IMG/VR virus record: IMGVR_UViG_3300048922_000476
Coordinates: 1 to 39,428 of that record
Length of the DNA: 39,428 bases
Source of the DNA: a virus
Direction: 5' to 3' (one strand)
This document shows, one piece after another, positions 1 through 39,428 of this stretch. Position 1 is the stretch's first letter. Each line of letters starts with the position of its first letter. Made by a program: the position numbers and the translations under genes. Under the pieces are notes generated by a model that was given only the letters and a program-made list of their open reading frames with translations, made no database searches and was not told the DNA's origin.

Positions 1-963
1 ATGGCATCTATCCAACGACGTGGCACCGCATGGCGTGCCGAAATCCACAAGGACGGCAAGCGCGAGTCCAATACGCTGCCGACTAAGGCCCAGGCCATCC
101 AGTGGGCGCTGATGCGCGAGGCTGACCTTACCGGGGCCAGAGTACCCGACAACACCGTGCTGGATGCAATCAGGCGGTATGCCGATGAGGTGGCCCCCAA
201 GCACAAGGGGGAGCGGTGGGAGAAGTTGCGCCTTGGGCTGATTGAGCGAGACCCCATCGCGAAGGTTCGGCTTCCCACCCTGCGCCCAATCCACATAGCG
301 GAGTGGCGAGAGCGCCGCCTCAGGCAGGTGTCCGGGGCATCAGTCCGCCGTGAAATGAATCTCCTGCAGTCCGTGTTTAAGGCGTGCCGAAAGGATTGGG
401 GATGGCTGCACGCCGACCCGATCAAGGACGTGGACCGTCCGCGCCAGCCTCCCAGTCGTAAGCGCCGAATCTCTCAGGATGAGATCGACCGCGTGACAAT
501 GGCCCTTGGCTATGACGGCGGCGAGCCAACGAACATCTCTCACAGGGTGGCGCTGTCCTTCCTGTTCGCCATCGAAACAGCGATGCGCGCCGGGGAAATC
601 CTCGGCCTCACATGGGGTGACATATCCCCCAAATCTGTAACACTCCCCAAGACCAAAAATGGCGACCTGCGAAAGGTTCCGCTGACCAAACGTGCCCGTG
701 AAATCCTGGCACTACTCCCCAAGGACGCCGATACGGTGTTCGACGTGGAGAGCGCCACTCGTGACGCCCTGTTCCGAAAGGCCCGGGCGCGTGCCGAAAT
801 CGTTGACCTCCATTACCACGACAGCCGCGCAGAGGCTATCTGGCGGCTGTCGAAGAAGCTGGATGTGATGGAGCTGGCGAGGGTTATCGGACACCGTGAT
901 CTGCGGAGCCTGCTCATCTACTATCAGGCCGACGCCGACGAACTCGCCGACCGGATCGGTTAG
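1..963 (+). CDS. int: Tyrosine recombinase (phage integrase)
   Basis: This 320-residue protein should catalyse site-specific integration and excision of the prophage. The C-terminal catalytic half shows the family signature: Arg196 in AMRAGEILGL, Lys219 in the beta-hairpin TKNGDLRKVPL, the HDSR box (His273, Arg276), His298 in GHRDLRS and the Tyr307/Tyr308 pair as nucleophile candidates. The N-terminal part (about 1-150) looks like an arm-binding plus core-binding SAM-like region and is short, as in many phage integrases. It starts at the first base of the window, so its promoter, ribosome site and the nearby attachment site are outside. It points into the prophage and converges with the leftward operon; its last 50 nt overlap the end of the excisionase-like gene on the other strand. 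The family call is secure; the exact start cannot be tested because upstream sequence is missing. Confidence 0.95.
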   Translation: MASIQRRGTAWRAEIHKDGKRESNTLPTKAQAIQWALMREADLTGARVPDNTVLDAIRRYADEVAPKHKGERWEKLRLGLIERDPIAKVRLPTLRPIHIAEWRERRLRQVSGASVRREMNLLQSVFKACRKDWGWLHADPIKDVDRPRQPPSRKRRISQDEIDRVTMALGYDGGEPTNISHRVALSFLFAIETAMRAGEILGLTWGDISPKSVTLPKTKNGDLRKVPLTKRAREILALLPKDADTVFDVESATRDALFRKARARAEIVDLHYHDSRAEAIWRLSKKLDVMELARVIGHRDLRSLLIYYQADADELADRIG

Positions 964-1147
964 CGTCTCGCCAAGCCAGCACCTCGCCAGCAACCCACGT
1001 GGCGGGGCGCATGGAAATCCGGACGGGAAAATCTGGCCTGCAGGCGACGGTTTCAAGCACGGTACGCCCGGCCAACCCCAGCAGCTCCCCAACCATGTCT
1101 GCGTTCAGGGCGCGAAGTTCAAAGGGGATGTTCTCAGCTGCCGACAT
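914..1147 (-). CDS. Excisionase-like small DNA-binding protein (AlpA/MerR-type HTH)
   Basis: This 77-residue protein is probably a recombination directionality factor. Residues 13-60 read like a compact excisionase/AlpA-type helix-turn-helix: LNADMVGELLGL, then a turn, then DFPVRI and a W-x-AGEVLAWRDANR helix. The tail is very basic (SGRRVRRRRPDSR), suitable for DNA contact. The ATG at 1147 is preceded by GGAG about 8 nt upstream and overlaps the previous gene by 14 nt, so it is the last gene of the leftward operon. Its 3' end overlaps the int 3' end by 50 nt on opposite strands. Function rests on fold pattern and neighbourhood; a plain transcription regulator is the alternative. Confidence 0.75.
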   Translation of the reverse strand: MSAAENIPFELRALNADMVGELLGLAGRTVLETVACRPDFPVRISMRPATWVAGEVLAWRDANRSGRRVRRRRPDSR

Positions 1148-1679
1148 CAGGATTCTCCGGTACGTTCATCCAGTGGGTTGGGGCTGCACCATCTTGTAGG
1201 TGCGCCCATATTTCCAAGTCAGAATCCCAATGCGATCCAGTGACTCGTCCAAATTTCGGGTGCCAAAGGTCAACCTCGCTTCCATCCTTTGGTGCGGTGG
1301 AAATTGGCAGCCATCCGTTACTGACGGCTTCTTTGAGTAGTATTCGCTGGCAACCGTCTACCTTAAGGGGGATGGTTGGAGTCAGCGGTGGAGCTTGCGG
1401 AAGCCTCCTGCTACTAAGGCTCCTGTCTGTCTCAAAATCGGATTCAGCAATGGCCGTTGCTTTGCACCGGAGACTTCTGCTGAAGTAGTCCGGCGGGTCT
1501 ACCTCATAGCCTCGACCGGCCTCCCAGTGCGGTTGATAGCCGTACCAGCGGCCCCGGTCTTGCACACAGACAGCCCAGTTCTCAAAAGGGTCATCTTCGG
1601 ATGGCGACCAGTAGCAGAGTAGCGGAGTGAGCGATTCGGGGATGTGCCACTTCAGCTCAAGCATCTCAATGTCGGTCAT
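1134..1679 (-). CDS. Phage protein with DUF551-like C-terminus
   Basis: This 181-residue protein has no known biochemical role. The C-terminal half (from about residue 120) has the DUF551 pattern common in phage early operons: WLPISTAPKDGSEV, then GSHWD, a tryptophan-rich strand and a final THWMNVPENP. The N-terminal half (LLCYWSPSEDDPFENWAVCV and RGRWYGYQPHW) looks like a second, related Trp-rich module. The chosen ATG at 1679 has a near-perfect AAGGAGG 7 nt upstream, so an ATG 33 nt further up is rejected. It overlaps the upstream Lar-like gene by 14 nt. Confidence 0.75.
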   Translation of the reverse strand: MTDIEMLELKWHIPESLTPLLCYWSPSEDDPFENWAVCVQDRGRWYGYQPHWEAGRGYEVDPPDYFSRSLRCKATAIAESDFETDRSLSSRRLPQAPPLTPTIPLKVDGCQRILLKEAVSNGWLPISTAPKDGSEVDLWHPKFGRVTGSHWDSDLEIWAHLQDGAAPTHWMNVPENPDVGS

Positions 1680-2052
1680 TAGCCGCCTCCTTCTTGGGTC
1701 GCTTTCCGTCAAGCTGTTTTTGAAGAGCGACTAGCTGTCGGTAAAGGGCTTTGTTCTCGTTGAACAGGCCATCCCGCTGCGCTTCCAGGTTTGCGATTCG
1801 GTCGTTATCCGGGCGCTGGTTCCACATGTCTATAGCCATCTGAAGTTCCGCTACCGCCCATGTGCTGGACTCAACGTGGCAGCCCTCGATACGATCGCTG
1901 CATCCAACGTAGTATTCATGCTCTGCATTTCGGAAAGCGTGCGCCTCGCCGCCACAGAATGGGCATGGAAGAATCAGGTTTGCGTTCATTTGGAGCTCCC
2001 GGTCCCATCTCTCGAGCTCTGTGAAGAATGTTTCTGCATCCACCTTCTTCAC
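1666..2052 (-). CDS. Lar-like restriction-alleviation zinc protein
   Basis: This 128-residue protein carries the Lar-type zinc ribbon: LPCPFCGGEAH at residues 28-38, then two further cysteines about 15 and 22 residues on (YVGCSD and EGCHVE), followed by the AVAELQMAIDMWNQRP helix typical of the family. Lar of the Rac prophage is known to reduce type I restriction. The C-terminal 45 residues form a likely coiled coil (IANLEAQRDGLFNENKALYRQL) ending in a basic tail. The ATG at 2052 overlaps the upstream stop by 4 nt (ATGA); an internal ATG at residue 22 is possible but less favoured. The zinc site is clear; the anti-restriction role is inferred. Confidence 0.75.
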   Translation of the reverse strand: MKKVDAETFFTELERWDRELQMNANLILPCPFCGGEAHAFRNAEHEYYVGCSDRIEGCHVESSTWAVAELQMAIDMWNQRPDNDRIANLEAQRDGLFNENKALYRQLVALQKQLDGKRPKKEAANDRH

Positions 2053-2303
2053 TTTCTTTCTCCTGATGAGCTTACTAGTCGAACGTTAAGCGGGACGGAT
2101 GATTCCTGAGGAATGAAACAGGTAGATGGCTCCCGGTTTGTGACTTTAAGAAATTCCGTTTCAGCCGTGGCTGAATTGATGATTGTCTGGGCAACCGTCG
2201 CTATTGCTTGGGCGCGCTCTATCTGCATTGGGTTTTCTTCGTCAGATAGTCCCTCGAGAGCTGCAAAAAGATGATTTCGTAGGTCGTCAATTTTGTTCTT
2301 CAT
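2049..2303 (-). CDS. Conserved-looking phage protein, function unknown
   Basis: This 84-residue protein begins MKNKIDDLRNHLFAALEGL and continues with a helix-rich stretch (ERAQAIATVAQTIINSA). It resembles small proteins seen in early operons of many lambdoid and Xanthomonadaceae phages, where they have no assigned role. The last 30 residues (after FLKVTNREPS) are less helical and may be phage-specific. It is joined by 4-nt overlaps to both neighbours. Base composition here is clearly more AT-rich than in the structural genes. Confidence 0.7.
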   Translation of the reverse strand: MKNKIDDLRNHLFAALEGLSDEENPMQIERAQAIATVAQTIINSATAETEFLKVTNREPSTCFIPQESSVPLNVRLVSSSGERK

Positions 2304-2509
2304 ATGCGCTCCTTGATCTTCTGGCTGAGTTCTCTGGTGAGGCGCTGGACCTCGCGAAGTTTTTCCCGGACAGCCCCTTTGTATGGATTCCTGCTCGATG
2401 CTGCCTTACCCGCCTCAGTGCGTGGACCGGTGGACTTTTCCCACGGCCGAGTAATTTTCAGCAGCTGTGATTGTTTTGATCTACGTTCATCGGACCAACC
2501 ATTAGCCAT
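2300..2509 (-). CDS. Small basic phage protein with STGPRT motif
   Basis: This 69-residue protein contains KSTGPRTEAGKAASSRNPYKG, a glycine/arginine-rich motif that recurs in small phage proteins, then a basic C-terminal helix (AVREKLREVQRLTREL). The function is not established; the basic character suggests nucleic acid binding. The start is either ATG at 2509 or TTG at 2512; an AGGAG lies 9 nt before the ATG and 6 nt before the TTG, so spacing does not exclude the TTG. The stop overlaps the next gene's ATG (ATGA). Confidence 0.6.
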   Translation of the reverse strand: MANGWSDERRSKQSQLLKITRPWEKSTGPRTEAGKAASSRNPYKGAVREKLREVQRLTRELSQKIKERI

Positions 2510-2521
2510 CAAAATTAGCTC

Positions 2522-2590
2522 CTAATTCTTGCGGCGGGCGCGCTTTTTAGACGCCTGCGCCAGGGTCATCAGTTTCTCAGCCGCTCCCAT
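2522..2590 (-). CDS. Very small basic peptide gene
   Basis: This 22-residue reading frame (starting MGAAEKLMTLAQ and ending in a basic cluster KKRARRKN) has an excellent ribosome site, AAGGAGG, 6 nt before its ATG. It lies in the operon between the STGPRT gene and the short frame at 2577-2663, overlapping the latter by 14 nt. No function can be assigned. The strong ribosome site argues it is translated; it could also be a remnant of a longer gene. Confidence 0.45.
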   Translation of the reverse strand: MGAAEKLMTLAQASKKRARRKN

Positions 2591-2663
2591 GGCAGCCTCC
2601 TTCTTCGTTTCCGGCGGCGCAGGCCGGCAGCGGCTCGGGGTGGCTGATGTGTCGCTGGGTCAT
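2577..2663 (-). CDS. Short frame, possibly a truncated zinc-type protein
   Basis: This 28-residue frame starts MTQRHISHPEPLPACAAG and ends after EEGGCHGSG. Its ATG overlaps the terminal TGA of the interrupted gene upstream as ATGA, the same coupling used throughout the operon, which is the main reason to believe it. The beginning resembles N-termini of small phage zinc proteins, but the expected CxxC pattern is not complete, so it may be a truncated version. No function is claimed. Confidence 0.35.
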   Translation of the reverse strand: MTQRHISHPEPLPACAAGNEEGGCHGSG

Positions 2664-2914
2664 GGGGATATCTCCAGAACTTCTGTCTTATCGGCCGCCG
2701 CAGCAGGGGCGTGGTCAGGGAGGGGAAGAAGCGGCACGAGCTAGGTCTTGTGCGCGTACCAGTGGGTTCCCGGTGGGTGGGGGCATGGGTAGGTATCGAA
2801 CTCGACGCCGTAGTCCCCCGTCTCATCGATGGGTTCAACGATCGTCCCGCAGGCTCCTACGGGGGGCATGAATCCATCCGTTCCAACGAGTCAGACGGGA
2901 GTGCCGATCTTCAT
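2660..2914 (-). pseudogene. Small phage gene interrupted by in-frame TGA and TAG
   Basis: Reading from ATG 2914 gives MKIGTPV, then TGA at 2891-2893. The same frame continues LVGTDGFMPPVGACGTIVEP up to HWYAHKT, then TAG at 2741-2743, then LVPLLPLPDHAP and a final TGA at 2660-2662. Both outer junctions are intact: the first ATG overlaps the upstream stop (ATGA) and the last TGA overlaps the downstream ATG (ATGA). That fits an ancestral frame of about 84 codons with two point nonsense changes (for example CGA to TGA and TGG to TAG). A restart at ATG 2869 would still give a 42-residue peptide (2741-2869) with a weak ribosome site. Stop-codon readthrough is the less likely alternative. Confidence 0.6.
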
Positions 2915-3099
2915 GCGAACAGCTCCGGTTGGATGGGAAGTGCCGGCGGCGCCGGCCGGGGAAGGGAGGCGGCGCGGCGGCGGGCGGACTGGGCCATGCG
3001 GAACATGCACCAGAAGCCGTGGCCCACCAGCCGGCGTGCGCGGGCCTCGCCGATCAGCACGCGCGCTGTGTGCTTGGCCTGGGTGATGTGATCAGCCAT
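2911..3099 (-). CDS. Small basic phage protein, function unknown
   Basis: This 62-residue protein (MADHITQAKHTARVLIGEAR at its start) is rich in Arg and Ala, with a central GHGFWCMFRMAQSARRRAA segment and a proline-rich end. It overlaps the methyltransferase gene by 8 nt and the next start by 4 nt, so it is part of the coupled operon. I do not recognise a domain; a helical nucleic acid-binding or structural role is possible but not shown. Confidence 0.6.
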   Translation of the reverse strand: MADHITQAKHTARVLIGEARARRLVGHGFWCMFRMAQSARRRAASLPRPAPPALPIQPELFA

Positions 3100-3961
3100 G
3101 GGCCGCCTCCGGGTAGCAGTCCATATAGGCGCCGATCACTTCCGCCGCGGCTTGCGGTTGGATGGCATTTCCATAGGCGCGCAGGCGTCCCACGCGGGCG
3201 GGAACCCGAGTTCCCAGCCACCGAACTCGGGGTGCAGGGAGCCGGCGCCATTTTCCGTCGGTGCATTCGATGAACTGCCGACCTGAAACACTTGCGACGG
3301 AAGCGGACAGCCCCCTGCTCCGAAGCTCTGATTTGGACCACCCTTCTCCCCATCCGAAGCCCGGAGAGTCGACCACAAGCCGAGCATGATTTTCCGGATT
3401 GCCACCTGGCCCGCACTGTTCCCGGCCTCGTTGTTTCCGTTCTTGGCGGGCGAGTTGCTTGTCATCGTGGGCCACAAACCAAAGGCGATCACGCTGGTGG
3501 GGCGCGTCGACGGCACAAGCCGGGACAACGGACGCCCCGCAGGCGTAGCCGATTCCTTCCAGATCAGCGAACACTCCGTCGATCCAGTCCTTGCCAACCG
3601 CCGCCGCAACCTGCTCTCCCATGAGGACAGCGGGCCGTCGGGCACGGGCGAGCCGGAAAAGGTGGGGCCACAGGTGCCGATCGTCAGCCTGGGCTTTTCC
3701 TTTACCCGCGACGGAGAACGGCTGGCACGGCGCGGAGCCGGTCCAAAGTTCACGGTCGTCGGGCCACCCAGCAAGTCGAGCTGCGAGGGACCACCCGCCG
3801 ATGCCGGCGAAGAAATGGCACTGTCGGTAGCCGACAAGGTCTTGGGGCTCAACATCGATGATGCTCCTGGTATCCACGTCGCCGGCGGGGATCAGGCCGG
3901 CATCAATGAGGTTGCGCAGCCACTGCGCGGCGTAGGGTTCGAACTCGTTGTAGTAGTTCAC
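3092..3961 (-). CDS. dcm: DNA (cytosine-5) methyltransferase
   Basis: This 289-residue enzyme should transfer a methyl group from S-adenosylmethionine to cytosine C5 in DNA. Motifs in order: CHFFAGIGGWSLA (motif I, residues 48-60), PCQPFS with catalytic Cys79 (motif IV), GEQV at 115-118 in place of the usual ENV (motif VI), RDRLWFVAH (motif VIII), and RLRAYGNAIQPQ near the end (motif X). The target-recognition region is short, so the protein is smaller than typical restriction-linked enzymes, as usual for phage orphans. No partner endonuclease is visible, so protection of phage DNA or regulation is the likely role. It is coupled to the upstream gene by ATGA. A second long frame covers most of it (see findings). 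Confidence 0.93.
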   Translation of the reverse strand: MNYYNEFEPYAAQWLRNLIDAGLIPAGDVDTRSIIDVEPQDLVGYRQCHFFAGIGGWSLAARLAGWPDDRELWTGSAPCQPFSVAGKGKAQADDRHLWPHLFRLARARRPAVLMGEQVAAAVGKDWIDGVFADLEGIGYACGASVVPACAVDAPHQRDRLWFVAHDDKQLARQERKQRGREQCGPGGNPENHARLVVDSPGFGWGEGWSKSELRSRGLSASVASVSGRQFIECTDGKWRRLPAPRVRWLGTRVPARVGRLRAYGNAIQPQAAAEVIGAYMDCYPEAAHG

Positions 3962-4308
3962 CGGTCCTCCCGCAGCCTGGTGCGCCGGTTACGCGGCGGC
4001 TTGACGGTGGTGAGGGTGGTCGGCGGCTTCGGCTCAATCGGGCCGGTATGGCGGTACTCGCGCAGTGGGTCGGCTACAAACCGGCCGGCCTCCTTGCGCT
4101 GGACGCTGTACTCGGGGAAGGCCTCGGCCGGCAGTGCCGCGTGAGCCTGATCCATCAGTGCGACGAACTTCCGCTGCCAGTCGAGCGGCATGGACTGCAG
4201 CGTTCGGCGTGGCACCACCAGGTAGGCGGCGCGACCAAGGCCGAACGCATTCCAGATCGGGCCATCCGAATACGGGTTCGGCGCGGCCTGCTGTTCGATA
4301 TCAGCCAT
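3958..4308 (-). CDS. Phage protein upstream of the methyltransferase, function unknown
   Basis: This 116-residue protein starts MADIEQQAAPNPYSDGPIWN and contains AYLVVPRRTLQSMPLDWQRK, followed by a region predicted to be helical and a basic, proline-rich tail (RNRRTRLREDR). It looks like a conserved phage early protein, but I cannot name a family. It overlaps its downstream neighbour by 4 nt (ATGA) and its upstream neighbour by 8 nt, so it is translated as part of the same message as the methyltransferase. Confidence 0.65.
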   Translation of the reverse strand: MADIEQQAAPNPYSDGPIWNAFGLGRAAYLVVPRRTLQSMPLDWQRKFVALMDQAHAALPAEAFPEYSVQRKEAGRFVADPLREYRHTGPIEPKPPTTLTTVKPPRNRRTRLREDR

Positions 4309-4510
4309 TGCCCAGCTCCTTCTGCAGCTGCTTTAGCAGGCGGCACAGCTCCGGAACGCTGGCCGGAGCGATGACGATGTGGCGTCCCTCCTGCTCCAGG
4401 ACGATCATGTCGCCGCTGTCCACCGAGGCAGCGATCGCCACCTCGGTGAAACCTTCGTCGTTCGTCTTCTGGAACAGCACGTGCGGGTTATTGAACAGGC
4501 GGGTGATCAT
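4301..4510 (-). CDS. Small phage protein, function unknown
   Basis: This 69-residue protein (MITRLFNNPHVLFQKTNDEG at its start) has alternating strands (EVAIAASVDSGDMIVLEQEG, RHIVIAPASV) and one C-terminal helix ending KELGNG. This is an ordinary small alpha/beta domain with no recognised family. The ATG at 4510 overlaps the upstream TGA (ATGA), which decides against an in-frame ATG 72 nt further up. Confidence 0.65.
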   Translation of the reverse strand: MITRLFNNPHVLFQKTNDEGFTEVAIAASVDSGDMIVLEQEGRHIVIAPASVPELCRLLKQLQKELGNG

Positions 4511-5508
4511 TGGCCCACCCCCGGCGCTGCATCGCGCTGGTCGATCAGGCCACGAAGCGCCCATCGCGCCTTCGCTGCGCATTCCATCACGTAGCCAGGT
4601 TGATCGTCGGGCAACTCATCCAGTCGGTCCAGCGCGGCCGAGAGTGCGTAGAAATCGGATCGCGTCACCGTCAAGGAGTCGTCATCGTCTTCCGTGTCGT
4701 CGGCCAAGGTGAATGCGGCGTAGGCGACCTGCAGAAGCGACTCAATGACCTCGACGTGTACAGGGTCGATGCCCTGCGCTGGCGGGGCGAACGCGAGTGC
4801 CGCTTTCCACGCCTGTCGAGCTTCATTCGTTACGCGGTCAAGGAACAGGTAGTGCAGCGGATGCTGACACAGGTTGAGCTTGCGCGAGGCTGCGTGCGCC
4901 TCAAACGCCTTGCTCTCGACCGAGAAGGGCACCGGCTCCTGCGCCCCCGGCTGGCGGGCGGCGAGGGCGGTGCGGAACCGGAAGTAATCGGCCTCGGGCA
5001 TCGTGACAGTTTCGACGTTCGGGCCGTGGATTTTCCCGCCTGCCGCGATCCATTCGGCGCGCATCTCGGCATCCCCCTGCACCTCGCTAACCTGCTGCTT
5101 GACAGTTGCGGCGAGGGCGTCCGCTGCCTCGGCGAACAGATATGACCACGCGCCAGCACGCTCCATGTCACGGGCCATGTAGAGTCGCGCGATCAAATCG
5201 GCGCGCTTGTCATACCCGTCCACCCCCTGCTGCTCGGCCAGCTCTGCGGGCTGCGGGTGGGTGTAAAGAAGCGCACCCGGCTTGTAACTGTCGGAAAGGA
5301 TATAGGTTGCAAATAGAACCCCTTTACATACAGTGGAATCGCAGGCTGTCTCCTCGACCACCTGCCCCACCGGCACCGCCTCGCCCTGGAGGTGGGCAAA
5401 GGCGGCTTCTAGGGCTGCGCGCAGATTGTCATTCAAGTTTCCCCGGCCATCGATAAAGGCCGTCTGAGCTGCGCCGAACACCGCCTCACTGATCTTGTTA
5501 TCGCCCAT
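4507..5508 (-). CDS. Mosaic phage early protein, function unknown
   Basis: This 333-residue protein is built of segments that look shuffled between phages. There is an N-terminal helical part, a GALLYTHPQPAELAEQQG segment near residues 78-95 that recurs in many phage hypothetical proteins, a middle part with an ETVTMPEADYFRF-type motif, and an acidic C-terminal part (LADDTEDDDDSLTVT) followed by helices. No catalytic motif was seen. It overlaps the next gene by 4 nt and the upstream membrane protein by 11 nt. It is the longest unassigned protein in the leftward operon. Confidence 0.65.
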   Translation of the reverse strand: MGDNKISEAVFGAAQTAFIDGRGNLNDNLRAALEAAFAHLQGEAVPVGQVVEETACDSTVCKGVLFATYILSDSYKPGALLYTHPQPAELAEQQGVDGYDKRADLIARLYMARDMERAGAWSYLFAEAADALAATVKQQVSEVQGDAEMRAEWIAAGGKIHGPNVETVTMPEADYFRFRTALAARQPGAQEPVPFSVESKAFEAHAASRKLNLCQHPLHYLFLDRVTNEARQAWKAALAFAPPAQGIDPVHVEVIESLLQVAYAAFTLADDTEDDDDSLTVTRSDFYALSAALDRLDELPDDQPGYVMECAAKARWALRGLIDQRDAAPGVGQ

Positions 5509-5653
5509 TTCCCTCTCCCTTTTCCGGTGCGTATGCGATTGCGCCGATCAGAATTCCCGCGAAAAGAACGCCGAAGACACCTGCTGCAAGACTGCCAATT
5601 CCACCAATGAACACCGCCACGATAAAAATGGCGATCAGCTTGTTCTCACTCAT
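5498..5653 (-). CDS. Small membrane protein (two hydrophobic segments)
   Basis: This 51-residue protein consists almost entirely of hydrophobic residues after MSENK: one segment around IAIFIVAVFIGGIG and a second around GVFGVLFAGILIGAIAY, then a charged tail (APEKGEGNGR). It should sit in the inner membrane. The ATG at 5653 overlaps the upstream gene by 8 nt; a longer upstream start would run through another coding frame and is rejected. No function is known. Confidence 0.6.
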   Translation of the reverse strand: MSENKLIAIFIVAVFIGGIGSLAAGVFGVLFAGILIGAIAYAPEKGEGNGR

Positions 5654-5792
5654 CGCCCTCTCCATGTTCCCTGCACATCCATACGATGAATAACCCAATA
5701 AGCCCCATAAGAATATTTGCCCATTCTGGGCCATTTCCGCATGCGCCTATGACTATGAAAGACCATCCCGCCACAAAAGGTTTGCTAGCCAT
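5646..5792 (-). CDS. Small membrane protein, function unknown
   Basis: This 48-residue protein has two hydrophobic stretches (FVAGWSFIVIGACG and ILMGLIGLFIVWM) separated by GPEWAN and a charged end (CREHGEGDE). It lies directly upstream of a second membrane mini-protein, with an 8-nt overlap on each side, so the two are translated together. The start ATG at 5792 is chosen because it overlaps the preceding gene in the usual way for this operon. Function is unknown; exclusion or stress roles are only possibilities. Confidence 0.55.
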   Translation of the reverse strand: MASKPFVAGWSFIVIGACGNGPEWANILMGLIGLFIVWMCREHGEGDE

Positions 5793-6132
5793 TTCCCTTC
5801 TCCATTGCGGCGTCGATGACAAAATTTGCAGACGGGTTGTTATATGGCTCTTGACCGGCATCCAGTGCGTTGTCACGAAGCTCTTGCCGAAGCTCAATAG
5901 CGACGGATCGCAACCCCTCAACCTCGGCGCGACTCGCAGCGAGGGCGGTGCGGAGGTTGGCAATGTTTTCATCTGCCAGTGCAAACAACTTGAAGTCGTG
6001 ATTACGTGCTGCCTGTAAATCCCCCACCACCCGCTCGTGGTCGGTGAAGAGGACGTAATCCCCACTGCGATCCTCGTCCATTTCATCTTCAGACCAGAAG
6101 AAGCGCGCCACAGCCTTGGTATCAGTAGTCAT
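5785..6132 (-). CDS. Phage coiled-coil protein, function unknown
   Basis: This 115-residue protein begins MTTDTKAVARFFWSEDEMDE, then DYVLFTDHERVVGDLQAARN, and has a long helical middle (IANLRTALAASRAEVEGLRS) that should form a coiled coil. Such a VLF-DHE-x-AAR layout recurs in phage early operon proteins without known role. It overlaps its neighbours by 8 and 11 nt. Confidence 0.65.
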   Translation of the reverse strand: MTTDTKAVARFFWSEDEMDEDRSGDYVLFTDHERVVGDLQAARNHDFKLFALADENIANLRTALAASRAEVEGLRSVAIELRQELRDNALDAGQEPYNNPSANFVIDAAMEKGNG

Positions 6133-6322
6133 TTCTCAGACTCCTTAGGGCATTCGAGTTCAGAAATGATTGAGTCCGAAATTCATTGAACTCCTTTCGG
6201 AGTTGCGCGATCTGCCGCTGCATCCCCTCCAGTTGCGACTCGAGCGCTTCCTTGCGCTCTTCCTCAGCCCATTCGCGGTGGGCAGCTTCAGCAACATCGT
6301 TCCAGTCGATTTCGTTGCTCAT
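6122..6322 (-). CDS. Small charged helical phage protein
   Basis: This 66-residue protein is almost all helix: MSNEIDWNDVAEAAHREWAE, then a strongly charged coiled coil (ERKEALESQLEGMQRQIAQL). It lies directly downstream of the ssb gene with a 9-nt gap and overlaps the next gene by 11 nt. No family is recognised. Confidence 0.6.
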   Translation of the reverse strand: MSNEIDWNDVAEAAHREWAEEERKEALESQLEGMQRQIAQLRKEFNEFRTQSFLNSNALRSLRNDY

Positions 6323-6331
6323 GGCCGGTCC

Positions 6332-6712
6332 TCAGAAAGGTATCGAATCGTCATCAAACTCCTGCGCAGGCGAGTTCTGCGGCGGAGCCTGACGGGAGGG
6401 GCGCTGTGCGGTGCCTTCCTTCTTCTCGCCCAGCAGCGTCACGTCGCGAATGTCGAGGGTCACGTACGTCTTGCCCTCGTGCTCGCGGGTGCCGATTTCG
6501 CCAACCACTGCCAGCCGGTCGCCCTTCTTGATGAAGTCGGCCACCTTCTGGCCGCGCTCGCCCCACCAGGAACAGTCCAGCCACACGGTCTGCTTGTTGT
6601 CGCCGAAGCCCTTGTCCACGGCCAGCGCCCAGCCGGTGACGGCCTTGCCGCCCTGGGTGAAACGGGTGACTGCATCGCGGCCAATGCGGCCTACTGCGGA
6701 AAAATTGTTCAT
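6332..6712 (-). CDS. ssb: Single-stranded DNA-binding protein
   Basis: This 126-residue protein is a phage SSB. It coats single-stranded DNA during replication and recombination. Residues 1-100 form the OB fold (NNFSAVGRIGRDAVTRF, then LDCSWWGERGQKVADFIKKG and the DIRDVTLLG strand), followed by a short linker rich in Gln/Pro and the acidic tip DDDSIPF used to recruit partner proteins. It is short for an SSB because the linker is short. The ATG at 6712 overlaps the exonuclease stop (ATGA), so it is chosen over an ATG 60 nt upstream. It forms a unit with the exonuclease and the annealing-type gene. Confidence 0.93.
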   Translation of the reverse strand: MNNFSAVGRIGRDAVTRFTQGGKAVTGWALAVDKGFGDNKQTVWLDCSWWGERGQKVADFIKKGDRLAVVGEIGTREHEGKTYVTLDIRDVTLLGEKKEGTAQRPSRQAPPQNSPAQEFDDDSIPF

Positions 6713-7362
6713 GCGGCGCTCCGATTCAGTTGAGAGAGGATTTCGATAACGTCGGCTTCCATCTGGAGGCAAGCCTCTTCAAGTCGGGCGATGTATTCGT
6801 CGTCTCGCTCAACCCGCTGGATATAGATGCGGTGTTCGGGTGGGAAGTCGGGGTGGTAGGAAACGAAATCCCACCATTTGCGGTCAGTCACCCACAGGCC
6901 GCCTTGGATTTGCTCGATGTGTTCAGGCGGCAGGCCGGTCAGCAGCGTTTCCAAGTGAACCTCGCTGGACTCCGGAGACTTGATTTCTCCACCGCCGTCA
7001 TCGTCCACAAGGAAGTCGGGCGACGCGCCAATGAAGTCGTAGTCCGGATGCACAGTGAACTCGGCTGGGGTAACGATCAGGCCTGTTTCGGCTTGGTAGG
7101 CCGCCACTGCCGCTGGCTCGACCGTCTGACCCCATGCCAGCGCTGCCGCCTTTACCTGCTTGCGCGGCTTCATCGTCAAGCGTTCGGCGGCAAGCTGATG
7201 GGCGTAGTTGACCAGCGCCAACGGTTGCGGCTTCCGCTGTCCCTTCCGTGGGCCACTCTTGAACTCCCCGCGCTCCCGTTCGGTCATTACGTCGTGCATC
7301 CGCGAGGCGGTGATCTTGCCCACCCGAGCCGCGAACCACTCATCACTGCGTTGGTCGATCAT
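6709..7362 (-). CDS. YqaJ/lambda-exonuclease-like recombination nuclease
   Basis: This 217-residue protein should be the 5'-3' exonuclease of a phage recombination pair, resecting double-strand ends so the annealing protein can act. The restriction-endonuclease-like core is visible: RSDEWFAARVGKITAS at the N-terminus, Glu82 in WGQTVEPAA, Asp116 in GASPDFLVD, and the Glu126-Ile-Lys128 triad member in GGGEIKSPES, followed by the HIEQIQGGLWVT helix. It lies between the probable annealing recombinase and ssb, with 4-nt overlaps on both sides. Length and motifs fit the YqaJ family. Confidence 0.92.
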   Translation of the reverse strand: MIDQRSDEWFAARVGKITASRMHDVMTERERGEFKSGPRKGQRKPQPLALVNYAHQLAAERLTMKPRKQVKAAALAWGQTVEPAAVAAYQAETGLIVTPAEFTVHPDYDFIGASPDFLVDDDGGGEIKSPESSEVHLETLLTGLPPEHIEQIQGGLWVTDRKWWDFVSYHPDFPPEHRIYIQRVERDDEYIARLEEACLQMEADVIEILSQLNRSAA

Positions 7363-8195
7363 TCCTGCACCTCCTCAGCCACGGAAACGACGGCCTCGGC
7401 GGTCTGTTGGTACTTCGGCATCAGGTCGGCGACCGACTGGCGTTTCTCCTTCGGCCAGCTCGCCCACAGGGCGCGGAACGGCTGCACGCCTTTCTTGGCC
7501 GCCTCCATCGCCTCGGCATCGGCAGCGTCTCGCTCCGGGCCACTGGGGATGGTCTGCTGCACCGACGCGGCAGCAACCGCCGACTGGGGCGAAGTCCGGC
7601 CCACAATCTCAGCCACAACCTCGTCGGGCAGGTCTTCAATGTCCTGCGTGAAGATGTCGGAGGCTGCAGTAGCGGTGATCACCGCATCGACCTGGGCACG
7701 CTTCTTTGCCATCTTCAGGATGGTGTTCGCCACGTCGGCCGGATTGGTTCGGACCTGCTGCACCTCACGCCCATCGCGAAAGAACTTCACTCGGCGACGG
7801 TTCTCAGGGGTGGCCTGCCATTCCTTGGCGTGGACCGAAGCGCGCCAGCTGTACTTTTCCTCAGCGCTGCTGCACTCGCCGATCCCCGCACCGATAAACG
7901 CCCCGCTGGCGGAAAGCAGATTGACCGTAACGCGGTAGGCGATCTCGCCACCCTCCGACAGGTCTTCCACCTCCGGCTTGGCCGCAAGACGGAACGTCGC
8001 CATCAGCTTTTCAGCGCCAGCCTTGTAGAGGCTTTTGGACTTGGTGCCGGGGATGGTCCCGTAGTGGGTGCCATCGCGCATCACCTCGGCCATCACGTCT
8101 TGCATCAGGTTTACCTGGGCGCGAACGTCCGCAGCCGTCAGGGAGCGCGAGCCGTAGGTGTCTACCGCTGGTTGGTATTGGACAACTGCGTTCAC
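7359..8195 (-). CDS. Probable single-strand annealing recombinase
   Basis: This 278-residue protein precedes the exonuclease and SSB with a 4-nt overlap, the usual position of the annealing partner. It carries a motif I associate with a phage protein family in this context: DGTHYGTIPGTKSKSLYKAG at about residues 42-61, followed by AEKLMATFRL, then a beta-rich core and a helix ADVANTILKMAKKRAQVDAV. The last 80 residues are low-complexity Ala/Glu rich. The annealing role is inferred mainly from position and is not proven by a catalytic motif. Initiation is at GTG 8195, with AAGGA about 8 nt upstream; a hairpin sits just upstream of that site. Confidence 0.7.
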   Translation of the reverse strand: MNAVVQYQPAVDTYGSRSLTAADVRAQVNLMQDVMAEVMRDGTHYGTIPGTKSKSLYKAGAEKLMATFRLAAKPEVEDLSEGGEIAYRVTVNLLSASGAFIGAGIGECSSAEEKYSWRASVHAKEWQATPENRRRVKFFRDGREVQQVRTNPADVANTILKMAKKRAQVDAVITATAASDIFTQDIEDLPDEVVAEIVGRTSPQSAVAAASVQQTIPSGPERDAADAEAMEAAKKGVQPFRALWASWPKEKRQSVADLMPKYQQTAEAVVSVAEEVQE

Positions 8196-8208
8196 TTCGG
8201 ATTCCTTA

Positions 8209-8294
8209 GCCGGGAATCATCCCGGCGTGTTGAATGGGGTGGGGTTGTGCCGGGTGCCACACATTCGAAGCCCGGAGGATTCACTCACAACCCC
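8209..8294 (-). other. Structured intergenic element with two inverted repeats
   Basis: The 104-nt gap before the recombinase gene holds two strong inverted repeats. One is GCCGGGA-ATCA-TCCCGGC (8209-8226), next to the recombinase ribosome site. The other is a wide pair, GGGGTTGTG (8241-8249) with CACAACCCC (8286-8294), enclosing an inner CCGGG/CCCGG pair. No T tract follows on the minus strand, so a classical terminator is unlikely. It could regulate recombinase translation, stabilise the message or bind a protein. Confidence 0.5.
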
Positions 8295-8299
8295 GTAGA

Positions 8300-8533
8300 T
8301 CAGCCCTTCTCAGTGGTAAAGGGCGGCTGTTTCATAGCCTTGCGCGAGCGGTACTGGCGCAGGGCGTGGGTGATCTCGTCGCGGGTCACGGAGCCGACTG
8401 CGATGAAGAATCCGAGCGCCGCAACGGTGATCGCGTAGGCCTCGCTGCGGTAGCTGATCCAGGCTGCGAAGGCGAACACTCCAAGCGCAACGCCGCACAT
8501 CAGGGTGGGGATTAGGTGGCGGAGGGCGATCAC
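8300..8533 (-). CDS. Small two-helix membrane protein
   Basis: This 77-residue protein has two hydrophobic segments (IPTLMCGVALGVFAFAAWI and AITVAALGFFIAVGSV) separated by YRSEAY, and a cytoplasm-like charged tail (THALRQYRSRKAMKQ). It is the last gene before the structured gap upstream of the recombinase and overlaps its upstream neighbour by 4 nt. The function is unknown. Confidence 0.6.
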   Translation of the reverse strand: MIALRHLIPTLMCGVALGVFAFAAWISYRSEAYAITVAALGFFIAVGSVTRDEITHALRQYRSRKAMKQPPFTTEKG

Positions 8534-8817
8534 TCGATCACCTCGCGGTAGCGGACGGAGAACCAGCCATCCATCATTCCTGCCTCAGCACCCGCCTTAG
8601 ATTCGTATGCCGCGTGCGAATTACGCCCGTCTATATGGCGGTTAATCCAAACCTCCTTCGGCTCAGACTTGATGCGGAATCTATTAACGTCGATCATGAA
8701 ATTAACTTCATCACAATCGATCCATCCCTCCGATTCATCTGGGAAATACTGAATCACCTTCCCCTCAGCCAGCGCCTGCACCAGCGGGAGGTAGTCCTTT
8801 GCGTTTTCACGATTCAT
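8530..8817 (-). CDS. Phage early protein, function unknown
   Basis: This 95-residue protein starts MNRENAKDYLPLVQALAEGK, followed by a strand-rich part with conserved-looking residues (WIDCDEVNFMIDVNRFRIK, then EVWINRHIDG) and a C-terminal WFSVRYREV. The pattern 'leader helix, W, F, RIKPEP-like' is common in phage hypothetical proteins of leftward operons. No enzymatic motif is seen. It shares one or a few bases with each neighbour. Confidence 0.7.
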   Translation of the reverse strand: MNRENAKDYLPLVQALAEGKVIQYFPDESEGWIDCDEVNFMIDVNRFRIKSEPKEVWINRHIDGRNSHAAYESKAGAEAGMMDGWFSVRYREVIE

Positions 8818-9119
8818 CAGGCCTCTCCCGTGGCTTTGGAAAGTGCTCTGGCGCCCTTGAGGAAGTTATGGCTTTGCTCCATTCCGCGCAAATCCATAAG
8901 CTCTCCCATCAAGCACTGAACTGCCGCCAGCAGCTCCGGCGCGGCGGCGATCAGACGGGCGTTCTCAACACCCATCACCATCGTCGCCACCGGCTTTACG
9001 GCCCCTTCGTCATCCTCTCGATCGTTCTCTACGGGCCATATTTCGCACGCACCCCAGCTCGGGTCTTCCGGTGCGATTTCGTAGGCCACCCATGGCCCCG
9101 GCGTGTGCTTACTGCTCAT
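8817..9119 (-). CDS. HTPGPW-type phage protein
   Basis: This 100-residue protein carries the hallmark KHTPGPWVAYE at its N-terminus and the ENARLIAAAPELLAAVQCL helix. This is a very widespread phage early protein family whose function is not known. The ATG at 9119 is overlapped by the preceding small gene by 11 nt, and its stop shares one base with the next start. Confidence 0.85.
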   Translation of the reverse strand: MSSKHTPGPWVAYEIAPEDPSWGACEIWPVENDREDDEGAVKPVATMVMGVENARLIAAAPELLAAVQCLMGELMDLRGMEQSHNFLKGARALSKATGEA

Positions 9120-9249
9120 GTTCTTCTCCTTGTGCGCAGACCCCGTTCACTGCTTCGTCGGCGTCTACCGGGTCGATGGGTGACAGCGGCTCAGGCCTCG
9201 GGATGTCGGCAAAGAGGCGGGCTAGTTCAGATGTGGGTGTCATAGCCAT
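9109..9249 (-). CDS. Small proline/acid-rich protein
   Basis: This 46-residue frame (MAMTPTSELARLFADIPRPE at its start) is rich in Pro, Asp and Glu. It is placed exactly between two coupled genes: its ATG shares one base with the upstream TGA (TGATG), and its end overlaps the next start by 11 nt and contains that gene's ribosome site (AAGGAGAAG). The layout makes translation plausible; no function is recognised. A start at the second ATG, 6 nt later, is also possible. Confidence 0.5.
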   Translation of the reverse strand: MAMTPTSELARLFADIPRPEPLSPIDPVDADEAVNGVCAQGEEHEQ

Positions 9250-9608
9250 CACCAGTAGTTCGCGCCAATACGCACTTTGTAGGAGAACTTATGTTTCTCC
9301 TTGGCCGATTCCGCCCAGGCCTGTAGCTCTGCCACCTCATCCGTGATGTCATCGAAGTCCATAGTTTCTCCGTACCCGTAGGTTAGATAACGATGTAGAA
9401 CAATCTGTCCCTCTTCGGCGCTGATCTGATAACCATCCTCGTAATCACTTTCCATGACGGTGATCTGATAATGTCGTTCACCAATCTTGATTTCATCCTC
9501 ATACGATCCCGATCCTCCGAACTCCTCAAGTAAGCCGCGCTCGGTTTTCCGAGATCCTTCATCAAGGGTTAGGACGCACTGCAACATCACATTCGGGTGG
9601 GTACTCAC
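9249..9608 (-). CDS. Acidic phage protein with GTG start
   Basis: This 119-residue acidic protein has beta-strand-like segments (EDEIKIGERHYQITVME, GQIVLHRYLTYGY) and a C-terminal helix followed by HKFSYKVRIGANYW. The GTG at 9608 is chosen because AAGGAG lies 7 nt upstream and because it overlaps the stop of the small membrane gene as GTGA; longer starts would cross that gene. The sequence here is less GC-rich than the structural genes. No family is recognised. Confidence 0.65.
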   Translation of the reverse strand: MSTHPNVMLQCVLTLDEGSRKTERGLLEEFGGSGSYEDEIKIGERHYQITVMESDYEDGYQISAEEGQIVLHRYLTYGYGETMDFDDITDEVAELQAWAESAKEKHKFSYKVRIGANYW

Positions 9609-9718
9609 GCGAAAACTCCTTGCACCAAGAGGAAAGCCACTGCGCCGAGCGCCATGAAGGTCAGGCCGAACGCGCAGAACAGAGACGGGTCGATCAGGGC
9701 TTCGCGGCGGGGGTTCAT
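9605..9718 (-). CDS. Tiny single-pass membrane protein
   Basis: This 37-residue frame (MNPRREALIDPSLFCAFGLT at its start) contains one hydrophobic segment (FGLTFMALGAVAFLLVQGVF). The ATG at 9718 overlaps the upstream stop (ATGA), and its own stop overlaps the next gene's GTG (GTGA), so both junctions fit the operon's coupling pattern. The function is unknown. Confidence 0.55.
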   Translation of the reverse strand: MNPRREALIDPSLFCAFGLTFMALGAVAFLLVQGVFA

Positions 9719-9954
9719 TTGGACTTGTCCAGAGCGGCGAGAAGGTCATCGGCGTGCTCCACCGCATATGCAGCTCGGTTGTGTGACAGCTCGCCGTCAT
9801 TTATTGCGCACAGTCCCTGCATCGCCATTGCTGCGAACAACTCGCGTTTGGTCAGACCGCCCTCGCTATCCTTGATCTTCTCGATCATTTCCCAGCGTTC
9901 GGCCCAAACATGCGGTGTCTGGCAAGCGGGTTGGTTGCCGTTCTCGCTGTTCAT
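9715..9954 (-). CDS. Phage protein, function unknown
   Basis: This 79-residue protein has a helical core: RWEMIEKIKDSEGGLTKREL, then FAAMAMQGLCAIN and a terminal ADDLLAALDKSK helix. The RELFAAMAMQGL stretch is typical of a common phage early protein group with no assigned role. It is coupled by 4-nt overlaps on both sides. Confidence 0.7.
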   Translation of the reverse strand: MNSENGNQPACQTPHVWAERWEMIEKIKDSEGGLTKRELFAAMAMQGLCAINDGELSHNRAAYAVEHADDLLAALDKSK

Positions 9955-10145
9955 GCAGCCCCCAGCGGTTCATCACGGAACTGCCGACGCAGCTTCTGTG
10001 CCGCAGCCACAACGGCCAGACCTCGATCACCCTGGCGCTGTGCGGCGATCAACTGCCGGAACAGAGGAGCTGGATTCAGCCCCGTAGCCCGCACGTTGTC
10101 GCGGACCGTCTGGAACTCGCGAATGTCGTAGATCACTGCGTTCAT
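9951..10145 (-). CDS. Small basic phage protein
   Basis: This 64-residue protein (MNAVIYDIREFQTVRDNVRA at its start) has a predicted helix-loop-helix with basic residues (QRQGDRGLAVVAAAQKLRRQ). It could bind nucleic acid, but no family is recognised. ATGA overlaps join it to both neighbours. Confidence 0.65.
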   Translation of the reverse strand: MNAVIYDIREFQTVRDNVRATGLNPAPLFRQLIAAQRQGDRGLAVVAAAQKLRRQFRDEPLGAA

Positions 10146-10357
10146 GGCTGTTCTCCTTTGGCGCGGGCGAGGGCCGCTGTAAGTGCACGAATCGCAGACT
10201 GCGCGTCGCCATCCGAGATAGCCTCGATGGCACCCTCAACCTCTGCGATCAGCTCGGCGACTGCGGCGCGGGCCTTTTCAAACTCATGAACATTTGTTCC
10301 ATCCAATCCGCGATGCCAAATGTCATCCAGCACTTCTTTCACATTAATCCCGCTCAT
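10142..10357 (-). CDS. Small acidic helical phage protein
   Basis: This 71-residue protein is acidic and helical, with EKARAAVAELIAEVEGAIEA followed by DAQSAIRALTAALARAKGEQ. The second half recalls short helical repeats, but there is no recognised domain. It is coupled to both neighbours by ATGA overlaps. Confidence 0.6.
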   Translation of the reverse strand: MSGINVKEVLDDIWHRGLDGTNVHEFEKARAAVAELIAEVEGAIEAISDGDAQSAIRALTAALARAKGEQP

Positions 10358-10770
10358 TCACTTATTCCTTTAGGTGATTCAATGATTCGGATCAGATCGT
10401 TCGCCTGACGGATGAAGTCACGACGCGGGTCAGTCTCTGGAAAATTTATGGCTTGATAGAGCGCGAATCCGATCAGGTCCTTGAAGCGAGACAGGTCCTG
10501 AACCGGGAAAGGCTTCTCGTAGTAGGAAGTCAGCGGGCGCGCATAGCAGAAGGCCTCCTCCACCGCACGATCAGGGTCTCGCGTGAAAAATTGCATGTTG
10601 CCGTTTTCGGCGAACTGGACCCACAAGGAAGAATTTTGCTTTGCATTGCCGCTAAGGAGGTCCGCCACCACTGCGCGCGCAGCTTCTTGGGCTACGTATG
10701 GCTGCCCAGCATCTTTCTCGCGCTGAATTGCTTGGTCCATCACCGCCAGCACATCAACGGGGGCGCTCAC
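10354..10770 (-). CDS. Phage early protein, function unknown
   Basis: This 138-residue protein begins with a helical part (VLAVMDQAIQREKDAGQPYV, then EAARAVVADLL). The middle (SSLWVQFAENGNMQFFTRDP) looks beta-rich, and the end (FKDLIGFALYQAINF, DFIRQANDLIRIIESP) is helical. No catalytic motif was found. It is coupled by 4-nt overlaps to both neighbours. Confidence 0.65.
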   Translation of the reverse strand: MSAPVDVLAVMDQAIQREKDAGQPYVAQEAARAVVADLLSGNAKQNSSLWVQFAENGNMQFFTRDPDRAVEEAFCYARPLTSYYEKPFPVQDLSRFKDLIGFALYQAINFPETDPRRDFIRQANDLIRIIESPKGISE

Positions 10771-11135
10771 GCCGCGCTCCTCTGCTCGAACTTCTCCACG
10801 TCGGCGGCGATCTCCATCCGGTTCCGCTCTTCGGTCGCGGCGTCCTCGGCGTATTCGCGGAGGATCGGGGCGATCTGCTGCTTGATCACATCGTGAAGCC
10901 AGTGAGCGAGGGTGGCGGGGTTTCCCCCGATCTGAGAAAAGAACGTGCTCAGATTCGTAACCAGCGACCCCTCATCAGCAAGGAAGAAGTCGGCCATAGC
11001 ATCCTCAACCTTCTTCACGTCGGCCGCGTACTCAACCTCCAGCTCAGCAGCCCGCTCGGCGATCCACTCGGCGCGCTCTTCGTCGGCCAGGTCCGCTGCT
11101 TCGTCGCTGCGGGCGATACGGTAGTCGGCGACCAT
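10767..11135 (-). CDS. Acidic helical phage protein, function unknown
   Basis: This 122-residue protein is strongly acidic and almost entirely helical (SDEAADLADEERAEWIAERA, then DVKKVEDAMADFFLADEG), ending in EEERNRMEIAADVEKF-type coiled coil. No family is recognised. It starts 3 nt after the stop of the small membrane protein upstream and overlaps its downstream neighbour by 4 nt. Confidence 0.6.
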   Translation of the reverse strand: MVADYRIARSDEAADLADEERAEWIAERAAELEVEYAADVKKVEDAMADFFLADEGSLVTNLSTFFSQIGGNPATLAHWLHDVIKQQIAPILREYAEDAATEERNRMEIAADVEKFEQRSAA

Positions 11136-11138
11136 GGC

Positions 11139-11303
11139 TCAGCCCTCCTCGTCGCGCAGATGCCGCGCCGGGTCGTACTGGGCGTAGAACTCCGCGTCAC
11201 GGTCCGGCTGGCCTTTCATCAGCGACCACAGCTTCCAGCCTCGGTACACGCAGACCAGCACCAGGAGGACAATCACTGCGGCGAAAAGGTAGATGGCTTC
11301 CAT
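11139..11303 (-). CDS. Small single-pass membrane protein
   Basis: This 54-residue protein has an N-terminal membrane segment (AIYLFAAVIVLLVLVCVY) followed by a basic turn and an acidic, soluble tail (DRDAEFYAQYDPARHLRDEE). The ATG at 11303 is preceded by AGGGGA at good spacing, so an upstream in-frame ATG is rejected. As the second gene from PL, it should be made early after induction. Function is unknown. Confidence 0.6.
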   Translation of the reverse strand: MEAIYLFAAVIVLLVLVCVYRGWKLWSLMKGQPDRDAEFYAQYDPARHLRDEEG

Positions 11304-11330
11304 TTCGTTCCCCTTGATCAAAAAGGCCAA

Positions 11331-11747
11331 TTACTGACCGGCACGACGCACGGCCAACGCGAACCCGTAGTCGTCGCGGTGGAGGTCGCTGACGAGCCCG
11401 AGGTGGAAAAGGACGAGCCACGCGGACGCCGAAGACCAGGCGCACAGGTCGGAGGTCCAGAACCAGCCACCCTTCGGGAAGTCAGGGAAGGCGGCGGTAT
11501 CGATGGCCGGCTCGTGGCGGGTGATGTCCACCAGCGTGAGCAGCTCGGCGCGGGTAGGCAGGCGCCAATCCTTGTGGCCGGCAAAGTCCAGCGCGGCGCA
11601 GGCGTCGATGGCCTTCTGGTGTTCGAACTCGCCAGCCAGCGGCTTGGCGATCCACTCGAGGCCGGTGGTCGAATCGATGACGGTCAGCACGCCGCCGTGG
11701 GTCTGGGTGAAGCGCTGCTGCGACTGCTGGCTCACTTCGTTCTCCAT
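11331..11747 (-). CDS. DUF1566-like (C-type-lectin-fold) protein, first gene of the PL operon
   Basis: This 138-residue protein matches the DUF1566/Lcl-type pattern: DSTTGLEWIAKPL, HKDWRLPTRAELLTLVD, and then GGWFWTSDLCAWSSASAWLV and YGFALAVRR. Such domains adopt a C-type-lectin-like fold; their role inside phage early operons is not known. No signal peptide is seen, so it likely stays in the cytoplasm. The ATG at 11747 lies about 40 nt downstream of the PL -10 box, with GAGGCGGGG as ribosome site, making it the first and earliest-expressed leftward gene. It has no nearby reverse transcriptase, so diversification is not indicated. Confidence 0.75.
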   Translation of the reverse strand: MENEVSQQSQQRFTQTHGGVLTVIDSTTGLEWIAKPLAGEFEHQKAIDACAALDFAGHKDWRLPTRAELLTLVDITRHEPAIDTAAFPDFPKGGWFWTSDLCAWSSASAWLVLFHLGLVSDLHRDDYGFALAVRRAGQ

Positions 11748-11787
11748 GCCCCGCCTCGTTGTGAGGGTGTCGTGGGGCGATGGATGA

Positions 11788-11816
11788 ACAATAGGCCTGC
11801 CTATGACTAAGGTCAA
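11788..11816 (-). promoter_or_regulatory. PL: leftward early promoter
   Basis: On the minus strand TTGACC (11811-11816) and TATTGT (11788-11793) are separated by exactly 17 nt, a good sigma-70 pair. One operator lies across the spacer and another across the -35 box, so repression by occlusion is expected. It faces the DUF1566 gene and the whole leftward operon. Confidence 0.75.
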
Positions 11817-11841
11817 TAGGCAGACCTATAGGAACGCCTAT
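11791..11841. promoter_or_regulatory. OL-like operator cluster (three sites)
   Basis: Three 14-bp sites of form ATAGGC-NN-GCCTAT occur: 11791-11804 (perfect palindrome), 11816-11829 (one mismatch) and 11828-11841 (one mismatch, overlapping the previous by 2 bp). Starts of the first two are 25 bp apart, and a weak half-like site follows at 11848-11861. The same motif recurs at the repressor/Cro promoter region, so both belong to one repressor/Cro system. Confidence 0.8.
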
Positions 11842-11874
11842 ATTTTTATGAACGCACCTATATTTCGTTCAGCT

Positions 11875-12237
11875 TTAACCGTACCGAGCGCGAAGCAGGC
11901 CCGCGTCTTCGAATGAAACGCCCTCGCGCATGCAATCCATCGCGCGTTCCAAATCCTTGTGCAGTTGGATCAGGTCGTCGTCGGGAAGCTGCTCGATTCC
12001 CATGTATCCAAAGCAGGCTTGGTCTATAAGCAGCTGCATCGGCTGCCCCCAGGCACGCCGGAAGTGCTTGATCATCCGGCAATGCGATTCGCGGAGGACG
12101 TGGTCCATTCCGGGAGAGTTACGCGAAGGTAGGGTGACCAGAGTGAGAGTGGGGCGGCTATCTTCGCCTTGGCTCAGCTGTTTAGTTCTGGCCGCCAGCC
12201 GCCGCGCGAGTTCCTCGAATCGTTCCATGCCTTCCAT
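11875..12237 (-). CDS. Immunity-region protein, function unknown
   Basis: This 120-residue protein lies immediately downstream of the repressor, overlapping it by 56 nt, so it is probably transcribed with it in the lysogen. It starts MEGMERFEELARRLAARTKQ, and the middle part has SHCRMIKHFRRAWGQPMQLL and ACFGYMGIEQLPDDDLIQLH. The ATG at 12237 has GGGGAG 7 nt upstream. No domain is recognised. Its position resembles lysogenically expressed accessory genes (rex-like location), but that is only positional. Confidence 0.65.
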   Translation of the reverse strand: MEGMERFEELARRLAARTKQLSQGEDSRPTLTLVTLPSRNSPGMDHVLRESHCRMIKHFRRAWGQPMQLLIDQACFGYMGIEQLPDDDLIQLHKDLERAMDCMREGVSFEDAGLLRARYG

Positions 12238-12685
12238 CGCTTGCTCCCCTAATGCGCTTTGCTAGTGCCTTCGTCAGGTCAAGCACGTTCTCCGGCTGAA
12301 CCGGCGTTCCGAACGCGTCGACCACTTCGTACGCGATTTCCAGCATGTCAGGGTCGCTGATCCAGTCGGCCGGGTGGCCGGCGAAGTCCAGGTAATGCCG
12401 AAGCAGGAGAACCGCCGAACTCATCTTGGGGAACTCCGGTCGCGCCGATTGAGACACCCCCGGAGAGGTTGATCCCGTGAGGATGTACTCGGGCGTGGTG
12501 CCAAGGAAGCGCGCAGCGGCGAGCAGGTTGTCGCCCATGATCATCTTCGTCGCGGGCTTCGACGCGGTGTCGCTGAACCACTGGGACAGGGAAGGCTGCG
12601 AACGGCCGCAAGCGCGCGCTAGGTCTGTCTGGGACAGGCCCTTTTCGTCCAGCAAGGTTTTGATGCGTTTTGCCCAGTCTTCCAT
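12182..12685 (-). CDS. CI-like repressor (XRE-type HTH, no visible S24 domain)
   Basis: This 167-residue protein is the likely prophage repressor. Residues 5-60 are an XRE helix-turn-helix (KTLLDEKGLSQTDLARACGR, then QPSLSQWFSD). The rest (FLGTTPEYILTGST, then a helical part with LLLRHYLDFAGHPADWISDP) shows neither the Ala-Gly cleavage site nor the Ser/Lys catalytic pair of LexA/CI peptidases. The ATG at 12685 directly abuts the operator cluster, which it shares with the divergent Cro-like gene, so autoregulation is expected. Longer upstream starts would cross the operators and are rejected. Induction would need an antirepressor or another signal. Confidence 0.85.
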   Translation of the reverse strand: MEDWAKRIKTLLDEKGLSQTDLARACGRSQPSLSQWFSDTASKPATKMIMGDNLLAAARFLGTTPEYILTGSTSPGVSQSARPEFPKMSSAVLLLRHYLDFAGHPADWISDPDMLEIAYEVVDAFGTPVQPENVLDLTKALAKRIRGASDGRHGTIRGTRAAAGGQN

Positions 12686-12748
12686 ATAGGGGAGCCTACC
12701 TAATGGGCGAATAGGCGGGCCTATTGACAAAGCCATAGGCGAGCCTAT
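12686..12748. promoter_or_regulatory. OR-like operator cluster (three sites)
   Basis: Three 14-bp sites occur between repressor and Cro-like gene: 12686-12699 (ATAGGGGAGCCTAC, two mismatches), 12711-12724 (perfect) and 12735-12748 (perfect). Start-to-start distances are 25 and 24 bp. The rightmost site covers the PR spacer and -10 box; the leftmost abuts the repressor start codon. The motif matches the cluster at 11791-11841. Confidence 0.85.
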
Positions 12749-12751
12749 ACT
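12724..12751 (+). promoter_or_regulatory. PR: rightward early promoter
   Basis: TTGACA (12724-12729, consensus) and TATACT (12746-12751) with a 16-nt spacer form a strong promoter. The predicted start site falls at or next to the ATG of the Cro-like gene (12758), so the transcript may be leaderless. Two perfect operators flank or overlap it. Confidence 0.85.
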
Positions 12752-12757
12752 CGCGCA

Positions 12758-12952
12758 ATGGACAAGAACCCCGACTCCGAAGTTATCGACCGGCTCGGCG
12801 GAACCGCCGCAGTCGCCCGCCTCTGCAAGGTCCGTTCTCCCTCGGTCAGCGAGTGGCGGGTGAACGGAATCCCGGCGGCCCGCCGCCAGTTTCTGGAGCT
12901 GCTGCGCCCCGACGCTTTCGGCAGCGCCCCCCGCAAGCGCAAGGCCGCCTGA
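12758..12952 (+). CDS. Cro-like regulator
   Basis: This 64-residue protein has a Cro/YdaS-type helix-turn-helix: VIDRLGGTAAVARLCKVRSP followed by VSEWRVNGIPAARRQFLEL, with a basic tail (RKRKAA). It is divergent from the repressor and first under PR, as lambda Cro. It should bind the same ATAGGC-NN-GCCTAT operators and lower repressor and early transcription. No ribosome site can exist if transcription begins at the predicted position six bases after the -10 box, so it is a candidate leaderless message. Confidence 0.85.
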   Translation: MDKNPDSEVIDRLGGTAAVARLCKVRSPSVSEWRVNGIPAARRQFLELLRPDAFGSAPRKRKAA

Positions 12953-13088
12953 CATGGCCGCCTCGTCCCTGATCTGAATTTCCAACTGGCTGCTTTCCGT
13001 TTCGGTGAGCGGCCATTTTCCGGCCCATCAAGGGGAATCGTGGGGAACACGTACTCCCCGGCATTCCCAAGAACCCAAGAGAGTCCCT

Positions 13089-13454
13089 ATGCGACACCTC
13101 AGCATCACCTATCAAGGCGGCCTTTCCCAGCGTTCCCGCAGCCTTCGGGAGCATGTGTTGGTGCAGGTCCACCAGCGCGGCGTGGTCGCGGTGGCGGGCC
13201 AGATGGACCTGTCTCCGTCCAAGCTGTCGGAGAAGCTGGCAGGCCAGGACAGTGGCGGGAAGCCCCGCGGCATGACGATTGATGAGCTGGAGACCTACAT
13301 CACCACCCAAGGTGACGTCAGCCCCATCCACTACCTGATCGAGAAGTTCCTGACCTCCCCCGAAGCGGCCCATGGTGAGGCCATCGCGGAGATTACCAAG
13401 CTGCTCGGCACGCTGCCGGCGCTGCTGGAGCGGGCAGGGGTCAAATGGCCGTGA
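13089..13454 (+). CDS. CII-like phage regulatory protein (CP76 type)
   Basis: This 121-residue protein has a helix-turn-helix region with QMDLSPSKLSEKLAGQ and then RGMTIDELETYITTQGDVSP, followed by IHYLIEKFL and a C-terminal helix. That matches the CP76/CII-type regulators of phages, often second in the PR operon. It would act as an activator in the lysis/lysogeny choice, though this is inferred. The ATG at 13089 follows AGAGAG by 5 nt. The 136-nt leader between it and the Cro-like gene contains no further convincing gene. Confidence 0.75.
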   Translation: MRHLSITYQGGLSQRSRSLREHVLVQVHQRGVVAVAGQMDLSPSKLSEKLAGQDSGGKPRGMTIDELETYITTQGDVSPIHYLIEKFLTSPEAAHGEAIAEITKLLGTLPALLERAGVKWP

Positions 13455-13573
13455 GCGCCCCCAAGAAGAGCCATCCGTGGCGCGCCTTCAACCCCGGCAG
13501 CCTGAAGTCCGGCACCGAGAAGGCCCGCGCTGATCGCGTCATCCCGCTGCACGCCCGCCCTATCAAGGGCTGA
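13445..13573 (+). CDS. Small basic peptide gene
   Basis: This 42-residue frame (MAVSAPKKSHPWRAFNPGSL at its start) is basic and ends HARPIKG. Its ATG overlaps the CII-like gene by 10 nt, and it ends 10 nt before the next start, which has GAGGAG upstream. Position and lack of other coding in this 130-nt stretch support it; function is unknown. Confidence 0.5.
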   Translation: MAVSAPKKSHPWRAFNPGSLKSGTEKARADRVIPLHARPIKG

Positions 13574-13583
13574 GGAGCTGGCA

Positions 13584-13901
13584 ATGAACCATCCCGCACG
13601 CACCGCCGATCCCAGCAGCAGCCACGAGGCCGCTGCGCACATCGTGTCGTCTGGACTGCAGGCCCAGCAGCACTCCGTCGCCGCGTCTGCCGTACGAAAG
13701 CACCCGGGCCTCACCAGTCTGGAGCTGGCGCGCGCCACCGGCCTGGACCGCTACATGCTCGCCCGGCGCCTGCCGGAGCTGCAGCGCAACGGGCTGATCG
13801 TGCGGGGCATCGTCCGCAAGTGCTCGGCCAGCAACGGTCGTAGCGGCGTGACCTGGTTTCCGATCACCTGCGCCACTGACGACGCCCCGCGCGCGGCCTG
13901 A
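13584..13901 (+). CDS. Winged-helix phage protein
   Basis: This 105-residue protein carries a winged helix: VRKHPGLTSLELARATGLD followed by MLARRLPELQRNGLIVRG and a strand region. It should bind DNA. Sitting directly upstream of the replication gene, it may assist replication initiation or act as a regulator; the sequence does not decide between these. GAGGAG precedes the ATG. Confidence 0.75.
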   Translation: MNHPARTADPSSSHEAAAHIVSSGLQAQQHSVAASAVRKHPGLTSLELARATGLDRYMLARRLPELQRNGLIVRGIVRKCSASNGRSGVTWFPITCATDDAPRAA

Positions 13902-13904
13902 GCC

Positions 13905-14759
13905 ATGAACTACTACGAGCACCACATCGGCGACTACGCAGCGGCGACGGCCCACCTGTCGCTGTTGGAGGACGCGATCTACTCGCGCCTCCTGCGCCGG
14001 TACTACCTGCAGGAAGAGCCGCTCCCGGTCGAGGTTCGCCAAGTCGCGCGCCTGGCTGGCGCACGGTCACCTGAAGAGGTGGAGGCGGTCGAAGTGGTCC
14101 TGGCCGAGTTCTTCGTCCAGGAGGCTGACGGCTGGCACAACAAGCGCGCCGACGAAGAGATCGAGCGCTACCAGGCCAAGCAGGACAAGGCCCGCGCCAG
14201 TGCGAATGCCCGGTGGAGCAGGGACGCAAAGCCTCCGGAATGCGGACGCAATGCGGACGCAGTGCAATCGCATAGCGAAGGCAATGCTCTCCAGACACCA
14301 GACACCAGTAACCAAACAGAAGAGCAAAAAGCAGAAGCGAGGCGTTCGCCGAACGGCTCACGTCTCCCCGACGGATGGGCGCCGTCTGTCGAGGACATCG
14401 ATTTCGCTGTTGCCGAACGCCCCGAGGTCGACTGGCGCGCAGAGGCGGAGAAGTTCCGCGACTACTGGCACGGCGTCGCTGGCGCCAAGGGCCGCAAGGC
14501 GAACTGGCACAGCACGTGGCGGAACTGGATCAGGCGTGCCGACGCGCCGCGCGGTGCTCGTGCTGGGCCGGGGAACGTCCAGCAGATCGGGAAAACGGCG
14601 CAGGGCTTGATGGCATTGGAGGATTTCGGAAATGGCGGACTGGATCAAACGGGAAATTTCGGAGGGGCTGAAGCGCTTGATGTGCTTGGGCCTGGAGCGT
14701 ACGCCGGCAGCGGAGGTCATCCAGTTGACCGCCGCCGTCTGGCTGGAGGCAATCACTGA
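13905..14759 (+). CDS. Replication initiator-type protein (DUF1376/YdaU-like)
   Basis: This 284-residue protein has the DUF1376 N-terminus (MNYYEHHIGDYAAATAHLSL, then AIYSRLLRRYYLQEEPLP), typical of phage replication proteins in the lambda O position. A middle section (residues 110-140) is a compositionally odd stretch encoded by short tandem repeats, the likely origin. The C-terminal part (WRAEAEKFRDYWHGVAGAKG, then WHSTWRNWIRRA) is the usual conserved WxxW(K/R) end of this family. The last 40 residues, after TAQGLMALEDF, overlap the next gene by 128 nt in another frame and look less natural. It should recruit the replisome; no helicase gene follows. Confidence 0.8.
   Translation: MNYYEHHIGDYAAATAHLSLLEDAIYSRLLRRYYLQEEPLPVEVRQVARLAGARSPEEVEAVEVVLAEFFVQEADGWHNKRADEEIERYQAKQDKARASANARWSRDAKPPECGRNADAVQSHSEGNALQTPDTSNQTEEQKAEARRSPNGSRLPDGWAPSVEDIDFAVAERPEVDWRAEAEKFRDYWHGVAGAKGRKANWHSTWRNWIRRADAPRGARAGPGNVQQIGKTAQGLMALEDFGNGGLDQTGNFGGAEALDVLGPGAYAGSGGHPVDRRRLAGGNH
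14239..14282. repeat. Iteron-like tandem 11-bp repeats inside the replication gene
   Basis: AATGCGGACGC occurs twice in exact tandem (14239-14249, 14250-14260), followed in the same 11-bp register by the degenerate AGTGCAATCGC and ATAGCGAAGGC. An A-rich stretch follows (about 14300-14340, including CAGACACCAGACACC and AGAGCAAAAAGCAGAAG). Repeats within an initiator gene beside an AT-richer segment resemble the lambda ori within gene O. This is a candidate origin, not a proven one. Confidence 0.5.
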
Positions 14760-14997
14760 GGGCCGGCAGTACGACGCGCAGCTCGACGCGCCGCGGTTCA
14801 AGCGCGGGTTCGCCGTTCTGTGCCGGCAGCGCAAGACGTGGCCGACACCGGCTGACCTGCTGGAGGCGATGCCGCCGCGCGAGCAGCTGGTGCTGGCGAA
14901 GGTGCCGATTCCCGCGAACCCCGAGCGCGCCGAGGCTGCAGCGGCGGAGCTGGGCTGGGGCCTGCGGTCTGGCCGCAAGGCCGGAGGCCGGCGATGA
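14632..14997 (+). CDS. Replication-module protein, function unknown
   Basis: This 121-residue protein follows the DUF1376 protein in the style seen in many phages: ISEGLKRLMCLGLERTPAAE, then LTAAVWLEAITEGRQYDAQL and RFKRGFAVLCRQRKTWPTPA, then LLEAMPPR. The 'RW/TWPTP ... LP PR' layout fits a phage family next to DUF1376 proteins, without a proven biochemical role; loading or primosome functions have been supposed from position. It starts 128 nt before the end of the replication gene, in another frame. Confidence 0.7.
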   Translation: MADWIKREISEGLKRLMCLGLERTPAAEVIQLTAAVWLEAITEGRQYDAQLDAPRFKRGFAVLCRQRKTWPTPADLLEAMPPREQLVLAKVPIPANPERAEAAAAELGWGLRSGRKAGGRR

Positions 14998-15158
14998 ACA
15001 TCCAGAAGCTCCAGAGCCTGGCAGACGGAATCCCGCCCGCGATGCTGCAGCTGACCACGCGCACGGTTGTTGCCGACGTGATGGCGGTCTACCGCCTGTC
15101 GCACATCACTGCCGAATCGATCGTGGAAGTAGCGAGGTTGCGGCATGGCCGGCAGTGA
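14994..15158 (+). CDS. Small helical phage protein
   Basis: This 54-residue frame starts MNIQKLQSLADGIPPAMLQL and continues with a helix VVADVMAVYRLSHITAESI, resembling a small HTH-like fold. Its ATG overlaps the upstream TGA (ATGA), and its end overlaps the following gene by 14 nt. Function is unknown. Confidence 0.6.
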   Translation: MNIQKLQSLADGIPPAMLQLTTRTVVADVMAVYRLSHITAESIVEVARLRHGRQ

Positions 15159-15327
15159 CGAAAAGCGCAACGCGCACCAAGCCGGCCGGTGGATGCGCGA
15201 AGCCGCGAAGGGCCGCGAGTCGGTGCCGATGTACGAAATGGGTCCAGACGGTCACGAGCTGCGCAAGGCGTGGCAGGCCGGCTGGGACGAACGAGACAGC
15301 GAGATCAAGAGGGAGAGGGCAGCATGA
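15145..15327 (+). CDS. RMF-like small phage protein
   Basis: This 60-residue protein has the pattern of ribosome modulation factor-type proteins: HQAGRWMREAAKG, a short linker, then LRKAWQAGWDERDS, with an acidic/basic tail. RMF dimerises idle ribosomes in bacteria; phage copies with this pattern are known only by similarity. It overlaps both neighbours slightly (14 nt and 4 nt). Whether it acts on ribosomes is an inference from a short pattern. Confidence 0.5.
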   Translation: MAGSDEKRNAHQAGRWMREAAKGRESVPMYEMGPDGHELRKAWQAGWDERDSEIKRERAA

Positions 15328-15800
15328 CCGACAAGCGCCTATTCGCGGCCCGGCGCGACAACCCCCGCCTGCCGCTGGTTGTCGACGGTGCGGTGGCCGA
15401 GATTCGCCGCCGCGTGCTGGACGGGGAGGACTTCGATGTCGAGGTCCGGGAGCCGAAGCGCACGCTCGACTCGAACGCCTGCATGTGGGCGACGCTGGCC
15501 GACATCGCCCGGCAGGTCGAGTGGCCGCACACCAAGGGCGGCGAGTGGAAGATCGGCCTGATGGACAGCGACAGCTGGAAGGCAGTTCTGACCGCGGCGT
15601 TCGAGCAGGAGACGAAGCAGGCCCAGGGCATCGGCGGCGGCACGGTCATGCTCGGCGCCCGGACCAGCCAGTACAGCCGCCGGAAGATGGGCGAGCTGCT
15701 GGAGTTCGTCCACGCCTTCGGCGCCGAGCGCGGCGTGAAGTGGTCCGCCCGCGCACAGGACGAGATGGCCGACTTCGGGCCGGTGCGGAGGGCTGCGTGA
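15324..15800 (+). CDS. ninB: NinB-type recombination protein
   Basis: This 158-residue protein matches NinB (lambda Orf): RRRVLDGEDFDVEVREPKRT, then NACMWATLADIARQVEW, the HTKGGEWKIGLMDSD-type region, and ARTSQYSRRKMGELLEFV near the end. Orf binds single-stranded DNA and SSB and helps recombination mediators load. Here it lies in the nin-like cluster with DUF1364 and RusA, as in lambdoid phages. The ATG at 15324 has GGGAGAGG upstream. Confidence 0.92.
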   Translation: MTDKRLFAARRDNPRLPLVVDGAVAEIRRRVLDGEDFDVEVREPKRTLDSNACMWATLADIARQVEWPHTKGGEWKIGLMDSDSWKAVLTAAFEQETKQAQGIGGGTVMLGARTSQYSRRKMGELLEFVHAFGAERGVKWSARAQDEMADFGPVRRAA

Positions 15801-16000
15801 TGCGAGTCAACTGGCCTATTGCCGCGCTGGGCGTCCTTTGGTGGTGGATGGAGACTCGTTACTTCGGAAACAACGTCGGCCCCGGCAGCGTGGCTGAGCT
15901 TTTTGCTGATGGCATGGCGCTCGCGTTCTACGCCGCTGCGTTCGCCTTCCCCCCGCGCGGCGCCGTGGTCATCGAGATCAAGAGGGAGCGTGGCCAATGA
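15800..16000 (+). CDS. Small membrane protein
   Basis: This 66-residue protein has two hydrophobic segments (WPIAALGVLWWWME and MALAFYAAAFAFPP) and a basic end (EIKRERGQ). The ATG shares one base with the NinB stop (TGATG), and its own stop overlaps the next ATG by 4 nt. Function is unknown. Confidence 0.6.
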   Translation: MRVNWPIAALGVLWWWMETRYFGNNVGPGSVAELFADGMALAFYAAAFAFPPRGAVVIEIKRERGQ

Positions 16001-16299
16001 ATTATCGCGACCGCAACCTGCTGGACCTCGCGTACCAGCTCGACTGCACCCTGCAGATCGACGGCATCTGCGAGGGCGGCCCGGGCGAGCCCGCGCACAG
16101 CAACCAGAGCCGCCACGGGAAGGGTGGGGCGCTCAAGGCGCATGACTGCTTCTTCGCCAGCGCCTGCCGTAGCTGCCACCGCGAGCTCGACCAAGGGCGG
16201 CGCTTCACCCGCGAGGAGAAGGCCGACATCTGGCAGCGCGCCCACGAGCGCACGATGCTGCAGCTCTGGCAGCTGGGGCTGATCAGGGTGGCGGCATGA
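15997..16299 (+). CDS. DUF1364 (YbcO-type) putative nuclease
   Basis: This 100-residue protein shows the DUF1364 pattern: [20 protein letters not shown], then [17 protein letters not shown] and [15 protein letters not shown]. Conserved Cys25, His34, His40, Cys57, Cys60 and His61 could make an HNH-like zinc/metal site. The YbcO family is found next to RusA in prophages and is thought to act on recombination intermediates. It is coupled to rusA by ATGA. Confidence 0.88.
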
Positions 16300-16664
16300 A
16301 CGAGCTGATCCTGCCGTGGCCCAGCAAGGACCTCTCCCCCAACGCCCGGGTGCATTGGGGCGTCCGGCGGCGTGCAGTGGCGGCTGCGCGTCAGACGGCT
16401 GTGGCGTTGTCGATCAACGCAGGGTGGAAGGGCGCGCGTTTTCCAGAGGGGCGGCTCCACCTCTGGATCGACTTCTACCAGCAGCCGGGCAAGACCGTTC
16501 CGGACGACGACAACCTCCTCGGGCGCTTCAAGGCATACCGGGACGGGATCGCGCAGGTGCTGGGGGTCGATGACCGGGTATTCGTGAGCCACCCGATGAC
16601 GCACGAAGAGCGCCGCAAGGGTGGCCAGGTGGTCGTGCGGGTCACGGCAGGGCCGCAGGCATGA
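16296..16664 (+). CDS. rusA: RusA-type Holliday junction resolvase
   Basis: This 122-residue enzyme should cut Holliday junctions made during phage recombination. RusA hallmarks are [20 protein letters not shown] at the N-terminus, the acidic [19 protein letters not shown] with Asp70-72 and Asp83, and LGVDDRVF with Asp92/93, matching the metal-binding aspartates of the family. Length is that of E. coli RusA (about 120). It ends 4 nt into the next gene. Confidence 0.94.
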
Positions 16665-16906
16665 CCCGCGCCGCACAGATCAGGCAGTGGCTGGCCGACA
16701 ACCCCGGCTGGCACTTTATGGGCGACGTGTGCGCTGGCCTTGGTGCCACCGGTCAGCTCCGCAACGCTATCACCCGCGATGTCGACCAGATGGCCCGGCG
16801 GCATCAGCTTCTGGTGGTCGGCAAGCACGGCACCAAACGCTACTCATTCGGCAGGGACGCCCGGCAGTACAAGACAAACCAACAGGGGGTATCTCATGCA
16901 GGCTGA
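16661..16906 (+). CDS. Small winged-helix-like protein
   Basis: This 81-residue protein has a winged-helix layout: [20 protein letters not shown], then [20 protein letters not shown] and a wing with HGTKRYSFG. It likely binds DNA. It lies between rusA and the Q-like gene, overlapping them by 4 and 11 nt, so a role in late regulation is possible but unproven. Confidence 0.7.
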
Positions 16907-17324
16907 CACCTTTGGCGCCTACGCACGCGCCGAGCTCGAGCACTGGGGGCGGGAGTTTGCCCTGCACCGAGACTGCGACTACCTAGGCCATCAGTCGAAG
17001 AACCTGCTGGCGGTCTTGATCGAGCACCAAGGCGAGATGCCTGGGCGGGTCCAGGGCTTCAAGCCGCTCGAGACGGATATGCGTGCTCAGCGGGTCGAAG
17101 ACATCGTGAGCAGCATTGGCCGCGACCAGGTCGGGTTGGCCTGCATCCTCCGGGCCTATTACTGCGGGATGGGCCGCCGGAAGGTCGAGCGCTGGGAGAC
17201 GGCCAACCTGCTGCTGGTGCATGTGGGCGAGAAGCCGGTCAGCCAGCGGCACTACCTGACCCTGCATGACATCGCGTTCGCCGAGGTCAAAGGCTCGATG
17301 CGTGGGCTTGCCATGGCGGCATGA
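16896..17324 (+). CDS. Q-like late antitermination protein
   Basis: This 142-residue protein starts [20 protein letters not shown] and contains a helical domain (DQVGLACILRAYYCGMGRRK, then VERWETANLLLVHVG). Its place as the last rightward early gene, 26 nt before a late-promoter-like region with a terminator, is exactly that of Q. Q-type proteins load RNA polymerase to read through the terminator into lysis and structural genes. Sequence similarity to Q families is not obvious enough to prove it. The ATG at 16896 has AGGGGGT upstream. Confidence 0.65.
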   Translation: MQADTFGAYARAELEHWGREFALHRDCDYLGHQSKNLLAVLIEHQGEMPGRVQGFKPLETDMRAQRVEDIVSSIGRDQVGLACILRAYYCGMGRRKVERWETANLLLVHVGEKPVSQRHYLTLHDIAFAEVKGSMRGLAMAA

Positions 17325-17350
17325 ATTGAAGTGTTTTTGCCTCGCACCGA

Positions 17351-17380
17351 TTGCTGAGGTGCGCACCTCTAGCGTACATT
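17351..17380 (+). promoter_or_regulatory. Candidate late promoter (PR'-like)
   Basis: TTGCTG (17351-17356) and TACATT (17375-17380) are 18 nt apart, placed about 20 nt before the terminator at 17401, the layout of lambda PR'-tR'. A perfect palindrome lies across the spacer. A consensus TTGACA (17391-17396) is also present but has no -10 box at proper distance. Confidence 0.5.
17356..17369. promoter_or_regulatory. Perfect 14-bp palindrome in the late promoter region
   Basis: GAGGTGCGCACCTC is an exact palindrome, unlike the ATAGGC operators, and lies within the candidate late promoter. It may be the binding site of the Q-like protein or another dimeric regulator. It is not seen elsewhere in the window by eye. 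Confidence 0.5.
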
Positions 17381-17400
17381 TTCAGGCACTTTGACATACA

Positions 17401-17430
17401 AGCCTCTCGGGTTCCCGAGGGGCTTTTTCT
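17401..17430 (+). terminator. Rho-independent terminator before lysis genes (tR'-like)
   Basis: AGCCTCTCGG, loop GTTC, CCGAGGGGCT (one G-U pair) is followed by TTTTTCTTT. It lies directly downstream of the candidate late promoter and upstream of the endolysin, so late genes need read-through. This fits a Q-type antitermination switch. Confidence 0.85.
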
Positions 17431-17502
17431 TTGCCCGTTTCCCCGACCAGATCAACTCTCGCGCCTAGCTGGCAGCGGGGCGGGCGCCTATTGGAGAATC
17501 CC

Positions 17503-17940
17503 GTGTCAGCCCTTGCCTACGCCGTCTCACTCATCAAGAAGTGGGAAGGCTGCAAGTTGGCGGCCTATCCCGATCCCGGCACTGGGGGCGACCCCTGGAC
17601 CATCGGCTACGGCGCGACCGGGCCGGGGATCAAGAAGGGCGTCACATGGACGCAGGCGCAGGCGGATGACCGCTTGGCGCTGGATGTGGACCGATTCCTG
17701 AAGGGCGTTCGCTCGGTGCTGAAGAAGCCAGCGACGGACCCGCAGCTCGGCGCCATGACCAGCTTGGCCTACAACATCGGCGTCAAGGCCTTCACGAATT
17801 CCACGCTGCTGCGGAAATTCAACGCCGGGGACAAGGCTGGCGCCGCGGCTGAGTTCGCTCGGTGGAACCGGGCTGGCGGCAAGGTCATGCGTGGCCTGAG
17901 CAACCGCCGGGCAGACGAACGGCAGGTATTCCAATCATGA
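17503..17940 (+). CDS. Endolysin, GH24 (T4-lysozyme-like)
   Basis: This 145-residue muramidase should cut peptidoglycan between MurNAc and GlcNAc at lysis. Catalytic Glu15 lies in IKKWEGCKLA, followed by Asp24 and the TIGYGATG strand (Thr33), the E-D-T set of the family, then TSLAYNIGVKAF and TLLRKFNAGD, and the usual W-N-x-GGK-R-G-L-RR end. There is no signal or anchor segment, so release depends on the holin. The GTG at 17503 has GGAG 6 nt upstream; longer starts would overlap the terminator. It ends as ATGA with the next gene. Confidence 0.95.
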   Translation: MSALAYAVSLIKKWEGCKLAAYPDPGTGGDPWTIGYGATGPGIKKGVTWTQAQADDRLALDVDRFLKGVRSVLKKPATDPQLGAMTSLAYNIGVKAFTNSTLLRKFNAGDKAGAAAEFARWNRAGGKVMRGLSNRRADERQVFQS

Positions 17941-18185
17941 ACTGGCAGGTAGCCATCAACGTGGCCGTCGGCGTTCTGATGCCGCTGGTGATCTTTGCCC
18001 TGGGCTACATCGTGAGCCTGTCCAAGCGGATCACGGACCTTCGCGTCCTGGTTTCGGACGAGTTCGTGAAGAAGCCCGAGATCACCCGCATCGAGCAGAC
18101 GATGGCGACGATCAGCGCTACCTGCACTGAGCTGCTGAAGGCAGTTGCGGAGATCAAGGGCGAGATCCGAGGGTCTGGGCGGTGA
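17937..18185 (+). CDS. Lysis-cassette membrane protein 1
   Basis: This 82-residue protein has one strong N-terminal membrane segment (NVAVGVLMPLVIFALGYIV), followed by a helical, charged C-terminus (ITRIEQTMATISATCTELLK). Placed between endolysin and holin-type genes, it may be an accessory holin, antiholin or scaffold, but no family is recognised. It is coupled by 4-nt overlaps on both sides. Confidence 0.65.
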   Translation: MNWQVAINVAVGVLMPLVIFALGYIVSLSKRITDLRVLVSDEFVKKPEITRIEQTMATISATCTELLKAVAEIKGEIRGSGR

Positions 18186-18505
18186 CTGATCGTCTTACGG
18201 ACCCGCTTGACCGGCTGGAGGCCAGCATCAGCGACCTCGCCGTCATGCTCCGGCCCGCCGGTAGCAGCAACTCGAACACCCTCCGAATTGAAGGCGCCGG
18301 TTCCATCTGGAACGGGATTGCCATTGGCGTGTCCATGGCCGGTGTCATCGCTGGCGCTGTCTGGATCGCCCACGTCGCTACCAGCGTGGATGTCGCCTCA
18401 CGGCAGGCCGAGGCCTACCACAAGGCGGTCTACATGCTGGCGCCGCGCTTCGCCGAAGAAATCGACAAAGAGCTTGAGCGCCAGAAGGAGCGCGAACCCA
18501 AATGA
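18182..18505 (+). CDS. Lysis-cassette membrane protein 2
   Basis: This 107-residue protein has an N-terminal helical stretch (RLTDPLDRLEASISDLAVML), a central membrane segment (GIAIGVSMAGVIAGAVWIAH) and a charged tail (EIDKELERQKEREPK). It starts with GTG at 18182, overlapping the upstream stop, and ends with an ATGA-like junction. Its length and single middle segment would fit an antiholin or pinholin-like protein, but this is not shown. Confidence 0.6.
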   Translation: MTDRLTDPLDRLEASISDLAVMLRPAGSSNSNTLRIEGAGSIWNGIAIGVSMAGVIAGAVWIAHVATSVDVASRQAEAYHKAVYMLAPRFAEEIDKELERQKEREPK

Positions 18506-18780
18506 GCAGCCCGACCCCGATCATCACCCCACCGACGCGGCCCCAGCGAGTCAGCCTGACCCCGCAGGGGATTGCGCCGATCCGGGCGACCCTGAAGCAC
18601 TGGACCACCTGGCTGTGGGGCGTGCTGCTCGCCAGCCCGGACGGCCTGTATGCCGGGGCTGCCGCACTGGGGATGCTCGCCGACGAGGCCATGCCGGGCG
18701 CCATCACCACCTTCATCCGTGTTTTCGCGGGTGTGGGCCTGGTCGCCAAGTTCATCAGCCAGAAGAAGCCGAGCGCCTGA
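18502..18780 (+). CDS. Putative holin
   Basis: This 92-residue protein has RATLKHWTTWLWGVLLAS and a second hydrophobic segment (MPGAITTFIRVFAGVGLVAK), ending with a basic tail (ISQKKPSA). The layout 'basic N-terminus, two membrane helices, basic C-terminus' and position between lysis proteins fit a holin. The exact family is uncertain; one of the two preceding membrane proteins could be the real holin. Confidence 0.6.
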   Translation: MSSPTPIITPPTRPQRVSLTPQGIAPIRATLKHWTTWLWGVLLASPDGLYAGAAALGMLADEAMPGAITTFIRVFAGVGLVAKFISQKKPSA

Positions 18781-18781
18781 C

Positions 18782-18976
18782 ATGAGCGCGACTTTACACT
18801 ACGTGGCAGACGCGATTGAGGCGGGTGAGTACGCGCACAACGGAGAAGCGGTGATGCTGCTGCCAACGGATGGTGGTGGAATTGAGATTTTCGGATGGGG
18901 CACGGCTGATGCCACATCTACTTACTACATCCTCGGCCGCGCTCAGCGGAAGATGGAGAGGATTGATCTGTTATGA
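18782..18976 (+). CDS. Small lysis-region protein, function unknown
   Basis: This 64-residue protein (MSATLHYVADAIEAGEYAHN at its start) is soluble, with strands (AVMLLPTDGGGIEIFGWG) and a short end (YYILGRAQRKMERIDLL). It starts 1 nt after the holin gene and overlaps the Rz gene by 4 nt. It has a more relaxed codon use than its neighbours, so it may be a recent addition. Function is unknown. Confidence 0.6.
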   Translation: MSATLHYVADAIEAGEYAHNGEAVMLLPTDGGGIEIFGWGTADATSTYYILGRAQRKMERIDLL

Positions 18977-19440
18977 GCATCTTGTCCCGCGCCCTGATCG
19001 TGGTCGTTCTGGCCCTGAGCCTGCTCGCCATCTGGCAGCGTGGCTCGGTGGCCAACGCCAAGAGGGAGCGGGACAACGCGGTCGTGCTCCAGCAGACGGC
19101 TGAGATCGAACGCGACAGCGCCAAGGCCATCACGGCCATTGAGCGCCAGAGGGTGGCACGGGCCGAGCAGGTCGCCACCAAATTCGAACAGGAGAAGCAA
19201 GATGCGGAGCGCAAAGGGTCTGCTGTGGCCGCTGGGCTGCGCAATGGCAATCTCCAGCTGCAGCAGCGTTGGCAAGGTTGTGAGGCCGCCCGAGTGTCCG
19301 ATCTTGGCGCCGGTATCGCCCAGTCTGATGGTGGAGCCGACGACCGAAGCGGCAGTGCGGGCCGAATTGTTCGCGCCGCCGCCCATTGCGACGCCCAAGT
19401 CCGCGGTCTCCAGGCTCAAGTGAGGGCTGATCGTGAGTGA
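18973..19440 (+). CDS. Rz: Inner-membrane spanin (Rz-like)
   Basis: This 155-residue protein has a single N-terminal membrane anchor (ALIVVVLALSLLAIW) and a long charged periplasmic coiled coil (ERDNAVVLQQTAEIERDSAK, IERQRVARAEQVATKFEQEK), the layout of Rz. It would pair with the lipoprotein Rz1 to fuse inner and outer membranes in the last step of lysis. A second gene is nested in another frame (19202-19423). Its C-terminal third after RVSDLGAGIAQ is constrained by that nested gene and looks unusual for a spanin. Confidence 0.85.
   Translation: MSILSRALIVVVLALSLLAIWQRGSVANAKRERDNAVVLQQTAEIERDSAKAITAIERQRVARAEQVATKFEQEKQDAERKGSAVAAGLRNGNLQLQQRWQGCEAARVSDLGAGIAQSDGGADDRSGSAGRIVRAAAHCDAQVRGLQAQVRADRE
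19202..19423 (+). CDS. Rz1: Outer-membrane spanin lipoprotein (Rz1-like), nested in Rz
   Basis: This 73-residue frame lies entirely within Rz, in another frame. It begins MRSAKGLLWPLGCAMAISSC, a basic start, a hydrophobic segment and a lipobox ISSC (Cys20). The mature part is proline-rich (VVRPPECPILAPVSP, LFAPPPIATPK), as in Rz1 proteins. AGGAG at 19190-19194 sits 7 nt before the ATG, which supports translation. This is the classic nested Rz/Rz1 arrangement. Confidence 0.85.
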   Translation: MRSAKGLLWPLGCAMAISSCSSVGKVVRPPECPILAPVSPSLMVEPTTEAAVRAELFAPPPIATPKSAVSRLK

Positions 19441-19819
19441 CATGGGGCGGGTGACCAAGTGCATCGTCTCAGCCTACAGCCGTGACCGCGTGCATTACGG
19501 GGCCATCTACGCGCCTGAGACTCGTCAGCTGCTGACGGACTTCAACGGTGCTCTGCCGGTGGGGGTGACGATCACCCGAGCGACCTGGAACACCCAGGAC
19601 AACTACAACGCCCGCATGTCCACGCCAGTCGTGGATGGCCGCAAGGCCTCGATCATGCTGGCCGCCCAATACGACGGGTACTGCTGCATCCGCTTGGATG
19701 TGGAACTGAGCAATGGCGAGCGCTACTGCGTGTGGCACGTCATCCGTATCCAACCAGCCCGTTACGTGGTGAACGACAACTTCACCAATGGCCCCCAACA
19801 ACTGACCGCGGTTCCCTGA
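19433..19819 (+). CDS. Phage protein between lysis and packaging genes, function unknown
   Basis: This 128-residue protein starts at GTG 19433 and overlaps the Rz end by 8 nt. It is beta-rich: KCIVSAYSRDRVHYGAIYAP, RATWNTQDNYNARM, then CVWHVIRIQPARYVVND near the end. It ends 1 nt before the small terminase. I do not recognise it; the fold is likely a small soluble beta domain. Confidence 0.65.
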   Translation: MSDMGRVTKCIVSAYSRDRVHYGAIYAPETRQLLTDFNGALPVGVTITRATWNTQDNYNARMSTPVVDGRKASIMLAAQYDGYCCIRLDVELSNGERYCVWHVIRIQPARYVVNDNFTNGPQQLTAVP

Positions 19820-19820
19820 T

Positions 19821-20219
19821 ATGGCGCGCCCGACCGACTACAAGCCTGAATACTGCGAGCTGGTGATCGAGCTGGGCAAGCAGGGGAAATCAGTCATCCA
19901 GATGGCTTGTGCCATCGACGTTGTGCGCCAAACGATGCATGACTGGTGCAAGGTCCACCCTGAGTTTCTGGATGCCTTTACGCGAGCCAAGCAGTTGAGC
20001 CAGGACTGGTGGGAGACTCAGGCCCAGTGCGGGCTCACCGCCGACAAGTTCAACGCCCAGCTTTGGTCACGGTCGATGGCTGCTCGCTTCCCTGAGGACT
20101 ATCAGGAGCGTAAGGGCGTCGAGTTGAGTGGGCCGGGCGGTGCGGACATCAAGACGACCACCCGCATTGAGTTGGTGGCGGCCACTGGGCATGTGTCGGA
20201 TGACGACCGTCCAGATTGA
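19821..20219 (+). CDS. Terminase small subunit
   Basis: This 132-residue protein should bind the packaging site and recruit the large terminase. It has an N-terminal helix-turn-helix (ELVIELGKQGKSVIQMACAI, then RQTMHDWCKVHPEFLDAFTR) typical of small terminases of this type, a central helix (QDWWETQAQCGLTADKFN) and a C-terminal segment including GPGGADIKTTT. It is directly followed by the large subunit with a 20-nt overlap. Confidence 0.88.
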   Translation: MARPTDYKPEYCELVIELGKQGKSVIQMACAIDVVRQTMHDWCKVHPEFLDAFTRAKQLSQDWWETQAQCGLTADKFNAQLWSRSMAARFPEDYQERKGVELSGPGGADIKTTTRIELVAATGHVSDDDRPD

Positions 20220-21498
20220 GCTGCCGCCGAAGCTGATCCCGGTTTTCACGGGGGAGGCTGACTACCGCGGAGCTTACGGTGGTCGTGGGTCGGCAAAGAC
20301 CCGTAGCTTCGCATTGATGGCTGCTGTTCGAGCGCATATGTGGGCCCAAGAGGGCCGTTCTGGCGTCGTCGTAGGCGGCCGAGAGTTCATGAACTCGCTG
20401 GCTGACTCCTCCATGGCCGAGATCAAAGGCGCGATCCTTTCGCAGCCTTGGCTGGCGCCTCACTTCGATATCGGCGAGGAATACATCCGGACTGTGGACC
20501 GAAGGGTTGAGTTCGCCTTCATCGGCCTGCGCCGGAACCTGGACAGCATCAAATCCAAGGCCCGCATCCTGCTGCTCTGGGTCGATGAGGCCGAGAACGT
20601 CAGCGAGACAGCCTGGGAGAAGGCCATCCCCACCGTGCGTGAGGAAGGCTCTGAGATTTGGGTGACTTGGAATCCCGAGCGGAAGGCCAGCGCTACCCAC
20701 AAGCGATTCCGCGAGTCGGCTCCGACCGGTAGCAAGATCGTTGAGCTCAACTGGCGCGACAACCCGTTCTTCCCTGACTCCCTCAACCGCAAGCGGCTTG
20801 AGGACGAGGAGAAGCGCCCGGACAGCTATGAGCACATCTGGGAAGGCGGATTCAAGACGGCGATCAGCGGTGCGTACTACGCCAAGGCCCTGGCAGACGC
20901 CAAGCGGGCAGGGCGCATCGGTGATCTGAGCATCGACCCGCTGATGACTGTGCGGGCCTATTGGGATATCGGCGGCACGGGCGCCAAGGCCGATGCCTGC
21001 GCTATCTGGATCGTGCAGTTCGTCGGCCAAGTAGTGCGGGTGTTGGACTACTACGAAGCAATCGGTCAGGAGCTTGCCGTCCACGTGAACTGGCTGAGGT
21101 CTTCGGGATATGAGCGCGCCCAGTGCGTTCTTCCGCATGACGGCGCCAACCACGACAAGGTGTTCAAGGTTAGCTACGAGTCGGCCCTGAAGGCTGCTGG
21201 GTTCGACGTGCGGGTGATCCCGAATATGGGCGCAGGCGCAGCGATGAACCGCATCGAGGCCGCCCGCCGGTTGTTCCCGGCCATCTGGTTCAACGAGAAG
21301 GCGACCGAGCCTGGACGCGATGCGCTGGGCTGGTATCACGAAAAGCGCGACGACCAAAGAAACATCGGCTTCGGCCCGAACCACGATTGGGCCAGCCATG
21401 CCGCCGACGCCTTCGGGCTGATGGCGGTGGACCACGTTTCAGACAAGCACACGCCGGGTAAGCCGGTCCGCCTCAACTTCGCATCGGAATTCGCCTAA
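20200..21498 (+). CDS. Terminase large subunit (PBSX/XtmB type)
   Basis: This 432-residue protein drives DNA packaging by ATP hydrolysis and cuts the concatemer. Walker A is GGRGSAKT at residues 27-34, Walker B is ILLLWVDEAE with Asp129/Glu130, and the coupling motif follows as IWVTWNPE. The nuclease half begins around AYWDIGGTGAKADACAIWIV and includes ASHAADAFGLMAVD near the end. The ATG at 20200 is chosen since it starts the conserved region; an in-frame ATG 9 nt earlier is possible. Its stop shares a base with the portal ATG. Confidence 0.95.
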   Translation: MTTVQIELPPKLIPVFTGEADYRGAYGGRGSAKTRSFALMAAVRAHMWAQEGRSGVVVGGREFMNSLADSSMAEIKGAILSQPWLAPHFDIGEEYIRTVDRRVEFAFIGLRRNLDSIKSKARILLLWVDEAENVSETAWEKAIPTVREEGSEIWVTWNPERKASATHKRFRESAPTGSKIVELNWRDNPFFPDSLNRKRLEDEEKRPDSYEHIWEGGFKTAISGAYYAKALADAKRAGRIGDLSIDPLMTVRAYWDIGGTGAKADACAIWIVQFVGQVVRVLDYYEAIGQELAVHVNWLRSSGYERAQCVLPHDGANHDKVFKVSYESALKAAGFDVRVIPNMGAGAAMNRIEAARRLFPAIWFNEKATEPGRDALGWYHEKRDDQRNIGFGPNHDWASHAADAFGLMAVDHVSDKHTPGKPVRLNFASEFA

Positions 21499-23528
21499 TG
21501 GCTGAGTACAAGAACACGCCAGACGATCCGAACTACGCGACTGAGCGTTCGGGCGTGGACAAGGAAAAGCTCCACCAGGAGATGCTGGCCCGTCACCAGA
21601 CGGCGCGCGATTACTGGCGGGTGGAGTACCAGAAGGCCGAGTGCGACATGGAGTTCGCCTTCCTGCCGGAGTCGCAGTGGGATGACTGGATGGCCACCAC
21701 CCGTAAGGGTCGGCCGATGTACACGGTCAACAAGCTGCGCCAGGCCATGAAGCAGATCACCAACGATCAGCGCCAGAACCGGCCTCAGGCCAAGGTTCGC
21801 GCGGTCGAGGACAGCGATGCAGACCTGGCTGAGATTCGTCAAGGCTTGATCCGCAACATTGACCAGACCAGCGAAGCCGACCGAGCGCGCGATACCGCGT
21901 TCCAGTTCGCAGTCGGCGGGGGCTTCGGTGTGTGGCGCGTGAACTACGGCTACGAGGACGACGGCGGGTTCGACATGGTGATCAAGAAGGAAGAGATCGC
22001 CAACCCTTACTCCGTCGTATTTGATCCTGCCGCCAAGGCCAAGGACCGCCGCGATGCCCGCTATGCCTTCGTGGACAGTAGCTGGGCGCGATCGGCTTTC
22101 CGAGCTCAGTGGCCGGATGCCAAGTTGGTATCGGTCAGTGACTGTGATGAGTCGATGCGGGGCTGGTTCCAGGAAGAGGAGATCACGGTCTCCGAGTATT
22201 GGTACAAGACCAAAGAGACCTACACCCTCGTCCTTATGTCGGATGGCGCTTCTTATGACGAGGCCGAGATCGCAGACGTTATTGACGAGATGGCCGCTGC
22301 CGGTGTCACTATCCAGCGCCGACGCAGGGCAGAGCGCGAAAAGGTATGGCAGTGCGTCGTGTCGGGGGCTGAAATCCTCGATGGGCCGAACGAGTGGGCG
22401 GGTCGTTTCATCCCGCTGATCCCGGTCTGGGGCGAGATCCTGGACTTGAAGGGTAAGGAGATGTTCTTCGGCGCGGTCCGCTTCGGCAAGGACGCGCAGC
22501 GGATGTACAACTACGAGCGGTCAACCTTCATCGAGGTGCTGGCCGACCAGCCCTACAGCCCGTTCATGGCACCGGCAGAATCTATCGCCGGATACGAGAC
22601 GCAGTGGAATGGCCTGAAGACCAATCGACCGCCTGTCCTGCTGTACAAGGCTGATCCTTCGCTGCCGAACTCCGGGAAGCCGTCCCGCGAGCCAACGGCG
22701 CAGTTCCCCGCGGCGCTTGCTCAGGCAGCTGCGATCTCCAGCGACGACATCAAGGCCGCAACCGGCATCTATGACGCCAGCCTTGGCCAGCGGTCCAATG
22801 AAACCAGCGGCCGGGCCATCTTGGCTCGCCAGCGAGAGGGCGACGTAGCCAACTTCGACTACATCGACAACCTGTCGTACGCGATGAAGTACGACTTTGA
22901 GGTCACCAACGACCTGATCTCGAAGATTTACGACACCGAGCGTCAGATTCGCATCATTGGCGAGGACGGGGCCGAGAAGGTCATCCGGGTCAACCAAGTC
23001 ATCCTCGATCAGCAGACGGGCCAAGAGGTCACGCTGAACGATCTCTCCCGCGGCCGCTTCGATATCGCTGTCACAGTGGGGCCGAGCTACACCACGCAGC
23101 GGATGGAGGCGGCCGAGGCAATGATGCAGCTGGCCAACGACCCATCTCCCATCGGCATGGTGGCCAAGTACGGCTTCATCAAATCTCTGGACGCGCCCGG
23201 CCTGGAAGAGGTCCGCAAGGCAGCTCGCAAGATTCTTGTACAGGGCGGCCTGTTGGAGCCGGAAGAGGGCGAACAGCCTCCGCAGCAGCAGCCGGACCCG
23301 GCGCAGATCGCGCAGGCCGAGAAGAACGCTGCGGATGCTGAAAAGGCAAAGGCCCAATCGGTCAGTTACATGGCATCCGCTCAGAAGGATGCGGCCCAGG
23401 CCGACTCGATACAACTGGACAACCTGACCAAGGAGCAGCAGCTGCGAATGCAGCAGCTGACCGAGACATTCCTGACCGAGAACATCGGCAGACAAGGGGC
23501 CCCGCTGGGGCCCTTTTCTTTTCAGTGA
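21498..23528 (+). CDS. Portal protein (P22 gp1-like)
   Basis: This 676-residue protein forms the dodecameric ring at one vertex, through which DNA enters and leaves. The pattern is that of P22-type portals: WRVEYQKAECDMEFAFLPES, then YTVNKLRQAMKQITNDQRQN, VAFDP-like PYSVVFDPAAKAKDRRDARY, VIPVWGEI-type core, and SNETSGRAILARQREGDVAN. The last 100 residues are a long helical barrel-like region (PDPAQIAQAEKNAADAEKAK), as in P22. Size is near P22 gp1 (725). The final codons overlap a terminator-like hairpin. Confidence 0.93.
   Translation: MAEYKNTPDDPNYATERSGVDKEKLHQEMLARHQTARDYWRVEYQKAECDMEFAFLPESQWDDWMATTRKGRPMYTVNKLRQAMKQITNDQRQNRPQAKVRAVEDSDADLAEIRQGLIRNIDQTSEADRARDTAFQFAVGGGFGVWRVNYGYEDDGGFDMVIKKEEIANPYSVVFDPAAKAKDRRDARYAFVDSSWARSAFRAQWPDAKLVSVSDCDESMRGWFQEEEITVSEYWYKTKETYTLVLMSDGASYDEAEIADVIDEMAAAGVTIQRRRRAEREKVWQCVVSGAEILDGPNEWAGRFIPLIPVWGEILDLKGKEMFFGAVRFGKDAQRMYNYERSTFIEVLADQPYSPFMAPAESIAGYETQWNGLKTNRPPVLLYKADPSLPNSGKPSREPTAQFPAALAQAAAISSDDIKAATGIYDASLGQRSNETSGRAILARQREGDVANFDYIDNLSYAMKYDFEVTNDLISKIYDTERQIRIIGEDGAEKVIRVNQVILDQQTGQEVTLNDLSRGRFDIAVTVGPSYTTQRMEAAEAMMQLANDPSPIGMVAKYGFIKSLDAPGLEEVRKAARKILVQGGLLEPEEGEQPPQQQPDPAQIAQAEKNAADAEKAKAQSVSYMASAQKDAAQADSIQLDNLTKEQQLRMQQLTETFLTENIGRQGAPLGPFSFQ
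23493..23523 (+). terminator. Terminator-like hairpin at the end of the portal gene
   Basis: AAGGGGCCCC, loop GCT, GGGGCCCTTTT (one bulged G) is followed by a T-rich run (TTTTCTTTTC). It overlaps the last codons of the portal gene. It could reduce transcription into the scaffold and coat genes or end a processed message; strength is uncertain because the stem is bulged. Confidence 0.5.
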
Positions 23529-23577
23529 TCCACCTTACCGGTGAGGTTCACCGGGCCAATACCGCCCAGGGGCGCAC

Positions 23578-24462
23578 ATGAACGATGAAGTGACCAAGCC
23601 GCAGCCGGTGGATAACAGCCACCTGGATGCGGGCATTGCCGCGCGAAACGTCAAGGCTGAATCGGACAAGCCGGTGGAGAAGGAAACCACCACCAGCATT
23701 GCCGAGGAAGTGGAAGGCGAGGAGCAGAACGAAACCGAAGGTTCGGCAGCTTCGGAAGCGGAAGATGCGGCCGCCCAAAAGCCCAAGAACAAGGGCGTGG
23801 GAAAGCGCATCGATGAACTGACGCGTGAGAAGTACGACGCGCAGCGTGAGCGGGACTACTGGCGGGAACAGGCGCAGCGGAATCTGCCTGAGTCGCCTAA
23901 GGAAGCCCAGAAGCAGGCTGCACCCAGTGATGAGCCGAAGTTGGAAGATTTCGGCTACGACATCCCTGAGTACAACCGGGCTTGGTACGCCTGGCAGAAA
24001 GGCCAGGAAACGAAGGCTCAGGAAGAGAGCAAGAAGGTCGAGGCTCAGCGTGAGCGTCAGCGCAAGTTCCAGGAAAGCGCCGCCGCCTTTGCTGAGGCAA
24101 CGCCGGACTTCCACGAGGTCGTCACCAATCCCAGCCTGCCCATGACCGACCAGATGGTCGAGGTGATAAGCGAGTCGGACAACCCGGCTGCAGTTGCCTA
24201 TTACCTGGGCAAGAACCCGCAGGAAGCCGAGAAGATCGCAGGGATGTCCCCGGCCGGTATCGGTCGGGCCATCGGGCGTATCGAGGCCACGCTGACGGCG
24301 GAACCGCCGCGTCAGATCACCCCCAAAACCGTGACCAAAGCCCCGCCCCCGGTGACAACCGTGTCTGGGTCGCCCGCGGCCGTCAAATCCTACGACGACA
24401 TGTCGATGGAAGAGTACGACGCAGCGCGACGCAAAGAACGTCGGTCCCAGGGGCTTCGATAA
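23578..24462 (+). CDS. Scaffolding protein
   Basis: This 294-residue protein is acidic, highly helical and lacks cysteines, the usual look of scaffolds: EEVEGEEQNETEGSAASEAE, then KRIDELTREKYDAQRERDYW and EYNRAWYAWQKGQETKAQEE. A helical and basic C-terminus (YDAARRKERRSQGLR) would bind coat protein, as in P22 gp8. It lies between portal and coat, exactly the P22 position. Size is near gp8 (303). Confidence 0.88.
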   Translation: MNDEVTKPQPVDNSHLDAGIAARNVKAESDKPVEKETTTSIAEEVEGEEQNETEGSAASEAEDAAAQKPKNKGVGKRIDELTREKYDAQRERDYWREQAQRNLPESPKEAQKQAAPSDEPKLEDFGYDIPEYNRAWYAWQKGQETKAQEESKKVEAQRERQRKFQESAAAFAEATPDFHEVVTNPSLPMTDQMVEVISESDNPAAVAYYLGKNPQEAEKIAGMSPAGIGRAIGRIEATLTAEPPRQITPKTVTKAPPPVTTVSGSPAAVKSYDDMSMEEYDAARRKERRSQGLR

Positions 24463-24474
24463 GGAGACCCTCCC

Positions 24475-25665
24475 GTGGCAAATCAGTTCCTCAATACCCA
24501 GAAGATCACTCGCGAAATCCTGTCGGTCCTGCGCCAGAAGCTCACCTTCCTGCGCAAGATCAACATGGAGTACAAGAGCGAGTTCGCCGTCACCGGTGCC
24601 AAGATCGGTGACACCGTCAACATCCGCGTTCCCACCCACGCCAAAATCCGCACCGGTCGCATCATGGATGCGTCGAACATGGTCGATAAGACCGTGCCGC
24701 TGACCATCTCGGACCAGACCGGCGTCGATCTGGTGTGGAACTCGTCGGACATGGCCCTGAAGATCGATGACTTCAGCGCCCGCTACCTCGACCAGCCCAT
24801 CGCCGATCTGGCCTCGCGCATCGAGCAGATGGTCCTGCAGCGTGCCCTGCCGTACGCGGCCAACTTCGTGCCCAACGCCGACGGCAAGCTGGACTTCGTT
24901 GAAGCCCTGCGCGCCAACAAGGTCCTGACCGACAACCTGGCCCCGACGCGCCGCTTCATGGTCACCAACACCAGCGGCACGGTGCAGGTGGTCGATCAGC
25001 TGAAGGGCTTCTTCAACGCCCAGGATCGCCTGGCCGAGCAGTACGAAGATGGCCTGATGGCCCGCGCGGCTGGCTTCGACTGGTTCGAAACCACCAACAT
25101 GCCCGCCCAGGCCTATGGCACCTCCGCGATTCCGGGTGCGTACCTGATCAATGGTGCCAACCAGACCGGCAGCTCCATCGCTGTGGATGGCGGCACTGGC
25201 ACCCTGGTGGCAGGCCAGCACGTCACCTTCGCGGGTGTGTTCGCCGTCAACCCGGCCACCAAGGTCTCCACGGGCGTCCTGCAGACCTTCGTTGTCACTG
25301 CCAACTACGCAGGCGGCAACGGCAATATCCAGGTCGCCCCGGCCATTGTCACCAGCGGTCCGGAGCAGAACGTCACCACTTCGCCGGCCGACAACGCGGT
25401 GATCGTGGTCCTGGGTGCCACCGGCCAGACCGGCGTCAACCTGGGCTTCGCGCGCGACTTCCTCACCTTCGCCACGGTCGATCTGCCGCTGCCGGAGAAC
25501 AAGGAAGCCAGCCGGATGCAGTTCGATGGGCTGTCCCTGCGCATGATCCGCGACTACGACACCGTCAACGATCAGTTCCTGAACCGCGTGGACATCCTGT
25601 GGGGTTCGGCGGTCCTGCGCCCCGAGTTCGGCGTGGTCATCCCGAACGATCCCACCAACTTCTAA
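24475..25665 (+). CDS. Major capsid protein (P22 coat-like)
   Basis: This 396-residue protein forms the icosahedral shell with an HK97-like fold. The start MANQFLNTQKITREILSVLR and the following AKIGDTVNIRVPTHAKIRTG match P22-type coat proteins; an insertion-like region (residues 210-310) with VATSPADNAVIVVLG-type strands corresponds to the extra domain. It starts with GTG 24475, with AAGGAG 7 nt upstream. Size is close to P22 gp5 (430). It should be the most abundant virion protein. Confidence 0.94.
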   Translation: MANQFLNTQKITREILSVLRQKLTFLRKINMEYKSEFAVTGAKIGDTVNIRVPTHAKIRTGRIMDASNMVDKTVPLTISDQTGVDLVWNSSDMALKIDDFSARYLDQPIADLASRIEQMVLQRALPYAANFVPNADGKLDFVEALRANKVLTDNLAPTRRFMVTNTSGTVQVVDQLKGFFNAQDRLAEQYEDGLMARAAGFDWFETTNMPAQAYGTSAIPGAYLINGANQTGSSIAVDGGTGTLVAGQHVTFAGVFAVNPATKVSTGVLQTFVVTANYAGGNGNIQVAPAIVTSGPEQNVTTSPADNAVIVVLGATGQTGVNLGFARDFLTFATVDLPLPENKEASRMQFDGLSLRMIRDYDTVNDQFLNRVDILWGSAVLRPEFGVVIPNDPTNF

Positions 25666-25677
25666 GGAGAACGATTC

Positions 25678-25881
25678 ATGGCACTTCCGTCCGATACCGT
25701 CGCTGCGGCGGCTACCGAAACCCCGGATGGCACCTTGGTCGGCCGCAATGCCGATTCCAAGGTGGGCTTCTTCGGCGCAACGCCGACTGCCCAGCCTGCC
25801 GCACTGAGCCTGGCTACGGTCACCGCCGCCCAGCTCGCTACTGCTCTGGCCGCTATTGGCCTGATCAAGACCACCGCCTGA
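25678..25881 (+). CDS. Small Ala-rich virion-region protein
   Basis: This 67-residue protein (MALPSDTVAAAATETPDGTL at its start) contains GRNADSKVGFFGATPTAQPA and a helix LATVTAAQLATALAAIGLIK. Its position after coat, with a strong AAGGAG before the ATG, would fit a decoration or head-tail factor; it resembles short fibre-like head proteins seen in other phages, but no family is recognised. Confidence 0.6.
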   Translation: MALPSDTVAAAATETPDGTLVGRNADSKVGFFGATPTAQPAALSLATVTAAQLATALAAIGLIKTTA

Positions 25882-25891
25882 GGAGGCTGAC

Positions 25892-26167
25892 ATGGCCGAT
25901 TACAAGCACGCCAAGTACCTGCACAAGGACGGCGAGGTGAAGCTGTTCCCGGGCGACGAGGTCGAGGATGCATTGGCCTCCGGCTGGGAGTATCCGAAGT
26001 TCCCGCGCTCCAACGGTGAAGAGTGGAATCCGGAGGTCCCCGAGGATGAGGTCTCTGCTGCTGATGCGGCGGCCGAAGTCCTGAAGGCCAACCGCGCTCG
26101 CCAGGAGAAGCTGGAAGCCAAGGAAGCCAAGGCCGAGCAGGCCAAGGCCGAGAAGCCGAAGAAGTAA
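25892..26167 (+). CDS. Small head-region protein with charged tail
   Basis: This 91-residue protein has an N-terminal beta-like domain (YLHKDGEVKLFPGDEVEDAL, then WEYPKFPRSN) and an Ala/Glu/Lys tail (EKLEAKEAKAEQAKAEKPKK) that may be a coiled coil. It could be a minor head protein. A strong terminator follows the gene after 23 nt. Confidence 0.6.
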   Translation: MADYKHAKYLHKDGEVKLFPGDEVEDALASGWEYPKFPRSNGEEWNPEVPEDEVSAADAAAEVLKANRARQEKLEAKEAKAEQAKAEKPKK

Positions 26168-26190
26168 GAGCAACAGTTCGTCAGTTATCA

Positions 26191-26220
26191 GGGGCGGCCT
26201 TCGGGTCGCCCCTTCTTTTT
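26191..26220 (+). terminator. Rho-independent terminator after the head genes
   Basis: GGGGCGGCC, loop TTCG, GGTCGCCCC (one G-U pair) is followed by TTCTTTTT. The C(UUCG)G tetraloop and T tract make this a textbook terminator. It separates the head genes from the tail-accessory genes, so downstream expression needs antitermination or another promoter. Confidence 0.88.
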
Positions 26221-26231
26221 GAGGGAAGGGC

Positions 26232-26639
26232 ATGACAAAGGTCGCAGAAATCATCGTCGGCGCCCTTGGGCTGCTCCGCGTGATCGATCCCAATGAAGCA
26301 CCAGAGGCTGAGGATGCGGAAGGTGCGATCGCTTCCCTGAACCGCATGATGGCGCGCTGGGAGGCTAACGGTTACTCAGTAGGCTGGTCGCCAGTGTCCA
26401 ATCCTGACGATGACATGCCTACGCCGGTCGAGACTGACGAGGCGATCATGTACAACCTGGCTGTCCGCCTACGCCCTTTCTACGGCGTGGCGGTCGATCC
26501 GGACGTATTCAATGAAGCGCGGCGGCTGAAGTCCGACGTGCTGGCTGACGTTTTCTCGTCCAGCCCAATGAGCATGGAACCCGGTCTGCCCGGTTTCCGT
26601 TGCCGTTACAACATCCGTAGCGATGGGTACGACCGCTGA
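26232..26639 (+). CDS. Head-completion protein (P22 gp4-like)
   Basis: This 135-residue protein matches P22 gp4-type tail accessory factors: AEIIVGALGLLRVIDPNEAP, then LNRMMARWEANGYSVGWSPV and YNLAVRLRPFYGVAVDPDVF. gp4 sits under the portal ring and starts assembly of the tail. It is a little shorter than gp4 (166). Its stop shares one base with the gp10-like gene. Confidence 0.88.
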   Translation: MTKVAEIIVGALGLLRVIDPNEAPEAEDAEGAIASLNRMMARWEANGYSVGWSPVSNPDDDMPTPVETDEAIMYNLAVRLRPFYGVAVDPDVFNEARRLKSDVLADVFSSSPMSMEPGLPGFRCRYNIRSDGYDR

Positions 26640-29041
26640 TGCGCGCCACCCCCGTCTCCCTGATCGGCGGCTTCTACGCTGACGACACGCTGCCGTGGTC
26701 GTGCCAGGACACTGTGAACTGGCTTCCGGTGATGGCGGAGGTCGAGGGCACGCTGACGCCGAGCAAGCTGGCGACGCCGCCGGGCCTGATGCCGTACCAG
26801 CAGATCGGCACCGGGCCGATTCGCGGCATGCACGACCTGGAGGGTGGCCGCTTCATCGTATCGGGCCGGTATCTGTATCGGATCAACAATCAGGGTGCTG
26901 CCACCCAGATCGGCACGATTCCCGGCGTCGGCCGCGTCACGATGACGCACAACCAGTTCAAGACCGGCTACCAGATGCTGATCGAGAACGGGCAGGGCGG
27001 CGGCGGGTACGTCTACGACTCGAACACGCAGACGCTGGCGCGCATCACGGACGAGGGCTATCCGGGTTCGATCTCATCGGACTATCTCGATTCCTACCTG
27101 CTCGGCGTGGAGCCGCAGGGCCGCTACTGGTTCCATAGCAATCTGGCTGACGCCACCGACTACAACACGTTGGATCGCTACGAGTCCGAGGCATCGCCGG
27201 ACAAGATCGTCGGCCTGGCGGTGAGCCAGTTCGAAGTGGTGGTGTTCAACCAGCGCACGATCGAGTTCTTCTACAACGCAGGCGGTGCAACTGGCACGTT
27301 CCAGAACCGCCGGCAGTCGATCACTCGTGGCTGCGCGTCGCGCCACAGCATCGCCAAGCTGGACAACACCCTGTTCTGGCTGGGGGATGACGGTGTGGTC
27401 TACCGGTTGGAAGGCTACTCGGCGCGTCCGGTGTCTACCGGCCCGATGCACCGTGCCTTCGCCGGCAAGAACTGGGCCGAGGCCTTCGCCTTCACCTGGG
27501 AGGACCGCGGATTCAAGGTCTACTACCTGACCTTCCCGGACGGTATGACCTTCGGCTATGACGTGGTGTCGGGCCTGTGGACGCGCCGGGAGTCTTTCGG
27601 CCTCAACCGCTGGCGCCTGAGCCACACGGTGAAGTGGGGTGATAAGTGGTACGGCGGCGACTACCAGAATGGCCGCACCTGGGAGATTAAGTGGGATCAC
27701 AACCTTGAGGGCAGTCGTCCGATCATCGGACGCCGAATCAGCGGATATGTGCAGGACGCGCAGAGCAATGTGGTCATCCCCAATGCAGAGCTGATATTCG
27801 ACACGGGATCGGAAGCGACGCCGCTGCCTGTTTTGACTCTGACTGGTGACCAGCCCAACGGCGTGGTCGGCGATGATCCTGGAGCGATCGCCTACGTGGC
27901 CTCTGGCGGCCTTGAGCCGTACCAGTACGAGATCATCTCCGGCTCGCTTCCTGCGGGCCGCACGCTCAATCAGCAGACAGGCCAAGTCACCGGAACCTAC
28001 ACCACGTCCGGCTCATATGCCTGGACGATCCGCGCGACCGACGGCGAAGGCCTTGTCGCCTCGCTGGCGGACCAGTCGCAGGTGGTGGTCGGGAATGTGA
28101 CGGTCAGCCTCGTGACGAACCTCCCGCCGGCAGGGCCTGTCGGTACGATTTCGTGGTCGCCGGACGACCAGTATTTGGCGATCTCGACCAGCGCATCGCC
28201 CTACCTGTGGGTCTACAAGCGAGTAGGGGACACTTTCACCTCGCTTACCTTGCCTGCTACGGGCATGGCCGGACGCGCACAGGGGCTCACATGGTCTCCA
28301 GACGGTACGACTCTGGCCGTTGCGCCTGAAAGCACGGTGTTCCCGTTCGTGCTGCGCCGTACAGGCGACGCTTTCACGCTCCAGACACTTGGCGACCAGG
28401 CCATCAACCTTCAAGAGCGCGGGTTGGTATACAACGCGGCTGGAACTCGCCTGAAGCTGACCTATCAGAGCGCTATTTATGGCTGGTCGGTAGCTGGCGG
28501 CGTCTACACGGCCACCGGGAAGTCAGCGGACCTCCCCAACTCCAATGCGTACACGCTGGAGGCGAGCGATTGGTCTAGTGACGGGCAGCTCTTCGCCACC
28601 GGCCTCTCTACGACGCCGTGGCTCTGCCTATGGAGCTTGGCCGGCGAGGCATTCGTAGCGCAGTCGCTTCCTGCCGCGGTTGCATCCTCTGCGCTGCAGC
28701 CTCGGTTTGCTCCTGGTGCTGGATACATGGGCTGGGCTACCAGCGCCACGCCGTTCGTGAAGCTCTACCGCCGCAATGGCGCTGCCTACACCTTCACCGA
28801 AATGACCGGATTGCCGGCCGCTGACGCGACGGCCAATTGCTTCGAATGGTCGCCAACTACCGCGAATTTCGCAGTTGGTGGGAATGCTCTTCGAATTTAC
28901 AAGCGATCGGGCAACTCGGTGACGCTGACGACAACGTACGCAGTTGGCTCGGTAGTCGGGATTTCGTGGTCGCCTAGCGGCCAGTACATCGCCGCGCTGC
29001 GCAACGGCGGCACCACCATCCTCAAGGCGCAGATGACCTGA
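26639..29041 (+). CDS. P22 gp10-like DNA-stabilization protein with added Ig and propeller domains
   Basis: This 800-residue protein is larger than P22 gp10 (472). Residues 1-390 are the normal gp10 body: RATPVSLIGGFYADDTLPWS, the DTVNWLPVMAEVEG segment, ITRGCASRHSIAKLDNTLFW and NAELIFDTG at its end. Then comes an Ig-like domain (about 395-486, ASGGLEPYQYEIISGSLPAG, VTGTYTTSGSYAWTIRATDG; He_PIG type). Residues 498-800 are a seven-repeat beta-propeller with repeated WSPDDQYLAI/WSPDGTTLAV/WSPSGQYIAA motifs. The usual gp10 C-terminal domain is missing here and is instead the next gene. The added part may reach the surface and bind a host factor or another tail part. Confidence 0.9.
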   Translation: MRATPVSLIGGFYADDTLPWSCQDTVNWLPVMAEVEGTLTPSKLATPPGLMPYQQIGTGPIRGMHDLEGGRFIVSGRYLYRINNQGAATQIGTIPGVGRVTMTHNQFKTGYQMLIENGQGGGGYVYDSNTQTLARITDEGYPGSISSDYLDSYLLGVEPQGRYWFHSNLADATDYNTLDRYESEASPDKIVGLAVSQFEVVVFNQRTIEFFYNAGGATGTFQNRRQSITRGCASRHSIAKLDNTLFWLGDDGVVYRLEGYSARPVSTGPMHRAFAGKNWAEAFAFTWEDRGFKVYYLTFPDGMTFGYDVVSGLWTRRESFGLNRWRLSHTVKWGDKWYGGDYQNGRTWEIKWDHNLEGSRPIIGRRISGYVQDAQSNVVIPNAELIFDTGSEATPLPVLTLTGDQPNGVVGDDPGAIAYVASGGLEPYQYEIISGSLPAGRTLNQQTGQVTGTYTTSGSYAWTIRATDGEGLVASLADQSQVVVGNVTVSLVTNLPPAGPVGTISWSPDDQYLAISTSASPYLWVYKRVGDTFTSLTLPATGMAGRAQGLTWSPDGTTLAVAPESTVFPFVLRRTGDAFTLQTLGDQAINLQERGLVYNAAGTRLKLTYQSAIYGWSVAGGVYTATGKSADLPNSNAYTLEASDWSSDGQLFATGLSTTPWLCLWSLAGEAFVAQSLPAAVASSALQPRFAPGAGYMGWATSATPFVKLYRRNGAAYTFTEMTGLPAADATANCFEWSPTTANFAVGGNALRIYKRSGNSVTLTTTYAVGSVVGISWSPSGQYIAALRNGGTTILKAQMT

Positions 29042-29268
29042 TGGACGACACCGACCACTACGTCGAGGTCCGCTACAGCAAGGACGGCGGCCGCAACTGG
29101 AGCAACTGGAAGCGGCGTTCTCTGGGCGCGATCGGTGAGTACCAGAAGCGCATCAAGCTGAAGCGCATGGGTGTCGCCCGCACTTGGGTCTTCGATATCA
29201 AGGTGTCTTCGCCCCGCAAGCGCGACTTGCTCGGGGCTGTTGTGACCGTGGAAAGGACTGACGGCTGA
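29041..29268 (+). CDS. Detached C-terminal domain of gp10-like protein
   Basis: This 75-residue protein (HYVEVRYSKDGGRNWSNWKR, then GAIGEYQKRIKLKRMGVART) matches the domain that normally ends P22 gp10-like proteins (SxDGGxxWS, SLGxxGEY, RxLGxxR). Its ATG shares one base with the stop of the propeller-bearing gene (TGATG). The 390-residue gp10 body plus this domain equals about the length of P22 gp10, so the C-terminal domain has been split off. It probably binds back to the same tail ring. Confidence 0.8.
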   Translation: MDDTDHYVEVRYSKDGGRNWSNWKRRSLGAIGEYQKRIKLKRMGVARTWVFDIKVSSPRKRDLLGAVVTVERTDG

Positions 29269-29813
29269 TGCTAACCATTGACGATGCCCCCCTGGACGCG
29301 CAGGCGCTCCGGGCGGCGGGGCTGCGCGCGCCGTATGTGGATTGGCCCGGTCACGATGGCCAGGTCTACAAGCGCGTTTGCCTGACCGAGATCCCCGGCC
29401 TGCGGGATGCGATCGAGGCTCAGATGGGCCCGGTCGAAATGCTGGGCATGGCCTACCGGCTCAACTTCAACCACGAGTTGCCGAACGCAGCCATCCACTC
29501 GGACATGGGCTGGGGCACGCACGCCGCGGTGCTGTACCTGAGCGAAGGCGAGGGCGGCACGGCTTTCTGGCGGCACAAGGCCACGGGCGCTGCGCGCATC
29601 GAGCCGGGCGACATGGGCCTGTTTGAGCAGGTCTGCCACGACTGGGACGACGCGAGCAAGTGGGACCAGGTCGGCCTGGCTGAAATGAAGCTCGGGCGCC
29701 TACTGATCTACGAATCCGCACTGTTCCACAGCCGCTGGCCGTTCGAGGCCTTCGGCACCGATCACGACTCTGGCCGCCTCGTTGCGGTCGCCTTCTTTAC
29801 CCCGAGGGGCTGA
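29268..29813 (+). CDS. 2-oxoglutarate/Fe(II) oxygenase-like protein (DUF6445 type)
   Basis: This 181-residue protein has a double-stranded beta-helix layout with a HxD...H...R set: His77-Ser-Asp79 in AIHSDMGWGTHAAVLYLS, His154 in ALFHSRWPF, and Arg170 in SGRLVAVAFF. These are the usual iron and 2-oxoglutarate ligands. It resembles a phage protein family often placed near structural genes. Substrate is unknown; a protein or DNA hydroxylation role is possible. It starts with a shared base after the gp10 C-terminal gene and is directly coupled to a GNAT gene. Confidence 0.75.
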   Translation: MLTIDDAPLDAQALRAAGLRAPYVDWPGHDGQVYKRVCLTEIPGLRDAIEAQMGPVEMLGMAYRLNFNHELPNAAIHSDMGWGTHAAVLYLSEGEGGTAFWRHKATGAARIEPGDMGLFEQVCHDWDDASKWDQVGLAEMKLGRLLIYESALFHSRWPFEAFGTDHDSGRLVAVAFFTPRG

Positions 29814-30262
29814 TGACCACCATCCGCAAAGGAACTCTGGCCGACGTGCCGGAGATCGTCCGCATGTCCGCAGCTTTCTACCCGACCACCCATTACGCCC
29901 AGTGGTGCGACATGGACGAGGAGACGGTGGCCGATCTGGCGTCCAGCCTGATCGAGAACCACATCTTCTTCGTGGCCGAGGACGGCGACCGCCTGGTGGG
30001 CATGGTCGGGCTCTTCATCATCCCCTTCATGTTCAACCGACACGCCACGTCCGCCGGCGAGGTCGTGTGGTGGGTCGATCCGGAGGCGCGCGGCTCCCGC
30101 GTTGCCGCCTCGTTGCTCCAGGCAGTCGAATGCGCCTGCCGCGATGCCGGCGCCGACCGCATCCAGATGGTGCACATGCCCAACAGCCCGCCGCAGGCCG
30201 CCGCTCTCTACGAGCGACTGGGCTACTCCCGATCCGAAATCAGCTACACCAAGGACATCTGA
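29813..30262 (+). CDS. GNAT-family acetyltransferase
   Basis: This 149-residue protein has a GNAT fold: DVPEIVRMSAAFYP at the start, HIFFVAEDGDRLVGMVGLFI, acetyl-CoA motif A (VVWWVDPEARGSRVAASLL with R93-G94-S95), and motif B (AALYERLGYSRSE). It should transfer an acetyl group from acetyl-CoA to an unknown target. Its ATG shares a base with the upstream oxygenase-like stop, so the two are probably co-translated. The pair sits among virion genes and may modify virion proteins, small molecules or the host. Confidence 0.85.
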   Translation: MTTIRKGTLADVPEIVRMSAAFYPTTHYAQWCDMDEETVADLASSLIENHIFFVAEDGDRLVGMVGLFIIPFMFNRHATSAGEVVWWVDPEARGSRVAASLLQAVECACRDAGADRIQMVHMPNSPPQAAALYERLGYSRSEISYTKDI

Positions 30263-30264
30263 CC

Positions 30265-30996
30265 ATGGCCGCACTCACCGCAGCAGCAGTCGTTGCCGCC
30301 GGCAGCGCGTACGCCGCCAACCGCCAAGGCGCGGCACAGAAGAAGGCAGGCCGGGCGCAGGCCAGCGCGGCCCAACAGACGCTGGACCAGCAGCAGGCGC
30401 TGTACAACAACGCTGTGGAGGGCGCGCAGCCCTACGCGCAGGCTGGCACCAAAGCGCTCGGCCAGCTTGAGGCAGTCAACCGCGGGGATTACTCAGGGTT
30501 CGAGAACGCCCCAGACTACCTGTTCGCTCGAGATCAGGGCATCCAAGGCCTCGACCGCGGCGCAGCTGCTCGTGGCGGCCTGTACTCGGGTGGCGCTGAC
30601 GCCGATCGGATGGCCTTCGCCTCCGGCCTCGCAAGCCAGAACCTCGGCCAGTACACCAATCGCCTCATGGGCCTGACGCAGCTGGGTTCCAACACCCAGC
30701 AGTACCTCGGCCAATTGGGCCAGAACTACGGCAACCAGTACGCAAACGCAATGGGCATCAAGGGGCAGGCGAACGGAATGGTGGCGAGCGCTGGTGCGGG
30801 CGCTCAGGCGGGCTACGGCAATGCCCTGGCGGCCGGCGCGGGCGCATACCTGGGCGCAGGCGGCGGCGGGGGCGGTGGTGGCCTGTCGGGCTTCATGGGC
30901 AGCACCGGTGGTACGCAGCAGGGAAGCATGAGCGGCTTCGGCAACAACCTTCCAAACTTCATGGCCATGGGCCGCAACTCGAGCTGGGGTGGCTGA
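30265..30996 (+). CDS. Ejection protein (P22 gp7-like position)
   Basis: This 243-residue protein is Ala/Gly/Gln rich and low complexity: KKAGRAQASAAQQTLDQQQA, then YAQAGTKALGQLEAVNRGDY, DRGAAARGGLYSGGADADR and a Gly run at about 194-205. Its central helices and position before two larger ejection genes fit the first of the P22 gp7/gp20/gp16 set. These proteins are ejected with DNA and form a channel through the cell envelope. The family call relies on layout and composition. Confidence 0.75.
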   Translation: MAALTAAAVVAAGSAYAANRQGAAQKKAGRAQASAAQQTLDQQQALYNNAVEGAQPYAQAGTKALGQLEAVNRGDYSGFENAPDYLFARDQGIQGLDRGAAARGGLYSGGADADRMAFASGLASQNLGQYTNRLMGLTQLGSNTQQYLGQLGQNYGNQYANAMGIKGQANGMVASAGAGAQAGYGNALAAGAGAYLGAGGGGGGGGLSGFMGSTGGTQQGSMSGFGNNLPNFMAMGRNSSWGG

Positions 30997-30997
30997 C

Positions 30998-32473
30998 ATG
31001 GCAGATTTCCAACAGAATTTCCTCGCCTCGCTGCAGGGCGGCTTGAACATCGGCCAGCAGGTGCGCGGCGTGCAGGACCGCAACAAAATCAACCAGCTCG
31101 CCTCGCTGGCCTATCAGGCTCCGGCTGATCAGCGTCAAGGGATTCTTGGTCAGGCTGCCGCGATCGATGCCACATCTGCAGGCGCGCTGGATAAGCAGCT
31201 CGGCAACAGTGACGACCAGCGCAACAAGACGATGGCCAACATGGCGCAGCTGCTCGTGAACGCGCCTGAGCAGGCGCGCGCCGGCCTGTACCAGCAGATG
31301 GTTCCGACGCTTGCCAAGTTCGGATTGCAGGACCTGCCGCAGCAGTACGACGCCCAGACGGCCCCGATCATCGATCAGGCCGCACGGTCCATCTATCAGG
31401 CGTACAGCGGGACCGCCGGCCAGACGCCAACCGATGTCCGATCCTTCCAGATGATGACGCAGGGCTTGTCGGCAGAAGACCGTGAGAAGGCTCGCCGAGT
31501 CCAGCTCGGCTTGGACGGCCGCGCGTCTTCGTCTGGCTACAGCCAAGTCAAGGTCACCGGGGCCGATGGCCGCGAGCGTATTGGCGTGCTCAATGGCCGC
31601 ACCGGCCAAATTGATCTTCCAGATGGGACCAGCTTCAACCCGCAGAACGGAGCGATCACCCCCACCCAAGGCGCTTCGCAGATGCTCCCGCCGGGTGGAG
31701 GGCAGCAGGTTCTGGAGCAGGATGCGGCGATGGCCAACCAGATGATCGCGGCCGGTATCCCTGCCGAACAGGTGGACGCATTCCTCGCCAACCGGGCAGC
31801 GAGCTTCAACGGCGGCTCGGCTCCGCAGCCAGTGGCCGCCAGCAACCCCAGCGCCTTCGTCGGCCGGGCCCCGGAAGAGCAGGCCGCAGCCACCGAAGCC
31901 GCCAAGCTCGGCGTCCAGCAGCAGTACTTGCCGCAGGAACTCGCCTTGCGCACTGATGCCGCGCTCCGGCAGGAATCCGGAAAGGCCGCAGTGTCAGCTC
32001 AGGCCGACCAGAACAAGACGCAGGTCACGCGCGTACGCGACGCAAACACGGCACTGGACCTGCTTGACCAGGCTGAAGCGCTGCTGCCGATGGCGACTGG
32101 CAGTTTCGCGGGCGCAGCTCTCGATCGTGGCGCTGCAGCTTTTGGCCGATCGACGGAGGGTGCCCGCGCCACCGCCGGGTTGAAGGCGATCGGCGGCCAG
32201 CTCACCTCGAAGATGCCCCGAATGGAAGGCCCGCAGTCCGACAAGGACGTGCAGCTTTACAAGGAGATGGCGGGCGATCTCGCGAACGATACGCTGCCGG
32301 TGGAAACCCGTATGGCGGCACTGCGCGTGATCCGTGGGCTGCAGCAGAAATATGCAGGCGGCGGCCGTAGCGCTGATGCTCCTCGCCGAGTTCAGTCCGC
32401 CGAGGACTACAACGCTCTGCCGAGCGGAGCACTGTTCATCGCGCCTGACGGCACCCAGCGGAGGAAGCGCTGA
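30998..32473 (+). CDS. Ejection protein (P22 gp20-like position)
   Basis: This 491-residue protein is helical and Gln/Ala rich: QGGLNIGQQVRGVQDRNKIN, then ASLAYQAPADQRQGILGQAA and ALDLLDQAEALLPMATGSFA. A long middle region with SGYSQVKVTGADGRERIGVL could be a small beta domain. Position between the gp7-like and gp16-like genes fits gp20. The ATG at 30998 is preferred over an in-frame GTG 9 nt earlier. Confidence 0.75.
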   Translation: MADFQQNFLASLQGGLNIGQQVRGVQDRNKINQLASLAYQAPADQRQGILGQAAAIDATSAGALDKQLGNSDDQRNKTMANMAQLLVNAPEQARAGLYQQMVPTLAKFGLQDLPQQYDAQTAPIIDQAARSIYQAYSGTAGQTPTDVRSFQMMTQGLSAEDREKARRVQLGLDGRASSSGYSQVKVTGADGRERIGVLNGRTGQIDLPDGTSFNPQNGAITPTQGASQMLPPGGGQQVLEQDAAMANQMIAAGIPAEQVDAFLANRAASFNGGSAPQPVAASNPSAFVGRAPEEQAAATEAAKLGVQQQYLPQELALRTDAALRQESGKAAVSAQADQNKTQVTRVRDANTALDLLDQAEALLPMATGSFAGAALDRGAAAFGRSTEGARATAGLKAIGGQLTSKMPRMEGPQSDKDVQLYKEMAGDLANDTLPVETRMAALRVIRGLQQKYAGGGRSADAPRRVQSAEDYNALPSGALFIAPDGTQRRKR

Positions 32474-34653
32474 TGGCCAATCCTTGGGATAACGACCCGG
32501 TTGTCCAGCAATCTGGACTGGGCCAGTTCGGCTCAGGAAACATCGACCTGACGAACCGGCCCAAAGTGCGAAACTCCGACGGGAGTATTTCGACTGTCCG
32601 CTCGATGTCTGCGAACTTCGATGGCCAGGAGGTTCTTCTTCCCACCGTCAGCGACGATGGGAGGGTCATGACGGATGACGAGGCTATCGACCAGTACCGG
32701 AAAACCGGGCGATTCCTCGGGAAGTTCAGCACGGTAGATGAGGCAAACGCCTACGCCGACCGCCTGCATCAAAAGCAAGAGCAGATGTATGCCGATTCCA
32801 GCAACCCGTGGGACCAAGACCCGATCGTTGATGAAGGCGGCCAGGCGCCGCTGGAGATCGATATCGTTGGCGGCGTTCGCGAGAGTGACCGAGCGGCGCA
32901 GCAGGCCACAGCGAACCCGACCGATGACATGAGCGGTCTTGATCGCTTCAGTGCCGGCGTGGGCAAGTCCTTGGTCGACACCTATCAGGGACTGAAGCAG
33001 TCAGCGGTTGAGGGCCAGCCCACCGGTTTGGCGGCGATCAACTCTGGCGTCCTTGGGCTTCTGCAGGGCCGAGGATTCACAGAAAGCGCCCTTGGTGGAC
33101 TGTCTGAGCTGGGTCAGGCGCGCCAACAGATGCGCCAGGAGACTGCCAATCGGCGCGAGCTTGACCGCCCGCTACTGGATACCGGCGCAGGCATGTCCGG
33201 CAACGTTCTCGGCACGATCGCGCAGCTTCTCGGCCCCGGCCTCGCCGCACGTGGGACGGCAGCGGCCCCAGCACTGCTCCCCACTACCATCCGGGGCAAT
33301 GCGCTGCAGGGTGCTGTCATCGGTTCAGTCCAGCCCGCCGCCAGCACTGACGAGCGCGGGGTGAATGCACTCGTTGGCTTGGCCGGCGGCGGCGGCGGTG
33401 TAGGTGTGGCAAAGCTGGGCGGCGCGACCTACAACGCACTGGCGGGCCTCGGCCGGAGCGGGCTCTCGACCGCCGATCGAGGCGCTGCACAGGTCCTGAT
33501 GCGCGAGGCCTCAGACCCCGCGGCGCTGCAGCGGGTGGCTCCGTCTCAGGTTGATGGCGTACAGCGAACACTGGCCGAGGAAACGCTTGATCCGGGCATC
33601 GCACGCCTGGAGCGCACGTCCCGTAGCACCGGCGGGCAGTTCGATGCGATCGACCGAGCCAACAATGCTGCGCGCGTCCGCGCGCTGGAGACGTTCGCTC
33701 AAGACGAAACGGCGCTGGCGGCGGCAACTCGCGCGCGCAACCAGGACACCAAGGCGCTGCGCGAGCAGGCCATGCAGGACCGCGGCGTTGATGTTGCCGC
33801 AGTCCGCAGCGTTCTGGATCGCCAGCTGGAGTCCACTGCGACCCGTCCCTCGGTCCAGTCGGCCCTTCTGGATGTTCAGCGCTCACTGGATGAGGCGGGC
33901 AACGATGTCTTCAGCCTCTACGGCACCCGCAAGTACATCGATGACCTCCTGAGCGGAAAGGCCGGCAGCGACAAGTCCTATGCCAAGGCTGCGACGAAGG
34001 AGCTTATGCAGATCAAGGGCGCGCTGGACTCCAAACTCGCAGATGCCTCACCCAGCTTCTCTCAGTACCTGGAGAAGTACCGCGACATGTCAGGCCCCAT
34101 CAACCGCATGCAGGTCGGCCAGGCACTGACCGGGCGAGGCTCAGGCGGCGCGGTGCTTGATCCGGTGACTGGCGTGCAGGTTCTGACGCCAGCCCAGTTC
34201 AGCAAGGCGTCGCGCTCTCTGGACGACGTTGCTGCCAAGGCGACCGGATTCAAGAAGGCCAAGGCTGCTGACATCCTTCGCCCCGGCGATATCGCGATCA
34301 TCAAGTCGATCCAGGACGATCTCGAGCGGCAGGCATTCCGGGCCACGGCAGGCAGCGGCGGCAACTCCCAGACCTTCGAGCGCCTTGGCGTCCAAGACCG
34401 AATCGCCAAGGGCGCAGGACGTGAAGCAATGGGGCTGATCCCCGGTGGCCGCTACGTTGGCGACCTGCTCGACATCCTGGACAAGAGCAAGAACGACCAG
34501 TTGAAGGAACGGCTGGCCTATCTGCTCGCGAACCCTGAGGAAGCTCGGCGCGTGCTCAATGCGCTGCCGCCGACGGGTGCATCTGCTGTGCGCGGAGCAC
34601 TGGAACAGCTTGCGATGGCGACTGGCCGATCGGCTCAGCCGTCGACCGATTAG
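32473..34653 (+). CDS. Ejection protein (P22 gp16-like position)
   Basis: This 726-residue protein is the largest and last ejection-type protein. The N-terminus has a small recurring phage virion module (RPKVRNSDGSISTVRSMSAN, then EVLLPTVSDDGRVMTDDEAI and YADRLHQKQEQMY), flanked by a duplicated NPWDxDP motif at residues 3-9 and 111-117. The rest is Ala/Gly-rich and helical, with AGMSGNVLGTIAQLLGPGLA and GLAGGGGGVGVAKLGG as membrane-like segments. Its last 4 nt overlap a gene on the other strand. Confidence 0.78.
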   Translation: MANPWDNDPVVQQSGLGQFGSGNIDLTNRPKVRNSDGSISTVRSMSANFDGQEVLLPTVSDDGRVMTDDEAIDQYRKTGRFLGKFSTVDEANAYADRLHQKQEQMYADSSNPWDQDPIVDEGGQAPLEIDIVGGVRESDRAAQQATANPTDDMSGLDRFSAGVGKSLVDTYQGLKQSAVEGQPTGLAAINSGVLGLLQGRGFTESALGGLSELGQARQQMRQETANRRELDRPLLDTGAGMSGNVLGTIAQLLGPGLAARGTAAAPALLPTTIRGNALQGAVIGSVQPAASTDERGVNALVGLAGGGGGVGVAKLGGATYNALAGLGRSGLSTADRGAAQVLMREASDPAALQRVAPSQVDGVQRTLAEETLDPGIARLERTSRSTGGQFDAIDRANNAARVRALETFAQDETALAAATRARNQDTKALREQAMQDRGVDVAAVRSVLDRQLESTATRPSVQSALLDVQRSLDEAGNDVFSLYGTRKYIDDLLSGKAGSDKSYAKAATKELMQIKGALDSKLADASPSFSQYLEKYRDMSGPINRMQVGQALTGRGSGGAVLDPVTGVQVLTPAQFSKASRSLDDVAAKATGFKKAKAADILRPGDIAIIKSIQDDLERQAFRATAGSGGNSQTFERLGVQDRIAKGAGREAMGLIPGGRYVGDLLDILDKSKNDQLKERLAYLLANPEEARRVLNALPPTGASAVRGALEQLAMATGRSAQPSTD

Positions 34654-34808
34654 AAGTAGCGCTCCTTGGTGAGGATCTCGCGCCATTTCTTGCTGGGCAC
34701 GAGGAGCTTCACCAGCTTGTTGCCGCCCTTGATGGCCAAAAGCCAGTACAGGTAGGCGAACACCGGAACGAAGACAGCCTTCAGGCCAACGGCGTACAGC
34801 CAGTTCAT
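34650..34808 (-). CDS. Antisense small membrane protein at the immI-like position
   Basis: This 52-residue protein (MNWLYAVGLKAVFVPVFAYL at its start) has one or two membrane segments (VFVPVFAYLYWLLAIKGG) and a basic end (VPSKKWREILTKERYF). It is on the opposite strand to all late genes, between the gp16-like and tail fibre genes, the place where P22 carries immI and sieA. AAGGA lies 8 nt before the ATG, and an extended -10 box further upstream would give its own promoter, so it is probably expressed in the lysogen. A superinfection-exclusion role is a reasonable guess only. Confidence 0.6.
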   Translation of the reverse strand: MNWLYAVGLKAVFVPVFAYLYWLLAIKGGNKLVKLLVPSKKWREILTKERYF

Positions 34809-34835
34809 CGGGATCGTCCTTGGATGGATGGCCGA

Positions 34836-34844
34836 ATCCTACCA
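34836..34844 (-). promoter_or_regulatory. Extended -10 promoter of the antisense gene
   Basis: On the minus strand TGGTAGGAT reads as an extended -10 (TGN-TAGGAT), about 28 nt before the ATG at 34808. There is no good -35 box, which extended -10 promoters do not need. It supports independent expression of the small membrane protein. Confidence 0.45.
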
Positions 34845-34871
34845 CCGCCGGACCACTGCCGCGTTATCCAC

Positions 34872-34895
34872 AGCCCGCCCTGAGCGGGCTTTTTT
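34872..34895 (+). terminator. Rho-independent terminator before the tail fibre genes
   Basis: AGCCCGC, loop CCTGA, GCGGGCT is followed by TTTTTT. It lies about 220 nt after the last ejection gene and just before the fibre gene start, so fibre expression needs antitermination or read-through. It also insulates the antisense gene's promoter. Confidence 0.85.
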
Positions 34896-34911
34896 ATTGC
34901 CTGGAGCACCC

Positions 34912-35697
34912 ATGAGCGGACGTTTCTACGACCCGAACCCCACGTATTTCGATCTGCTCAGCAACCAGCCGGTGGCCGGCGGGTTCTTGGCCTTCTACCT
35001 GCAGAGCACGACGACGCCGAAGCTGACGTGGTCGGATCAGGCGCTGACGATCCCGAACACGAACCCGGTCCCGCTGGACTCTTCTGGCCGGGCAAACGTG
35101 AATATCTGGCTGAGCGGCGCATACACGGTGGTGCTGCGTGACTCGCTGGGGGCGGTGATCTGGACGCGAGATGTCAGCGATGGCGCTGCGGGCGGGCTGA
35201 CGATCCCCACGCCGCTGCCTTCCGGCCAGTTCCTGACCAACGACGGCTCTATCCTGTCCTGGGCCTCGATCCTGCAGCCGCCGGATCCGACCGGCTCGGA
35301 CGGCTACTACCTGACGGCGAATGGGGGCGCCTACGTCCTGACCGCGCCACCCACGATCCCGACACCGAACTACAGCTTCGGGGACAACTTCACCAAGATC
35401 GGGACCAACCTGGACCAGTGGGGCACCGGTTCGATCCCGGCCAGCGCGGCGCAGATCGCCACGGGCAACATCACGTTCCCCGTGCCGTACCTCACGGTCC
35501 CGAACCTGCAGGTCACGATCAACAAGGGCTCCGGCGTGGTGTCGGCGGGGTACATCGGCGATATCGGCGTGTCCGCCGTCAGCACCACCGGTGCCACCAT
35601 CGCATGGGACTTGGGGATCGATGACGTCCGGTCGCAGTACAACCTGACCAGCCCGATTCCGATCATGTGGCGTGCGGTGGGCAAGGTCGCTGCCTGA
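34912..35697 (+). CDS. Tail fibre / head-binding protein
   Basis: This 261-residue protein starts MSGRFYDPNPTYFDLLSNQP and has an N-terminal part with SSGRANVNIWLSGAYTVVLR that resembles the virion-attachment domain of phage tail fibre proteins. A linker (TIPTPLPSGQFLTNDGSILS) follows, and the end (VPNLQVTINKGSGVVSAGYI, then WDLGIDDVRSQYNLT) may be a small receptor- or fibre-binding tip. It is the first gene of the fibre module; the ATG at 34912 has GGAG upstream. Confidence 0.75.
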   Translation: MSGRFYDPNPTYFDLLSNQPVAGGFLAFYLQSTTTPKLTWSDQALTIPNTNPVPLDSSGRANVNIWLSGAYTVVLRDSLGAVIWTRDVSDGAAGGLTIPTPLPSGQFLTNDGSILSWASILQPPDPTGSDGYYLTANGGAYVLTAPPTIPTPNYSFGDNFTKIGTNLDQWGTGSIPASAAQIATGNITFPVPYLTVPNLQVTINKGSGVVSAGYIGDIGVSAVSTTGATIAWDLGIDDVRSQYNLTSPIPIMWRAVGKVAA

Positions 35698-36626
35698 TGG
35701 CATCCCCGGCTGACGTACCGCGCATCGCGGAGCCAATCGCTGGGAACGGCGGCTTCGTCACTCGGGCGTGGCTGGACTTCTTCCTCAAGTTGGCCTCGGC
35801 GCAGACTGAGCAGAATCTGGCCGAGCTGTACGCGCAGCTTGCCGCCCGTGTGGCGGAGCTGGAGGATGGCCAATCACTGAGCTTCCAGCTGCTCGGGCAG
35901 GGATCGATCGGCGTACAGGGCATTCCTCAGCCTGGCGGCGCGGTGATTATCACCCTCCAGAACGACGACGACGCGCCCGGCAACACGATGTACTACGGCA
36001 CCGGGCCGACTGGCGACAAGGGCTGGTTCTCCGTATCCAGCGCGATCGCCGGCACCACGAACCAGATCGTGAAGACGACTGGGCCGGATGGGGTGGCGAC
36101 GCTGAGCCTAGCCCCGGCGGTCATCACGTCGCTCGGCAAGGCCGACAGCGCGGTGCAGTCGATCCAGCCGGGCACGGGCATCACGGTGAACAACGCCGAC
36201 CCGCGCAATCCGATCGTGTCTGCGCCGGGCTCGGGCTTCGCGCCGCCGCCGACCGATGGCTCGCCTTACATCGGGCTCAATGGCGCATGGGAACAGGCTA
36301 ACGCCGCATCCTCGCGGTTCTTCCTGATCGAGTACCCGCTGCTCACCGACCAGGCGGGCAACCAGCTCACCGATCAGGCCGGCAACCCGCTGATCGCGAA
36401 CAGCCCGCTCATTCCGCCCGGCTGGCCCAGCATGACGACGGTCGTCGTGGCTGCCGCGCCGCAGGTCATGACGCTGGCGCAGGCCAACGCGCTGAGCGGC
36501 GTTCTGGATGGTCAGGAGGTGTTGATCACCGACTTGGCCGGCGGCCGTGAGCCGTGCTGGTACGACGGGTCCATTTCGAGCGGCACGCGCTGGCGCCGCT
36601 ACTCTGACCGGAGCATCGCGAACTGA
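35697..36626 (+). CDS. Tail fibre protein, coiled-coil and beta-rich
   Basis: This 309-residue protein has an N-terminal helix and coiled coil (NLAELYAQLAARVAELEDGQ) followed by beta-rich fibre-type segments (SIQPGTGITVNNADPRNPIV), a duplicated TDQAGN motif near residue 220 (LLTDQAGNQLTDQAGNPLIA), and a C-terminal beta domain (QVMTLAQANALSGVLDGQEV, then CWYDGSISSGTRWRRYSDRS). It looks like a fibre stem; family unknown. One-base overlaps join it to both neighbours. Confidence 0.7.
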   Translation: MASPADVPRIAEPIAGNGGFVTRAWLDFFLKLASAQTEQNLAELYAQLAARVAELEDGQSLSFQLLGQGSIGVQGIPQPGGAVIITLQNDDDAPGNTMYYGTGPTGDKGWFSVSSAIAGTTNQIVKTTGPDGVATLSLAPAVITSLGKADSAVQSIQPGTGITVNNADPRNPIVSAPGSGFAPPPTDGSPYIGLNGAWEQANAASSRFFLIEYPLLTDQAGNQLTDQAGNPLIANSPLIPPGWPSMTTVVVAAAPQVMTLAQANALSGVLDGQEVLITDLAGGREPCWYDGSISSGTRWRRYSDRSIAN

Positions 36627-37369
36627 TGGCCCTCGACCCGTCCATTTCGATCATCCGCGGCCTGCAGGCGTCGGTCGACCTCAACGGCCTGACGGTCCGC
36701 GTCACGCCTGGCATGTGCTACGTGCCGGGTACTGGGCGGGTGCTGAGCGACGGTACGGCCTCGGTGACGCTGAGCAGCCCGACGCCCAACACGTTCTACC
36801 ACCTGTACGCCTACGACATGGGCGGTGGCCTGATGGGGCTGGAGGCAAGCACTACGCCGCCGGACGCGCCATACCTGGGGACGGCCCGCTGCAAGACTGG
36901 CGATCCGACGCGCCGCTATCTGATCTCCGGCCGCACCAATGCCAGCAGCGTCCTGCGCCCCGGCAAGCACACCCGGCCGGCGGAGATGGGCAACCGGGTG
37001 ATGCTCGACGCTGCTACGGCCGCCGGGTCGGTTCCGATCACCCTGCTGTCCGGATTGGTGGCCACGACCCCGCAGACCATCGACCTGTCCGCCGTGCTGC
37101 CCGTCACCGCTGACCGCGCCATCGTGCAGGTCTTCAACCCGACCAACTTCACGCTCTATACGTCGCGATCTGAGGTGGGGGCGCCCTCGGCGACCAACTT
37201 CCAGTACGCCGCAATCCCCGGCTCTTGCCCCGTGCTTGACGTCACCCTCGACGCGAACAGGCAGTTCACGGTCCTTCTCAGCGCGACGCTCCCTCTTATT
37301 GGGCCGATCCTCGGCCTGCTCACTGGTTCGGTGTCGATCACGCTGGTCGGCTACGACTTCAATCGCTAG
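36626..37369 (+). CDS. Tail fibre paralogue 1
   Basis: This 247-residue protein shares a module with the next gene: TVRVTPGMCYVPGTGRVL, NTFYHLYAYDMGGGLMGLEA, PYLGTARCKTGDPTRRYLI and SGRTNASS. The C-terminal part (LLSGLVATTPQTIDLSAVLP, then NPTNFTLYTSRSEVGA) is different from its neighbour's except for the 'DLSAVLPVTADRAIV' strand. These two probably came from a duplication of one receptor-binding or fibre gene. No enzymatic motif is seen. Confidence 0.7.
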   Translation: MALDPSISIIRGLQASVDLNGLTVRVTPGMCYVPGTGRVLSDGTASVTLSSPTPNTFYHLYAYDMGGGLMGLEASTTPPDAPYLGTARCKTGDPTRRYLISGRTNASSVLRPGKHTRPAEMGNRVMLDAATAAGSVPITLLSGLVATTPQTIDLSAVLPVTADRAIVQVFNPTNFTLYTSRSEVGAPSATNFQYAAIPGSCPVLDVTLDANRQFTVLLSATLPLIGPILGLLTGSVSITLVGYDFNR

Positions 37370-37378
37370 GACCCCATC

Positions 37379-38143
37379 ATGGCCAACGTCAAGTACGCCG
37401 ATCCCACCTACACCGACATCCCGCCCACCGACGACGACAAGGTGATGTTCCGCACCGGTGCCGGCGGCGACGCGCGCGGCTCCATCGTCCAGCCGAAGGG
37501 CTACATCGACGGGCTGAAGATGGTCTGGGTATCCGGCACGCAGGTACAGATCACCCCCGGCGCCGCCTACGTGCCCGGGCCGAAGCGCATCGCCGAACTG
37601 GCCTCGGCGGTGACCCTCACGCCGACCCTTGCCGCCAATACCTGGTATCACAGCTACCTGACCGTCAGCGGCAGCACGGTTGGCGTCGAGGCTGTGACTA
37701 CCGCCCCGGCCGCCCCCTACAACGGCACCGCGCGCGCCAAGACCGGCGACACCTCGCGGCGGTACATCGGGAGTTTCCGCACGAATTCTTCAGCAGCAAT
37801 CATGAAATTCGCGTGCTCCGGCGATCTGCTGGTCTACGACCTGGCAGCGGGGAGCATGGAGCTTCGCCTTGTAAGTGGGTCGGCTACGGTGGCCACTCCA
37901 TTCAGCGTATCGGCTGTGGTTCCTGTAACTGCATCAGTGATCCGAGTGTTCCTTACCAATGCCGTAGGGGGTACTTCGCTGTTTGTGGGAACTCCGGCAA
38001 ACAACTCATTCGTTGCAATTTTCCCCGGCAATGTCAGCGCGTTCGATGTTCCTTTTGATCCAGCTGACCCGAGAATGGTCTACCGCCTCACCGGGGCCGG
38101 GACGGGAACTGTTGACGCCAATGGCTTTTACATTGAGAGGTGA
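37379..38143 (+). CDS. Tail fibre paralogue 2
   Basis: This 254-residue protein shares with gene 36626-37369 the segments QVQITPGAAYVPGPKR, NTWYHSYLTVSGSTVGVEAV, PYNGTARAKTGDTSRRYIG and SFRTNSS. The N-terminus (KYADPTYTDIPPTDDDKVMF) is unique. From about nucleotide 37790 the C-terminal part (FACSGDLLVYDLAAG, then ASVIRVFLTNAVGGTSLFVG) has lower GC and different codon use, suggesting a swapped tip. This is likely the receptor-binding end of the fibre. Confidence 0.7.
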   Translation: MANVKYADPTYTDIPPTDDDKVMFRTGAGGDARGSIVQPKGYIDGLKMVWVSGTQVQITPGAAYVPGPKRIAELASAVTLTPTLAANTWYHSYLTVSGSTVGVEAVTTAPAAPYNGTARAKTGDTSRRYIGSFRTNSSAAIMKFACSGDLLVYDLAAGSMELRLVSGSATVATPFSVSAVVPVTASVIRVFLTNAVGGTSLFVGTPANNSFVAIFPGNVSAFDVPFDPADPRMVYRLTGAGTGTVDANGFYIER

Positions 38144-38145
38144 GC

Positions 38146-38478
38146 ATGTTCGCGATCACAGAAGCCGGCTACCGCGCCGTCACCGCAGACATGGCGCTCT
38201 CGCCTGGGGAAACCCGCGTCGATGCGCTGCCCGCCGCGCTCCTGGCCAAGATCAGGGGCGAGCAGATGAAGGCTGAGCGCAGCCAACGCCTGCGCAGCAC
38301 CGACTGGACCCAGATGGCCGATGCGCCGCTGACGGCCCCAGAGAAGCTGGCGTGGGGTGTGTACCGGCAGGCCCTGCGCGACCTGCCGGCGCTGCCGGGG
38401 TTCCCTGACGTGGCGTGGCCGCAGCAGCCGAGCTTGCTCAACGGCAGGGCAGGCGAGGGCGGCGCTCTCAATCTCTGA
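38146..38478 (+). CDS. Tail fibre assembly-type protein
   Basis: This 110-residue protein follows the fibre genes and ends with the pattern LRSTDWTQMADAPLTAPEKL, YRQALRDLPALPGFPDVAWP, which is typical of phage fibre assembly or chaperone-type C-terminal modules (XkdW-like). It should help fold or assemble the preceding fibres. The ATG at 38146 has GAGAGG 5 nt upstream; a GTG 6 nt earlier overlaps the previous stop and is less likely. Confidence 0.8.
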   Translation: MFAITEAGYRAVTADMALSPGETRVDALPAALLAKIRGEQMKAERSQRLRSTDWTQMADAPLTAPEKLAWGVYRQALRDLPALPGFPDVAWPQQPSLLNGRAGEGGALNL

Positions 38479-38503
38479 GACGGCCGGGCGCTACAGTCTG
38501 GGC

Positions 38504-38686
38504 ATGGACGCCCCAGACAAGCCCGATCCGCCTGACCGCCCGGACCCAACGAAGCTGGCTCCCGGCCTTGACCACCTGCTGATCCGCGACACCCGCACCC
38601 CGGAGGAAAAGCTGGCCGCCTCGTTGAAGGAGTCGGCGAGGCGCAGGGGTAGGCGGTCGAAGTGGTGGGAGAAGGGCGATAAGTAG
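38504..38686 (+). CDS. Small Pro-rich basic protein at the prophage right edge
   Basis: This 60-residue protein has a proline/aspartate N-terminus (MDAPDKPDPPDRPDPTKLAP), then a helical basic part (DTRTPEEKLAASLKESARRR) ending GRRSKWWEKGDK. It lies between the fibre assembly gene and tRNA-Leu. A TACAGT box 6 nt before the ATG, with no ribosome site, would suggest a leaderless message. Whether it belongs to the phage or the host is not clear. Confidence 0.55.
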   Translation: MDAPDKPDPPDRPDPTKLAPGLDHLLIRDTRTPEEKLAASLKESARRRGRRSKWWEKGDK

Positions 38687-38741
38687 CAAGTGAGCCGTTT
38701 TAACTAGCAAGTCGCCTCGTCATGCCCCTCGGGGCTTGGCC

Positions 38742-38767
38742 GTAGCCCCTTCGGGGGCTACCTTTCT
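38742..38767 (+). terminator. Rho-independent terminator at the prophage right end
   Basis: GTAGCCCC, loop TTCG, GGGGCTAC is followed by CTTTCT. The perfect 8-bp stem with a UUCG loop makes it a strong terminator, though the T tract is short. It likely ends rightward late transcription before the tRNA. Confidence 0.75.
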
Positions 38768-38836
38768 ACGGGGAGGCGGCCGATTCACGCCCCCATTACG
38801 CCAAATCCTTTGAAACCCTTGTGCCACAAGGCCAGT

Positions 38837-38923
38837 TGGTGCCGAAGGTGGGACTCGAACCCACACGCTTTTAAGGGCGGCGGATTTTGAGTCCGCTGCG
38901 TCTACCGATTCCGCCACTTCGGC
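38837..38923 (-). tRNA. tRNA-Leu (anticodon CAA), likely attachment site
   Basis: Read on the minus strand, this 87-nt gene begins GCCGAAGTGGCGGAAT, with the D arm GGTAGACGC, anticodon stem GCGGA and loop CTCAAAA, giving anticodon CAA (leucine). There is a long variable arm, a T arm (GTGGGTTCGAGTCCCAC), acceptor CTTCGGC and an encoded CCA. All stems pair. Its 3' end faces the prophage, typical of integration into the 3' part of a tRNA, with the integrase at the other end. Confidence 0.95.
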
Positions 38924-38936
38924 TGGCTGGCCGCGT

Positions 38937-38944
38937 AGTGTATA
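38937..38944 (-). promoter_or_regulatory. Probable tRNA-Leu promoter (-10)
   Basis: On the minus strand TATACA or TACACT lies about 14-20 nt before the tRNA 5' end, the usual position of a -10 box. No convincing -35 box could be picked, so this call is weak. Confidence 0.35.
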
Positions 38945-39012
38945 CAAAATCCACACATCTGTGCAGGCCTGAATGCTTAAGCTCCTGTCAGGGTTTCACC
39001 TACACAGAACGC

Positions 39013-39018
39013 TATACT
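39013..39018 (+). promoter_or_regulatory. Promoter -10 box of the response regulator
   Basis: TATACT lies 29 nt before the ATG of the response regulator, in a stretch free of other genes. The -35 box is not clear. It faces away from tRNA-Leu, so the two genes are divergent. Confidence 0.4.
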
Positions 39019-39047
39019 CATCGCGCTGAACCATACAGGGAGTCGTT

Positions 39048-39428
39048 ATGAGCGCGCTGCAGGATCTTCGGGTACTGGTGGTCGAGAACGACGAAATGAG
39101 CGCATCCCTGCTGCAGATGCAGCTGATCCAGTCCGGCGCCATCGTGGTCGGGCTGGCGGCCTCGGTGGGCGAGGCGTTGCGGCTGCTGGGAGAGACCCAG
39201 CCGCAGGTTGCCCTGCTGGACTATCGGCTGGCCAACAACGAAACGAGTGAGTCCGTGGCCGCAGCGTTGGCTGCGCGTCAGATCCCCTTCGTCCTGGCCA
39301 CCGGCATGGCCACTGACCATCTGCCCGATGCCTTCCGTTCGGGCGTGATCCTGAGTAAGCCGTACCTGACGGCTGAATTGAACGCCGCCCTGGCGCGCGC
39401 GCAGGTCGGCGATTCCGTCGCCGGCTGA
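39048..39428 (+). CDS. Stand-alone response regulator receiver protein (chromosomal)
   Basis: This 126-residue protein is a receiver domain only: LRVLVVENDEMSAS with the acidic pair Glu13/Asp15, phosphoacceptor Asp58 in VALLDYRLAN, Thr85 in FVLATGMAT and Lys104 in ILSKPYL. It has no output domain, so it probably acts by protein contacts, such as with a histidine kinase. The ATG at 39048 has GGGAG upstream. It lies beyond the tRNA and should be a host gene. Confidence 0.93.
   Translation: MSALQDLRVLVVENDEMSASLLQMQLIQSGAIVVGLAASVGEALRLLGETQPQVALLDYRLANNETSESVAAALAARQIPFVLATGMATDHLPDAFRSGVILSKPYLTAELNAALARAQVGDSVAG

Follow-up and report, generated by a model that had tools for sequence, protein, structure and literature searches.

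Gene content of the locus

The locus under study covers positions 26,232–29,268 of the IMG/VR record IMGVR_UViG_3300048922_000476, of which positions 1–39,428 were analysed as a whole (hereafter, the window). Based on profile searches, the neighbouring genes encode a P22-like portal, a gp4-like adaptor and a protein matching a DNA-ejection family and, as an integrase is also encoded at the start of the window, the sequence most likely belongs to a temperate P22-like phage. The nozzle gene follows the adaptor gene and precedes those of the ejection proteins, which is the order of the P22 gp10 type. The following features were delineated:

26232..26639, + strand: P22 gp4-like head-tail adaptor, expected docking partner of the platform (phrog_637, E 1e-25; P22_Tail-4 above cut-off)
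26639..27808, + strand: P22 gp10-like nozzle/head-closure body, residues 1–390 (N-terminal platform strands, beta-propeller and platform strands preceding the cut)
27812..28090, + strand: Ig-like (He_PIG) domain, residues ~392–484, first part of the cassette
28091..29038, + strand: seven-repeat WD40-type beta-propeller, residues ~485–800, variable module
29039..29043, + strand: TGATG stop/start overlap between the end of the cassette and the C-terminal gene (read from the sequence)
29041..29268, + strand: gp10 C-terminal (platform) peptide of 75 aa, a gene of its own

Directly 3' of the nozzle, positions 29268–29813 encode a DUF6445 protein with weak similarity to 2OG-Fe(II) oxygenases (PHROG 'minor coat protein'), and a related locus, L105, has an ORF with near-identical motifs at the corresponding position. 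A GNAT acetyltransferase is encoded at 29813–30262, between the nozzle and the ejection genes; an acetyltransferase likewise lies near gp10 in Xanthomonas phage PBR31. Further tail-fibre-like genes are situated at 34828–38143, where two adjacent phrog_34307 proteins of 247 and 254 aa (36626–38143) suggest duplicated fibre parts and are followed by a gene for a tail assembly chaperone (Phage_tail_APC). The end of the window (39048–39428) encodes a response-regulator receiver-domain protein, either phage cargo or host flank.

Composition of the nozzle protein

The ORF at 26639–29041 encodes a chain of 800 aa, in which a gp10-type body is followed by an He_PIG Ig domain and a seven-repeat WD40-type propeller, the composition given in the preliminary description from sequence inspection. 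Profile searches and modelling bore out each part. Residues 1–390 matched positions 1–397 of phrog_578 (head closure Hc3; 486 positions) with E 5e-101, and the family match extended over profile positions 1–414 with E 1e-101; the body alone scored above the cut-off for Pfam Phage_stabilise, and its model aligns to P22 gp10 (see below). The Ig domain behind it reached 35.3 bits with He_PIG (cut-off 24) and was modelled with pLDDT of ~81–94. Seven WSPxGxxLA-like repeats were found, at residues 506, 552, 598, 645, 690, 737 and 777, as compared with a mean of 0.12 and a maximum of three matches in shuffled sequence; the segment scored above the Pfam cut-offs for WDR19_1st, ANAPC4_WD40 and PD40, and residues 484–800, when modelled, aligned to seven-bladed WD40 structures, e.g. 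RACK1, with Z of ~25. WD40 propellers often bind proteins, receptor binding not being a necessary function of the fold.

The 75-aa protein encoded at 29041–29268 matched positions 407–471 of the same 486-position phrog_578 profile (E 1e-11) and shared 42% identity with the C-terminal part of gp10 from Vibrio phage FGH, a single-chain protein. It is therefore, as had been proposed, the detached gp10 C-terminus, coupled to the preceding gene by the TGATG junction, and no second gp10 C-terminus was found within the window. Body and C-terminus together amount to 390 + 75 = 465 aa, in agreement with the earlier estimate of about one gp10 length and with the fused relatives (about 456–489 aa).

Distribution of split and fused forms

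A first scan of viral contigs yielded 22 loci, and the protein was split in all of those in which both pieces were readable. Wider scans produced 71 loci in viral contigs and seven in bacterial genomes, the hosts being Stenotrophomonas, Pseudoxanthomonas, Xanthomonas and [Pseudomonas] hibiscicola. After removal of duplicates, the adjacent split was present in 49 distinct loci, the window included, from metagenomes and Xanthomonadaceae prophages; 12 distinct loci had a single fused gp10 (~465 aa) without insert, and one, from Xanthomonas sp. NCPPB 1128 (L033), had an insert resembling a GTA_TIM glycosidase within one chain of 985 aa. The remaining distinct loci comprised five special cases and eight cut by contig ends. 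A draw of 395 Xanthomonadaceae genomes gave 19 matches (one weak), of which 18 were readable: ten combined insert and split, seven were fused without insert and one was fused with insert. Judging from the counts in both the distinct loci and this draw, the split goes with the insert.

The preliminary description would have been contradicted by close relatives with this layout as their common form. That is the case within the clade, where the layout is the common form (49 split loci), but not in the gp10 family at large, in which one fused chain is normal. No match covering 80% of the 800-aa query was detected in a phage collection, an absence that applies to that collection only, and those C-terminal matches there for which the annotation was read were all single-chain. 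An oddity of this genome alone was rejected, as the split is clade-wide with 48 further distinct loci. A continuous chain is typical of the P22 gp10-type nozzle without strictly defining it; with two ORFs in the window and in those 48 loci, we file the arrangement as a split variant of that type.

Isolate genomes of Stenotrophomonas, Pseudoxanthomonas and [Pseudomonas] hibiscicola carry the same split, as do dozens of independent contigs. That the stop stems from a sequencing error or marks a pseudogene, for which nothing was found in favour, is thereby refuted and retains a practically negligible probability; the stop is real, as the earlier reading required.

On a tree of the bodies, split and fused states were interleaved, so that several changes are required. 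One single-chain locus without insert, L067, was nested among inserted relatives, and gain or loss of the cassette must therefore recur; since such relatives do without it, the cassette is accessory.

Two further observations concern individual loci. L033 and L035 (NZ_LFME01000002.1) are two copies of the prophage gp10 region with an identical body, ~37 kb apart, possibly a tandem prophage, and the single-chain form with insert applies to L033/L035. In L069:6001–8342 the gp10 body breaks off after its first 272 residues and is resumed in a different frame; a sequencing error or a decayed copy is the probable cause.

The C-terminal gene and its junction

The C-terminal gene possessed a start codon in all 50 loci compared (ATG in 46, GTG or TTG in four), which lay between -7 and +4 nt from the stop in 47 of them, the overall spacing ranging from -7 to +25 nt. 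Pairing with the anti-Shine-Dalgarno sequence was stronger at this start (mean -5.2 kcal/mol) than at nearby positions (-2.8 kcal/mol; P 9e-9, 50 loci). The products of both 26639–29041 and 29041–29268 are probably translated. Extensions by frameshift or stop readthrough are known in phage genes, and the short TGATG overlap resembles a recoding site, so a single fused nozzle might be made by such an event at the junction. However, relative to the stop, the C-terminal start occurs in all three frames (31, 14 and four loci) and with all three stop codons, at the variable spacing given above. A conserved recoding event is thus excluded, and we rejected this explanation as scarcely credible.

Conceivably, the long chain works alone and the 75-aa product represents a relic or a repurposed peptide: this product is short, and its production is deduced from sequence. 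Against this, all inserted loci that are not truncated at a contig end possess the C-terminus, its start codon and ribosome site are conserved, and dN/dS values of 0.03–0.39 in the pairs tested indicate purifying selection in both the body and the C-terminal gene. Furthermore, the identities of body and C-terminus co-vary tightly (r = 0.87, 46 split loci), and the platform strands of the long chain are not predicted to fold without the 75-aa chain (see below). We therefore consider a relic very improbable.

The co-variation would be expected if both chains fit physically, while common descent alone would also yield a correlation. With the body accounted for, the C-terminus was independent of the module lying between the two (partial r = 0.02, same 46 loci), from which it follows that the module moves on its own. 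In L055/L056 the C-terminus had diverged more than the body, and hence it may sometimes travel with the cassette.

Exchange of modules at a single site

The sequences behind the body fell into about 20 unrelated module clusters, all at one site. WD40-like propellers account for 13 loci; another group, of ten loci including L100 and L072, gave no Pfam hit in the member scanned, and no relatives of the L100-type module were matched in cultured phages. Other types were DUF7483, the lectin-like Laminin-G/ConA (LamG), BNR (sialidase-like), SPRY and GTA_TIM, together with further ones without a Pfam hit. In L105 the SPRY protein has an ORF to itself, placed between those of the body and the C-terminus. 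The module of L044 matched the tail-fibre family phrog_24898, and in two lineages, L065 and L086/L090, the gap is filled by two tail-fibre family genes, phrog_4176 (E 2e-44 to 4e-56) and phrog_4950 (E 1e-31 to 2e-50), the second fibre protein ending in the fused gp10 C-terminus. This pair, of siphophage type, lies inside the gp10 gene at L065:7361–9339 and L086:7574–9447.

Unrelated modules were present behind near-identical bodies in L030/L040/L048 (96–97%), L045/L050 (96%) and L031/L054 (94%). In most such pairs DNA homology stops at, or up to about 100 nt past, codon ~390; in L031/L054 the break comes later, inside the Ig domain. The sequences match again from the C-terminal start codon or from a point no more than ~20 nt away. 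In relatives that combine near-identical bodies with unrelated modules, identity of the Ig domains falls to 15–45%; the Ig domain thus belongs to the swapped cassette and is largely exchanged together with the module. In L119, a prophage in genome G151, two tandem He_PIG-like Ig segments precede the module, as seen by eye in the translation.

The swapping of modules and the tail-fibre homology of some cassettes point indirectly to a putative role in receptor binding. Alternatively, the cassette may be a nozzle decoration with a structural or protective task (stability, gating or shielding), its variability reflecting neutral exchange. In its favour, the Ig domains of the nozzle proteins of SU10 (PMC9509320) and phicrAss001 (PMC10172136) serve architecture and gating, the window has separate fibre-like genes (34828–38143), and relatives without insert exist. 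Nevertheless, unrelated folds swapped between near-identical bodies, modules of carbohydrate-binding types and tail-fibre genes at the same site fit recognition better, and we regard decoration as rather unlikely.

Predicted structure and position of the cut

The single-chain L067 protein was modelled with pLDDT 77 and pTM 0.80 and aligned to P22 gp10 (8eap) with Z of 35.0 over 435 residues; the modelled chain of the window reached Z of 36.2 over 347 residues, so that both L067 and the body of the window have the fold of the solved gp10. Structure entries of P22, Sf6, Pam1 and Pan3 were also matched by the sequence profile search. In the L067 model the insertion point is a low-confidence loop (388–399) between strands 377–387 and 400–406.

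When the 800-aa chain was modelled alone, the body propeller and the Ig domain were confident and most of the module propeller was moderate; pLDDT was below 50 for module residues 610–694 and for residues 1–12, 33–43 and 367–395, the last three stretches being what the long chain contributes to the platform. The adaptor-facing platform of T7 gp12 is formed by its C-terminal domain, which includes three strands derived from the N-terminus (PMC6702177), and the platform of the SU10 nozzle is arranged in the same way (PMC9509320). The low confidence of these residues when the C-terminus is absent fits a platform built, as in T7, from N- and C-terminal strands (PMC6702177), and may partly reflect alignment depth. 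The cut is accordingly predicted to lie in a loop inside the beta-rich, adaptor-facing C-terminal platform domain, between two strands of one fold, and the domain boundary at which the insertion had been placed in the preliminary description was not upheld. From the predicted strands and homology, the 75-aa chain probably completes the platform fold in trans.

A candidate two-chain nozzle

We consider it fairly probable that the locus encodes a two-chain nozzle with a swappable receptor-binding cassette, in which the 75-aa chain would complete the platform in trans. The nozzle gene (P22 gp10/T7 gp12 class) accepts cassettes at a single fixed position, the predicted loop that joins the platform strand ending the body (residue ~388) to the first strand of the C-terminal segment. 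Each cassette brings an Ig-like linker domain, a variable, putatively binding module and a stop codon, and the remainder of the platform is specified by a second, coupled gene that has a start codon of its own. As the 3' border is a start codon, an incoming cassette would have to join in frame at its 5' end only, which would make replacement easy; a continuous chain with insert is also possible, as the single case of L033 shows. In the virion, the long chain would form the propeller body and display the module on the tail exterior, where it most likely contacts a receptor or glycan of the host surface alongside the downstream fibre genes, and the 75-aa chain would dock onto the long chain, completing the platform that binds the gp4-like adaptor. 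The two functional suggestions of the preliminary description, a large exposed module and a C-terminus working in trans, thus both appear likely, the latter being supported by the co-variation with the body.

A stronger form of this reading, which we rate as only a little better than even, is an obligate two-chain nozzle: a domain of the DNA-gating nozzle, split within its fold and completed in trans by the 75-aa chain would provide a frame-tolerant socket for the exchange of receptor-binding cassettes, up to the tail-fibre pair of another phage type. With a swappable cassette, the phage may probably change its grip on the host while keeping its nozzle.

Nozzle proteins are usually viewed as conserved conduits on which distinct spikes or fibres are mounted. 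In this lineage, recombination takes place within the nozzle gene and exchanges likely host-recognition parts, while the conserved core on either side of them stays intact. Such a natural split-protein arrangement would offer a concrete test of changing recognition without disturbing DNA gating, and it may mark an overlooked place for host-range determinants in Xanthomonadaceae prophages.

Comparison with known nozzle and fibre systems

The nozzles of P22 (gp10), Sf6 (gp8), Pam1 and Pan3 (PHROG 578) share with that of the window their sequence and fold, comprising a body plus a C-terminal segment, as well as gene order and a core length of ~465 aa. The solved structures of this type are one chain without insert, whereas in the window the chain is cut in a platform loop and an Ig domain and a propeller are added. 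T7 gp12 is of the same class and builds its platform from N- and C-terminal strands (PMC6702177), but it is a single chain, onto which the fibres dock as separate proteins.

As in the window, SU10 gp17 and phicrAss001 gp44 (muzzle) are nozzles enlarged by inserted domains, Ig-like ones among them, which in these two are exposed at the tail tip. Their inserts lie between or within propeller blades 2–3 of one chain (PMC9509320, PMC10172136), whereas that of the window (residue ~390) follows the complete propeller, lies in the platform and splits the protein. Modular receptor-binding proteins likewise join a conserved structural anchor to an exchangeable recognition module; unlike in those, the anchor here is the nozzle itself, and part of it is supplied by a gene of its own located past the module. 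Homologues of the tail-fibre pair phrog_4176/phrog_4950 of Xanthomonas, Stenotrophomonas and Pseudomonas phages such as CP2 occupy the insertion site in L065 and L086/L090, which differ from the CP2-type pair in the fusion of the gp10 C-terminus to the fibre protein.

In the literature consulted, largely open-access papers, no account of a split nozzle or of a gp10 cassette was found. Ig insertion into nozzle proteins is already known from SU10 and phicrAss001; what is new, within the open-access literature, is the split of the platform and the cassette site in the gp10 class.
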